In this document: positions 1 through 47,153 of the stretch, one piece after another
How the letters are laid out: each line of letters begins with the position of its first letter
Position numbering within the stretch: the stretch's first letter is position 1
Assembly: GCA_020629695.1 (NCBI GenBank)
Contig: JAHDCV010000012.1
Span: 14,271 to 61,423, forward strand
Reading direction: 5' to 3'
DNA: 47,153 bases
Source of the DNA: Acidimicrobiales bacterium
GTDB lineage: Bacteria > Actinomycetota > Acidimicrobiia > Acidimicrobiales > SZUA-35
Notes under the pieces: model-generated
What the model was told of the DNA's origin: nothing
The model's database searches: none
The model's input: the letters and a program-made list of their open reading frames with translations, nothing else
Program-made: the position numbers and the translations under genes

Positions 1-4
1 TCGA

Positions 5-4987
<4,983 letters not shown>

Positions 4988-4991
<4 letters not shown>

Positions 4992-6145
4992 GACGTCGTT
5001 TCGCGATCGGACAGGCCGAGCTCGCCCGTCGGCGCGTCGTCGACTCGGCCATCGATCGTCGCCGGCGCCAACGCCACGGTGCCGTCCCGCTCGACCCGTA
5101 CCACCGCATCGGGTCGAGTCGGCTCGGGAAGACCCGAGGCCGACGTGATCACGCTCTGCCCGGGTGGAAGATGGGCGAGGAGGGCCGCGGCACGATCGGG
5201 ATCGAGCTCGGACAACACATCGTCGAGCAGGAGCAGCGGGGCCTCACCGAGTCGGTCGGTGGCGAGCTGATGCGCGGCCAGCCGCATCGCCAGCGCGAGC
5301 GTGCGTTGTTCGCCCTGTGACGCCTCGGTCCGCGAGGCGAGACCGTCCAACCGGAGATCGAGTTCATCCCGATGAGGACCGATGAGGCTGACCCCCCGAC
5401 GAACGTCGTCGTCGCGGCCATCGACCAGCGCCTCGCCCAGGCTCCGAGCCGACCAGGAACGTTCGTAGCGAGCCTCGAGCGGCACGACCTCGCCGGCGAG
5501 AACGGCGTAACTCTGCTGCAGTCGTGGTCCGAGAATCGCGACGAGGCGTTCGCGCTCCTCCGTCAACTCACTCGCCAGCCCGGCGAGCTTGTCGTCCCAG
5601 ACGTCGAGCGTGATCGCCGCCGCTTCGTCGAGGCGCCCCTTGCATTGCTTGAGCAGTGCGTTGCGCTGCTTCAGGACGCGGTCCAGATCCGACTGCAGCG
5701 AGGCCGACCGGGGGTCCAACACCACCATCAGTTCGTCGAGGTAGCGGCGTCGTTCGGCCGGTCCGTCCTTGACCATCGCGAGGTCGTCCGGCGCGAAGAC
5801 CATGACCCGGAGTGCACCGAGCAGATCCTGCGTGCGTTGCACTCGCTGTCGATTCACCTGCACCCGCGTCCGACCTTGACGCGACAGCGCCACCTCGATC
5901 AAGACATCGCGCTCGTCCCGCACACCCTCGGCTCGGATGATCGCCTCGGAGGCACCACGTCGGATCAAGCTCTCCGTCGGAGCTCCGCGAAAGGACCGCA
6001 ACGTGGACAGCAGCGCGATCGCCTCGAGCAGATTGGTCTTCCCGACGCCGTTGTCACCGAGGACAGCCGTCAAGCCGAGATCGAGCTCGATCTCGAGCGA
6101 TTCGTGACTGCGGAAGTCCTGCAGCCAGACCCGCCGGAGCTGCAC
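4988..6145 (-). CDS. recF: DNA replication/repair protein RecF
   Basis: SMC-like ABC ATPase of 385 residues that helps load RecA at single-strand gaps with RecO and RecR. The N-terminus shows LRRVWLQDFRSHESLEIELD and the Walker A motif GDNGVGKTNLL (about 31-41). A helical coiled-coil arm lies in the middle. Signature and Walker B motifs are at the C-terminal end (SQGEQRTLALAM, then LLLLDDVLSELD). It starts with GTG, 13 bases after the dnaN stop, and its stop overlaps the dciA start, so dnaN-recF-dciA-gyrB-gyrA probably form one operon. Confidence 0.97.
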
Positions 6146-6158
6146 GTCGTCCGGTACC

Positions 6159-7250
6159 TCAGGAGAAACGAACGGGCATCAGCAGGTACAGGAAGTCGTC
6201 GACACCGACCGCCCGGACCAGTGCCGGCTTGAGTTCGTCGATCGTCGAGAGGGTGACCAGATCACCCGGGGCGACCTCGAGCCCTTCCAGCAGGTACTGC
6301 GGATTGAACGCCACGGTCAGGTCGTTGCCCTCATAGGTCGCCTCGACCTGTTCCCGCGCCGTACCCACGTCCTGGGTGACGGCGACCAGCTCGAGACCGT
6401 CAGCGGACATGTCGAGCCGCACCGGTGTGGCCTCACGAGCGAGCAACTTCACACGGCGCAGCGCATCGAGCAACTCCTCGCGGTTCAGCGTGAGGGTGTT
6501 GGGATGCGATGCCGGGATGAGCCCGCGGTAGTTCGGGAAGTCACCTTCGATCAGGCGGGTCACGACACGGATGTCACCGACCTCGAACGAGGCCTCACGT
6601 TCGCCCAGTCGAACCATCACATCGGCGCCGCCGGAGAGGATCCGATTCAGTTCCTGGAGTGCCTTACGCGGGATCAACACGCTCTGCCCGTCGGAGAGGA
6701 CGAAGGCGTTGTCGAGATCCCGGACGGCCAGTCGATAGGAATCGGTCGCCACGAGCCGGAGGCCACCGTCCTCGGCGGCGACCAACACACCGGTGAGGAT
6801 CGGGCGGGAGTCGTCGGTCGACGCGGCCGGAATGACCTGGCCCAGCGAACCGGCGAGATCGTCGGCGCCGATCGTGACCGCCTCGACGTCGAGTTCGGCC
6901 AATCGGGGGAAGTCGTCCCCGGCGATCAACCGGATCGCGAACTCGCTTCGGCCGGCGGAGATCTTCAACTCGTCCTCGACGGCAGCGAATGACACCGCGC
7001 CGGGCTCGAGAGCTTTCACGATGTCGGCGGCCAGCCGAGCGGGAATGACGACGACACCGTCGGTCTCTCCCGACACGGTGATGCCGACGCTGATGGTCAG
7101 ATCGATGTCACTGCCGGTCAGCTCGAGGCGGTCTCCGGTGAGCGCGGCACGCACGCCGGAGAGCCCCGGCTGAGTACCACGACCACCGACGGCACGTCCG
7201 GCAGTGGCGAGGGCATCGACGAGCACGTCTCGTTCGCAGCGGAACTTCAC
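6159..7250 (-). CDS. dnaN: DNA polymerase III beta sliding clamp
   Basis: Processivity clamp of 363 residues that forms a ring around DNA and tethers polymerase III. The start MKFRCERDVLVDALATAGRA is on a GTG codon and the C-terminus FLYLLMPVRFS is typical of the family. Three successive clamp folds of about 120 residues fit the length. It lies downstream of dnaA on the same strand, separated by a 280-base gap that holds DnaA-box-like sequences, the classical actinobacterial arrangement around oriC. Confidence 0.98.
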   Translation of the reverse strand: MKFRCERDVLVDALATAGRAVGGRGTQPGLSGVRAALTGDRLELTGSDIDLTISVGITVSGETDGVVVIPARLAADIVKALEPGAVSFAAVEDELKISAGRSEFAIRLIAGDDFPRLAELDVEAVTIGADDLAGSLGQVIPAASTDDSRPILTGVLVAAEDGGLRLVATDSYRLAVRDLDNAFVLSDGQSVLIPRKALQELNRILSGGADVMVRLGEREASFEVGDIRVVTRLIEGDFPNYRGLIPASHPNTLTLNREELLDALRRVKLLAREATPVRLDMSADGLELVAVTQDVGTAREQVEATYEGNDLTVAFNPQYLLEGLEVAPGDLVTLSTIDELKPALVRAVGVDDFLYLLMPVRFS

Positions 7251-7530
7251 GGTTGTTGCTCCTGGTTCACGGTGGTGTGTTGGCGGGTTGTCCGCAACGA
7301 CCCCATCAAGCCTTTTGACAAAAGCAGTTGAGGTAGTAGGTCCTGTGGATTGTGGACGACGAGACGTCGTCCCAGCGTGATGGCGATGTCATTGTCCACG
7401 ACTTCGGTGGATGATCCCCAGTCGGGTCGGTGGACGAACGGATCGGTTGGGGATGACCGGACGACTGTCCCCAGACGAGTCGATCCCGTCCCCAAGCCCG
7501 TCCCCGGTGCACCAACACGGTTGTCCACAG
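7251..7530. other. Candidate oriC: dnaN-dnaA intergenic region
   Basis: Non-coding gap of 280 bases. It holds one perfect actinobacterial DnaA box TTGTCCACA (7521-7529) and one-mismatch copies TTGTCCGCA (7288-7296), TTGTCCACG (7392-7400) and, on the other strand, TCGTCCACA (7351-7359). It also contains a relatively AT-rich patch (about 7306-7340) with the inverted repeat CTTTTG-A-CAAAAG (7312-7324), a plausible unwinding site. Several GTCCCCA-type variants (near 7414, 7466, 7489 and 7534) may be weak boxes. No gene fits here. Its position between dnaA and dnaN is that of oriC in Streptomyces and mycobacteria. Origin activity is inferred. Confidence 0.7.
7521..7529 (+). promoter_or_regulatory. 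DnaA box (perfect TTGTCCACA)
   Basis: Exact match to the actinobacterial DnaA-box consensus, just past the 3' end of dnaA within the candidate oriC. Confidence 0.75.
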
Positions 7531-8919
7531 TCAGTCCCCAGCTTTCGCCGCGGCCCGGACGGCCTTCTCGAGGGAGTTGACCTGGTCGTAGATCTGTGGT
7601 CGCTCCTGCATCAGGGCCGCGATCTTGTCGCAGGCGTGCATCACGGTGGTGTGATCCCGACCGCCGAACTCCCGCCCGATGGTGGGGAAGCTGTGCTCGG
7701 TGAGCTGGCGGGCCTGATACATCGCGATCTGGCGGGCGGTCACGAGAGGCCGCCGGCGGGACTTCCCGACGAGCTCGGTGACCTCGAAGCCGAACTGTTC
7801 GGCCGTCGCCTCGAGGATCATCGACACCGTGATCGGACGGGGCTGGCGATCGGCGATGAAATCCCACAGGACACGCTCGGCGAGCTGTTCGGTCATCGCC
7901 TCGTTGTTGAGATTGGCGAAGGCGGTGACCTTGTTCAGGGCGCCTTCGAGCTCGCGGATGTTCGTGGTGATGTGGGTGGCGATGAAGCTCGCCACCTCGG
8001 TCGGGAGGAAGTAGCCGTCCCGTTCGGCCTTGGTCTGCAGGATGGCCATGCGGGTCTCGACGTCGGGCGGCTGGATGTCGGTCTGCAGGCCCATCATGAA
8101 GCGGCTACGGAGGCGGTCCTCGAGGGTCGGGATCGCATCGGGCTGCCGGTCGGACGAGAGCACGATCTGTGAGTTCGACGCATAGAGGTCGTTGAACGTG
8201 TGGAAGAACTCCTCCTGGAGGCCCTCCCGTCCGGCGATGAACTGGATGTCGTCGACGAGCAGGACGTCGATCCCTCGATAGCGCCGCTTGAAGTCGTCCT
8301 GGGTGTTGGTCCGGATCGAGGTCACCAGCTCGTTCAGGAATGTCTCGGTCGACACGTACAGCACCCGCAGGTTGGGGTACACGTCGTTGACGTAGCGCGC
8401 GATCGCTCGGAGCAGGTGCGTCTTGCCGAGGCCGGCGCCGCCGTAGATGAACAGCGGGTTGTACGAACCACCCGGTCGTTCGGCGACCGAGAGTGCGGCC
8501 GCGTGGGCGAAGCGGTTCGACGGCCCGATCACGAACCCGTCGAAGCTGTATCGGTGATCTCCGGCGGCGGGTGGTGGTGTGGTGGCTGCGGTCGTCTCCA
8601 GCTCGGCCGGGCTGACGGCCGGGGTCGGCTCGCCCTCGAGGTCGAACAACGTGGTCGGCAGCAACTCGAGTGAGAAGCGCATCGGGCGACCCGCCGCCTC
8701 GCTCACGACGCCCTGGACGAGTGGTCCGTAGCGGCCCTCGATGCGATCCCGGGCGATGCCGTTGGGAACGCCGAGCACCAGTTCGTCGGCGTCGTCGATG
8801 CGCATCGCCGTCACCGAGGCGAACGTCGACTGCCATGTCCCGTCGGCGACTTCGACGCGGAGAACGGCGGAAGCGTCGGCCCAGAGGCGCTCTGCGTTCT
8901 CGCTGCCGCTCAGCGACAT
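7531..8919 (-). CDS. dnaA: Chromosomal replication initiator DnaA
   Basis: AAA+ initiator that binds DnaA boxes and melts oriC. From the chosen ATG the product has 462 residues. Domain I (SENAERLWADASAVLRVEV...) is followed by a short linker, the AAA+ core with Walker A GGAGLGKTHLL and Walker B LLVDDIQFIAGRE, and domain IV with the signature GGRDHTTVMHACDKI that contacts the DnaA box. The frame stays open to a GTG at 8967, but that start lies inside a DnaA box (8960-8968) and would add 16 atypical residues, so the ATG at 8919 is preferred. Neither start has a strong Shine-Dalgarno sequence. Confidence 0.97.
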   Translation of the reverse strand: MSLSGSENAERLWADASAVLRVEVADGTWQSTFASVTAMRIDDADELVLGVPNGIARDRIEGRYGPLVQGVVSEAAGRPMRFSLELLPTTLFDLEGEPTPAVSPAELETTAATTPPPAAGDHRYSFDGFVIGPSNRFAHAAALSVAERPGGSYNPLFIYGGAGLGKTHLLRAIARYVNDVYPNLRVLYVSTETFLNELVTSIRTNTQDDFKRRYRGIDVLLVDDIQFIAGREGLQEEFFHTFNDLYASNSQIVLSSDRQPDAIPTLEDRLRSRFMMGLQTDIQPPDVETRMAILQTKAERDGYFLPTEVASFIATHITTNIRELEGALNKVTAFANLNNEAMTEQLAERVLWDFIADRQPRPITVSMILEATAEQFGFEVTELVGKSRRRPLVTARQIAMYQARQLTEHSFPTIGREFGGRDHTTVMHACDKIAALMQERPQIYDQVNSLEKAVRAAAKAGD

Positions 8920-8947
8920 GGGTCCGACATGCCGTTCGATCTCCCCA

Positions 8948-8968
8948 ACATCCACAAGGTTGTCCACA
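8948..8968 (+). promoter_or_regulatory. DnaA boxes upstream of dnaA
   Basis: A perfect TTGTCCACA (8960-8968) sits within the larger inverted arrangement GGTTGTCCACAACC, with a degenerate ACATCCACA (8948-8956) next to it. They lie about 30-50 bases upstream of the dnaA ATG, where they could mediate dnaA autoregulation. A weaker reverse-oriented box (TTTTCCACA on the minus strand) is at 9062-9070. The 8920-9212 gap is the point where transcription direction switches. No other feature was seen in it. Confidence 0.6.
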
Positions 8969-9212
8969 ACCCAGGTCTGCTGTTTTCCGCTCGTGTGGCC
9001 GATTGACGGAGCAACCGGGGAGGCGACGGTAGCGCTGCCGTGGGGTCGAGCAAACCGAACCTGTGGAAAAGCCTGGTTGTCCGTCTGACGAAGCGCCCGT
9101 TAGCCTCACCCTGCGCGTCCTGTTCGCCACGCTTCGGCCCCAGGATGATGCGAGTCGAATGCGGACGCCCTTCCCGGCGGATCCGCTGCCGGAGAGGCCC
9201 GAGGAGTCCCCC

Positions 9213-9350
9213 GTGAGCAAGCGCACCTTCCAGCCCAACACCCGTAAGCGTGCCAACAAGCACGGCTTCCGTTCGCGGATGTCCACGAGCGGTGGCCGCT
9301 CGGTGCTGCGCTCGCGCCGCCTCAAGGGCCGCAAGCGCCTCAGCGCTTGA
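9213..9350 (+). CDS. rpmH: 50S ribosomal protein bL34
   Basis: Ribosomal protein of 45 residues, very basic, with the family pattern [21 protein letters not shown] and the end [11 protein letters not shown]. The GTG start at 9213 follows a GAGGAG ribosome-binding site (9201-9206). Longer upstream-extended readings of the frame have no family support. It is the first gene of the rightward run, divergent from dnaA. Confidence 0.97.
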
Positions 9351-9679
9351 TTCATCGCGTCCGGCACCGCCGCACGTTCGAACTCCTCCGCCGCGACGGT
9401 CGCCGTCGCCGCGGCGCGATCGTGTCGGTGACCTATCTCCCGATGGATCTTCCCGCCCCGCAACTCGCCTTCGCCGTTCCGACGTCGTTCGGAACGGCGG
9501 TCGAGCGCCAACGCGCTCGACGCCGTTGCCGCGCCGCATTCCGAGCGGCGTGGTCGGGTGACGGCCCGGCCCCGGTCGGCGTCTACCTCGTCCGGCCTGG
9601 TCGGCGGTCGCTGACGGCCCCCTTCGAGTCGGTGTGCGTCGACATCGAACAGATGTTCGAATCCTTGGCGGAGGCCTGA
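9347..9679 (+). CDS. rnpA: Ribonuclease P protein component
   Basis: Protein subunit of RNase P, which trims the 5' leader of pre-tRNAs. 110 residues. It starts with TTG, overlapping the rpmH stop by four bases (TTGA), so translation is probably coupled. The family's basic RNR-type motif appears as [16 protein letters not shown] (about 51-66), preceded by [12 protein letters not shown]. Start choice is limited because the frame has no ATG or GTG near the conserved N-terminal [14 protein letters not shown]. Confidence 0.93.
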
Positions 9680-9900
9680 TGCGCCCCGCCGTCCTTTGGC
9701 TGATCGGTTTGTACCGAGCGAGCCGAGGCGGCGGTCCCCGTCGTTGTCGTTACGTGCCGAGTTGCTCCTCCTATGCAGAGGAGGCCATCGAGCGGTACGG
9801 CGTTGCGAGAGGTGGATGGATGTCCATCCGCCGACTCGGCCGCTGTCATCCGCTCGGCGGACACGGTGCCGACCCCGTTCCCGACCTGGAGGTCTGCTGA
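9679..9900 (+). CDS. yidD: Membrane protein insertion efficiency factor YidD
   Basis: Small protein of 73 residues with the family's cysteine pattern [19 protein letters not shown] and a second conserved block [17 protein letters not shown]. The ATG overlaps the rnpA stop by one base (TGATG). YidD acts at the membrane beside YidC in protein insertion. The yidC gene follows after three bases, completing the conserved rpmH-rnpA-yidD-yidC order. Confidence 0.95.
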
Positions 9901-9903
9901 CCC

Positions 9904-11013
9904 ATGTTCGACGCAATCGCCCGAGTGCTTTCGGGTATCTATGCGCTGCCGGCCGTCGGCGGTTCGTATGGCTTCGCCATCGTGCTGCTCACGCTGCTGG
10001 TGATGGTGGTGCTGATGCCACTCACGCTGCGTGCGACGAAGTCGACGATCAAGATGCAGCAGGTCCAGCCCGAACTCAAGCGGATCCAGAAGGAGTTCAA
10101 GGGCGACCGGGAAGAGATGAACCGTGAGATGATGGCGCTGTACCAGCGTGAAGGCATCAACCCGGTGGGTGGCTGTGTCCCGATGCTCGCACAGCTGCCG
10201 GTGTTCCTGGTGCTGTTCAACGTGCTCCGTGGCCTGACCCGGCGACGTGAGGATCTCAGCTATTTCGAGCTGGCCACGGTCGTGACCGGCGCCGATGGTG
10301 AGAGTGGGCGGATCTTCGAACCCAGGTACCTCGAGACCGATTCGGCGATGTATCAGGATCTCATCCAGACCGATGAGATGCCGTTCGGCCCCATCGATCT
10401 GGCCCTCCAGGCGTGGGACGTCCTCCAGACCGACTTCGTCAAGGCGCTCCCCTACATCGTGCTGATCGCCGCCGTCGTCGGCACCAGCTACTACCAGCAG
10501 CGTCAGATCCAGGCTCGGCGAAACAGCGACGAGCCGATGTCGGACGTGATGCGCCAGCAGCAGGCGATTCTCAAGTTCCTTCCGCTGATGACCGGCGTCT
10601 GGTCCTTCGCCTTTCCGGCCGGCCTCGTCATCTACTGGTTCACCTCGAACCTGTTCCGGATCGGCCAGCAGTCGTACATCACACGGCAGATCTACAACAA
10701 GACCGAGATCCCGCCGTCGAGCGGTGGCGGTCTCGCCGGACTCAAGGACGAGCTCCCCAGCCCCAAACGGGCCAAGGAGGAGATGAAGGACGCCGACGAT
10801 TCCTCGTCGACGAAGACCTCGGCGAAAGCCAAGGACAACAAGCGCGATGCTTCGGACGCCTCTGCGTCCTCCGACCGCAAACAGCGGTGGGAAGACCGGA
10901 AGAAGAAGGCCGAAGCAACGCGGCGCCAGAACACGCCCAAGCCGTCGTCCGGTCGGACGACGCCGAAGGGCACCACGGCGCGTCCCAGCAACAAGAAGAA
11001 GCGAAAGCGATAA
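9904..11013 (+). CDS. yidC: Membrane protein insertase YidC/Oxa1
   Basis: Insertase of 369 residues. The first membrane segment (about 17-37, GGSYGFAIVLLTLLVMVVLMP) is followed by the cytoplasmic helical hairpin (TIKMQQVQPELKRIQKEFKG) and the conserved GCVPMLAQLPVFLVLFNVLRG. Further membrane segments follow near 185-200 and 225-250 (LPLMTGVWSFAFPAGLVIYW). The tail after about residue 270 is about 100 residues of mixed charge ending in KKKRKR, as in actinobacterial YidC proteins where basic tails can contact the ribosome. The short N-terminus lacks the large periplasmic domain of proteobacterial YidC. Confidence 0.96.
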   Translation: MFDAIARVLSGIYALPAVGGSYGFAIVLLTLLVMVVLMPLTLRATKSTIKMQQVQPELKRIQKEFKGDREEMNREMMALYQREGINPVGGCVPMLAQLPVFLVLFNVLRGLTRRREDLSYFELATVVTGADGESGRIFEPRYLETDSAMYQDLIQTDEMPFGPIDLALQAWDVLQTDFVKALPYIVLIAAVVGTSYYQQRQIQARRNSDEPMSDVMRQQQAILKFLPLMTGVWSFAFPAGLVIYWFTSNLFRIGQQSYITRQIYNKTEIPPSSGGGLAGLKDELPSPKRAKEEMKDADDSSSTKTSAKAKDNKRDASDASASSDRKQRWEDRKKKAEATRRQNTPKPSSGRTTPKGTTARPSNKKKRKR

Positions 11014-11016
11014 CGC

Positions 11017-11835
11017 ATGGAGTGGATCGAAACCACCGCAGACACGGTCCCCGCGGCCATCGACCTCGTTCTCGACAACCTCGGTGTCGACGAGCGCGAG
11101 GCCGACATCGAGGTGCTCGAGGAGCCCAAGACCGGCCTGTTCGGCCGGGTCAAGGGTCAAGCCCGCGTTCGCGCGCGGGTCAAGCCGAAGGCACCACGGC
11201 CGAAGCAGGAGCGCCGCGATCGAAAGCGCTCCTCGGGGAAGAAGAAGCCCAACGGAGGCGGCGGCAACAAGCAGGGCGGTGACTCCTCGGAGTCCAAGCC
11301 CCAGCAGCGCCAGGCTGCCGCGGCCAGCACACCCAAGGAGGACCGGCCCCGCCGGGAGAAGAAGCCGGCTGCACCGGACAAGACCGACGCTGAGCTCGCG
11401 GGCGAGGTGAACGAGTTCCTGACCGGTCTCGTTGCCGCCTTCGGTCTCGACGGTGACGTCGAGGTGACGCCGGTCGATGGCGACCTCGAGGCAACCATCT
11501 CCGGACAGCACGGCGTGCTGGTCGGACCGAAGGGCCGCACACTCGACGCGATCCAGGAACTCAGCCGGGTGACGATCCAGAAGGCGTCGACTTCGACGGC
11601 TCGGGTTCGCATCGACGTCGGCGACTACCGGGAGCGGCGTCGTGCTGCGCTCGTCGCCCTCGCTGAGGATGTGGCCGGCCGCGTGACTGACTCAGGGACG
11701 CCGTTGGCGCTTCAGCCGATGACTTCGGTTGACCGCAAGGTCGTCCATGATGCTCTCGCAGCGATCGAAGGCGTCGCCTCCCGGTCCGACGGTGAGGATC
11801 CGTACCGTCGAATCGTCGTCGAGGTGGCATCCTGA
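11017..11835 (+). CDS. jag: Jag/KhpB RNA-binding protein (Jag_N-KH-R3H)
   Basis: RNA-binding protein of 272 residues. The Jag N-terminal domain occupies about 1-50 (EWIETTADTVPAAIDLVLDN, then KTGLFGRVKG). A long Lys/Arg/Gly-rich linker runs from about 55 to 125. The KH domain follows with a GxxG loop in GPKGRTLDAIQEL. The R3H domain at the C-terminus begins with YRERRRAALVALAEDVA. It lies three bases after yidC. In Firmicutes and Actinobacteria these proteins act with KhpA in RNA binding linked to cell envelope growth. Cellular role here is inferred from the family. Confidence 0.94.
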   Translation: MEWIETTADTVPAAIDLVLDNLGVDEREADIEVLEEPKTGLFGRVKGQARVRARVKPKAPRPKQERRDRKRSSGKKKPNGGGGNKQGGDSSESKPQQRQAAAASTPKEDRPRREKKPAAPDKTDAELAGEVNEFLTGLVAAFGLDGDVEVTPVDGDLEATISGQHGVLVGPKGRTLDAIQELSRVTIQKASTSTARVRIDVGDYRERRRAALVALAEDVAGRVTDSGTPLALQPMTSVDRKVVHDALAAIEGVASRSDGEDPYRRIVVEVAS

Positions 11836-11839
11836 TCGT

Positions 11840-12445
11840 GTGAACGATCAACTGCAGAGGGTTCTCGATCGAGCCCGGACCCTGGGCTTCCTGGGTCCGG
11901 GCTCGATCGCGTCTCAGCACGAACATGCGCAGCGATTTCTCGAGGGCGTGCCAGAGGACGCTGCCATCCTCGATCTCGGCTCTGGTGGCGGGCTACCCGG
12001 CCTTGTCATCGCAACCGAACGACCCCGAACCTCCGGCGTGCTTTTCGACGGAATGGAGAAGCGAACGACGTTCCTCTCCTGGGCGCTCAGGGAGCTCGGT
12101 GTGGTCGACTGGAGTGTCGAGCGTGGCCGCGCCGAGGAGAGCGACGTCCAGCAGCGGTGGCGCGGACACTTTGATGTCGTCACAGCGAGAGGCTTCGGTC
12201 CACCGTCCGCCACCCTCGAGTGTGCGATCGGCCTGATTCGACCGGGCGGTGTTCTCCTGATCTCCGAGCCGCCGGTACGGAGAACATGGCCGACCGACAC
12301 GCTCGGCGGCCTGGGCTTCTCCGTCGACACCACGTTGCCCGGGCTCGTCGCCATCCGTGCGGATGCCCCGAATGATCCACCTCTCCCCCGCACATGGAAA
12401 CGTCAGCTGGCCTCGCCGAGGTTCGAAATCATCGATGCGTCGTGA
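11840..12445 (+). CDS. rsmG: 16S rRNA (guanine527-N7)-methyltransferase RsmG
   Basis: SAM-dependent methyltransferase of 201 residues that modifies G527 of 16S rRNA; its loss gives low-level streptomycin resistance in other bacteria. The SAM-binding motif is DLGSGGGLPGLVIA (about 45-58), with RGFG after the beta-4 strand (DVVTARGFGPP). The GTG start at 11840 lies four bases after the jag stop. An overlapping out-of-frame GTG at 11838 was not used. The frame also reads open upstream into jag, which is a shadow. Confidence 0.92.
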   Translation: MNDQLQRVLDRARTLGFLGPGSIASQHEHAQRFLEGVPEDAAILDLGSGGGLPGLVIATERPRTSGVLFDGMEKRTTFLSWALRELGVVDWSVERGRAEESDVQQRWRGHFDVVTARGFGPPSATLECAIGLIRPGGVLLISEPPVRRTWPTDTLGGLGFSVDTTLPGLVAIRADAPNDPPLPRTWKRQLASPRFEIIDAS

Positions 12446-12459
12446 GATGTCGTCGGCTT

Positions 12460-12475
12460 CGTTTCACGTGAAACA
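12460..12475. promoter_or_regulatory. parS centromere site
   Basis: The 14-base perfect palindrome GTTTCACGTGAAAC (12461-12474) followed by A matches 15 of the 16 positions of the bacterial parS consensus TGTTTCACGTGAAACA. It lies in the rsmG-parA gap, about 85 bases upstream of the parA start, where it would nucleate ParB. It is the only full match noticed in the window. Confidence 0.95.
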
Positions 12476-12559
12476 CTCCTCCGGGTCGTTGCGTCACGCC
12501 GCTGACCTGGCCAAACTGTCTCTCCGGGTGCCATACCCGAGTCCAGGAGGACCGAAGTG

Positions 12560-13354
12560 ATGGATGATCCCTCGATCCCGGCGCAGCCTGCTGCCGCAGG
12601 GGCACGCATCATTGCCGTGGCCAATCAGAAGGGCGGCGTCGGGAAGACGACGACGACAGTGAATCTCGCTGCGGCGGCAGCGGAGCTCGGCCAGCGTGTT
12701 CTGATCGTGGACCTCGACCCACAGGGAAATGCGAGTACGGGTCTGGGGATCAACCCGCGGAGCCTGGAAGCGTCGATGTACGACGTCCTGCTGCACGATG
12801 TGCCGCTCGACGATGCGATCGAAGCCGCCGCGGTGAAGGGACTCTTCGTCGCACCAGCGAACCTCGACCTCGCAGGAGCGGAGATCGAGCTCGTCCCCGC
12901 CTTCAGCCGGGAGATGCGTCTTAAGAACGCCATCAACACGGTGATCGACGACTATGACCTCGTTCTCATCGACTGCCCGCCGTCGTTGGGACTCCTCACG
13001 GTGAATGCGTTGACCGCGGCGACTGAGGTTCTCGTGCCGATCCAATGCGAGTACTACGCACTCGAAGGCCTCGGACAGTTGCTCCGCAACATCGATCTGG
13101 TGAAGCGGAATCTGAACGAGTCGCTGGAGGTGGGAGCGATCGTCTTGGTCATGTTCGACGCCCGCACCAAGCTCGCAGGCCAGGTGGCCGCGGAGGTCCG
13201 CGAACACTTCGGCGACACCGTCTGTCGGACGGTGATTCCGCGAACCGTGCGATTGTCCGAGGCCCCGTCCTTCGGCCAGCCGATCACGGTCTTCGACCCT
13301 GTCTCCCGCGGCGCCATCGCCTACCGTGAGCTCGCACGGGAGGTGGTCGGATGA
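12560..13354 (+). CDS. parA: Chromosome partitioning ATPase ParA
   Basis: Deviant-Walker ATPase of 264 residues that moves ParB-parS complexes. The Walker A motif is KGGVGKTTTT (24-33), Walker A' is VDLDPQGNASTG, and Walker B is LVLIDCPPSLG. An AGGAGG ribosome-binding site (12545-12550) sits nine bases before the ATG at 12560. An in-frame GTG directly before it (12557) is less well spaced. The stop overlaps the parB start (ATGA). parS upstream and parB downstream make the function clear. Confidence 0.97.
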   Translation: MDDPSIPAQPAAAGARIIAVANQKGGVGKTTTTVNLAAAAAELGQRVLIVDLDPQGNASTGLGINPRSLEASMYDVLLHDVPLDDAIEAAAVKGLFVAPANLDLAGAEIELVPAFSREMRLKNAINTVIDDYDLVLIDCPPSLGLLTVNALTAATEVLVPIQCEYYALEGLGQLLRNIDLVKRNLNESLEVGAIVLVMFDARTKLAGQVAAEVREHFGDTVCRTVIPRTVRLSEAPSFGQPITVFDPVSRGAIAYRELAREVVG

Positions 13355-14280
13355 ACCGGAAGAGTGGACTCGGCCGAGGCCTCGGGTCGCTGATCCCCGC
13401 GGACATCAGCGGGCCGGGGGAGTCCTCGGGCGGAGGCGATGAGCTGAGGAACGTGCCCGTCTCGGCGATCGAACCGAATGAATACCAACCGCGGGCGCGG
13501 TTCGACGAAGAGGCGCTGGTCTCGCTGACCGATTCCGTCCGAGAGCTCGGCGTGTTGCAACCGATTCTCGTACGAGAGCGCGAGGACGGTGGCTATGAGC
13601 TGATCGCGGGGGAGCGCCGCTGGCGAGCCGCCAAGCGAGCCGGCCTGCCCGACATTCCCGCGGTCATTCGTCGGATCGACGATCAGACATCACTCGAACA
13701 CGCGGTCGTCGAGAACCTGCATCGCGAGGATCTCAACGCGCTGGAAGAAGCCGCGGCGTACCAGCAGCTCATCTCCGACTTCGGTCTGACACAGGATGAA
13801 GTGGCGACGCGTGTCGGGAAGTCACGGTCGGCGGTCACGAACACGTTGCGCTTGTTTCAGCTCCCGGGCTCGGTCCAGCGCCAGGTTGCAGGGGGAGAGC
13901 TCGGCGCCGGTCATGCGCGTGCCTTACTCGGTTGTCACGATCGCGCCGAGCTCCAACGCCTCGCGGATGTCATCGTCCGTGAAGGTTGGTCGGTCCGCGA
14001 GGTCGAACGGGCCGTGCGCGAGTTGTCCTCTGATCCCTCTGAGGTCGGTGAGGGCGCATCGGCGGACGCTCTCGAGCCGAGCCAGCACGACAGTGAGCAG
14101 TCGACTCCGCGCCCCGGTGCGGTCAAGCCGGCTGCGGTGCTCGAACTCGAGGAGCTGCTCGCCGATCACCTGGACACGCGAGTGCGGATCTCCGGCGGCG
14201 AAGGAAACGGCAGAGTTTCGATCGACTTCGCTGATCTCGCTGACCTCGAGCGGATCTATCGCCGCATGGTTCAGGGCTGA
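13351..14280 (+). CDS. parB: Chromosome partitioning protein ParB
   Basis: CTP-binding clamp protein of 309 residues that loads at parS. The N-terminus GLGRGLGSLIP is the ParA-stimulating region. The CTPase/ParB domain contains EYQPRARFDEEAL (44-56), LIAGERRWRAAKRAGLP (84-100) and ENLHREDLN (121-129). The helix-turn-helix lies at about 146-166 (LTQDEVATRVGKSRSAVTN). The C-terminal dimerisation region ends in DLADLERIYRRMV. Translation is coupled to parA by a four-base overlap. Confidence 0.97.
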   Translation: MNRKSGLGRGLGSLIPADISGPGESSGGGDELRNVPVSAIEPNEYQPRARFDEEALVSLTDSVRELGVLQPILVREREDGGYELIAGERRWRAAKRAGLPDIPAVIRRIDDQTSLEHAVVENLHREDLNALEEAAAYQQLISDFGLTQDEVATRVGKSRSAVTNTLRLFQLPGSVQRQVAGGELGAGHARALLGCHDRAELQRLADVIVREGWSVREVERAVRELSSDPSEVGEGASADALEPSQHDSEQSTPRPGAVKPAAVLELEELLADHLDTRVRISGGEGNGRVSIDFADLADLERIYRRMVQG

Positions 14281-14299
14281 TTCTGGGTTCTCCCCAAGT

Positions 14300-14308
14300 T
14301 TGTCCACA
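14300..14308 (+). promoter_or_regulatory. Isolated DnaA box downstream of parB
   Basis: Exact TTGTCCACA between the parB stop and the terminator, flanked by CCCCAAG and TTGGGG. It is about 6.8 kb from the candidate oriC. Its occupancy is unknown. Confidence 0.5.
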
Positions 14309-14320
14309 GGTTGGGGAAAG

Positions 14321-14384
14321 CCTCAAGCTCCACCAGAGGCTTGAGGTCGGACGCGAAAGCGCCCGGACCAGACGGTCCGGGCGC
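14321..14384. terminator. Bidirectional terminator between parB and trxA
   Basis: Two consecutive perfect hairpins. The first has 8-base arms, CCTCAAGC (14321-14328) with GCTTGAGG (14339-14346). The second has 11-base arms, GCGCCCGGACC (14359-14369) with GGTCCGGGCGC (14374-14384) and a four-base loop. They lie in the convergent gap after parB (plus) and trxA (minus). There is no clear U-tract, as is common in high-GC actinobacteria. Confidence 0.85.
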
Positions 14385-14424
14385 AGTCAGACGTTGCGGT
14401 TCGTACCGCGAGCCAGGGACTCGA

Positions 14425-14745
14425 TCAGACGCCGAGCTCTTCCAGGAGTTGCGCCTTGCCCTTGGCGCCGACGACTCGCTTGTCGACCTCGCCGTCTCGG
14501 AAGACGAGCATGGTGGGGATGGACATGACGCCATACCGCTGGGCGATGGACGGGTTCTCATCGACGTTCAGCTTGGCGATGACCGCGTCACCCGCCTTCT
14601 CGACGGCGATTTCGTCGAGGATGGGGGCGATCATCTTGCAGGGGCCACACCATTCGGCCCAGAAGTCGACGACGACCGGCTCGGATGAGCCGGCGACCAC
14701 CTCGTCGAAGGTGGCCTCGGTCAGGTTGACGATGGCATCAGACAC
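14425..14745 (-). CDS. trxA: Thioredoxin
   Basis: Thiol-disulfide oxidoreductase of 106 residues. The active site WCGPC (Cys33, Cys36) lies in FWAEWCGPCKMIAP, and the cis-proline loop is SIPTMLVF. The GTG at 14745 (VSDAIVNLTEATF) has a GGAG ribosome-binding site and gives the normal length. The frame reads open 60 codons further upstream, but that part is a basic low-complexity shadow overlapping trxB. It lies 74 bases after trxB on the same strand, so the reductase and its substrate are probably co-expressed. Confidence 0.96.
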   Translation of the reverse strand: MSDAIVNLTEATFDEVVAGSSEPVVVDFWAEWCGPCKMIAPILDEIAVEKAGDAVIAKLNVDENPSIAQRYGVMSIPTMLVFRDGEVDKRVVGAKGKAQLLEELGV

Positions 14746-14819
14746 GAGATTCTCCGCGTGCTCGAGGGACGACTCGGTCGTCCCGTTGGTTGTTGAAGGA
14801 AACCATGGAGGGTTGGCTG

Positions 14820-15779
14820 CTATTCCTGGGCCTCGAGCCAGCGCTCGGCATCCAGAGCGGCGGCGCAGCCGGAGCCGGCGGCGGTGATGGCCTGCCGATA
14901 GACGTCGTCCTGGACGTCGCCGCATGCGAAGACCCCGGGAACAGATGTTCGACTGGTTCGGCCTTCGACCGCCAGATAGCCGTTGTCGTGCAGATCGAGT
15001 TGGCCGACGAAGAGGTCCGTGTTGGGGCGATGCCCGATGGCGATGAAGAGTCCGGTGAGGTCCATGGTCGAGGCCTCGCCCGTCACGGTGTCCTCGAGCG
15101 CCACCCCGGTCACACTCTGATCACCGAGGACCTCCGTGACCACCGCGTTCCAACGGAACTCGATCTTCGGGTTGGCCATCGCTCGGTCCTGCATGATCTG
15201 TGAGGCCCGGAGCTCGTCACGACGATGGATCACGGTCACCTTCGATGCGAACTTCGTCAGGAACATGGCCTCCTCCATGGCGGAGTCACCACCGCCGACC
15301 ATGCCGATGTGCTGGTCGCGGAAGAAGAAGCCATCGCAGGTCGCGCAGGTCGAGACGCCGTGTCCGATGAGACGGGTCTCATTCGGTACGTCGAGCATGA
15401 GGGCTTTGGCTCCGGTCGAGACGATCACACTCTCGGCGAGATGCGTCGGTTCCGGTGCGTCCGGGTCGCCCACCCAGATCTTGAACGGGCGCTCGGAGAA
15501 ATCGACCTTGCTCGCGCGCACGGTGTGCATCTCCGCGCCGAACCGCTCGGCCTGGGCTCGGAAGTTCATCATGAGCTCCGGACCCATGATCCCCTCGGGG
15601 AAGCCGGGGAAGTTCTCGACCTCGGTGGTGAGCATCAGCTGGCCGCCTGGCTGGTCGCCGGTGGAGGAGGGCTCACCTTCGAGGACCAGTGGCGAGAGGC
15701 TGGCTCGAGCCGTGTAGATGGCTGCGGTCAGCCCGGCCGGGCCGCTCCCGATGATGACGACGTCGTGGATGGTCGGCAT
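14820..15779 (-). CDS. trxB: Thioredoxin reductase
   Basis: FAD-dependent NADPH reductase of 319 residues that recycles thioredoxin. The FAD-binding motif is GSGPAG (11-16), the redox-active pair is CATC (Cys145, Cys148), and the NADPH-binding motif is GGGDSA (162-167). The C-terminal FAD-binding block is GVFACGDVQD. The ATG at 15779 is preceded by a GAGAGGAG purine-rich ribosome-binding site. The trxB-trxA pair next to parB is conserved in actinobacteria. Confidence 0.97.
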   Translation of the reverse strand: MPTIHDVVIIGSGPAGLTAAIYTARASLSPLVLEGEPSSTGDQPGGQLMLTTEVENFPGFPEGIMGPELMMNFRAQAERFGAEMHTVRASKVDFSERPFKIWVGDPDAPEPTHLAESVIVSTGAKALMLDVPNETRLIGHGVSTCATCDGFFFRDQHIGMVGGGDSAMEEAMFLTKFASKVTVIHRRDELRASQIMQDRAMANPKIEFRWNAVVTEVLGDQSVTGVALEDTVTGEASTMDLTGLFIAIGHRPNTDLFVGQLDLHDNGYLAVEGRTSRTSVPGVFACGDVQDDVYRQAITAAGSGCAAALDAERWLEAQE

Positions 15780-15801
15780 GGCGCCGCGCTCCTCTCTGAG
15801 T

Positions 15802-15815
15802 GACCCGTACGGGTC
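15802..15815. promoter_or_regulatory. Palindrome upstream of trxB
   Basis: GACCCGTACGGGTC is a perfect 14-base palindrome located 23-36 bases upstream of the trxB start. Its position would suit an operator or a promoter-overlapping site. No regulator can be named from sequence. Confidence 0.4.
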
Positions 15816-15835
15816 CGTGACGACTGGAGAACCAC

Positions 15836-15856
15836 GGGAAGCACGCGTTGCTTCCC
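15836..15856 (-). terminator. Hairpin between the small membrane protein gene and trxB
   Basis: Perfect 8-base arms GGGAAGCA (15836-15843) and TGCTTCCC (15849-15856) with a five-base loop, ten bases past the stop of the gene at 15867-16196. It probably ends that transcript before trxB. Confidence 0.65.
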
Positions 15857-15866
15857 CCGGCGGAGA

Positions 15867-16196
15867 TCAGGAGTCGCGCTTGCGCCAGACAAGGGCGCCG
15901 ACGGCGGTGAAGATCGTGCCGAGGCCCACGTAGGTGATCCACACCGCGCGGTCGCGCTCGATCCCGGGGATCGCGTCGATCCCGAGGTTCAGGACACGCA
16001 CGAGGAAGACGAGCATGAGCAGGGCGAACAGCACACCGATCACGGCGATCGCCACGCCGTAGACGACGACTCGGGAGATCTCGAGGGCCTTGCCGGTCGT
16101 CTTCTCGCGCACCTTGCCGACCGACTGCACGACGGTCTCGGTGGCCTTGGCCGACCAATCGGCGGACGACGTTCCGGGGGACTGAACTTCCGACAT
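15867..16196 (-). CDS. Small membrane protein, possibly holin-superfamily-like
   Basis: Protein of 109 residues starting at the ATG (MSEVQSPGTSSADW). A Ser/Thr-rich soluble N-terminus and a short amphipathic stretch (VGKVREKTTGKALEIS) precede two membrane segments, about 46-67 (VVYGVAIAVIGVLFALLMLVFL) and 82-101 (AVWITYVGLGTIFTAVGALV). It ends in basic WRKRDS. The architecture resembles small phage-holin-type or DUF948-like actinobacterial membrane proteins, but no family can be assigned firmly. It lies between the anti-sigma gene and trxB, so envelope or redox stress control is possible. Confidence 0.7.
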   Translation of the reverse strand: MSEVQSPGTSSADWSAKATETVVQSVGKVREKTTGKALEISRVVVYGVAIAVIGVLFALLMLVFLVRVLNLGIDAIPGIERDRAVWITYVGLGTIFTAVGALVWRKRDS

Positions 16197-16237
16197 CGGA
16201 GACGACTCTAACCCGCCAACCGACGCGGCAGACCACC

Positions 16238-17218
16238 TCAGGTGGGGGAGCACTCCGGGAGGGTGAACACCATGGCCTCGAATCCGGTTCCGGCCTCGTC
16301 GTCGGCGAGCAGATGGATCTCGTGGTCGATCAGGCCATCCGGTGACGTTCCGGGCGCGACGTGGAGCGTGACGCGGTCTTCGATCAGTGCGCAGACGGGT
16401 GCGATCGGTTCGATTCCGTTCTCCCATCGCGCCACCATCTCCTCGAGGAGCAGTTCGGGGCGGTCGACGTCGACGAGCACTGGTATGTCGCTCTCGTCCT
16501 GCGGTGCCAGACCGGTATCCGCCTCTCCGGTGTCGTCCGACGCCGTTTCAGCCGCTTGATCGCCCTCGGTGTCGTCCATGGACTCTTCGTCCGCGGTGTC
16601 GGATTCCTCGACCGCCATCTCTTCCATGGCCTCTTCTTCCATGGCCTCCTCGGCGACGTCCATGGACTCTTCGGCCATGGACGCTGCATCTCCGGCGTCG
16701 TCCGCCGAGTCGGAGTCGAACGAGCGCGCTGCGTCGTCGGCCGCGTCCTCCATGCTCGCGGTGGCCAGATCGGCGGCGTCGTCATCGCCACCCGTGAGAG
16801 GAATCGCAACACCGACGAGCAGGACGACACCAGCGGCGGCTGCCGCGAGGGCGCCCAGCGGTCGGCGACGTCGGTCGGGTCGCGCCATCGCCACCACGTC
16901 GGGGACCGCCGCCGACGCTGTGCTGCTCGGAGCTGTGCCGCCCGAGAGCGGTCCCGCGCCGGCGCGGAGATCGATGTCCGCATCGCCGGCGCTGGAAGCC
17001 TGCAGGTCGTCGAACGCCGCCAGCGCCGCGCCCAGGTGACGTCGGCGGGTGAAGGGATCGGCGACGCCGAGATCCCCCCCGGTGGACACCTGTTCCGACA
17101 CCTCCCGGAACCGCTCGACTTCGGCGAGCATCGACGGGTCGGCCTCGACACGGGCGCGCTCGACCGCTGTGGCGTCACCGTCCAGGTAGGCGGAGATGAG
17201 TTCGTCGCGCTCGGTCAT
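16238..17218 (-). CDS. Putative transmembrane anti-sigma factor
   Basis: Membrane protein of 326 residues directly downstream of an ECF sigma factor gene, with a 16-base gap. The N-terminus MTERDELISAYLDGDATAVERARVEAD has the LSAYLDGE-like start of anti-sigma domains, but no HxxxCxxC zinc motif is present. One membrane segment lies at about 120-141 (ALAAAAAGVVLLVGVAIPL). The outer part is very acidic, with repeated Glu/Met blocks (DVAEEAMEEEAMEEMAVEES), and ends in a small folded domain with VCALIEDRVTLHVAPG. It probably holds the sigma factor at the membrane until a signal arrives. Function is inferred from position and topology. Confidence 0.78.
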   Translation of the reverse strand: MTERDELISAYLDGDATAVERARVEADPSMLAEVERFREVSEQVSTGGDLGVADPFTRRRHLGAALAAFDDLQASSAGDADIDLRAGAGPLSGGTAPSSTASAAVPDVVAMARPDRRRRPLGALAAAAAGVVLLVGVAIPLTGGDDDAADLATASMEDAADDAARSFDSDSADDAGDAASMAEESMDVAEEAMEEEAMEEMAVEESDTADEESMDDTEGDQAAETASDDTGEADTGLAPQDESDIPVLVDVDRPELLLEEMVARWENGIEPIAPVCALIEDRVTLHVAPGTSPDGLIDHEIHLLADDEAGTGFEAMVFTLPECSPT

Positions 17219-17234
17219 GGCAGTTCCTTGGACG

Positions 17235-17717
17235 TCACGACGGGGGCTCCTGGTTCCCGAGTCGTTCCGCGAGCTGTCGCCGCGCCCGAGCGATTCGTGA
17301 TCTCACGGTGCCCGGGGCGAGCCCGAGTGTGTCCGCGATCTCTGCGTAATCGAGCCCTTCGAGATCACGGAGCACGAGCGGAGCTCGGAACTCCGGGGTC
17401 AGCGTCGCGAGCGCCGACATCACCTGATCCCGTTGGGCGACGTCGTCGCCGAGCTGATCATGTGATCCGGTCGGTCCCGCCGGCTCGATCTCGTCCTCGG
17501 TCGGCACCGGCCGCCGTCCGCGACGGCGGAGCTCGTCCAGACAGGCGTTGGTGGCGACTCGGTAGGCCCACGTGGAGAACGCCGAGCGTCCATCGAACCG
17601 ATCGAGCCCTCGCACGATCGCGAGCAGCGCCTCCTGCGTTGCGTCGTCGCCGTCGGCGACGTTGCCGGCGATCCGACGGCAGCGGGCCGAGATCCGGTCG
17701 TAGTGCCGCTCGAGCAA
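17235..17717 (-). CDS. ECF-family RNA polymerase sigma factor (SigM-like position)
   Basis: Sigma-70 family protein with region 2 (DDATQEALLAIVRGLDRFDGRSAFSTWAYRVATNACLDELRRR) and region 4 (LPPEFRAPL-type TLTPEFRAPLVLRDLEGLDY, then the helix-turn-helix AEIADTLGLAPGTVRSRIARAR). The only in-frame start is TTG at 17717, giving 160 residues. Codons upstream of it still read as a typical ECF N-terminus (DLELVQRAQAGDRGALDQ), but the open frame back to a stop near 17890 contains no ATG, GTG or TTG. The true start may be at the ATG at 17794 in another frame, with a one-base slip or sequence error between. Neighbours (kinase, anti-sigma, trxB) match the SigM locus of mycobacteria. Confidence 0.88.
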   Translation of the reverse strand: MLERHYDRISARCRRIAGNVADGDDATQEALLAIVRGLDRFDGRSAFSTWAYRVATNACLDELRRRGRRPVPTEDEIEPAGPTGSHDQLGDDVAQRDQVMSALATLTPEFRAPLVLRDLEGLDYAEIADTLGLAPGTVRSRIARARRQLAERLGNQEPPS

Positions 17718-17844
17718 TTGATCGAGCGCGCCGCGGTCGCCGGCTTGGGCCCGTTGAACGAGCTCGAGGTCGGACGTGGCGCTGATGCGTCCATGCTGCC
17801 CGTTCGGTACGTGCCAGGTGGGGACCCGTCGTCGCGACGGGCCC

Positions 17845-19425
17845 TCAACGCAGGCGGACGTCGACGATCTCCAACCGGAGCGCCCCGTCGGTCATCGACC
17901 GGCCCTGCTCGGTGATCCACAGCACGACTTCGTCACCGACCGGTTCGGACGGCAGTTCGATCACCGCTGAACCGGACGCACCGTCGACGCCTCCGACCGG
18001 CGCCGCCCAGCCCTGTGGGATGTCGCCGAGATCAGTACCGACGTAGACCTCGATCGTCCAACCCTCGGTGAGGGTGTCGATCTCGACGGCCCGGACGGCG
18101 GCCGGCCCCTCGAGGTCCAGTCGAAGCCCCACGCCGTCCTTCAGACCGCCGAGCGCCGGCCGGCGATAGGTCTCCGTCGGCCAGGCCGTGGATGGGTCGC
18201 CGTCGAACGCGGCGGGTGCCCGCTCGTTCTGCTCGACGTCGTCGCCACCCGGATCCAGCGGTGTGGCCGACGCGATGACGGGGTCGACCAGTTCGATGAT
18301 GGGGGACAGCACCGTCGTCGGACCGGCGTCCGGTTCCGTGTTCACCGTGGTGTCGATGTCGTCGTCGCCCCGTCCCCCGACGGTGAAGAGCAACGATGCG
18401 ACCACGATCGCGACACCGACCAGGACGACCGCGAGCATGGATCCGAACCAGCTTCGCATCTTCGTGACGGGGATCTCGCCGATGTCGTGCTCGTCGAGTT
18501 CGATGTCGGGATCGAACGGCGCCGGTTCGGGTGTCCTGTCCGGCGAGATGAACACGGTCGCGTCCCGGCTTCCCGGGTCGAGATCGATGTCCACACCACT
18601 CAACTGGGCGTGGAGGTCGGCCGCGGTCGACGGGCGCGCACTGGGTTGGCGCCCGAGACAGCGATCGATGACGAGTTCGAGATCGATCGGGGCATCGGGT
18701 CGATGGCGCCGCAGGAGCGGTGCGGCCTGGTGCAGACGGGCCAGCGCGGTCGCGGCGTCGCTCTCGGCCCGGAAGGGCACGTGCCCCGTGGCGCACTCGA
18801 AGAGCACGACGCCGAGCGAATAGATGTCCGACCTGGGATCGATCGTGCCGCCCTCGACCTGCTCAGGCGAGAGGTACTTGGCGGTTCCGAGCAGTGTCCC
18901 GGTGACGGTGAGATCGGTGTCCTCGCTGGCCTTGGCGATTCCGAAGTCGGTGACGACGACCCGCTTGTCCGCACAGAGCAGGATGTTCGACGGCTTGATG
19001 TCGCGGTGGATCACGCCGCCGCGGTGCGCCTCGTGCAGCGCGTCGGCGACCTGCCGTCCGACCTCGAGCGTCATGGGGTCGTCGAGTTGCCCGAGGTCGT
19101 CGAGTGCTTCGCGGAGCGTCCGGCCGACGAGCAGTTCCATGACGATGGCCTCGAGTCCGCCATCACTGACGGTGTCGAAGATCGACACGATCGAAGGATG
19201 TGAGAGTCGGGCCGCCGCGACGGCCTCCCGCTGGAAGCGTGCGAGGAAACCCCGGTCGCCGGCCAGGTGTGGGTGGAGGACCTTGATCGCGACGGATCGC
19301 TCGAGCACCGGGTCGTGGCCGTGCCACACCTGAGCCATGCCACCGGTCGCGATGAGCGAGCGGAGCTCGTATCGGTCTCCGATGATGCGACCGGGCCGGA
19401 CGCCCGACTCCGACGGGTCGATCAC
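17845..19425 (-). CDS. Membrane Ser/Thr protein kinase with discoidin-like outer domain
   Basis: Receptor-type kinase of 526 residues, GTG start, overlapping the DUF6049 gene stop by four bases. The kinase domain (about 19-280) is complete: glycine loop IATGGMAQVW, Lys48 in VAIKVL, Glu67, HRDIKPSN (140-147), DFG (160-162) and SPEQ in place of APE. A juxtamembrane acidic linker leads to one membrane segment (329-349). The outer part (about 385-526) resembles the discoidin/F5-8C-like domain attached to mycobacterial MviN: FDGDPSTAWPTETY, LRLDLEGPAAVRAVEI and a GWTIEVYVG strand. No PASTA repeats are present. No MurJ/MviN flippase part is present, although this is the locus where mycobacteria encode it. 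Confidence 0.9.
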   Translation of the reverse strand: MIDPSESGVRPGRIIGDRYELRSLIATGGMAQVWHGHDPVLERSVAIKVLHPHLAGDRGFLARFQREAVAAARLSHPSIVSIFDTVSDGGLEAIVMELLVGRTLREALDDLGQLDDPMTLEVGRQVADALHEAHRGGVIHRDIKPSNILLCADKRVVVTDFGIAKASEDTDLTVTGTLLGTAKYLSPEQVEGGTIDPRSDIYSLGVVLFECATGHVPFRAESDAATALARLHQAAPLLRRHRPDAPIDLELVIDRCLGRQPSARPSTAADLHAQLSGVDIDLDPGSRDATVFISPDRTPEPAPFDPDIELDEHDIGEIPVTKMRSWFGSMLAVVLVGVAIVVASLLFTVGGRGDDDIDTTVNTEPDAGPTTVLSPIIELVDPVIASATPLDPGGDDVEQNERAPAAFDGDPSTAWPTETYRRPALGGLKDGVGLRLDLEGPAAVRAVEIDTLTEGWTIEVYVGTDLGDIPQGWAAPVGGVDGASGSAVIELPSEPVGDEVVLWITEQGRSMTDGALRLEIVDVRLR

Positions 19426-21392
19426 TCCACCACGGTACTTCGCTCACCCGCACCGGTCGCGGGCGACGCGGTCTCGTCGTCGACGGCGGCGTCACGCGAC
19501 CGCGTGGCGGCATCGGAGTGGCGGGTGTCGGGCTCGCCCGAGCCGGCGCCATCCACTTCCTGCGATCGTCGGCCCTTGCCGATCGACACGATCCACCAAC
19601 CGAGGAGGAACGCGAGCGCGGTGCCCGTGAGCAGCAGCCCGAGTCCGGGAACCGCCGTCGAGCGGATCCGGATGGTCGTTCGTGCCAGTTCGTGCCGTCC
19701 GTCGGGGGTCAGCACGATCACCTCGAGAGGTGTCAGGCCCAGGCTGCGGGTGACGACCTCGACATCGGTGGTGGTGGCCCCGGGGGGCAACTCGAGGACG
19801 ACGTCGTCCGGGGTGATCAGCTTGTCCGACTCGAACCGCAGGCGAACCCGGCGGGTGCCCGATGCGGTCGACTCGAATCGGATCGGGAGCGGGTGCCGCT
19901 CGGTCGCGAGCGTGACCGAACCCTGGTCCGGGAGTGTGACGAACGCGAGCGCCTCGTCGACCGACTGTGCGACCCGGTCGAGCGCCCTGGCCCGGTCGTC
20001 CTGGTTCCGGTCCGTCGTCACGGCCCCGGTCAGCTCGCTGCGGAGCCGGCCCGGTTGCGGATCACCGGTCACGTGGACCTCTCGGTAGCTCTCCAGGTCC
20101 GCCAGTGTCTCGGTCAGTGTCTCGGCCAGTGGCCGCAGGTCCTGGCTGGGTCGCTCCGCGGGAAGCACGGGGATGGCCCCGACGTCCCCGGCGATCTCGA
20201 GCAACGAGACCGGACCGACCGGTCCGGGGGAACTCAACGCGTCGAGCACCGTGTCGAGCGGGCCGGCGGCCACACGGCCATCGGCTGAGCCCGCACCGAG
20301 GATGATGGGGGACCGGTCGACCTGCGCGCGGAGGGTCAGCCGGGCCAGCAGCTCATGGACCCGCCCGACCTGATCGGGGTGCACGCGCAGGGCGCGGGAG
20401 TCATCGGGATCCGGGCGCACGCTCACGACCCGCGGATCCCGACGCAGGGTTCCCGACGACGAGCCGGTCGAGGTGTTGTCGATCACGACGAGTTCGCGGT
20501 CGCCGGCGAGCAGTTCGAGTCCGGCCTCGGTGAGTCGGAGATCGTTGACGACGAGTTCGTCGCTCAGGGGAAGTCCCAGGGCGTCGAACCGGGCTCGATC
20601 CGCGGCCGTCGCGTCGTGCCAGAGCTCACCGAGGTCGGTTTCGGCGAGCGCCGATGGGTCCAGTCGGATCACCCGCTCCGCCGTCACCGGGCGACCGGCG
20701 AGCGCCGACCGGAGTCGTCCGACGAGGTCGGGGGAGTTCTCGAGCTGGGTCAGGACGCCGCGTTCGAGGACCACGGTGACCGGGATGGACGGGTGCTCGG
20801 TCAGCAGCTCGATGGCGTCGTTGATCGTGAGATCGTCGGCCGCCGCCACCGGCATGAGGATCGCCACGGGAAGCGGATCGATCTCGGCGGTCTCGCTGGG
20901 GAGCCGGATCAGGTGGGTGTCGAGGCTCGCGACCCGGCCATCGGGGCCGTTGAGTGCCAGTTCGACCGGGTAGACGCCGTCGGTCGGGACGAAGATCCGC
21001 TCGGCGTCGCCGTTGGGTGCCGATCGGATCGGCAGCGAGACGACGAGATTGCCCACCTCGTCGCGGGGGAGTTCGGCGAGGGGAAAGCTCCGACGATTCA
21101 ACACGTCGATCGGTGTCGACCCCATGTCGTCCTCGGCTTCGAGCACGCCGAACAGCGTGAGGTCCAAGCGCTCCGCCGAGACGTCGGCCGGCCAGCGGAC
21201 CACGAGTTCGAACGTGCCGTCAGCGGGTACGAACGCGGTCTGGTCGACCACCGCGAAGGGCGGAGGGGTGAGCTGTCGCACCGGTCGCACGACGCTCGGT
21301 GCGCCACCGGCCGGAGCCGGCCCGACGAGCGCGGAGAGGAGCGCCGCGCCGACCAGCAGCGCTCTGGCGATCGAACGTCGTCGTGACCTCAC
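19422..21392 (-). CDS. DUF6049 secreted/membrane-anchored envelope protein
   Basis: Protein of 656 residues from the GTG at 21392, which overlaps the GNAT stop (GTGA). It has a signal peptide (RRRSIARALLVGAALLSALV) with a cut site near GPAPAGGAPS, a long extracellular region, one membrane segment near the end (about 587-607, VPGLGLLLTGTALAFLLGWW) and a charged cytoplasmic tail. The outer region has Ig-like strands at the start and before the membrane segment (RRVRLRFESDKLITPDDVVLELPPG). Position, topology and size match the actinobacterial family typified by Rv3909, located next to MviN and SigM; its function is unknown. A longer reading up to 23195 is a shadow of the deacetylase gene. Confidence 0.85.
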   Translation of the reverse strand: MRSRRRSIARALLVGAALLSALVGPAPAGGAPSVVRPVRQLTPPPFAVVDQTAFVPADGTFELVVRWPADVSAERLDLTLFGVLEAEDDMGSTPIDVLNRRSFPLAELPRDEVGNLVVSLPIRSAPNGDAERIFVPTDGVYPVELALNGPDGRVASLDTHLIRLPSETAEIDPLPVAILMPVAAADDLTINDAIELLTEHPSIPVTVVLERGVLTQLENSPDLVGRLRSALAGRPVTAERVIRLDPSALAETDLGELWHDATAADRARFDALGLPLSDELVVNDLRLTEAGLELLAGDRELVVIDNTSTGSSSGTLRRDPRVVSVRPDPDDSRALRVHPDQVGRVHELLARLTLRAQVDRSPIILGAGSADGRVAAGPLDTVLDALSSPGPVGPVSLLEIAGDVGAIPVLPAERPSQDLRPLAETLTETLADLESYREVHVTGDPQPGRLRSELTGAVTTDRNQDDRARALDRVAQSVDEALAFVTLPDQGSVTLATERHPLPIRFESTASGTRRVRLRFESDKLITPDDVVLELPPGATTTDVEVVTRSLGLTPLEVIVLTPDGRHELARTTIRIRSTAVPGLGLLLTGTALAFLLGWWIVSIGKGRRSQEVDGAGSGEPDTRHSDAATRSRDAAVDDETASPATGAGERSTVVE

Positions 21393-22129
21393 GCGAGACT
21401 GCGTTCGAGCACGAGCAGGCCGCGGGGCTCGTCGACGAACCCCATCGCCCGGTACAGGTCGAGCGCTCGTTGATTCCGCTCCTGGGTGTTGACCATGACG
21501 TCGCTCGCACCGGCGTCGCGCAACCAGCGCAGTGCGTCGGCGACCAGGCTCGAGCCGAGCCCCCGACCCTGTGCGTCGGGATCCACCGCGAGTCGCTGGA
21601 GGTAGCCCCGGGCGCCGGCTCGGCCGGTCACGGCGTACCCCGTGACGCCACCGTCGCCGGTGAGCCGGAACCGGTGATGCGGTGTCGCCCGGCACGCTTC
21701 GTCGAGGGAGGCCCGGTCGAATCGCCAGAACCCGTCGAAGGCGGCACCGTCCACGACCAGGGCCGCGTCGCGGTCGCGTCGGCGTCCGGCACGTGTGGGA
21801 GCGGTCGGTTCGGGGAGCGTGTCGTGCAGCGTCCGCCGCAGCAGATGGAGTTCTTCCCGTGCGGTGAAGCCCGCGGCGAGGAACGCCCGGGCGTCGGTGA
21901 GGTGCAGCGCCGGGGTCACGACCTGCTCGACGCCGGCGCGTGTCAGGCGGTCGACGCATCGGTTGATCGTGTGGGGATCGAGTCGTTTCGCGCCGCGGGC
22001 CGGTCCGACGAGCGCGACCGTTGCCTCGCCGTGCCACGGATGGACACGGAGCTGTCGTGTGCCGGACCGCAGCCGCTTGGGACGACGCGTGTCCACACCT
22101 GAGGAGAGGGCGAAGGGCGTGTCCACCAT
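21389..22129 (-). CDS. GNAT-family N-acetyltransferase
   Basis: Protein of 246 residues starting at the ATG MVDTPFALSSGVD. The C-terminal half is a GNAT domain with motif A LQRLAVDPDAQGRGLGSSLV (acetyl-CoA pyrophosphate loop QGRGLG) and the closing strand RALDLYRAMGFVDEPRG. The N-terminal ~100 residues (LDPHTINRCVDRLTRAGVEQV, then DARAFLAAGF) look like a partial second GNAT fold, as in two-domain enzymes. The substrate is unknown. It heads the minus-strand run through DUF6049, kinase and sigma factor, and is divergent from the deacetylase gene with only 64 bases between them. Confidence 0.88.
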   Translation of the reverse strand: MVDTPFALSSGVDTRRPKRLRSGTRQLRVHPWHGEATVALVGPARGAKRLDPHTINRCVDRLTRAGVEQVVTPALHLTDARAFLAAGFTAREELHLLRRTLHDTLPEPTAPTRAGRRRDRDAALVVDGAAFDGFWRFDRASLDEACRATPHHRFRLTGDGGVTGYAVTGRAGARGYLQRLAVDPDAQGRGLGSSLVADALRWLRDAGASDVMVNTQERNQRALDLYRAMGFVDEPRGLLVLERSLA

Positions 22130-22193
22130 CGGCGAGGATACGCAGCGTCGCGCAGCACGTGTGGTTGGGGCCGGGGCAACTACCGTTGCGGGC

Positions 22194-23228
22194 ATGTCGA
22201 GTTCCCGGGTCGTGGTCGTCACCCACGCCGACTGCGTGGCCCACGATCCCGGTGTCCACCACCCCGAACGGCCGGCCCGTCTCGGTGCCGCCATGCGGGG
22301 ACTCGGAGACTTGGACCTCGGCACCGATCTCGTCGTCGAGGATGCGCCGCTCGTCGCGCTCGACGACGTGGTGCGGGTCCATCCCGCCCAGCTGCTGCGA
22401 GATCTCGAGCTGCTGTGTGAACGAGGTGGCGGTTCGATCGATCCCGACACCACGGTGTCGCCCGAGTCCTATGCGGCCGCTCGACGTGCTGCGGGTGCCG
22501 GACTCGCCGCCGTCGACGCGTTGCGGGGCGAGCGGGCTGATGTCGCGTGGGCGATGGTCCGACCACCGGGTCATCACGCGACGGTCCGGACCCAGATGGG
22601 ATTCTGCCTCATCAACAACGTGGCGGTGACCGCCCGGTCGTTGACCGCAGCCGGTGACCGGGTCGCGATCGTCGACATCGACGCACATCACGGCAACGGC
22701 ACCGAGGACGTGTTCTGGCGCGACCCCGACGTGCTCTACGTCAGCCTGCATCAGTCGCCGTGGTACCCCTACACGGGCGACGCGACCGACATCGGCGCCG
22801 ATGCGGGGGTCGGGGCGACGGTGAACCTGCCGATGCCGGCGGGCGCGGCCGGCCGGGCCTATCGGCAGAGTCTCGATGAGGTCGTGCTGCCCGCGCTCGA
22901 GGCGCATCGGCCAGACTGGTTGCTGATCTCCGCTGGTTTCGACGGGCACCGTGCCGATCCCCTCACGGATCTCGGCCTCACGGCGGCCGACTACGCCGAC
23001 ATGGTCACCAGGCTGCGGTCGGTCGTCGGTGAACGCCGGACCGTGCTGTTCTTGGAGGGGGGCTATGACCTCGACGCACTCCGGGCGTCGACGGCGGCGG
23101 TCACGGCTGCGCTCGTCGGTCACGGGCATCGTCCCGAGCGGGCCACCGATGGCGAGGGTGCCGACGAGGTGGTCGATCAGGTCCGGACCGCGCATCGGGG
23201 TGCCGGCTCCGGTCTCGACCGCTCGTGA
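22194..23228 (+). CDS. Histone-deacetylase-family amidohydrolase
   Basis: Zinc amidohydrolase of 344 residues, ATG MSSSRVVVVTHADC. Family motifs are in order: HHPERPARL near the N-terminus, AMVRPPGHHA (catalytic His pair), GFCLINNVAV, VDIDAHHGNGTEDVF (zinc-binding Asp and His), SLHQSPWYPYTG, LISAGFDGHRADPL (zinc-binding Asp) and LEGGYDLDAL. Bacterial members remove acetyl groups from acetylpolyamines, acetyl-CoA synthetase lysines or other N-acetyl compounds. The substrate cannot be told from sequence. The divergent GNAT gene raises the possibility of an acetylation/deacetylation pair. Its stop overlaps the pcnA start (GTGA). Confidence 0.93.
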   Translation: MSSSRVVVVTHADCVAHDPGVHHPERPARLGAAMRGLGDLDLGTDLVVEDAPLVALDDVVRVHPAQLLRDLELLCERGGGSIDPDTTVSPESYAAARRAAGAGLAAVDALRGERADVAWAMVRPPGHHATVRTQMGFCLINNVAVTARSLTAAGDRVAIVDIDAHHGNGTEDVFWRDPDVLYVSLHQSPWYPYTGDATDIGADAGVGATVNLPMPAGAAGRAYRQSLDEVVLPALEAHRPDWLLISAGFDGHRADPLTDLGLTAADYADMVTRLRSVVGERRTVLFLEGGYDLDALRASTAAVTAALVGHGHRPERATDGEGADEVVDQVRTAHRGAGSGLDRS

Positions 23229-24499
23229 GGCGACCGGTCGTCGATCCGGTTCTGGCCGCCGCTCCCATCGTGGAGCGGCTGGCGCCGCTCGTCGCCGCGT
23301 TCGCCGCGGCGGAGTTCGAACTCGCCCTCGTGGGTGGGATCGTGCGGGACCTGGCGCTCGGGGTGGCGGGAGCGAGCGACGACGTCGACGCGACGACCGA
23401 TGCCCGCCCCGACGACATCAAACGCATCGTCGCGCCGCTGGCCGACGCGGTCTGGGCTCAGGGGGAGCGGTTCGGCACCATCGGGCTCCGGATCGGCTCC
23501 GACGATCTCGAGATCACGACCCACCGCGCGGAGGTCTACGACCCGGCGTCGCGCAAGCCGGTGGTCGCCTTCGGCGACGACCTGGTGACGGATCTGGCAC
23601 GGCGTGACTTCACGATCAATGCGATGGCGATCGACACGCGTACGGCCAGCCTCGTCGACCCCCACGACGGTCTGGCCGATCTCGCCGCCGGTCGTCTCCG
23701 CACACCGCTCTCGCCGGCCACGTCGTTCGGCGACGATCCACTCCGGATGCTGCGCGCCGCACGTTTCCTGGCCCGGTTCGATCTGGAGGCCGACCCGACC
23801 CTGACCGTCGCGATGCGTTCGATGGCCGACCGCCTCGACATCGTCTCCGGTGAGCGGATCCGGGACGAGTTGGACAAGTTGCTCGCCCTTCGCGACCCGC
23901 GGGCGGGGCTCCGGCTCCTGGCCTCGACGGGCTTGCTGACCGGCATCGAGGGCACATGGGACGAGACCACGCTCGCTGCACCGGCTCTGGTGACCGTGCT
24001 CGGCGATCCGTCCACATCGGTCGGGCTGCGTCGGGCGGTGCTGTTCGGTCTCGCGGAGATGCCGGGTGCCGTGTTGGAGCGACTTCGACACGCGGGCGCG
24101 ACCCGACGCTCGGTGCTCGGCGCGCTCGCGTTGGCGGCTGAACTCGCCGATGGCGCGTCCACCGATGACGCCTTCATCCGTCGTTGGCGTCGCCGACTCG
24201 GGCGGGCCGATCTCGAGTTGGGTCTCGATCTGGCGGCCGCGCACGGCACCGATGTGGCGTGGGTCCGGTCGCGCCACGACGAGCTCGCCTCAGGTGAGGA
24301 GCTGGATCGGCCGGTCCCGCCACTCGACGGAGGTGTGGTGATGGACCTGCTCGGCGTGTCCGGCCCCGACGTCGGGGCGGCGATGGCCGAACTCGAACGC
24401 CTCCGGCTCGAGCGGGGGGTCGTCTCGGTCGACGAGGCGACCGAGGTGCTCCGCCGGTGGTGGTCGGCCCGATCCGAGCCGACCGACCGGGAGCAGTAA
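23225..24499 (+). CDS. pcnA: CCA tRNA nucleotidyltransferase / poly(A)-polymerase-like PcnA
   Basis: Class II nucleotidyltransferase of 424 residues, GTG start. The head domain has LALVGGIVRDLALG (34-47), the catalytic acid pair in DDVDATTDARPDD (52-64), ERFGTIGL and RRDFTINAMAID. The neck has DDPLRMLRAARFLARF and SGERIRDELDKLL. Actinobacterial PcnA proteins usually continue with an HD phosphohydrolase domain; here the second half keeps helical character but no HD dyad or DHSLTV-like block is visible. It probably maintains the tRNA 3' CCA end. The position before DUF5318 and the PBP gene fits the actinobacterial order. Confidence 0.9.
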   Translation: MRRPVVDPVLAAAPIVERLAPLVAAFAAAEFELALVGGIVRDLALGVAGASDDVDATTDARPDDIKRIVAPLADAVWAQGERFGTIGLRIGSDDLEITTHRAEVYDPASRKPVVAFGDDLVTDLARRDFTINAMAIDTRTASLVDPHDGLADLAAGRLRTPLSPATSFGDDPLRMLRAARFLARFDLEADPTLTVAMRSMADRLDIVSGERIRDELDKLLALRDPRAGLRLLASTGLLTGIEGTWDETTLAAPALVTVLGDPSTSVGLRRAVLFGLAEMPGAVLERLRHAGATRRSVLGALALAAELADGASTDDAFIRRWRRRLGRADLELGLDLAAAHGTDVAWVRSRHDELASGEELDRPVPPLDGGVVMDLLGVSGPDVGAAMAELERLRLERGVVSVDEATEVLRRWWSARSEPTDREQ

Positions 24500-24508
24500 C
24501 CTCCGGGG

Positions 24509-24892
24509 ATGGTTGCGATCTCGGCACCGACCGGTGCGGTGAGTTATCGCCTCGCACGCGAGCGGGTGGTCTCAGACGTGCACGCCGGCCGGCGGACACG
24601 GGCCGAGGTCTGCGACGCCCAGCCCGAGCTGCGTCGCGTCGTCGAGCACGGCGCCACGCCGACGGTCGACTCGTGTCCGATCTGCGATGACGCGGATCTG
24701 GTGCTCGCCACCTTCGCGTTCGGCCCGGGTCTTCCCTCGGGTGGCCGGGCGGTCATGACCGATGACGACGCCCGCCGGCTCCGTCGCCGGCATCGGGTCA
24801 CGGTCTGTTACGTGGTCGAGGTCTGCCCGGACTGTTGGTGGAACCATCTGCGGGAGTCGTTCACCTTCGGTGAACGACCGAGCGGAGCCTGA
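24509..24892 (+). CDS. DUF5318 family zinc-ribbon-like protein
   Basis: Protein of 127 residues with two CxxC pairs (Cys56/Cys59 in SCPIC and Cys106/Cys109 in VCPDC) that could bind one zinc ion. The N-terminal helix (VSYRLARERVVSDVHAGRRTRAEVCD) and the C-terminal WWNHLRESFTFG match the actinobacterial DUF5318 family, which sits just upstream of the class A PBP gene, as here (Rv0049-ponA1 in M. tuberculosis). The biochemical role is unknown. Confidence 0.86.
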   Translation: MVAISAPTGAVSYRLARERVVSDVHAGRRTRAEVCDAQPELRRVVEHGATPTVDSCPICDDADLVLATFAFGPGLPSGGRAVMTDDDARRLRRRHRVTVCYVVEVCPDCWWNHLRESFTFGERPSGA

Positions 24893-24895
24893 GTC

Positions 24896-27358
24896 GTGGT
24901 CGCCGATTCCACCGGACCATCGCGCCCGCGGGGTCTCCTCGCCGGACCGCGTCCGCCTCGCCGGTCGAGATGGAACCCGATGTGGCGGTTCCGGCGCATG
25001 CTGTTCGCACTCGCCGTGTTCGGATTCGCCTGTCTCGCCGCCGTGCTGACCGTGCTCAGTCGGATCCCGCTCGACCAGCTCGACGAGATCGAGGAGCTGG
25101 CGCAGACCAGCTACCTCTGCACCTCGGAGGTGGCGGGTGGTTGTGGTCCCGACACCGCGACCGCCCAGTTCTCCGCAGGTGAGGACCGGGTGATTCTCGA
25201 GTTCGAGGAAATCCCCGAGGTGCTCATCAACGCCGTGGTCGCGGCGGAGGATCAGGACTTCTGGACGCACTACGGCGCCGACCCCAGGGGCATCGCACGA
25301 GCCGCCTATCAGGACGTGTTCGGGTCGGGTGTGGTCCAGGGCGGATCGACGATCACCCAGCAGTACGTCAAGAACGCCTTCCTGACGCCGGAGAAGTCCC
25401 TCGACCGCAAGGTCCGCGAGATCGTGAAGGCGATCAAGCTCGAGCGGGAGATCTCGAAGGAGGAGATCCTCACCCGCTACCTCAACCGGATCTACTTCGG
25501 TCGAGGCGCCTACGGGATCCAGGCCGCCGCCCGGACGTATTTCGACAAGGACGTCTCGGAACTCACGCTCGCCGATTCGGCCTACCTGGCCGGCCTCATC
25601 CGTGCCCCCGCGTCGGGCGACGTGGCCAACCATCCCGAGGAAGCAGAACGACGTCGTCGATCCGTGCTCGATCGCATGGCCGACGATGGCTACATCACAC
25701 TCGCCGAAGCCGAGGCCGCCTCGACCGCCCCGTTCGACGTCTCGACATCGCGTCGCCGTGAGGGACTCGGGGAGGTGCGGGGCGCCGAGTACGGCACCGA
25801 GTACTTCGTCGAGGCCGTTCGTCAGCAGCTGATCGAGATCGAGGACCTCGGTGACGGACAGGTCTACACCGGCGGGCTCCGGGTCTACACGACGCTCGAC
25901 CACGATCTGCAGCGGGCCGCCTACGAGACCGTCACCGAAGAGCTCGACCCGGCGAACGGCGACCCGTCCTCGTCGATCGTCGCGGTCGACGGCACCGGGC
26001 GGGTCGTGGCGATGATGGGGGGCACGGACTTCCGCACCTCCGAGGTCAACCTCGCCCTCGGCCGGGATGGCGGCGGCTCGGGTCGTCAACCGGGATCGTC
26101 GTTCAAGCCGATCGTGCTCGCCGAGTTCCTGGAACAGGGCTACTCGGCCGATTCGCTGTTCGAGGCCGTCTCGCCGATGACGTTCGAAGGTGCGAACGAC
26201 GGGAACGACTGGATCGTGCGGGGCGGCGGCAGTGTCGACGGCTACCGCGACACGGTCGACGCGCTGCGGGTGTCGTCGAACGTGGTCTACGCACAGCTCA
26301 TGCTCCAGGTGGGTGCGCCCCAGGTCGTCGATCTCGCGGCGCGCCTGGGCGTGACGGCCCAGCTGCCGTCGGTCAACGCACTCGTGCTGGGTTCGGGCGA
26401 GGTCTCGGTCCTCGACATGGCGTCGGCCTACTCGACGATCGCGGAGCGTGGCATCCACCTCGAACCGGTGCTGATCCAGCGCATCGAGAACGCCAATGGC
26501 GAGGTCATCTGTTGGTACCCCGTCGATGGGCGGTGTGCCGAGGACGAGATCCGTCTCGGCGAGACGGTGCTCGACGCGACCGTCGCCGGCCAGGTCACCT
26601 ACGCGATGCAGCAGGTCGTCGATGTCGGAACCGGTCGCAACGCCCAGATCGAGGGCCGGGCCGCGGCCGGCAAGACGGGCACGACCCAGGACAATCGCGA
26701 TGCGTGGTTCGTGGGGTTCACGTGTGACCTCACCGCGGCGGTGTGGATGGGTTACGTCGGTGCCCCCGGTGAGCCCGTGCAGACGATGGACGACTTCCGA
26801 GGTGACGAGGTGCAGGGCGGCGGGTTGCCGTCCCAGCTCTGGTCCCGATTCATGACACGGGCGACGGCGAATGCTCCGGCGTGCGACACGCTGCCGACCG
26901 ACGGCCTCTTCGATGGCACGGTGCTCAACCGGAACCTGTCGACCACGACGCTGGGCCCGTGTGCACCGGTCGACTTGGCGGTCGCGCCGGACGAGGAAGG
27001 TGTGGATGACGGGGCCTCGACGACGACCGAACCGTGCGATCCGTGCTTCGTGCCCGAGGTCGATCCCGACGCCGAGGGCGCCGAGACGACCACGACGACG
27101 TCGCCACCGCCGACCGATGTCGACGGAAACCCGTTGCCGACCGTGATCGACGAGTGCGGCCGGATCGTCGTCGATGAGGGCGCGACGACGACCTCGTCGT
27201 CAGAACCCGAGACCACCACGACGACGGCCACATCCACCACGACGTCGTCGCAGAGCACGACCACGACGACCGCGACCACCACGACGCAGGCCTCCACGAC
27301 CTCGAGCGAGTCGACGACGACCGCAGCGGACACGACCACGACGACCGGCGGGGGTTGA
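24896..27358 (+). CDS. ponA: Bifunctional class A penicillin-binding protein (PonA-type)
   Basis: Peptidoglycan glycosyltransferase/transpeptidase of 820 residues, GTG start three bases after the DUF5318 stop. A basic cytoplasmic tail leads to a membrane anchor (about 35-55). The GT51 domain has catalytic Glu118 in AAEDQDFW, QGGSTITQQ (148-156) and RYLNRIYFGRGAYGIQAAA. The transpeptidase domain has the active Ser401 in SSFK, SSN (460-462) and KTG (593-595). The last ~130 residues are a disordered Thr-rich tail outside the membrane, with several CxxC-like cysteines before it. No PASTA domain is visible. Confidence 0.96.
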   Translation: MVADSTGPSRPRGLLAGPRPPRRSRWNPMWRFRRMLFALAVFGFACLAAVLTVLSRIPLDQLDEIEELAQTSYLCTSEVAGGCGPDTATAQFSAGEDRVILEFEEIPEVLINAVVAAEDQDFWTHYGADPRGIARAAYQDVFGSGVVQGGSTITQQYVKNAFLTPEKSLDRKVREIVKAIKLEREISKEEILTRYLNRIYFGRGAYGIQAAARTYFDKDVSELTLADSAYLAGLIRAPASGDVANHPEEAERRRRSVLDRMADDGYITLAEAEAASTAPFDVSTSRRREGLGEVRGAEYGTEYFVEAVRQQLIEIEDLGDGQVYTGGLRVYTTLDHDLQRAAYETVTEELDPANGDPSSSIVAVDGTGRVVAMMGGTDFRTSEVNLALGRDGGGSGRQPGSSFKPIVLAEFLEQGYSADSLFEAVSPMTFEGANDGNDWIVRGGGSVDGYRDTVDALRVSSNVVYAQLMLQVGAPQVVDLAARLGVTAQLPSVNALVLGSGEVSVLDMASAYSTIAERGIHLEPVLIQRIENANGEVICWYPVDGRCAEDEIRLGETVLDATVAGQVTYAMQQVVDVGTGRNAQIEGRAAAGKTGTTQDNRDAWFVGFTCDLTAAVWMGYVGAPGEPVQTMDDFRGDEVQGGGLPSQLWSRFMTRATANAPACDTLPTDGLFDGTVLNRNLSTTTLGPCAPVDLAVAPDEEGVDDGASTTTEPCDPCFVPEVDPDAEGAETTTTTSPPPTDVDGNPLPTVIDECGRIVVDEGATTTSSSEPETTTTTATSTTTSSQSTTTTTATTTTQASTTSSESTTTAADTTTTTGGG

Positions 27359-27521
27359 CCGGGTCCGTGCGCTTCGCTGTCAGAGGGGGTCGATACTCTC
27401 TCCGGCACGGGTCGCGGTGGATCAGCGGTTGACCCCGCTAGTCTCGCCGGGTCACAACGGCCCTGCTCTCACCAGGTGGTGGGGGCCCCGCTCACACCGG
27501 GACCAGAGGGAAGGACGCTGC
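27359..27521 (+). promoter_or_regulatory. Leader and probable promoter region of rpsF-ssb-rpsR-rplI
   Basis: Non-coding 163 bases. Possible -10 hexamers are TACTCT (27394-27399) and TAGTCT (27439-27444); a TTGACC at 27429-27434 could serve as a -35 for a more distant start. A purine-rich ribosome-binding site AGAGGGAAGG (27505-27514) precedes the rpsF ATG. Promoter assignment is weak. Confidence 0.4.
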
Positions 27522-27845
27522 ATGCGTGCTTATGAACTGATGATCATCTACACCGCCGACACTGATGAGTCGACCGTGCAGACCTCGATCAACAAGCTGG
27601 GCGAGATGGCTGCCGAAGCCGGCGGCTCTCTCGAGAAGGTCGACAAGTGGGGCGTGCGCAAGTTCGCCTTCGAGATCGCCAAGAAGACCGAGGGCTTCTA
27701 CGTCGTCCTCGAGTTCCTCGCCCCCGGCCCGCTCGACGAGATCGAGCGCACCCTCAGGCTCGCGGATGATGTCATCCGCCTGAAGTTCATCCGTCTGCCG
27801 CTCTCCGAGGCCCATCGTCGCGGCCTCGAGGCAGCAACCGTCTGA
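27522..27845 (+). CDS. rpsF: 30S ribosomal protein bS6
   Basis: Ribosomal protein of 107 residues that pairs with bS18 in the platform of the small subunit. MRAYELMIIYTADTDESTVQ, then KWGVRKFAFEIAKKTEGFYVVLEF and DDVIRLKFIRLP are family-typical. The ATG at 27522 follows a good ribosome-binding site. Readings that start earlier are shadows of the ponA tail. Confidence 0.97.
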   Translation: MRAYELMIIYTADTDESTVQTSINKLGEMAAEAGGSLEKVDKWGVRKFAFEIAKKTEGFYVVLEFLAPGPLDEIERTLRLADDVIRLKFIRLPLSEAHRRGLEAATV

Positions 27846-27858
27846 TTGGAGTCGCCTG

Positions 27859-28323
27859 ATGGCGATCGACAACAACGTGACCGTGACCGGCAACACCGGT
27901 CGTGAACCCGAGCTGCGTTTCACCCCTTCCGGCCAGGCCGTCGCCAACTTCGGCGTCGCCGTGAGCCGTCGGTGGCAGAACCGCCAGACCCAGGAGTGGG
28001 AAGAAGCCACCTCCTGGTTCGATGTGACCTGTTGGGGTCAGCTCGCCGAGAACGTCGCCGAAACCGTCGGCCGGGGCACCCGGGTGACGGTGAGCGGCCG
28101 TCTGGACCAGCGTTCGTGGGAGACCCCTGAGGGGGACAAGCGTTCCAAGGTCGAGATCGTCGCCGACGATGTCGCCGTCAGCCTCCGATGGGCCACGGCG
28201 ACCGTGAACAAGAACGAACGTCGCGATGGCGGCGGCGGGGGAGGTGCTGGCGGCGGACGTTCGTTCGGCGGCTCGACCCCGTCGGCTCCGCCTGCATACA
28301 ACCCAGATGAGGAGCCGTTCTGA
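27859..28323 (+). CDS. ssb: Single-stranded DNA-binding protein
   Basis: SSB of 154 residues. The OB fold covers about 1-110 ([56 protein letters not shown]). A short Gly-rich linker follows, and the acidic tip NPDEEPF, which recruits partner proteins, ends the chain. It lies 13 bases after rpsF, and its stop overlaps the rpsR start (TGATG). Confidence 0.97.
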
Positions 28324-28748
28324 TGGCCAAGAGCCGAGGTCGCACGCGGGTCAAGCCCAAAGACAACGCCCGCCGCGCGAAGAAGAAGGTCAGCCCGCTG
28401 ACCTCCGACAAGATCGAGTACGTCGATTACAAGGACACCGAGCTGCTCAAGCGGTTCATGTCCGATCGGGCGAAGATCCGAGCCCGTCGGGTCTCCGGCA
28501 ACGACGTGCAGCAGCAGCGAGTCGTTGCACGAGCCGTCAAGAACGCTCGTGAGATGGGCCTGCTCCCGTACACCAGCCGGGTGACGACGCAGCGTCGGAA
28601 CCGTTCCGAGCGTGGTGAGCGTGGGGACCGTGGCGAACGCCGTGGCCCGCGTCCCGATCGCCAGGACGATGCGTCCGAGGCTCCGACGTCCGAGGCTCCG
28701 GCCGAGGTCGCTGCCGAGACGGTCGAGACCGCGGAGGTCGAAGCCTGA
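28323..28748 (+). CDS. rpsR: 30S ribosomal protein bS18 with long C-terminal extension
   Basis: The first ~85 residues are a normal bS18: [40 protein letters not shown] and [19 protein letters not shown]. About 55 more residues follow: an Arg/Gly/Glu segment ([20 protein letters not shown]) and then an acidic Ala/Glu-rich end ([15 protein letters not shown]). Typical bS18 proteins have 75-90 residues in total. No frameshift explains the extension, since rplI starts in a TGATG overlap at its end. Confidence 0.95.
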
Positions 28749-29194
28749 TGCGCGTCGTACTTCTCACCCGTGTCGATGGAGTGGGCAACCGTGGCGACAT
28801 CGTCGATGTCTCCGACGGCTACGCCCGGAACAGCCTGATCCCCCGGGGGATGGCCGAGCGCGCCACAGCCGGCGTCGAAGCCCAGGCCGAGACGATGCGC
28901 AAGGCATGGCAGCAGAAGAACGCTGCCGAGCGGGAAGCAGCCGAAGAAATCGCCAAGCGTCTCGTCACCGCACAGCTCTCGCTCTCCGCCCGCGCGTCGG
29001 GTGAGGGCAAGTTGTTCGGATCGGTCAGCGCAGGCGACGTCGTCGACGCCGTTCGTGCCGCCACCGGTGTGGAACTCGACCGCAAGATGGTGTCGCTCGG
29101 CGACGGCATCAAGACGGTCGGCAGCCACACGGTCACCGTGCAGCCGCACCCCGAGGTGCAGTTCCCGGTCAACCTCGAGGTTGCCGCGAGCTGA
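28748..29194 (+). CDS. rplI: 50S ribosomal protein bL9
   Basis: Ribosomal protein of 148 residues with an N-terminal rRNA-binding domain ([34 protein letters not shown]), a long connecting helix (about 38-72) and the C-terminal domain (GEGKLFGSVSAGDVVDAVRA, HTVTVQPHPEVQFPVNLEV). Its start overlaps the rpsR stop by one base. It ends the rpsF-ssb-rpsR-rplI operon. Confidence 0.97.
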   Translation: MRVVLLTRVDGVGNRGDIVDVSDGYARNSLIPRGMAERATAGVEAQAETMRKAWQQKNAAEREAAEEIAKRLVTAQLSLSARASGEGKLFGSVSAGDVVDAVRAATGVELDRKMVSLGDGIKTVGSHTVTVQPHPEVQFPVNLEVAAS

Positions 29195-29242
29195 TCCGGA
29201 TCTTCGGATCCGAGGTGTTGTCGAGACGGGCCGATGGCCCGT
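29193..29242 (+). terminator. Hairpins after rplI
   Basis: GATCCG (29193-29198) pairs with CGGATC (29205-29210), and ACGGGCC (29226-29232) pairs with GGCCCGT (29236-29242), the latter extended by GAG/CTC across a bulge. Together they probably end the ribosomal operon. There is no U-tract. Confidence 0.55.
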
Positions 29243-29273
29243 TCTCAACAGCGCGCCCGGGTTTTCCCCTGGG

Positions 29274-29349
29274 TTGTCCCCAGGTTCAGGAGATACCAAC
29301 AAGTTGTCCACAACGTTGTCGGTCTAGTCGTCCCCAGGTCAGGTGATAC
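29274..29349 (+). promoter_or_regulatory. dnaB leader with DnaA box and duplicated segment
   Basis: Upstream of dnaB lies a perfect DnaA box TTGTCCACA (29304-29312), a one-mismatch box TTGTCCCCA (29274-29282) and a weaker TCGTCCCCA (29328-29336). A segment of about 20 bases occurs twice: TCCCCAGGTTCAGGAGATAC (29277-29296) and TCCCCAGGTCAGGTGATAC (29331-29349), 54 bases apart. The second copy supplies the dnaB ribosome-binding site. A small hairpin CCTGGG/CCCAGG spans 29268-29284. These suggest DnaA-linked control of dnaB. Confidence 0.55.
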
Positions 29350-29352
29350 AGG

Positions 29353-30738
29353 ATGAGCTCCATGGATGACGGCGGGCAGCGGCGATCGATGCGGGTACCC
29401 CCGCACAACATCGACGCGGAAGAGGCCGTGCTCGGCGCGCTGATGTTGAGCCGCGAGGCGATGGCCGACGTCATCGAGGTGCTCGAACCGGAGCACTTCT
29501 ACCGGCCGGCCCATGGACACGTCTACGAGGCGATCCTGAGCCTCTACGGCAGCGGTCAGCCGGTCGATCCGGTGACGGTCGCGGAGGAGCTGACCCGAGC
29601 GGGCCTGCTCGAAGCGGTCGGGGGCGGCGCGATCCTGCTCGACCTGCAAGCGGCGACGCCGGCCATCTCGAACGCCACGCACTACGCCCGGATCGTCGAG
29701 GAGCACGCCCTGCTCCGAAAGCTGATCATCGTCACCAACGAGATCGCCGAGATGGCCTACGACAAGCCGGAAGACGTCGTGAAGGCGGTCGATGACGCCG
29801 AAGCCCGCATGTTCGAGGTCGCGCAGCGGCGGGTCACGAACTCGACAGCGGAGATCAAGGAGCTCCTGGCGAAGAACCTCGACCGGCTCGAGATGCTCTA
29901 CGACCGGGGCGAGTCGATGACGGGTGTACCGACCGGCTACCTCGATCTCGACGATCTGCTCTCCGGCCTGCAGCCGGGGGCGTTCTACGTGGTCGGCGCC
30001 CGCCCTGCCATGGGGAAGACCGCGTTCGCTCTCGGAATGGCATCGAACGCCGCCATGCAGTCATCGAAGCCCGTGCTCGTCTTCTCGCTCGAGATGGGTC
30101 AGCTCGAGCTGTCCCAGCGGATCCTGTGTTCCGACGCCCGCGTCGATGCCGGCAAGGTGCGGACCGGCAAGCTCGATGAGTCCGATTGGGCGAAGATCAA
30201 TCACTCCGTCGGACGCCTCGCCGACGCCCCGATCTTCATCGACGACAACCCGCAGACGACGGTGATGGAGATCCGGGCCAAGGCCCGCCGCCTCCAGAGC
30301 CGCGTCGGCGGACTCGGCATGGTGGTGGTCGACTACATCCAGCTGATGACCGGCCGTTCGAACGCCGAGAGCCGGCAGGTCGAGGTCTCCGAGATCTCCC
30401 GAGGGCTCAAGATCCTCGCCCGAGAACTCGAGTGCCCAGTGGTGGCGCTGGCCCAGCTCAACCGTGGCCTGGAACAGCGCCAGGACAAGCGACCGATGCT
30501 CTCGGATCTCCGTGAATCAGGTGCGTTGGAGCAGGACGCCGATGTCGTGATGTTCCTGTACCGGGACGAGATCTACGACACGGAGTCCGAGCACAAAGGT
30601 GTCGCCGAGGTCATCGTCGCGAAACACCGGAACGGTGCAACAGCGACCGTGAAGCTCGCGTTCCTCGGTCAGTTCACTCGGTTCGAGAACATGGCCCGGA
30701 CCAACGCCGGCAGCGGCGCGCCTCGCGGCGAGTTCTGA
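29353..30738 (+). CDS. dnaB: Replicative DNA helicase DnaB
   Basis: Hexameric 5'-3' helicase of 461 residues. The N-terminal collar domain (VPPHNIDAEEAVLGALMLS, about 16-33) is followed by the linker helix and the RecA-like motor with Walker A GARPAMGKT (215-223), Walker B VVVDYIQLM and LRESGALEQDADVVMFLYR near the end. There is no intein, unlike several mycobacterial dnaB genes. The ATG at 29353 is used; a second ATG three codons later is possible. DciA encoded at 4.7-5.0 kb would be its loader. Confidence 0.97.
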   Translation: MSSMDDGGQRRSMRVPPHNIDAEEAVLGALMLSREAMADVIEVLEPEHFYRPAHGHVYEAILSLYGSGQPVDPVTVAEELTRAGLLEAVGGGAILLDLQAATPAISNATHYARIVEEHALLRKLIIVTNEIAEMAYDKPEDVVKAVDDAEARMFEVAQRRVTNSTAEIKELLAKNLDRLEMLYDRGESMTGVPTGYLDLDDLLSGLQPGAFYVVGARPAMGKTAFALGMASNAAMQSSKPVLVFSLEMGQLELSQRILCSDARVDAGKVRTGKLDESDWAKINHSVGRLADAPIFIDDNPQTTVMEIRAKARRLQSRVGGLGMVVVDYIQLMTGRSNAESRQVEVSEISRGLKILARELECPVVALAQLNRGLEQRQDKRPMLSDLRESGALEQDADVVMFLYRDEIYDTESEHKGVAEVIVAKHRNGATATVKLAFLGQFTRFENMARTNAGSGAPRGEF

Positions 30739-30742
30739 TTCG

Positions 30743-31012
30743 TCAGTCGATCTGGACGAACACGGCTGGTGGCGCATCCGCCGGCCCCGTTGCCGGAGTG
30801 GCATCGGCCTGGGCGACCACACCGATCAGTCCGAGGATCGTCGCGATGCCGAGCAGGCCGAGGAACACGAGGCCCGTCGTGCGGGACCGCTGCGGCACTG
30901 AGATGCTGATGGCGTCGGCCTGGCTGGCTGCCGGCACGACGACGGGCTGGCGCCGACGGCGACGGACCACGGTCGTGGTCGTGCGGCTGCGCTGATCGGT
31001 CATCGTGCTCAT
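30743..31012 (-). CDS. Small single-pass membrane protein, unknown
   Basis: Protein of 89 residues with a basic Thr/Arg-rich N-terminus (TTTTVVRRRRRQPVVV), one membrane segment (about 46-66, GLVFLGLLGIATILGLIGVV) and a short Ala/Pro-rich outer tail. It is convergent with dnaB, with a four-base gap between stops. A second ATG lies three codons downstream. No family was recognised. Composition and topology support a real gene, but only moderately. Confidence 0.55.
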   Translation of the reverse strand: MSTMTDQRSRTTTTVVRRRRRQPVVVPAASQADAISISVPQRSRTTGLVFLGLLGIATILGLIGVVAQADATPATGPADAPPAVFVQID

Positions 31013-31086
31013 GTACTGGTTTTCGGCATTCCGAACCCGCCGCTTGAGCCGCCGGGCGAAGTGACCCAGTGAATGGGGTGCCCGGG

Positions 31087-31296
31087 CTAGTTCAGCAGCG
31101 TCGCGATCGCCCAGATCGAGGCGACCGTGCCCAGCACGATCTGGATGACCGCACGCCCGAGGGGAGGGCGTTCGAGTTCCCCGTCGGCCACCGCAGCGGC
31201 ATCATTCGGCCGGAAGAGCGCCAGCGCAGTGCCGACGGCCAGTGCCGCACCGATCGCGAGTGTGAGCCACGGCAACAGGTCCTCACCGAGAAACAT
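31087..31296 (-). CDS. Small two-pass membrane protein, unknown
   Basis: Protein of 69 residues: two membrane segments, about 7-28 (LLPWLTLAIGAALAVGTALALF) and 48-68 (AVIQIVLGTVASIWAIATLL), joined by a short acidic loop. GGAGAGG lies five bases before the ATG. No family was recognised. The good ribosome-binding site and alternating hydrophobic pattern support it. Confidence 0.6.
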   Translation of the reverse strand: MFLGEDLLPWLTLAIGAALAVGTALALFRPNDAAAVADGELERPPLGRAVIQIVLGTVASIWAIATLLN

Positions 31297-31426
31297 TGGA
31301 ACCTCTCCGACAGATTCCTCAAGGTCGAGGCTGCCCTCGTCGATGGTAGGAGTGTCGCTGCGGGTCCGCCCACATCGACACCGGGATCCGGGCGGAGGTC
31401 GTCAACTCCCTCCACACGCATCGCCA

Positions 31427-31494
31427 TCAGGACCTCACGTCCTGATACGGCGGCTTCCGCCCGAACCCTCGGCCCCCGGAGGAAGTTCCCTCCG
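31427..31494. other. Hairpins in the 31297-31565 non-coding gap
   Basis: The 269-base gap before the Nudix gene has no convincing reading frame. It contains a perfect 7-base hairpin TCAGGAC (31427-31433) / GTCCTGA (31439-31445) and a 6-base hairpin CGGAGG (31477-31482) / CCTCCG (31489-31494). No tRNA or known small RNA could be recognised. It may hold the promoters and terminators of the flanking genes. Confidence 0.4.
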
Positions 31495-31565
31495 AGGCGA
31501 CCACGCATCGTCGTGGCTCCCGTCCGATTGGCGGCGTTCGGCCCCGCGGACCAACCTGAGCGCGC

Positions 31566-32249
31566 ATGGACGAGACCGACGAACTGATCCAGGCGGCGAC
31601 CGCCGTGCTCGTGCGCGATGGTGCGGACGACGTCGAGGTGCTGATGCTCCGTCGGAACTCGAAGGTCGCCTTCGGTGGTATGTGGGTGTTTCCAGGCGGT
31701 CGCGTCGACTCCGACGACGGGGATGGCGAGAGCGACGCCGTCGAGGTGGGTCGCCACACCGCTGCGCGGGAGATCGCCGAGGAGACCGGACTGACCGTCG
31801 CTCCCCATGCGTTGGAGTCCTGGTCGCATTGGGAGCCGCCGCTCACGAAGGAGATGGCGATGGCCGGCAAGCGTCGGCGGTATTCGACGTGGTTCTACGT
31901 GGGCGCCGCGCCGGACGTCGAGGTCGCCGTCGACGGCGGTGAGATCCTCGAGCACCAGTGGTGGTCGGCGGCCGAGGCGCTCCGCCGGTTCGCTGCACGG
32001 GAGATCGAGATCGTCCCGCCAACGTGGATCACGTTGCACGAGCTGGCGGGGTATCCGTCGGTGGCCGAGGCTCTGGCCGCCGCCGCCGTTCGAACGCCTC
32101 CGATGTTCCACACCAAGCCCGTCCCGGGCGATCCGGTCACGCTCGTCTGGGACGGCGATGTCGCCTACGAGTCCGGTGACCTCGGCGCCGATGGTCCTCG
32201 CAACCGCCTCGCCATGCACCGAGATGGATGGGTCTACGACAAGCGTTGA
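31566..32249 (+). CDS. Nudix hydrolase (NUDT7/19-like)
   Basis: Protein of 227 residues with the Nudix box ending REIAEETGL (68-76). GG at 44-45 opens the box, and about ten extra residues lie between it and the REUXEE part, an insertion typical of the NUDT7/NUDT19 CoA- or acyl-CoA-diphosphatase branch. The N-terminus AATAVLVRDGADDVEVLMLRR and the lead GGMWVFPGGRV fit that branch. It would hydrolyse a nucleoside diphosphate linked to another group; the substrate is unknown. This is not the usual short MutT form. Confidence 0.87.
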   Translation: MDETDELIQAATAVLVRDGADDVEVLMLRRNSKVAFGGMWVFPGGRVDSDDGDGESDAVEVGRHTAAREIAEETGLTVAPHALESWSHWEPPLTKEMAMAGKRRRYSTWFYVGAAPDVEVAVDGGEILEHQWWSAAEALRRFAAREIEIVPPTWITLHELAGYPSVAEALAAAAVRTPPMFHTKPVPGDPVTLVWDGDVAYESGDLGADGPRNRLAMHRDGWVYDKR

Positions 32250-32252
32250 CGC

Positions 32253-32504
32253 TCAGGCGGCGATGAGCGGCTCGTCCGCCCCGTCGCGGAGGTCGAGCGT
32301 GAGGGTGTCGGGCGCCTCGATCCGCTCGACGGCAACGACGTCGGCGGTGCGATACGAAGCCACCCGGACCGACCATGAGTCGATGGTCCGCTTCGACGAG
32401 CCGACCATGAAGAACGTGGTCATGGGGCCCTCGGGTTGGTAGGCGTCGGCATCGGCCACCGTCACCGTGCGTCCGCCACTCAGTTGCACCTTGAACATCG
32501 TCAT
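32253..32504 (-). CDS. Hypothetical small protein
   Basis: Protein of 83 residues, convergent with the Nudix gene (three-base gap). It is predicted to be mostly beta strands: FKVQLSGGRTVTVADADAYQ, MTTFFMVGSSKR, SWSVRVASYRTADVVAVERI, ending in an acidic tail. It has no signal peptide or membrane segment. A purine-rich GAGGAGGAGACGACG sequence precedes the ATG. No family was recognised. Confidence 0.6.
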   Translation of the reverse strand: MTMFKVQLSGGRTVTVADADAYQPEGPMTTFFMVGSSKRTIDSWSVRVASYRTADVVAVERIEAPDTLTLDLRDGADEPLIAA

Positions 32505-32589
32505 CGTCGTCTCCTCCTCGATCGGCCTGGGGACATGTTGTCGGCGGGGTGTGACAGCCGTTCGGTTCGCTGGCGCTCACCTCACTCCC

Positions 32590-32617
32590 GCAGTTGCTCG
32601 CTGACGCTCGCAACTGC
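32590..32617. terminator. Hairpin upstream of the alpha-galactosidase gene
   Basis: Perfect 8-base arms GCAGTTGC (32590-32597) and GCAACTGC (32610-32617) with a 12-base loop. The loop TCGCTGACGCTC resembles TCGCTGGCGCTC about 30 bases upstream. It may be a terminator or a REP-like element. The rest of the 32505-32727 gap shows only a possible -10 TACGAT (32679-32684) and the ribosome-binding site GGAGGA (32715-32720) for the next gene. Confidence 0.5.
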
Positions 32618-32727
32618 CGCGCATGTGGCGTGGCGTCCAGCTCCGAACTGCCCCGTCCACGTCGACCGTCGGGGCTCTACGATGCTCGCCGCGCCGTTGT
32701 GGCGTCGTGATCTCGGAGGAGCTCGAC

Positions 32728-34857
32728 ATGGCTGAGCATCTGTTGTTGCACGGCAAGACCACCTCGGTCTTGATCGCCCACGGCGACGGTGCCCCGTCGG
32801 TCGTGTACTGGGGAGCCAAGATCCCCGACACCGACGCCGATGCGGTCGCCGCGGCCCTTCATCGACCGTTGGCCCACGCCTCGATCGACGTCGAGGCACC
32901 GGTGGCGTTGATCCCGGAGTTGGGGAGTGGCTTCTTCGGTTCGCCGGGCATCAAGGGAGCGCGCCCGGGAGGTGGTGCCTGGGCCCCACGCTTTCGCTCG
33001 GTCGGCGAACCCGAGGTCGGCGAGGACCACGTCCTGCTCCGCTGTGCCGACGACGTCGCCGGTCTCGCCTACGCCATCGAGCTCTGGCTGGAGCCCGGGC
33101 GTGATGTGCTCGCCTTCCGGGTGACCCTCACCAACACCGCCGATGCGCCGTACTCGCTCGGTCGCCTGTCGCTCTCGCTGCCGCTGCCGACGCGGGCCAA
33201 TGAGATCCTCGACTTCACCGGTCGGTGGTGCGATGAGTTCCACCCCCGTCGCACCGCGTGGGAGGCGGGCGCGGTCATCAACGAGAACCGTCGCGGTCGA
33301 AGCTCGCATGATCACGTGGCGGTCTTGTTCGCCGGCACGGAGGGATTCGACGAGAATCACGGCGAGGTCTGGGGATTCCACCTCGGTTGGTCGGGCAACT
33401 CCCGGCTGGTCGCCGAGCGTCTCTCGGATGGACGCCGCTACCTGCAGGCCGGTGAGCTGCTGTTCCCCGGAGAGGTCGAGCTGGCTCCCGGCGAGGAGAT
33501 CACCTCCCCGTGGCTCTATGGCGTGCACAGTGTGCGCGGGCTCGGCGAGGCCTCGCGCGGCTTCCACCGCTACCTCCGCGACCGGGACTCACATCCCTCG
33601 CCGGACGACCTGCGCAAGGTCTTGTTGAACACGTGGGAGGCCGTGTACTTCAAGCACGACGTCCCGACGCTCAAGCGACTCGCCGACGTCGCCGCCGAGG
33701 TCGGCGCCGAGCGGTTCGTGCTCGACGACGGTTGGTTCCCGAACCGCAACGACGACACCGGTGGCCTCGGTGACTGGTGGGTCGATCCCACCAAGTATCC
33801 GAACGGGCTCGACGAGTTGGTCGACCACGTGGTCGGGCTCGGCCTCGAGTTCGGCCTGTGGTTCGAACCGGAGATGGTCAATCCGGACTCCGAGCTCTAC
33901 CGAGCCCATCCCGAGTGGGTGCTCCAGGACCCCGCCTATCCGGAGATCCTGGGTCGCAACCAGCTGGTCCTGAACCTCGCGAACGACGACGCGTACGCCT
34001 ATGTGCTCGAGCACCTCGACCGGATGCTGACCGATCACGCGATCGGCTACGTGAAGTGGGACATGAACCGCGACCACGTCCAGCCGGTGCACGCCGGGCG
34101 GGCCGGCACCCGGGCCCAGACCCTCGCCCTCTACCGGTTGCTCGGCGAGCTCACGACCCGCCATCCCGACGTCGAGTTCGAGTCATGTTCGTCTGGTGGT
34201 GGTCGGGCCGACTTCGAGATCCTCCGCTACACGAAGCGCATCTGGACCTCCGACTGCAACGACGCGCTGGAGCGTCAACGCATCCAGCGTGGGTTCTCGA
34301 TGCTCTTCCCGCCGGAGTTGATGGGTGCCCACGTCGGTCCGCACCAGTCGCACACCACGCGACGCACCCACGGCCTCGGGTTTCGTGGCGCGATCGCCTT
34401 CATGGGTCATCTCGGGATCGAGTGGAATCTGCTCGACGCAACCGAGGCTGAACGCAAGCAGGTGGCCGAGCTGGTCGCCCTCCACAAGCAGTTCCGCCCG
34501 CTGCTCCACACCGGCGATCTCGTGCGTCTCGATTCCCTCGACGACGCCACCCTCACCCAGGGGGTGGTGTCGGAAGACAAGCGGGAGGGGCTCTTCGTCT
34601 ACGCCCGCATCGACACCGCCCGGTCCTCGATCCCCGACCCGGTCCAGTTCGCCCACCTCGATCCCGACGCCCGCTACCAGGCCAGGATTCTCGGGTTGCC
34701 GGGACCTGGCGGTGAGTTCGGCCGGACGAAGCCCCAGTGGATGCAGGAGCCGAGCGGAGTGACGCTGAGCGGCCGAGCCCTCATGCGGGCGGGGTTGCAG
34801 CCGCCGGTGCTCGACCCCGAATCGGCGTTGCTGTTCCACCTGACCGTCGTCGACTGA
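32728..34857 (+). CDS. Alpha-galactosidase, glycoside hydrolase family 36
   Basis: Retaining alpha-galactosidase of 709 residues. An N-terminal beta-sandwich domain (about 1-300) precedes the catalytic barrel. The predicted nucleophile is Asp445 in YVKWDMNRD. The GH36 block SCSSGGGRADFEIL follows, and the probable acid/base Asp509 lies in RIWTSDCND. ERFVLDDGWFPNRNDD and LGLEFGLWFEPEMVNPDSELY are also family-typical. The ATG at 32728 has GGAGGA seven bases before it. There is no signal peptide, so it is cytoplasmic. No sugar transporter or regulator gene lies next to it. Confidence 0.92.
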   Translation: MAEHLLLHGKTTSVLIAHGDGAPSVVYWGAKIPDTDADAVAAALHRPLAHASIDVEAPVALIPELGSGFFGSPGIKGARPGGGAWAPRFRSVGEPEVGEDHVLLRCADDVAGLAYAIELWLEPGRDVLAFRVTLTNTADAPYSLGRLSLSLPLPTRANEILDFTGRWCDEFHPRRTAWEAGAVINENRRGRSSHDHVAVLFAGTEGFDENHGEVWGFHLGWSGNSRLVAERLSDGRRYLQAGELLFPGEVELAPGEEITSPWLYGVHSVRGLGEASRGFHRYLRDRDSHPSPDDLRKVLLNTWEAVYFKHDVPTLKRLADVAAEVGAERFVLDDGWFPNRNDDTGGLGDWWVDPTKYPNGLDELVDHVVGLGLEFGLWFEPEMVNPDSELYRAHPEWVLQDPAYPEILGRNQLVLNLANDDAYAYVLEHLDRMLTDHAIGYVKWDMNRDHVQPVHAGRAGTRAQTLALYRLLGELTTRHPDVEFESCSSGGGRADFEILRYTKRIWTSDCNDALERQRIQRGFSMLFPPELMGAHVGPHQSHTTRRTHGLGFRGAIAFMGHLGIEWNLLDATEAERKQVAELVALHKQFRPLLHTGDLVRLDSLDDATLTQGVVSEDKREGLFVYARIDTARSSIPDPVQFAHLDPDARYQARILGLPGPGGEFGRTKPQWMQEPSGVTLSGRALMRAGLQPPVLDPESALLFHLTVVD

Positions 34858-34882
34858 GCCGATCGACCCACGGGCGGGACAT

Positions 34883-34904
34883 GCCGAGTCGTCGGCGGCT
34901 CGGC
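34883..34904 (+). terminator. Hairpin after the alpha-galactosidase gene
   Basis: GCCGAGTCG pairs with CGGCTCGGC around a TCGG loop (one U-G pair), 26 bases after the stop codon. It also lies near the end of the opposing gene at 34967. Confidence 0.55.
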
Positions 34905-34966
34905 GAGGACCTGGCTGACCGGTACGGCGACGGGTCGGAACCGCCTCGTCGAAGCCGAGGGCTGAC

Positions 34967-35365
34967 CTACGGCGAGACGCGGGTGACCCGGCGTTCGGTC
35001 GTCGGATCGCCCGAATACTCGGTGATCCCGACGATCCGATCGGCGCGGCACTGGAGATGGAAGGCGGTCTCGTAGGCCGCGATCACTCCGTCCTGCTCCA
35101 CCTCGACGGCGATCACCACGAAGGCCCGCTCGCGGGCACCGAGCAGCTCGGCGGTGTCGACCGAGCGGATCTGCACGCCGTCGGCGGGCGGAGCGAACAG
35201 CCCGTCGAGCACGTCCTCGACGCCCCGGCGTAGACGGACCGGCTCGTCGAGTCCGGGGGCCGACGCCACCACCTCGTCGGCGAGGAGCGGCCGCAACGTC
35301 GCGACCGACCCGGTCGTGAGGGCGATGGCGAAGCGCTCCGCCAGGTCGGCGGTCGTGGTGTCCAC
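34967..35365 (-). CDS. NTF2/SnoaL-like small protein
   Basis: Protein of 132 residues from the GTG at 35365 (VDTTTADLAERFAIALTTGS). The start helices, then LRPLLADEVVASAPGLDEPVRL, RGVEDVLDGLF and paired strands ERAFVVIAVEVEQDGVIAAY / ETAFHLQCRADRIVGITEY follow the cone-shaped NTF2-like fold. Such proteins bind or isomerise small hydrophobic ligands or act as scaffolds. No catalytic residue can be assigned. The frame reads further upstream to 35518, but that part is Arg-rich shadow. Confidence 0.7.
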   Translation of the reverse strand: MDTTTADLAERFAIALTTGSVATLRPLLADEVVASAPGLDEPVRLRRGVEDVLDGLFAPPADGVQIRSVDTAELLGARERAFVVIAVEVEQDGVIAAYETAFHLQCRADRIVGITEYSGDPTTERRVTRVSP

Positions 35366-35514
35366 GGTGTCGCCACGATCGGTCGTCCGGCGGGTGATGC
35401 CGAATCGTCGAGTCCCACCGCGGCCCGTGGCCCGGCGAGGGCGCCCGCCGACGGGGAGGGGACCCGTCGTGGAGCGCCCCCGCAGGGTCGCCGAGAGGGG
35501 GAACGAGACGGCCC

Positions 35515-36764
35515 TCATGCCCGCAACGCCTCGGTCGGGGCGAGCCGGGCGGCCCGCATGGCGGGGTAGAGGCCGGCGATCGCACCGATCAGGATCGCGG
35601 CGACGAATCCACCGAGCGATGCCTCGATCGGGATGATCACCCGCCAGCCCTGGGTGGTGGCATAGACGTACGTCGCAGCCATGCCGAGGGCCACGCCGGC
35701 GAGCCCGCCGAGCACGGACAGGATCACCGCCTCGGTCAGGAACTGTCGGCGGATGTGGGCCCGGGTCGCCCCGAGGGCCCGACGGAGACCGATCTCGCCC
35801 CGCCGCTCGATGACGGCGATGACCATGACGTTGGCGATCCCGATGCCGCCGACGAGCAGCGCCACGGCGCCGAGGCCGAGGAACAGGGTCGTCAGGGCGT
35901 CGTCCGCCGCAGCCTGCGCCTCGAGGGCGTCGGACGGTCGGCTCACGGTGACCTCCTCCGGGTTCTCCGGGTCGGCCGTGCCGGGGATGGCGTCGCGGGT
36001 CGTGTCGATCGCGCCGTCGTCCACCCGGACGTAGATCGCCGCCGGGTCGTCGTCGGCGTCGTAGAACGTCTGGGCGGCATCCACGTCGATCAGGACCGAG
36101 CGGTCGAGGTCGGCGGCGAGGGGGAAGGGGTCGAGGATGCCGACGACCTCGACGAGGTCGTCGCCGATCACCACGTGCTGGCCTCCGTCCACGTTCCGGA
36201 CGCCGAGGCGTTCGGCGGCCACGGAGCCGAGGACGGCCGTCGGATACCCGTCGGCGGTCTCGTCGAGGTAGACGCCGTCGGCGAGCGACCCGTTGAGTGT
36301 GTCGACGAGGTCGTCGTCGGCCGCCATGACTCGCAGACCGCCCGTCTCACCCTCGTCGATGAACTCGTTGCGGTACACGTCGGCGTCGACGCTCCAGACG
36401 GCGCTCGTCTGCGACACGGTGTCGAGTCGGGCGATGGTGTCGGGTGCCGCAGCCGGCAGAGCCGAGTCGCCGGCGCCGATGCCCTGGCCGGTCTCCACGG
36501 TCAGCAGGTTCGTGCCCAGCGCCGAGATCTCGTCGAGCAGCGCCGACTTCGACGACTCGCTCAGGCCGAGCACGCCCACGAGGGCGGCGATGCCGATCGA
36601 GACGCCGAGGGCCGAGAGCACGGTGCGCATGCGCCGGGCCCGGGGCCCGGAGGCTCCGACCCGGAGCACGTCGCCGGCTCGGAGCTTGCTGCCGCCGCCG
36701 TCGGTCGAGAGGTCGGGGAGCGTGACCGCCTCGTCCGACACCGGGGTCGGTGGGGTGATCGTGG

Positions 36765-36768
<4 letters not shown>
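35515..36768 (-). CDS. MacB-type ABC transporter permease
   Basis: FtsX/MacB-family permease of 417 residues. An N-terminal cytoplasmic stretch leads to the first membrane segment (about 48-68, TVLSALGVSIGIAALVGVLGL). A long outer MacB_PCD-type domain runs to about 280. Three closing membrane segments follow (LFLGLGAVALLVGGIGIANVM, AVILSVLGGLAGVALGMAATY, GGFVAAILIGAIAGLYP), with the conserved IERRGEIGLRRALGATRAHI between them. Its start overlaps the ATPase stop by four bases. It is the last gene of the lipoprotein-adaptor-ATPase-permease operon. Confidence 0.93.
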
Positions 36769-37492
<724 letters not shown>

Positions 37493-37496
<4 letters not shown>

Positions 37497-39145
37497 GACG
37501 GCACCACCACCGGTGTGCCCGGCTCGATGCCGGTGACCTCGACGTCGCCGTCGGCGAACATGCCCGGCTCGACCGGCACGAACTGGGTCGTCCCGTCGGC
37601 GAAGGGGACCTCGACGACGTAGGTGCCGTCGCCGAGCGAGATGAGCGCCGAGGCGGGCACGATCGTCGCACCGGCCGCGAGGTCCTCGACGATCTGGATG
37701 TCGACGTCGAGCTCGTTGCTCGTGGCGTAGGCCTCGGGCAGCTCGCCGACGGTGATCTCGACCGCCAGGGTGGGCTCGGCGGTCGGATCCATCGGGTCGA
37801 CGCTCGACGACGTCGCGACGTCGGTGACCTCGCCGGGCACGGTCGACCCGTCGGGGAGCTCGACGTCGACGATCGTGCCGAGCGCCAGCTTGTCCTGTTC
37901 GGCGACGTCGATCTCGGTCGAGACGATCCGGCCGATCGCGCCGTCGGTCGTCGAGAAGAACTCGCTGCCGGAGGCCGTCATGTCGGCATCGTGGGTGGTG
38001 ATCGTCCCGACGGTGATCGGTCCGTCGGCGGCCACGATCCAGAGGTCGTCGAGGTCGATGCCACCGTCGGCGTCGAACTCGTCGTACCGATCGGCCAGGT
38101 CGTCCTCCCAGTCCTCGATCGCCTCGGCGGTGGCGGCTTCGAACTCGTCATCGACCTCGAGATCGCCACCGGCGTCGTAGCCGAGGTCGCTGAGCATCTG
38201 CTCGACCACGGCGATGTCGTCGCCGTCTGCGATGCCGTCGACCAGGTCCCGGTCGAACTCGGCCGGGTCCTCGACGAGGAGTGCGATCACCGGCTGCTCG
38301 TCGACCGTGTAGACGACGTCACCCGATCGGATCTCGCTGCCGGCGGTGACGACGACGTCGATCTCACCGTCATGGGCCGTGTGTCCCGTAGCGACGCTCG
38401 AGCCGAGGGTCAGGGTGACGAGCGGGGCACCGGTGGCGACCCGGTCGCCGCGCTCGACCGACGCGTCCGTCACGAGGCTCGGGCCCGGCACGACGACGAC
38501 ATCGGTGGGCTGCACCACGCCGGTCTCGGCGACGCCGAGCTCGGCCTGCCAGGCCTCGACCGCCTCGGCCGTGGCCGAGTCGAACACGCCGTCGACGACG
38601 AAGCCCGTGTCGATCTCGTTGCCGTCGTCGTCGAGCGACGTGTGATGACCGAGTGCGGCGAGGTTCGCCTCGAGGATGGCGACGTCGTCGCCGGTGTCTC
38701 CTTCAGCGAGCGGTCGATACAGCCCGAGGTCGCCGTAGAAGACGGTGGTCGGTACGGCGTCGAGCTCGTAGGCGACGTCTCCGCGGGTGACCGTGCTGCC
38801 GGTCGGCACGATCTCCGTCACGAGGCCGGCGTTCGCCGCAGTCAGCGTCTGCTGGTCGGCCCAGGTGAGCGTGCCGTCGAGCTCGGAGAACTCGACGAGG
38901 TCCGAAACCGTGGCCTCGACGGCCCGGAGGGTGACGGGTTCGGCGGTGGCGTCGTCGCCGTCGCCGCTGGTGGTCACGAGGACGCCGGCGGCGGCGCCGA
39001 CGGCGAGGAGGACGGCGCCGGCGATCAGCCAGGGGCGACGGTTGCGGCCGTTGGTGCCGGTCGTGTCGGCGGGCGGGGTGGTCGGCACCGGAGCGGACGT
39101 GTCCGGTGCGGCATCGGGGGTGGTGTCGTTGGTGAGCACGGGCAT
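37493..39145 (-). CDS. HlyD/MacA-like adaptor with two peptidoglycan-binding-like segments
   Basis: Membrane-anchored protein of 550 residues starting MPVLTNDTTPD. A Thr/Pro-rich N-terminus precedes one membrane segment (about 39-58). The first lipoyl/barrel half follows (GTLTWADQQTLTAANAGLVT, 91-110). A PG_binding_1-like unit lies at about 147-210 (GDTGDDVAILEANLAALGHH, FDSATAEAVEAWQAELG), and a second, very acidic one at about 302-372 (GDDIAVVEQMLSDLGYD, FEAATAEAIEDWEDDL). The C-terminal half carries the beta-barrel and membrane-proximal strands (VVVPSxx-type end GTPVVVPS). It probably couples the ABC transporter to the cell wall. It begins one base after the lipoprotein stop. Confidence 0.86.
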
Positions 39146-39146
39146 G

Positions 39147-39803
39147 TCAGTTGCCACCTCCGATGCCGCCGGTGAAGGCGGCCTGGCAGGTGGCGACGAC
39201 GGCGGCGTTCTCGGGTGCCTGCGGGTCGAAGTCGCCGAACATCTCCTGGATGGCGGCGGGGTTGAGGCCACCGGAGAGGTTGGGGTCACTCACGTCGATG
39301 CCCTGGTCGCGCAGGCAGTCGGCGAACTGGAGGAGCTGATCCTCGATCTCGGCGGTCTCGTCGTCGCTGGGGAGGAAGCTCGCACCTTCGATGAGGTCGC
39401 TGCACACCTCGAGGGCGGCCTCGGTCTCGGGGTCGTCGGCGTCGATGTCCGGCGGGTTGTTCGGGTCGATGAGCTGGACCGAGCCGTCGGCGGCGACGGT
39501 CGGATCGGGGAACGGCAGGCCTTCGTCGCGCATGCACTCGGCGAAGGCGAGGGCCTGGGCTTCCTCGTCGGCGATGGCGTCGTCGCCGGCCTCGGTCATG
39601 TCGTCGGCCGAGGAGCTCTCGCTCGCCTCGTCGGTCGTGGCCGCGGCGCTCTCGTCGCCGCCCGCGGCCGTGTCGCCATCAGCGACGGGTGCCACGCTGG
39701 CTCCTTCGATGATGATGGCGGGTGCCGCGTCGTCGGTGTCGCCGGAGCCGCAGGCCGCGCCGAGGACGGCCAGGGTGACGACGAGGGGGATCAGTCGTTG
39801 CAT
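39147..39803 (-). CDS. Lipoprotein with duplicated Cys-pair unit
   Basis: Exported protein of 218 residues, ATG at 39803 with GGAG ten bases before it. The signal peptide MQRLIPLVVTLAVLGAAC gives a lipid-attached Cys18. An acidic Ser/Ala-rich linker runs to about 80. Two copies of one unit follow: FAECMRDEGLPFPDP (87-101) with Cys90 and Cys134, and FADCLRDQGIDVSDP (160-174) with Cys163 and Cys206. Cys spacing is 44 and 43 residues, so each unit probably has its own disulfide. Similar FA-C-MR-G-DP proteins occur beside HlyD-ABC operons in actinobacteria. It may be the sensor or substrate-binding part. Confidence 0.85.
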   Translation of the reverse strand: MQRLIPLVVTLAVLGAACGSGDTDDAAPAIIIEGASVAPVADGDTAAGGDESAAATTDEASESSSADDMTEAGDDAIADEEAQALAFAECMRDEGLPFPDPTVAADGSVQLIDPNNPPDIDADDPETEAALEVCSDLIEGASFLPSDDETAEIEDQLLQFADCLRDQGIDVSDPNLSGGLNPAAIQEMFGDFDPQAPENAAVVATCQAAFTGGIGGGN

Positions 39804-39872
39804 GGGAAGCATCTCCAAGTGGTCGGGGGTCATCGCCGGGAGGTGGCGATGAAGGAGATGCTCGTGAACCGA

Positions 39873-39911
39873 TCTGAGCCGCCTCTGAGCCCGATCTGAG
39901 GGCTCGCTGAG
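39873..39911 (-). promoter_or_regulatory. Four 11-bp-spaced CTCAG repeats (candidate OmpR-family operator)
   Basis: On the minus strand CTCAG recurs at exactly 11-base steps: complements of 39907-39911, 39896-39900, 39885-39889 and 39874-39878. This is the direct-repeat geometry bound by head-to-tail OmpR/PhoB-type dimers. The array ends 70 bases before the lipoprotein start. The same spacing and core occur before the response-regulator gene at 42102-42128. Confidence 0.72.
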
Positions 39912-39959
39912 GCCTCGGTCACTCGCTGAGGTCTCAGTCACTCGCTGAGATCTCAGACC
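39903..39959. repeat. Three tandem 19-bp repeats
   Basis: Unit CTCGCTGAGGYCTCRGTCA is repeated three times head to tail (39903-39921, 39922-39940, 39941-39959). Each copy has an inner near-palindrome; the third has the perfect CTGAGATCTCAG. The third copy contains the histidine-kinase stop codon, and the first shares its CTGAG with the 11-bp-spaced array. Confidence 0.85.
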
Positions 39960-41335
39960 GCCACGGAGAACCCGACGACGGTGCCGGACCCCGGCTCGAC
40001 GTCGCCGACCCAGGTGGTGCCGTCGTGCGCGTGGGCGACCTGCTGCACGATCGCGAGTCCGATCCCGTTGCCGGGACGGCTGCGGGCCTTCGGTGAGCGG
40101 AAGAAGCGGTCGAACACATGCGCCCGGTCCTCGGCTGCGATGCCGGACCCGTGGTCGAGCACCTCGATCCGGCCGCCGTGCGACCGGATCACGATCGGGC
40201 CGTCGTCGCTGTACTTCACGGCGTTGTCGACGAGGTTCTGGATGGCCCGCCGCACCATCGCCACGGCCACGACCGCCACGGCGTCGTCGGTGTCGGTCTC
40301 GATCCGACGCCCGCTCGCGAGCGCACTCCGCTCGGCGACGGTGTCGACGATGTCGGCGAGGCGCACCGGCTCCGGGGGCTCATGATCGGAGTGCGGGTCG
40401 GTGGCGAGGTCGATCAGGTCGGACACCAGCGCGGTGAGCTGATGCACGTCGGCCCCGGCCGACTCGATCAGGCCGTGGCGTTGCGCGTCGTCGAGATCGG
40501 GCCGGGACGCGAGGAACTCCGTCCGCATCCGGAGCGACGTGAGGGGGGTGCGCAGTTCGTGGCTGGCGTCCGCGACGAGCCGACGTTGCTGCTCCCGACT
40601 CACCTCGATCGCCGACGACATCCGGTTGAAGCTGTCGGCGAGTCTCCCCAGCTCGTCACGCCGGTTGATCTCGATCCGGCCGGGCACGTCGTCGAGCTCG
40701 GCGAGCTGCTCGGCAGCACCGATGAGGGCATTCACGGGTCGCGCCAAGCGTCGTCCCAACCACCAGCTCCCGAACGACACGAGGGCGACGGCGAGCAGCG
40801 CGACCAGCCCGAGCCGCCAGGCCAGGCGGACGAGTGCCTGCTCCTCCGCCGTGGTGTCGTTGTAGAGCTGGATCGCTGCGAGGTCGATCCCGCCCAGGCC
40901 GATGAGGCCGGCGTCGTCGACGGGAAAGATCGAGACAGTCGCGAGGCGATAGGTCCGCCCGTCGACGACGCGGTCGGTGAGCACGATCTCTTCGCCGTCC
41001 GCGAGGCCCTCGAGGATCTCGCCCGACCAGAGGTTCTGGTCGGAGCCGAGCGGCGTGCCGTCGGAGCGGTAGAGGATGATCCCAGCCTCCTCGTCGCCCA
41101 CCCGATCGAGCCGGGCGAGCGGTGGCGGCGAACCGGTGGACCCCGCCGAGGCGATGGCCTGCGTGATTTCCCGACTCGAGATCGCCTGGACGCGCTCGGC
41201 CTGTTGTTGCAGCTGCCGGTCGACCGAGCTGCGGACCTCGTCGACGGCGAAGAGCCAGGCGACCAGTGCGACTGCGGGGATCACGACCAGCCCGAGCGCC
41301 GTGAGTCCGAGTGAGACCCGGGCCGACAGCCTCAT
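39953..41335 (-). CDS. Sensor histidine kinase (OmpR-partner type)
   Basis: Two-pass membrane kinase of 460 residues, start ATG MRLSARVSLG. Membrane segments lie at about 9-30 and 165-188, enclosing an outer sensor domain of about 130 residues. HAMP follows, then the H box VADASHELRTPLTSLRMR, N box NLVDNAVKYS and G boxes DHGSGIAAEDR and GNGIGLAIVQQVAH. The ATG overlaps the regulator stop (ATGA). It probably phosphorylates the regulator encoded before it. Confidence 0.95.
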   Translation of the reverse strand: MRLSARVSLGLTALGLVVIPAVALVAWLFAVDEVRSSVDRQLQQQAERVQAISSREITQAIASAGSTGSPPPLARLDRVGDEEAGIILYRSDGTPLGSDQNLWSGEILEGLADGEEIVLTDRVVDGRTYRLATVSIFPVDDAGLIGLGGIDLAAIQLYNDTTAEEQALVRLAWRLGLVALLAVALVSFGSWWLGRRLARPVNALIGAAEQLAELDDVPGRIEINRRDELGRLADSFNRMSSAIEVSREQQRRLVADASHELRTPLTSLRMRTEFLASRPDLDDAQRHGLIESAGADVHQLTALVSDLIDLATDPHSDHEPPEPVRLADIVDTVAERSALASGRRIETDTDDAVAVVAVAMVRRAIQNLVDNAVKYSDDGPIVIRSHGGRIEVLDHGSGIAAEDRAHVFDRFFRSPKARSRPGNGIGLAIVQQVAHAHDGTTWVGDVEPGSGTVVGFSVAV

Positions 41336-42060
41336 GAGTCGACTCGTGCCGCGTAGCCGATCCCTCGCACGGTCTGCACGACGCGGTCGGCGCCGCCCTG
41401 TTCGAGCTTGCGGCGGAGCTGTGAGACGCACACCTCGAGCGAGTTCGACATGTGTTCGCCGTCGTAGCCCCAGACGTGTTCGTGCAGCTGCGTTCGCGTC
41501 AACACGTTGGGGCTGTGATCCATCAGGAGCGCGAGCAGGTCGAACTCCAGCCTCGTGAGGTCGGCGGCGTCGCCGTCGACGTGCACGGTCCGTGCACTCG
41601 GGTCGAGCACGACGCGACCGACGGCGAGTGTCTCGGGCCCGGACGCGCTCGGCAGGACCCCGGGGCGCCGGAGCAGTGCCCGGACCCGGGCGAGCAGCTC
41701 GTCCAGGGCGAACGGTTTGACGAGGTAGTCGTCGGCGCCGGCGTCGAGCCCCCGCACCCGCTCGGCGGTCTCGTGCCGCGCGGTGAGCATCAGGATCGAT
41801 CCGGTGAACCCCTCTTGGCGGAGACGCTTGCAGACGGCGACCCCGTCGAGGTCGGGCAGGCCGATGTCGAGGAGCACGAGGTCGGGTTGCATCGCCCCGA
41901 CCGCAGCCAGGCACGAGCGGCCGTCGGGGAAGGTCTGCGCGTCGTGGCCCTCGTGTGTCAGGACGGCTTCGAGCATGTCGCGCACCGAGCGATCGTCCTC
42001 GACGATCGCGAGGCGCCCGCCGTGGGCGGTGTCGGTGATGGTGACGGAGGGATCTGACAT
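41332..42060 (-). CDS. OmpR/PhoB-family response regulator
   Basis: DNA-binding regulator of 242 residues. The receiver domain has acidic EDD near the N-terminus (LAIVEDDRSVRDML), the phosphate-accepting Asp in LVLLDIGLPDLDG and Lys in DDYLVKPFALDE. The winged-helix effector domain ends with VCVSQLRRKLEQGGADRVVQ and TVRGIGYAARV. ATG at 42060 or two codons earlier at 42066. The 11-bp-spaced repeats at 42102-42128 lie just upstream, which suggests it binds its own promoter. Confidence 0.95.
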   Translation of the reverse strand: MSDPSVTITDTAHGGRLAIVEDDRSVRDMLEAVLTHEGHDAQTFPDGRSCLAAVGAMQPDLVLLDIGLPDLDGVAVCKRLRQEGFTGSILMLTARHETAERVRGLDAGADDYLVKPFALDELLARVRALLRRPGVLPSASGPETLAVGRVVLDPSARTVHVDGDAADLTRLEFDLLALLMDHSPNVLTRTQLHEHVWGYDGEHMSNSLEVCVSQLRRKLEQGGADRVVQTVRGIGYAARVDS

Positions 42061-42101
42061 GAGCATCTCGGGGGTCCTGACGACGATCGAAGCGGCCGAT
42101 C

Positions 42102-42128
42102 CTGAGCGGTTCCTGAGGTCCGGATGAG
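42102..42128 (-). promoter_or_regulatory. Three 11-bp-spaced repeats upstream of the response regulator
   Basis: On the minus strand CTCAT, CTCAG and CTCAG (complements of 42124-42128, 42113-42117 and 42102-42106) recur at 11-base steps, 42-68 bases before the regulator start. Core and spacing match the array before the lipoprotein operon. Candidate autoregulatory operator. Confidence 0.68.
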
Positions 42129-42191
42129 GACGTCGTGAACTCGACTCGGGATCGACCGCTGGCTGGTGGGGGTGGGGGAGGGCGATCGGCG

Positions 42192-44804
42192 TCAGCTCAT
42201 GGCCTCGAGCGGCGGGAGGCGGGAGGCCTTCCACGCCGGCCAGGCAGCGGCGAGCACACCGGAGACGGCACCGGCGAGGGCGATCCAGGCCATCGTGACG
42301 ACCGGGACCGAGATGATGATCCCCTCGTCGCCGCCGAGGGCGGAGAAGGCGACGTAGGCGGCGGCGATGCCGAAGGCGAGGCCGACCAGCGAACCCTGGA
42401 CCGAGAGCATGGCGGCCTCGTTGCGGATCATGGAGCGGATCTGCGCAGAGGTCATGCCGACCGCCCGCAGCATGCCGATCTCCCTCACCCGCTCGTTCAC
42501 CGCCATCACGGTGGTGTTGGCGATGCCGACCACGGCGATCACGACCGCCACGGCGAGCATGGCGTAGACGAAGTTGGTGAAGGTGTCGATGAAGCTCCCG
42601 AGGGAGTCGGCGTAGGCCTCGGCGGTGAAGAGTGTTGCCCCACCAGCCGCGCTGACGGCGTCCTCGATGGCGGCGAAGGTGGCCTCGCTGCCGTTGGTCG
42701 TCACGTAGATCGTGTCGTCGAGGCCCGGGCCGACGATGCCGTCGAGGGTGGTGGTGTCGAAGATGAAGCTCGGCGCCAGGCCTGGGAGGTCGTTGGCGAC
42801 GATCGCACCGATCTCGGCGTCGACGATCCCGGCGGTCGGGAAGGTCAGCTCGATCGTGTCGCCGACGGCGAGGGGTGTCTCGAGGGTGTCGAGGTACGTC
42901 TGACTCACGGCGATCTGCCCGTCCGCCAGGCCGGCCAGCGATCCGTCGGTGACCCCGAGGTCGTACGTCGTCGTGACGGCGTCGGTGTCGACCGAGCCGA
43001 CGACCAGGCCGGCACCGTCGGCGAGGGCGGTGGTGACCCGGAGCGACGAGATCGAGGTGACGCCGTCGATGCCGGCGATGGTCGTGTCGAGGTCGCCCGG
43101 GATCGTCGCCTCACCGATGGGGCCGGTGCTGAGCGACTCGACGACGAGATCGGACGCCAGGGCATCGCCGACGTCGGACGAGGTCGAGGCGCCCAGTGAT
43201 GCGGCCATCACCGTGAAGAACGAGATGAGGGCGACGCCGAGGGTGAGCGCGAAGGCCGTCGAGGCGCTGCGCTTCGGGTTGCGGCTGGCGTTCATCCGGG
43301 CGAGGCGTCCGACGATCGTCGAATCGGCGTCACGGAACCGACCGATCGCGCCGTCGACCGATCGGGAGAAGATCGACGTGACACCGGGGCCACCGACGAT
43401 GATGCCCACGAAGGCGGAGCCGATGCCGGCCGTGGCCGGGATCCAGCTCCCGGCGACGACTCCCCAGATGCCGAGCCCGATGCCGCAGAGCAGCAGGGCG
43501 ACGGCGATGCCGTTGCGCACGATGGAGGCGGCCGAGGCGTCGTTGACCGAGTCACGGAGGGCGGCGATCGGGGCGATCGAGGCCGCCTTGCGTGCCGGGG
43601 CATAGGCCGAGGCGAGGGTGGCCACGAGCCCAACGGCGAAGCCGGCGATGAGTGACGACGAGGTGATCACCGGCGAGCCCGCCAGGAACGACAAGCCGAT
43701 GGCTTCGAAGAGGGAGATGAGCCCGAACACCGTCACCACACCGAAGGCGGCGCCGACGGCCGAGGCGAGCACACCGATCACGGCGGCTTCGATCATCACC
43801 GAGCCGAGCACCTGGCGCTTGCTCGCACCGATGGTGCGGAGCAGGGCGAGCTCCCGGGTGCGCTGGGCGACGGCGATGACGAAGGTGTTGTAGATGATCG
43901 TCGTGCCGGCGACGAGGGCGACCCCAGCGAAGAACAGCAGGAACGTCGTCTGGAAGCTCGTCCGGGACTCGACGTCGTCGATGAGCCCCTGCGTGTAGTC
44001 GGCGCCGGTGGTGACCGTCAGCGGGTTGCCGAGCGGGTCGGTGCCGACGGCGGCGGCGACCGTGGCGGCGTCCGCCGTGCCGTCCACGACGATGCGCTCG
44101 AGGCCGGTGGCGGCGAGCACGTCGGCTGCCACGGCGTCGTCGAAGAACACGATCGCGGCGTCCGGGTCGCTGCCACTGCTGGCGTAGTCGGCGATGCCGG
44201 TCACCTCGACGTCGAGCGTGCCGGTCGAGGTGAGGATCTCGACCGGGTCGCCGACGGCGAGATCGAGTTCGTCCGCGGTGCGGGCCTCGAGCACGACCTG
44301 GTCGGCGCCCGTCGGGGCGGTGCCGTCGACGAGGGTGTGGGTGCCGAGTTCGCCGTCGACCCAGTTCTGGCCCGTGTAGGTGATGACGCCGGTGTCGACG
44401 GGGATGCCGTCGGTGTCGAGCGCCCGGGCGTAGCCGGTGACGATGCCGACGGCGTCGTCGACACCGTCCACGGCGGTGAGGCTCGCCTCCGTGCCGAGCG
44501 GCACGACCGAGCTCAGGATGTCGGCCCCGCGGGGGCCGCCCGAGTCGGCCGACTCGCCGAGCTCGGCGCCGGTCACGACGAGGTCGATGCCGGCGTTCGC
44601 CTCGCGGATGTCGTCGCTGGCGGTGCCGGAGATGGTGGTGGTCAGGATCAGCATCGCCGTGAGGAAGGCGACGGAGAGGAGCACGGCCAGACCGGTGAGG
44701 GTGAAGCGGCTGCGGTTGGCCCAGAGGCCAGCGGTGGTGACCCGGGTCATGCCCGAGGTCCGGGGAGCGGTGGCGCTCGCGGTCGATGTGGTCGCAGTGG
44801 TCAT
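42192..44804 (-). CDS. Large FtsX-family ABC transporter permease
   Basis: Permease of 870 residues with two FtsX domains, as in BceB/SalY- and YknZ-related exporters. The first membrane segment lies at about 36-56 (LTGLAVLLSVAFLTAMLIL), followed by an outer domain, three segments between about 270 and 410, a central pair including IAVALLLCGIGLGIWGVVAG, another segment AFALTLGVALISFFTVMAAS, a second outer domain, and three final segments near 755-865. Conserved cytoplasmic turns are AQRTRELALLRTIGASKRQV and NERVREIGMLRAVGMTSAQI. It overlaps the ATPase stop by four bases. Confidence 0.94.
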   Translation of the reverse strand: MTTATTSTASATAPRTSGMTRVTTAGLWANRSRFTLTGLAVLLSVAFLTAMLILTTTISGTASDDIREANAGIDLVVTGAELGESADSGGPRGADILSSVVPLGTEASLTAVDGVDDAVGIVTGYARALDTDGIPVDTGVITYTGQNWVDGELGTHTLVDGTAPTGADQVVLEARTADELDLAVGDPVEILTSTGTLDVEVTGIADYASSGSDPDAAIVFFDDAVAADVLAATGLERIVVDGTADAATVAAAVGTDPLGNPLTVTTGADYTQGLIDDVESRTSFQTTFLLFFAGVALVAGTTIIYNTFVIAVAQRTRELALLRTIGASKRQVLGSVMIEAAVIGVLASAVGAAFGVVTVFGLISLFEAIGLSFLAGSPVITSSSLIAGFAVGLVATLASAYAPARKAASIAPIAALRDSVNDASAASIVRNGIAVALLLCGIGLGIWGVVAGSWIPATAGIGSAFVGIIVGGPGVTSIFSRSVDGAIGRFRDADSTIVGRLARMNASRNPKRSASTAFALTLGVALISFFTVMAASLGASTSSDVGDALASDLVVESLSTGPIGEATIPGDLDTTIAGIDGVTSISSLRVTTALADGAGLVVGSVDTDAVTTTYDLGVTDGSLAGLADGQIAVSQTYLDTLETPLAVGDTIELTFPTAGIVDAEIGAIVANDLPGLAPSFIFDTTTLDGIVGPGLDDTIYVTTNGSEATFAAIEDAVSAAGGATLFTAEAYADSLGSFIDTFTNFVYAMLAVAVVIAVVGIANTTVMAVNERVREIGMLRAVGMTSAQIRSMIRNEAAMLSVQGSLVGLAFGIAAAYVAFSALGGDEGIIISVPVVTMAWIALAGAVSGVLAAAWPAWKASRLPPLEAMS

Positions 44805-45583
44805 CGTCCGAAGGCCTTCATCCGGTCGAACACCCGGTCGCGGGTGGGTTCGAGCATCTCGTCGACGATCTGGCCGTCGTTCACGAAGACGACCCGGTCG
44901 GCGTAGGCGGCCGCACCGGGGTCGTGGGTGACCATCACGATGGTCTGGCCGATCTCCTGAACCGCCCGCTGCATGAACTCGAGGATCTCGGCCCCGGTGC
45001 GGGAGTCGAGATTGCCGGTCGGCTCGTCACCGAAGACGATCGACGGCTCGGCGACCAGCGCACGGGCCACGGCCACTCGCTGCTGCTGGCCGCCGGAGAG
45101 TTCGTTCGGGCGGTGGTCGAGGCGCTCGCGGATGCCGAGCACGTCGATCACCCGGTCGAAGGTCTCGGGATTCGGGCGGCGCTTGTCGAGCGCGAGCGGG
45201 AGCGTGATGTTCTCCTCGGCGCTGAGCGTCGGGATCAGGTTGAACGACTGGAAGATGAAGCCGATGTGGGCTCGCCGCATGAGGGTGAGGTCCCGGTCGG
45301 ACAGGGTCGAGAGGTCGGTGTCGCCGATGTAGGCGGAGCCGCTCGTGAGTTGGTCGAGGCCGGCGGCGTTCTGCATCAGCGTCGATTTGCCCGAGCCCGA
45401 GGGGCCCATGATGGCGGTGAACTGACCGCTGCGGAAGCCGACGGTGACGTCGTCGAGTGCCCGGACCTCGCTGTCACCCGATCCGTAGATCTTGGAGGCG
45501 TTCACGAGGCGGGCGGCGAGGTCGGCGTTGGCCGGCTGCCGCCCCCCGGGGGCGGTGATGGAGGTGGGGGCGATGGCTGTCAT
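44801..45583 (-). CDS. ABC transporter ATPase of the FtsX-permease exporter
   Basis: ATPase of 260 residues with Walker [14 protein letters not shown]-loop [16 protein letters not shown], signature [15 protein letters not shown], Walker [14 protein letters not shown] and the His switch in [16 protein letters not shown]. Paired with the permease gene that follows. The ATG at 45583 gives [16 protein letters not shown]. Confidence 0.95.
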
Positions 45584-45635
45584 GTGGCCATCGTCCGCCC
45601 GCCGGGCCGATCTGTCGTCGGGTGGTGGGAGGTTC

Positions 45636-45661
45636 CCGACTACTCCCGGGGGAGTAGTCGG
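45636..45661. promoter_or_regulatory. 26-bp palindrome before the second ABC operon
   Basis: Perfect 12-base arms CCGACTACTCCC (45636-45647) and GGGAGTAGTCGG (45650-45661) around two bases. It lies 53 bases upstream of the ABC ATPase start and 18 bases after the regulator stop. It is either the operator of the adjacent NarL-type regulator, which bind inverted repeats, or a terminator for the regulator gene. No U-tract follows on either strand, which favours the operator. Confidence 0.65.
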
Positions 45662-45679
45662 CGCTGTCGACCTACCCCG

Positions 45680-46360
45680 TCAGTCCACTCCCGGCACGAC
45701 GAGGCCGGCTTCGTAGGCCATCGTCACGAGCTGGGCCCGGTCACGTGCGCCGAGCTTGATCATCGCCCGGCTGACGTGGGTCTTCGCCGTCGCCGGTGAG
45801 ATGTAGAGCACCTCGGCGATCTCGGCGTTGTTGAGTCCCTTCGCCGCCTGGGCGACCACATCGGACTCACGTGCGGTCAGCTCGTCGAAGCGGGCGTCCC
45901 GCTCGAGCGTGCGGTCGGGCTCACCGGCGATCTTCTCGATGAGGCGCCGGGTCACCTTCGGGGCGAGCAGCGCCTCGCCGGAGGCGATCACCCGGATCGC
46001 GTCGAGCAGGTCGTCGGGGTCGGTGTCTTTGAGCAGGAAGCCACTCGCGCCCGAGCGGAGGGCCTCGTAGACGTACTCGTCGAGGTCGAAGGTCGTGAGC
46101 ACGAGGATGCGGACATCGGCGAGTCTCGGATCGGCGACGATCTCGCGGGTCGCGGCGAGGCCGTCCATCTCGGGCATGCGGATGTCCATGAGCACGACGT
46201 CCGGCCGGAGCAAACCGACCTGTCGGACCGCATCGACGCCGTCCTCGGCCTCACCGACGACCTCGAGACCGGGATCGGCGTCGATCATGAGCGTGAACCC
46301 GGCGCGCATCAATCGCTGGTCGTCGGCGATGAGCACCCGGATCGTCGTGGTGTCGCTCAC
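45680..46360 (-). CDS. NarL/LuxR-family response regulator
   Basis: Regulator of 226 residues, GTG start overlapping the kinase stop. The receiver domain has VLIADDQRLMRAGF, the phosphate-accepting Asp in DVVLMDIRMPEMDG and GFLLKDTDPDDLL. The LuxR-type helix-turn-helix is ELTARESDVVAQAAKGLNN, then AEIAEVLYISPATAKTHVSR. The adjacent kinase and ABC exporter genes form the typical export or self-protection arrangement of actinobacteria. Confidence 0.95.
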   Translation of the reverse strand: MSDTTTIRVLIADDQRLMRAGFTLMIDADPGLEVVGEAEDGVDAVRQVGLLRPDVVLMDIRMPEMDGLAATREIVADPRLADVRILVLTTFDLDEYVYEALRSGASGFLLKDTDPDDLLDAIRVIASGEALLAPKVTRRLIEKIAGEPDRTLERDARFDELTARESDVVAQAAKGLNNAEIAEVLYISPATAKTHVSRAMIKLGARDRAQLVTMAYEAGLVVPGVD

Positions 46361-47153
46361 GATGAACCCTCCGTCGGTGAGTGGGGGAGTGTGGCCTCGA
46401 CCGAGAACCCACCGTCGAGTCGCGGTCCCGACCGCAGCGACCCACCGACGGCTTCGGCGCGCTCGCGCAGGCCGATCAGACCGTGGCCCCCGCCCGGCGC
46501 CGCATCGGGGTCGGGCGCGCCGGTGTCGTCGTTCGTGACGGCGACCTCGAGGTGGTCGTCGTGATGGTCCAGGTGCACGTGGACCGCCGAACCTCGGGCG
46601 TGCTTGAGGGTGTTGGTGAGGGCTTCCTGCACGATCCGGTAGGCCGCGAGCTGCACCCCGGCGTCGAGGTCGTCGGGTGCGGTGCCGGTGATCGACAGCT
46701 CGGCGTCGGGATGCGCCTCGACCAGTGCGCTCACCTGTGCGAGACCGGGAGCGGGCGCGAGCTCGAGCTCGGTTCCGTCCGATCGGAGCACCCGGAGCGT
46801 CGCTCGGAGCTCGTCCATTGCGGACTTGCTCGCCTGGCGGATCTCGTCGAGTGCCTCCCGAGCGAGCGCCGGCTGCGCCTCGACGACGCGTGACGCCGCA
46901 CCGGCCTGCACGTTGATCGTGGCGATCGAGTGGGCGACCACGTCGTGCAGGTCGCGGGCGATGCGAAGGCGTTCGGCCTGCACGGCCTCGCGCGCCTCGG
47001 CATCTCGACTGGCCTCCATGGCAGCGAGCCGCGCTTCGATCGCCTCGCGTTCCGCCCGGCGGCTGCGAACCGAGTCGCCGATGATCACGGGCAGCAGTGT
47101 CACGATGAGGAAGAAGCCCCGTTCGAACGCGGTCGGCTCCTCGCCCTCGGGTG
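46357..47153 (-). CDS. NarL-type sensor histidine kinase (partial, cut by window end)
   Basis: C-terminal part of a HisKA_3-type kinase. The frame stays open to the window edge and reads hydrophobic there (RGFFLIVTLLPVIIG), so the membrane part starts outside. Visible are a coiled-coil segment (RAEREAIEARLAAMEASRDAE), the phosphate-accepting His in RLRIARDLHDVVAHSIATIN and an HATPase domain with YRIVQEALTNTLKHA and GHGLIGLRERAEAVGG. Its stop overlaps the regulator start by four bases. Confidence 0.93.
   Translation of the reverse strand, partial: PEGEEPTAFERGFFLIVTLLPVIIGDSVRSRRAEREAIEARLAAMEASRDAEAREAVQAERLRIARDLHDVVAHSIATINVQAGAASRVVEAQPALAREALDEIRQASKSAMDELRATLRVLRSDGTELELAPAPGLAQVSALVEAHPDAELSITGTAPDDLDAGVQLAAYRIVQEALTNTLKHARGSAVHVHLDHHDDHLEVAVTNDDTGAPDPDAAPGGGHGLIGLRERAEAVGGSLRSGPRLDGGFSVEATLPHSPTEGSS

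Follow-up and report, generated by a model that had tools for sequence, protein, structure and literature searches.

A catalytically intact kinase–CBM32 receptor in the MviN slot of Acidimicrobiales, a likely live counterpart of the regulatory half of MviN

MviN is an essential protein of mycobacteria. In Mycobacterium it (Rv3910) joins MurJ, the ActPs3 pseudokinase and an outer carbohydrate-binding domain in a single chain (PDB 3OUN, 3OTV, 3UQC). The pseudokinase binds neither ATP nor Mg; its tail is phosphorylated by PknB, which is followed by docking of FhaA and a restraint on peptidoglycan synthesis (PMC12599244, PMC10166564, PMC6180346). The open literature that we searched leaves the origin of this dead-kinase half of MviN unexplained.

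Here we analysed a stretch of 47,153 nucleotides, hereafter the window, from a member of Acidimicrobiales (GenBank assembly GCA_020629695.1, contig JAHDCV010000012.1, positions 14,271 to 61,423). It carries a receptor kinase gene that resembles mviN in its location in the DUF6049–sigM slot near trxB and parAB and in the succession of a kinase fold, a membrane helix and a CBM32-like domain, but its product lacks the N-terminal MurJ part (Table 1). We consider it likely that this gene corresponds to the regulatory half of MviN in a live, unfused form, i.e., that at an early stage an active receptor kinase was encoded next to murJ, decayed and was fused to it later. The argument leans mainly on gene order and the outer domain, while the kinase tree alone does not prove descent.

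Table 1. Features of the kinase gene and its conserved neighbours (window positions)
Feature	Position	Strand	Basis or remark
Receptor kinase gene (kinase, membrane helix, CBM32-like outer domain)	17845..19425	-	526 aa, GTG start
Kinase domain, residues 19-269, catalytic residues intact	18619..19371	-	Pfam PF00069, E 1.6e-40
Membrane helix, about residues 330-350	18376..18438	-	hydropathy
Outer CBM32/discoidin-like domain, about residues 378-526	17848..18294	-	AlphaFold model, fold search, profile A1; Pfam weak
DUF6049-type secreted/membrane protein, upstream of kinase (start not fixed)	19422..21410	-	relatives' orthologues match PF19516
SigM-like ECF sigma factor, downstream of kinase (true start probably further upstream, up to about 17820)	17235..17717	-	
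Anti-sigma-like protein, zf-HC2 at start (RsmA position)	16238..17218	-	E 9.8e-5
GNAT acetyltransferase gene (start approximate), conserved neighbour	21389..22000	-	
Thioredoxin reductase trxB, conserved neighbour	14820..15779	-	synteny
parA-parB, conserved neighbours	12557..14280	+	

The kinase frame has exactly the coordinates given in the first-pass annotation, which named no strand, and reads on the minus strand. Its GTG start codon overlaps the stop of the upstream DUF6049-type gene by 4 nt. All Hanks-type residues expected of a PF00069 kinase are in place: K48, E67 (the alphaC Glu), H140-R141-D142, N147 and D160-F161-G162. The first-pass annotation had reported a full catalytic set, and Lys48, HRD 140-142 and DFG 160-162 are each found where it put them. 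Its description of the product as a kinase-membrane-discoidin module without the flippase is borne out by the domain order and by a Pfam profile search of the protein, which returned no match to a MurJ domain. The most hydrophobic 20-residue stretch, according to hydropathy, comprises residues 330-349. Unlike the MviN motifs VALT / LSIDHPSR / Y-- (PMC12599244, their Table 1), the AIK, HRD and DFG motifs of the window kinase are not degenerate, and its activation loop, DLTVTGTLLGTAKYLSPEQ, is PknB-like and Thr-rich. Judging by these residues, the domain can probably transfer phosphate.

The solved structures closest to this kinase domain are those of PknB (5u94, E 1.6e-57), and the PASTA-PknB kinases have PknB-like catalytic and activation loops in common with it. 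However, they carry PASTA repeats on the outside, whereas the window protein has a CBM32-like domain there; its match to the NCBIfam model NF033483 (PknB_PASTA) scores 340 bits, below the cut-off of 450, and covers the kinase part only. The likeness to PknB, together with the occurrence of kinase-CBM32 receptors at other loci in about a dozen families, would suit an ordinary PknB-type kinase that has acquired a CBM32 domain, sits in the slot by coincidence and is unrelated to MviN. We regard this as highly improbable, since the outer domains of the window protein and of MviN are homologous (see below) and many families keep the same gene order.

The AlphaFold model of the outer domain (pLDDT 85.5, with eight relatives as the input alignment) matched CBM32 and other galactose-binding-like modules in Foldseek (E 3.9e-6). 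Its best structural matches belong to CBM32, with 7d2a superimposing at Z 14.5 over 121 residues at 2.4 A, and it has the D-G-D-x-x-T-x-W loop motif seen in CBM32, F5/8 type C and CBM_AftD domains. Sequence models respond more weakly: the Pfam F5/8 type C model (PF00754) gave E 0.056 and 14.0 bits, below its cut-off of 28.2, CBM_AftD gave E 1.7e-4, under its cut-off, and the outer domain used by itself as query found no match among PDB sequences. Among 18 outer domains of relatives, CBM_AftD was matched in nine and F5/8 type C in eight at E up to 1. The term "discoidin-like" used at first pass is thus right as to the predicted fold. Unlike such a domain in a secreted enzyme, the window copy is a part of a receptor kinase. 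The CBM32-like domain probably binds a wall glycan.

A profile built from outer domains of the window's order only (A1) matches MurJ-fused proteins with E values from 1.9e-23 to about 1e-10. One of the proteins matched, L244, is a true MviN, as it aligns to the solved Rv3910 pseudokinase (PDB 3OUN) with E 2.5e-127. The predicted model of the outer domain of another MurJ-fused protein, L199, also matches CBM32 (Z 15.6). The outer domain is homologous to that of MviN, and an unrelated outer domain, which would have spoken against the kinship supposed at first pass, is not what was found.

The genes around the kinase follow the order rsmG, parA, parB, thioredoxin, trxB, small membrane protein, anti-sigma-like, SigM-like ECF, kinase, DUF6049-type, GNAT, pcnA, a layout which we take to be that of the mycobacterial sigM region. 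The kinase had been placed between the DUF6049 protein and SigM, and these are indeed its upstream and downstream neighbours. The window DUF6049-type protein itself has no match to Pfam PF19516; counterparts in the same place in relatives match this model (E 5.8e-9, 4.8e-6 and 7.2e-24), and counterparts in the same family align to the window protein with about 180-900 bits. The sigma factor matches the NCBIfam SigM model with E 1.4e-34, below the cut-off of that model. Promoter and terminator scans returned nothing above chance.

The genome has a single clear murJ, on another contig (C60:66045-67196, E 8e-60), in agreement with the expectation that MurJ is encoded elsewhere. A MurJ-family match on contig C2 was rejected as a second flippase, being partial, weak (E 6.3e-9) and similar to a MATE transporter. 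Five kinases exceed the Pfam cut-off in this genome, and the PASTA kinase shares its contig with FhaA (FhaA_N). No cwlM gene is present between parB and the thioredoxin gene (14280-14425), where mycobacteria presumably have it. A histone-deacetylase-family-like frame lies between the GNAT gene and pcnA (21795-23228, + strand), at the place presumably taken in mycobacteria by a MutT-type gene; a NUDIX-like frame is located at 31566-32249.

Of 41 genomes of the order, 35 (counting that of the window) contain the outer domain; in the 20 regions that were read it makes up the end of a kinase gene at this location. The slot in relatives reads DUF6049 - (murJ) - (degV) - kinase - sigM - trxB, as it does in many other families. 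Six families of the order have a separate murJ between the DUF6049-type gene and an intact kinase (L041, L042, L043, L044, L046, L050), in most of them followed by a degV-family gene. In one further family (L047) the kinase is devoid of Lys, HRD and DFG, so that a single order exhibits an intact kinase with murJ, an intact kinase without murJ and a dead kinase without murJ. MurJ-family matches exceeding the cut-off, one or more per genome, are present in all 27 genomes of the order and class that were checked. In most families of the order (e.g., L040, L045, L047-L049, L051) a DegV-family gene in the slot separates the kinase from the DUF6049-type gene (or from murJ); the window's family has none there.

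The assignment of the window gene to the MurJ/MviN position stands insofar as gene order in relatives identifies the same chromosomal slot. The view of a flippase-free slot as ancestral does not: a separate murJ is retained beside an intact kinase in six further families of the order and in several outgroup families, and for this reason the absence of murJ from the window-type slot is best read as a later loss.

We surveyed 396 Actinomycetota genomes, complemented by targeted searches, with the outer-domain profile made from the window's order alone as query. The outer domain is present in 205 of the 396, so the module is not rare; a narrow-alignment search of genome contigs gave seven named loci. 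Sixty regions were read and sorted into classes by profile search and catalytic residues, the family labels of the sampled genomes resting partly on group codes and sequence matches. L105 and L108, which adjoin sigM, are counted as slot proteins in the motif comparison, the AU tests and the family counts, and as non-slot proteins in the group tables of both trees and in the profile scores.

The regions form a series. Outside the order, an intact kinase adjoins a separate murJ in L106, L111, L114, L117, L118 and L129. Partly decayed kinases beside murJ have kept Lys and the DFG Asp and lost the HRD Asp (L107, L120, L124); the kinase of L133 has kept the DFG Asp and lost Lys. Dead, unfused kinases beside murJ are found in L126, L134, L135-L138, L140, L241-L243 and L247. 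Some of those from L126 to L140 belong to genomes of streptomycete size, and L241, L242, L243 and L247 come from four genomes of the mycobacterial family, where murJ and the gene for the dead kinase lie side by side without being fused. The series ends with MurJ-pseudokinase-CBM32 fusions (L142, L244, L248, L249). In the Mycobacterium-type family one long frame occurs in about 52 of 59 outer-domain-positive genomes, as judged by frame length, and the motifs of L142 read ALT / LSIDHPDR / FPG, similar to those of ActPs3 (PMC12599244). In Intrasporangium calvum (L197) the dead kinase is unfused and the slot lacks murJ. A MurJ-pseudokinase-CBM32 fusion is also present in a genome of Propionibacteriaceae, outside mycolata (L199:6917-10456, a frame of 1180 residues). 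This has a bearing on whether the fusion is confined to bacteria with arabinogalactan, as has been claimed. In the open papers searched we found no description of such a live-to-dead, split-to-fused series.

In a tree of 96 kinase domains, built from kinase columns only, the slot kinases of Acidimicrobiales come out as a single group (SH-aLRT 96), and this genome's own PASTA kinase (L157) falls among PASTA kinases. The pseudokinases have long branches and cluster together, away from all intact kinases; L047 is drawn to them in spite of its outer domain and gene order, which place it inside the order. Because long-branched pseudokinases pull together and L047 is misplaced, the deep placements in this tree are not trusted, and we relied on AU tests and the outer-domain tree instead. 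A constraint uniting MviN pseudokinases with PASTA kinases was rejected (p 0.0115; p 0.0028 when ten typical PASTA kinases were used), and one uniting every slot kinase, live or dead, was not (p 0.377, with long branches). The union of MviN with the window-type (Acidimicrobiales) kinases alone was rejected (p 0.018). Grouping window-type kinases with PASTA kinases was weakly rejected (p 0.041), which also counts, to a small extent, against a chance occupant of PknB type; these being several tests on quick trees, weak p values should not be leaned on. A grouping with PASTA-PknB kinases, which would have spoken against the first-pass view, is not what was found. The MviN pseudokinase is not the exclusive sister of the window kinase; the two would both lie within a broader slot family.

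Profile scores and a short motif are consistent with such a family. Streptomycete-type dead domains score highest on slot-kinase profiles in six cases out of six, MviN-type domains in 12 out of 13 (with a margin over the PASTA profile of a few bits), and control kinases prefer other profiles. A juxtamembrane motif SF-x-R-S/T-E-x-R/S-W-L is present in 15 slot proteins from several families, two of them decayed, and in none of 20 non-slot proteins.

The outer-domain tree has no columns in common with the kinase and is unrooted. The intact or decayed state requires at least eight changes among slot proteins on it, although counts on an unrooted tree give no direction by themselves. Well-supported separate losses are those of L120 beside intact L144 (100/94), L107 beside L106/L111 (97/88) and L047 inside the order (95/90), and catalysis was apparently lost several times. 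Decay is the favoured direction, because partly decayed forms retain active-site remnants and repeated restoration of all motifs seems unlikely.

The opposite order of events would have a dead kinase ancestral in the slot, with Acidimicrobiales and other lineages swapping in an active kinase by recombination and keeping the outer domain. Such swaps do happen, since intact kinases at other loci in the mycobacterial family (L245, L246) bear CBM32 outer domains of this type, and the clustering of pseudokinases in the unrooted kinase tree would fit as well. We nevertheless consider a dead ancestor improbable: it needs several separate restorations in distant families, does not account for the active-site remnants of partly decayed forms, and has to be reconciled with intact slot kinases in 15 families of the order and six families outside it and with the juxtamembrane motif, which is confined to the slot and common to intact and decayed forms. 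The passage from intact through partly decayed and dead to fused forms makes the active slot kinase probably the ancestral state, as the first-pass annotation had suggested for this active form of the regulatory half.

If decay was indeed the direction, an active receptor kinase would have stood beside murJ early in the phylum, and its catalysis would have decayed on several occasions. The phosphorylation is now done by PknB in mycobacteria, where the dead kinase gene would have been fused to murJ. In the window's family murJ would have left the slot and the kinase stayed intact, and the receptor of this lineage may phosphorylate by itself. A wall glycan or precursor on the CBM32-like domain could shift both the dimer state and the phosphorylation of the activation loop, with ligand-driven dimerisation and autophosphorylation on the Thr-rich loop as the presumed events. 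The kinase would act on nearby envelope proteins, candidates being MurJ, FhaA complexes or FhaA-bound partners, and the SigM/anti-sigma pair; the sequence does not decide among these targets. The functional link to MurJ rests on relatives, because murJ is not adjacent in this genome.

It is possible, though doubtful, that the output of this intact orthologous kinase is the SigM/anti-sigma stress branch and not MurJ, the link to murJ being only positional in some relatives. sigM adjoins the kinase in nearly all slots, whereas many families, the window's among them, have no murJ there. On the other side, the dead homologue in mycobacteria acts via FhaA on peptidoglycan synthesis (PMC10166564, PMC12599244), and murJ adjacency recurs in distant lineages. 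We speculate, and no more firmly, that the MviN pseudokinase comes from an active glycan-sensing receptor kinase which controlled its neighbour, the lipid II flippase MurJ, in trans. This circuit would still work in Acidimicrobiales without PknB, the kinase sensing the state of the wall via its CBM32 domain and itself phosphorylating the flippase machinery, and repeated loss of catalysis would have turned the receptor into a PknB-dependent scaffold prior to the fusion with MurJ.

As to the origin of MviN, the survey points to a wider and older module, intact and half-decayed forms of which still stand beside murJ. These living "before" states open the questions of the ligand of the outer domain, the substrates of the intact kinases and the match of their sites to those of PknB in mycobacteria. 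They also provide a well-sampled bacterial case of a receptor kinase repeatedly turned into a probable scaffold.

Two deep types are seen in the MurJ tree, and the window's MurJ is of the type located in the slot of f59, f66 and G037. The MurJ genes of L003, L044, L106 and L117 stand on one side and those of L041-L043, L118, L135 and L142 on the other, and the two types take the same slot in different lineages. Slot murJ genes seem to have been exchanged between lineages, and simple vertical descent of murJ is not claimed.

Intact kinase-CBM32 receptors away from the sigM slot include L104, L109, L113, L119, L121, L125, L128 and L131 (families f61, f69, f72 and f90), often with a second kinase gene nearby on the opposite strand. 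In the mycobacterial family, off-slot kinases with a CBM32 outer domain are encoded by L245:2519-4792 (genome G378) and L246:1667-3394 (G455). L245 has intact motifs and an outer domain inside the MviN outer-domain clade, which suggests that an active kinase received this domain from MviN by a swap.

Follow-up and report, generated by a model that had tools for sequence, protein, structure and literature searches.

The window, by which we mean the whole 47,153-nt stretch of DNA that was analysed, carries near one end a two-component system and an ABC exporter, all encoded on the minus strand. These genes include: (i) a HisKA_3 sensor kinase (46357..47151, Pfam HisKA_3 and HATPase_c), the 5′ part of which is cut by the window end; (ii) a NarL-type response regulator (45680..46360, Pfam Response_reg and GerE), the proposed binder; (iii) an ABC transporter ATPase (44801..45583, Pfam ABC_tran), with which the proposed target operon begins; and (iv) an FtsX-type permease (42192..44804, Pfam FtsX in two stretches), which shares a 4-bp overlap with the ATPase gene. 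The kinase gene is interrupted by a scaffold gap of 100 N, and the window ends precisely where this gap begins (47100-47153 of the window; about 5380-5580 of locus L175). About 55 bp are repeated on either side of this gap, suggesting an overlap that was probably left unmerged in the assembly, and the kinase start (MDAPATSRSM...) is located past it. Directly downstream on the same strand, the region 37493-42234 encodes a second two-component system, composed of an OmpR-type regulator and a HAMP-containing HisKA kinase, along with a secretion-type protein that has a peptidoglycan-binding domain.

Between the regulator and exporter genes, where the original prediction had placed it, lies a 26-bp inverted repeat with 12-bp perfect arms and a GG centre (45636..45661, no strand assigned). 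The window letters at exactly these positions read CCGACTACTCCC-GG-GGGAGTAGTCGG, such that the arms are perfect and the middle pair is not self-complementary. The repeat is situated 18 nt past the regulator stop codon and 52 nt ahead of the ATPase ATG, the latter distance having earlier been given as 53 bases. It was the sole perfect inverted repeat with arms of ≥12 and a gap of ≤8 in the whole window, as compared with 0.2 such repeats expected per Markov-shuffled window (0.025 for a gap of exactly 2). The inner 20 bp, ACTACTCCC-N2-GGGAGTAGT, occurs as a single copy in the 4.17-Mb genome, with the next best match at 3 mismatches. The length of the palindrome is by itself only modestly unusual, and the weight of the case rests on its conservation and position.

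Recurrence of the core beside two-component genes

The conserved part of the palindrome is a core of two 7-bp inverted elements separated by a 2-bp gap, TACTCCC-N2-GGGAGTA (45641..45656, no strand assigned), which we propose as the operator based on its recurrence beside NarL-type kinase/regulator genes. The original prediction had called for a search for this sequence upstream of homologous exporter operons, and the outcome was strongly positive, far above the reversed controls. Among 99 relatives, 13 carried the core, at 14 sites in all, whereas the reversed control gave a single site; the core was further detected at 10 sites in 9 of 396 phylum genomes (2 for the control) and in 11 of 298 order genomes (2 for the control), with the genome samples overlapping. 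When 84,980 species were scanned, at least 116 loci were identified, and these were split by G+C content as a proxy for Actinomycetota. Among the matches listed, a homologue of the window kinase/regulator reading away from the site was present at 24 of the 26 high-GC loci that had ≥3 kb of sequence to either side, at 62 of 92 high-GC loci overall (many of the others being cut off), and at none of the 24 low-GC loci. Two Streptomyces-like genomes were found to encode 16-18 regulators of comparable closeness per 9-10 Mb; at this density, such a regulator would seldom be expected within 8 kb of a site by chance.

The kinase and regulator are the constant neighbours of the core, while the type of exporter changes between loci. 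An FtsX-type ABC exporter adjoins the core in the window and L023; a DrrA-type ATPase with an unnamed membrane partner in L018, L019, L022, L025, L027, L056, and L057; and an MMPL exporter in L044, L047, L050, L055, and L139. No exporter was apparent in the operon of L024, L051, or L097. At L053, the kinase-regulator genes and the ATPase-FtsX genes are divergently oriented, with the site in the interval separating them. When close homologues of the ATPase were examined by protein search, only 2 of 30 had the site, namely the window and its 76% relative. The site was therefore rejected as a mark of a transporter family, since 28 of the 30 homologues are without it and other exporters have it. 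The variation in exporter, together with the absence of the site from most ATPase homologues, indicates that the site belongs to the regulator and not to the transporter. Thus, the expectation that the site would recur upstream of homologous exporters is borne out as regards recurrence, but the site tracks a regulator clade instead of a transporter family.

Additional elements were observed at certain Streptomyces loci. The Streptomyces-type MMPL loci (L044, L047, L050, L060, and others) have an additional conserved copy ~30 bp downstream of the first, which is weaker (about CCCCCNGGCAGTA) and is followed by the further conserved blocks CTCGCCCT, CCCGACGAA, and GGGAGTCTGG; at these loci, no start codon, and hence no leaderless start, is present at the usual distance. 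A different short palindrome, GTGATCAC or near it, is located a few nucleotides downstream of the core in the Streptomyces loci L081, L086, L148, L152, and L174, where another regulator may bind it.

Regulator identity and recognition helix

The window regulator was assigned to the NarL/FixJ family by its Response_reg (5.9e-27) and GerE (4.9e-16) domains. It is neither NarL proper nor NarP proper, with scores of 147 and 139 bits against NCBIfam equivalog cut-offs of 250 and 343, respectively. Its recognition helix is TAKTHVSR, within a stretch that reads SPATAKTHVSRAM; the TAKTH codons (residues 191-195) are at 45776..45790 on the minus strand.

So that loci would not be selected by the site itself, the relationship between helix and site was analysed starting from the protein. 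In seven genomes, 54 regulators matched the window regulator at E < 1e-50; all were taken, and ~4.6 kb upstream of each was scored for the best match to the core. At least 12 of the 14 bases were matched for 10 of the 14 TAKTH regulators and for none of the 40 with other helices (Fisher p 4e-8). Because the site had already led to five of these seven genomes, the sample is not fully independent, but the contrast is one within genomes. Of the four exceptions, L287 and L288 (TAKTH) have 11 and 10 matches, respectively, at the kinase promoter position, while L310 (TAKTHINR) and L312 (TAKTHANR) differ in the residues after TAKTH. When 106 regulators were placed on a tree, presence of the site required 7 label changes compared with 26.8 for shuffled labels, and TAKTHVS was found in 64 of the 69 site-linked regulators. 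The window regulator itself is on a long branch of this tree and falls within none of the main site-linked clades.

The genome also contains a paralogous module in which kinase, regulator, ATPase, and FtsX permease follow one another as in the window (L236, contig C113, 1383-6790). Upstream of its kinase is TCCTCCC-N2-GGGAGGA, at the same spacing, and its regulator has the helix TVKTHVGR.

Several known systems resemble the one described here. Among regulators of solved structure, VraR is the closest; VraR/LiaR are NarL-type and linked to cell-envelope stress, though they are of a different phylum and the likeness is drawn from the regulator protein. ChrA was also among the solved-structure homologues of the window regulator. 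In Corynebacterium, the NarL-type two-component system ChrSA drives the neighbouring ABC ATPase and FtsX-type permease HrtBA, a gene arrangement like that of the window; however, this system is haem-specific, and the likeness stems from the genes alone, with no sign of a common signal or site. GarR/GarS of Streptomyces coelicolor was considered and set aside, as it has no such palindrome. The consensus of the NarL heptamer is TACYYMT, to which the TACTCCC of the core is near but not identical. The core (TACTCCC-GG-GGGAGTA), conserved as two inverted heptamers with a 2-bp gap, has the NarL-type 7-2-7 form, to which the cognate regulator is predicted to bind as a dimer; the Escherichia coli NarL operators of ogt and yeaR likewise have two 7-base inverted elements with a 2-bp gap and are bound by a NarL dimer (PMC7419079). 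The neighbours of the site described here are exporters and not nitrate genes.

Promoter geometry and competing explanations

The distance from the core to the next gene was found to be nearly fixed. The start codon is positioned 57-61 nt past the core end at 35 of 41 kinase-first loci and 58-60 nt past it at 10 of 11 ABC-first loci, the window having 58 nt. A TANNNT hexamer starts at +47 or +48 after the core at 30 of the 41 kinase-first loci, and the window sequence GACGAT (45590..45595, minus strand), a -10 candidate 6 nt before the ATG, aligns with the hexamer that relatives have at +47/+48 (TANNNT or CACGAT). A weak -35 candidate, ACGACA (45613..45618, minus strand), was read by eye 17 bp ahead of this hexamer. 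No sigma-70-like site was found at the window promoter region, and the candidate promoter elements are weak matches. Just past the core, GAACCTCCC (45627..45635, minus strand) resembles the GAAGCCTCCC found at this position in the ABC-first loci of relatives and may serve as an accessory half-site.

Leaderless transcripts are common in actinobacteria (PMC3898074, PMC3160421) and typically have their -10 hexamer 6-7 nt ahead of the start codon; hence, a leaderless start would be expected at the ATPase ATG (45583). If the start codon is taken as +1, the operator is centred at -65.5 in the window and at -64.5 to -68.5 in relatives, a position compatible with activation if the presumed transcript start is correct. 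The distance is workable for the family, since one 7-2-7 site centred at -67.5 suffices for activation by E. coli NarL (PMC7419079). The original prediction of activation from just upstream of a promoter is retained as to an upstream activator; however, the position fits an activator located ~65-68 bp before the expected transcript start rather than one abutting the -35 element. The alternative that the same regulator uses this site to repress the exporter operon appears improbable: the sign of regulation is unreadable from sequence and NarL-type regulators can repress (PMC4549865), yet the site is clear of the core promoter, centred at a distance proven for NarL activation.

The palindrome could instead encode a terminator without a tail, in which an RNA hairpin 18 nt past the regulator stop codon would end transcription of the kinase-regulator operon. 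Its position just past the stop codon and the good hairpin predicted by minus-strand folding (11 pairs, 4-nt loop) are in keeping with this, but we judge it very unlikely. The stem lacks the U-tract of an intrinsic terminator on either strand, an absence already noted in the original prediction, and the folding of the region was not better than that of shuffled sequences (z -1.15). Furthermore, the arms past 7 bp are mostly non-complementary in relatives (66 of 115 sites are without extension), the site variants in the protein-first set are one-sided, and the distance to the next start codon is fixed. No Rfam match was detected in the window at the gathering threshold, and a known structured RNA is thus not indicated. 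That another conserved factor binds the site and merely co-occurs with these operons is extremely unlikely; in one of the Streptomyces loci examined (L097), the site is preceded by a TetR-family gene, but no neighbour other than the kinase and regulator is constant, and presence of the site follows the recognition helix of the regulator.

Overall, and in essence as originally predicted, the palindrome is very probably an operator through which the adjacent NarL-type regulator activates a leaderless promoter of the exporter operon. Conservation of the site, its linkage to one clade of regulators, its constant distance from the start codon, and its match to one type of recognition helix were all computed from the genomes and support the regulator-operator interpretation, with the binding itself a prediction. 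According to the mechanism proposed, stimulation of the kinase would lead to phosphorylation of the regulator, which would then bind TACTCCC-N2-GGGAGTA as a dimer and, from ~65 bp upstream, activate the leaderless promoter of the ATPase-FtsX operon; the exporter, we infer, would export an envelope-active compound. In many relatives the site additionally precedes the kinase-regulator genes, which implies autoregulation there. No site was found upstream of the kinase-regulator operon of the window; thus, feedback may be absent or indirect in this organism.

A possible wider operator class in Actinomycetota

The occurrence of the 16-letter site in distant Actinomycetota, with the same kind of regulator and different exporters, points to a newly recognised switch of a familiar type. 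A search of open-access literature did not reveal any earlier account of an operator with the sequence TACTCCC-N2-GGGAGTA, which is weak evidence of novelty. A broader but tentative reading, which we regard as possible and somewhat doubtful, is that the site represents a phylum-wide, undescribed operator class in which a few recognition-helix residues (T-A-K-T-H-V-S-R) specify TACTCCC near -65 to -68 before leaderless promoters, one regulator clade controls unrelated exporters, and sister regulators read altered heptamers. In that reading, the sister heptamers would be TCCTCCC (own-genome paralogue, TVKTHVGR) and, for helices ending in N-R, TACTGCG or TACCGCA. Neither of the sister operators scanned was enriched, with TACTGCG-N2-CGCAGTA detected in 3 genomes compared with 4 for its reversed control and TCCTCCC-N2-GGGAGGA in 3 compared with 3; of those six sister-motif loci, only the own-genome paralogue adjoins a kinase and regulator. 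A code extending past TACTCCC is therefore only hinted at, by single cases. If true, the altered heptamers of sister regulators would lead to a predictive protein-DNA code.

The site provides a candidate operator, and hence target operons, for widespread and apparently uncharacterised actinobacterial two-component systems beside exporters, and scanning any actinobacterial genome for the 16-mer would read off likely targets. With the tight match between helix and half-site, the avoidance of cross-talk among related NarL-type regulators becomes directly testable, and the operator would be useful both for annotation and for tests of recognition specificity.
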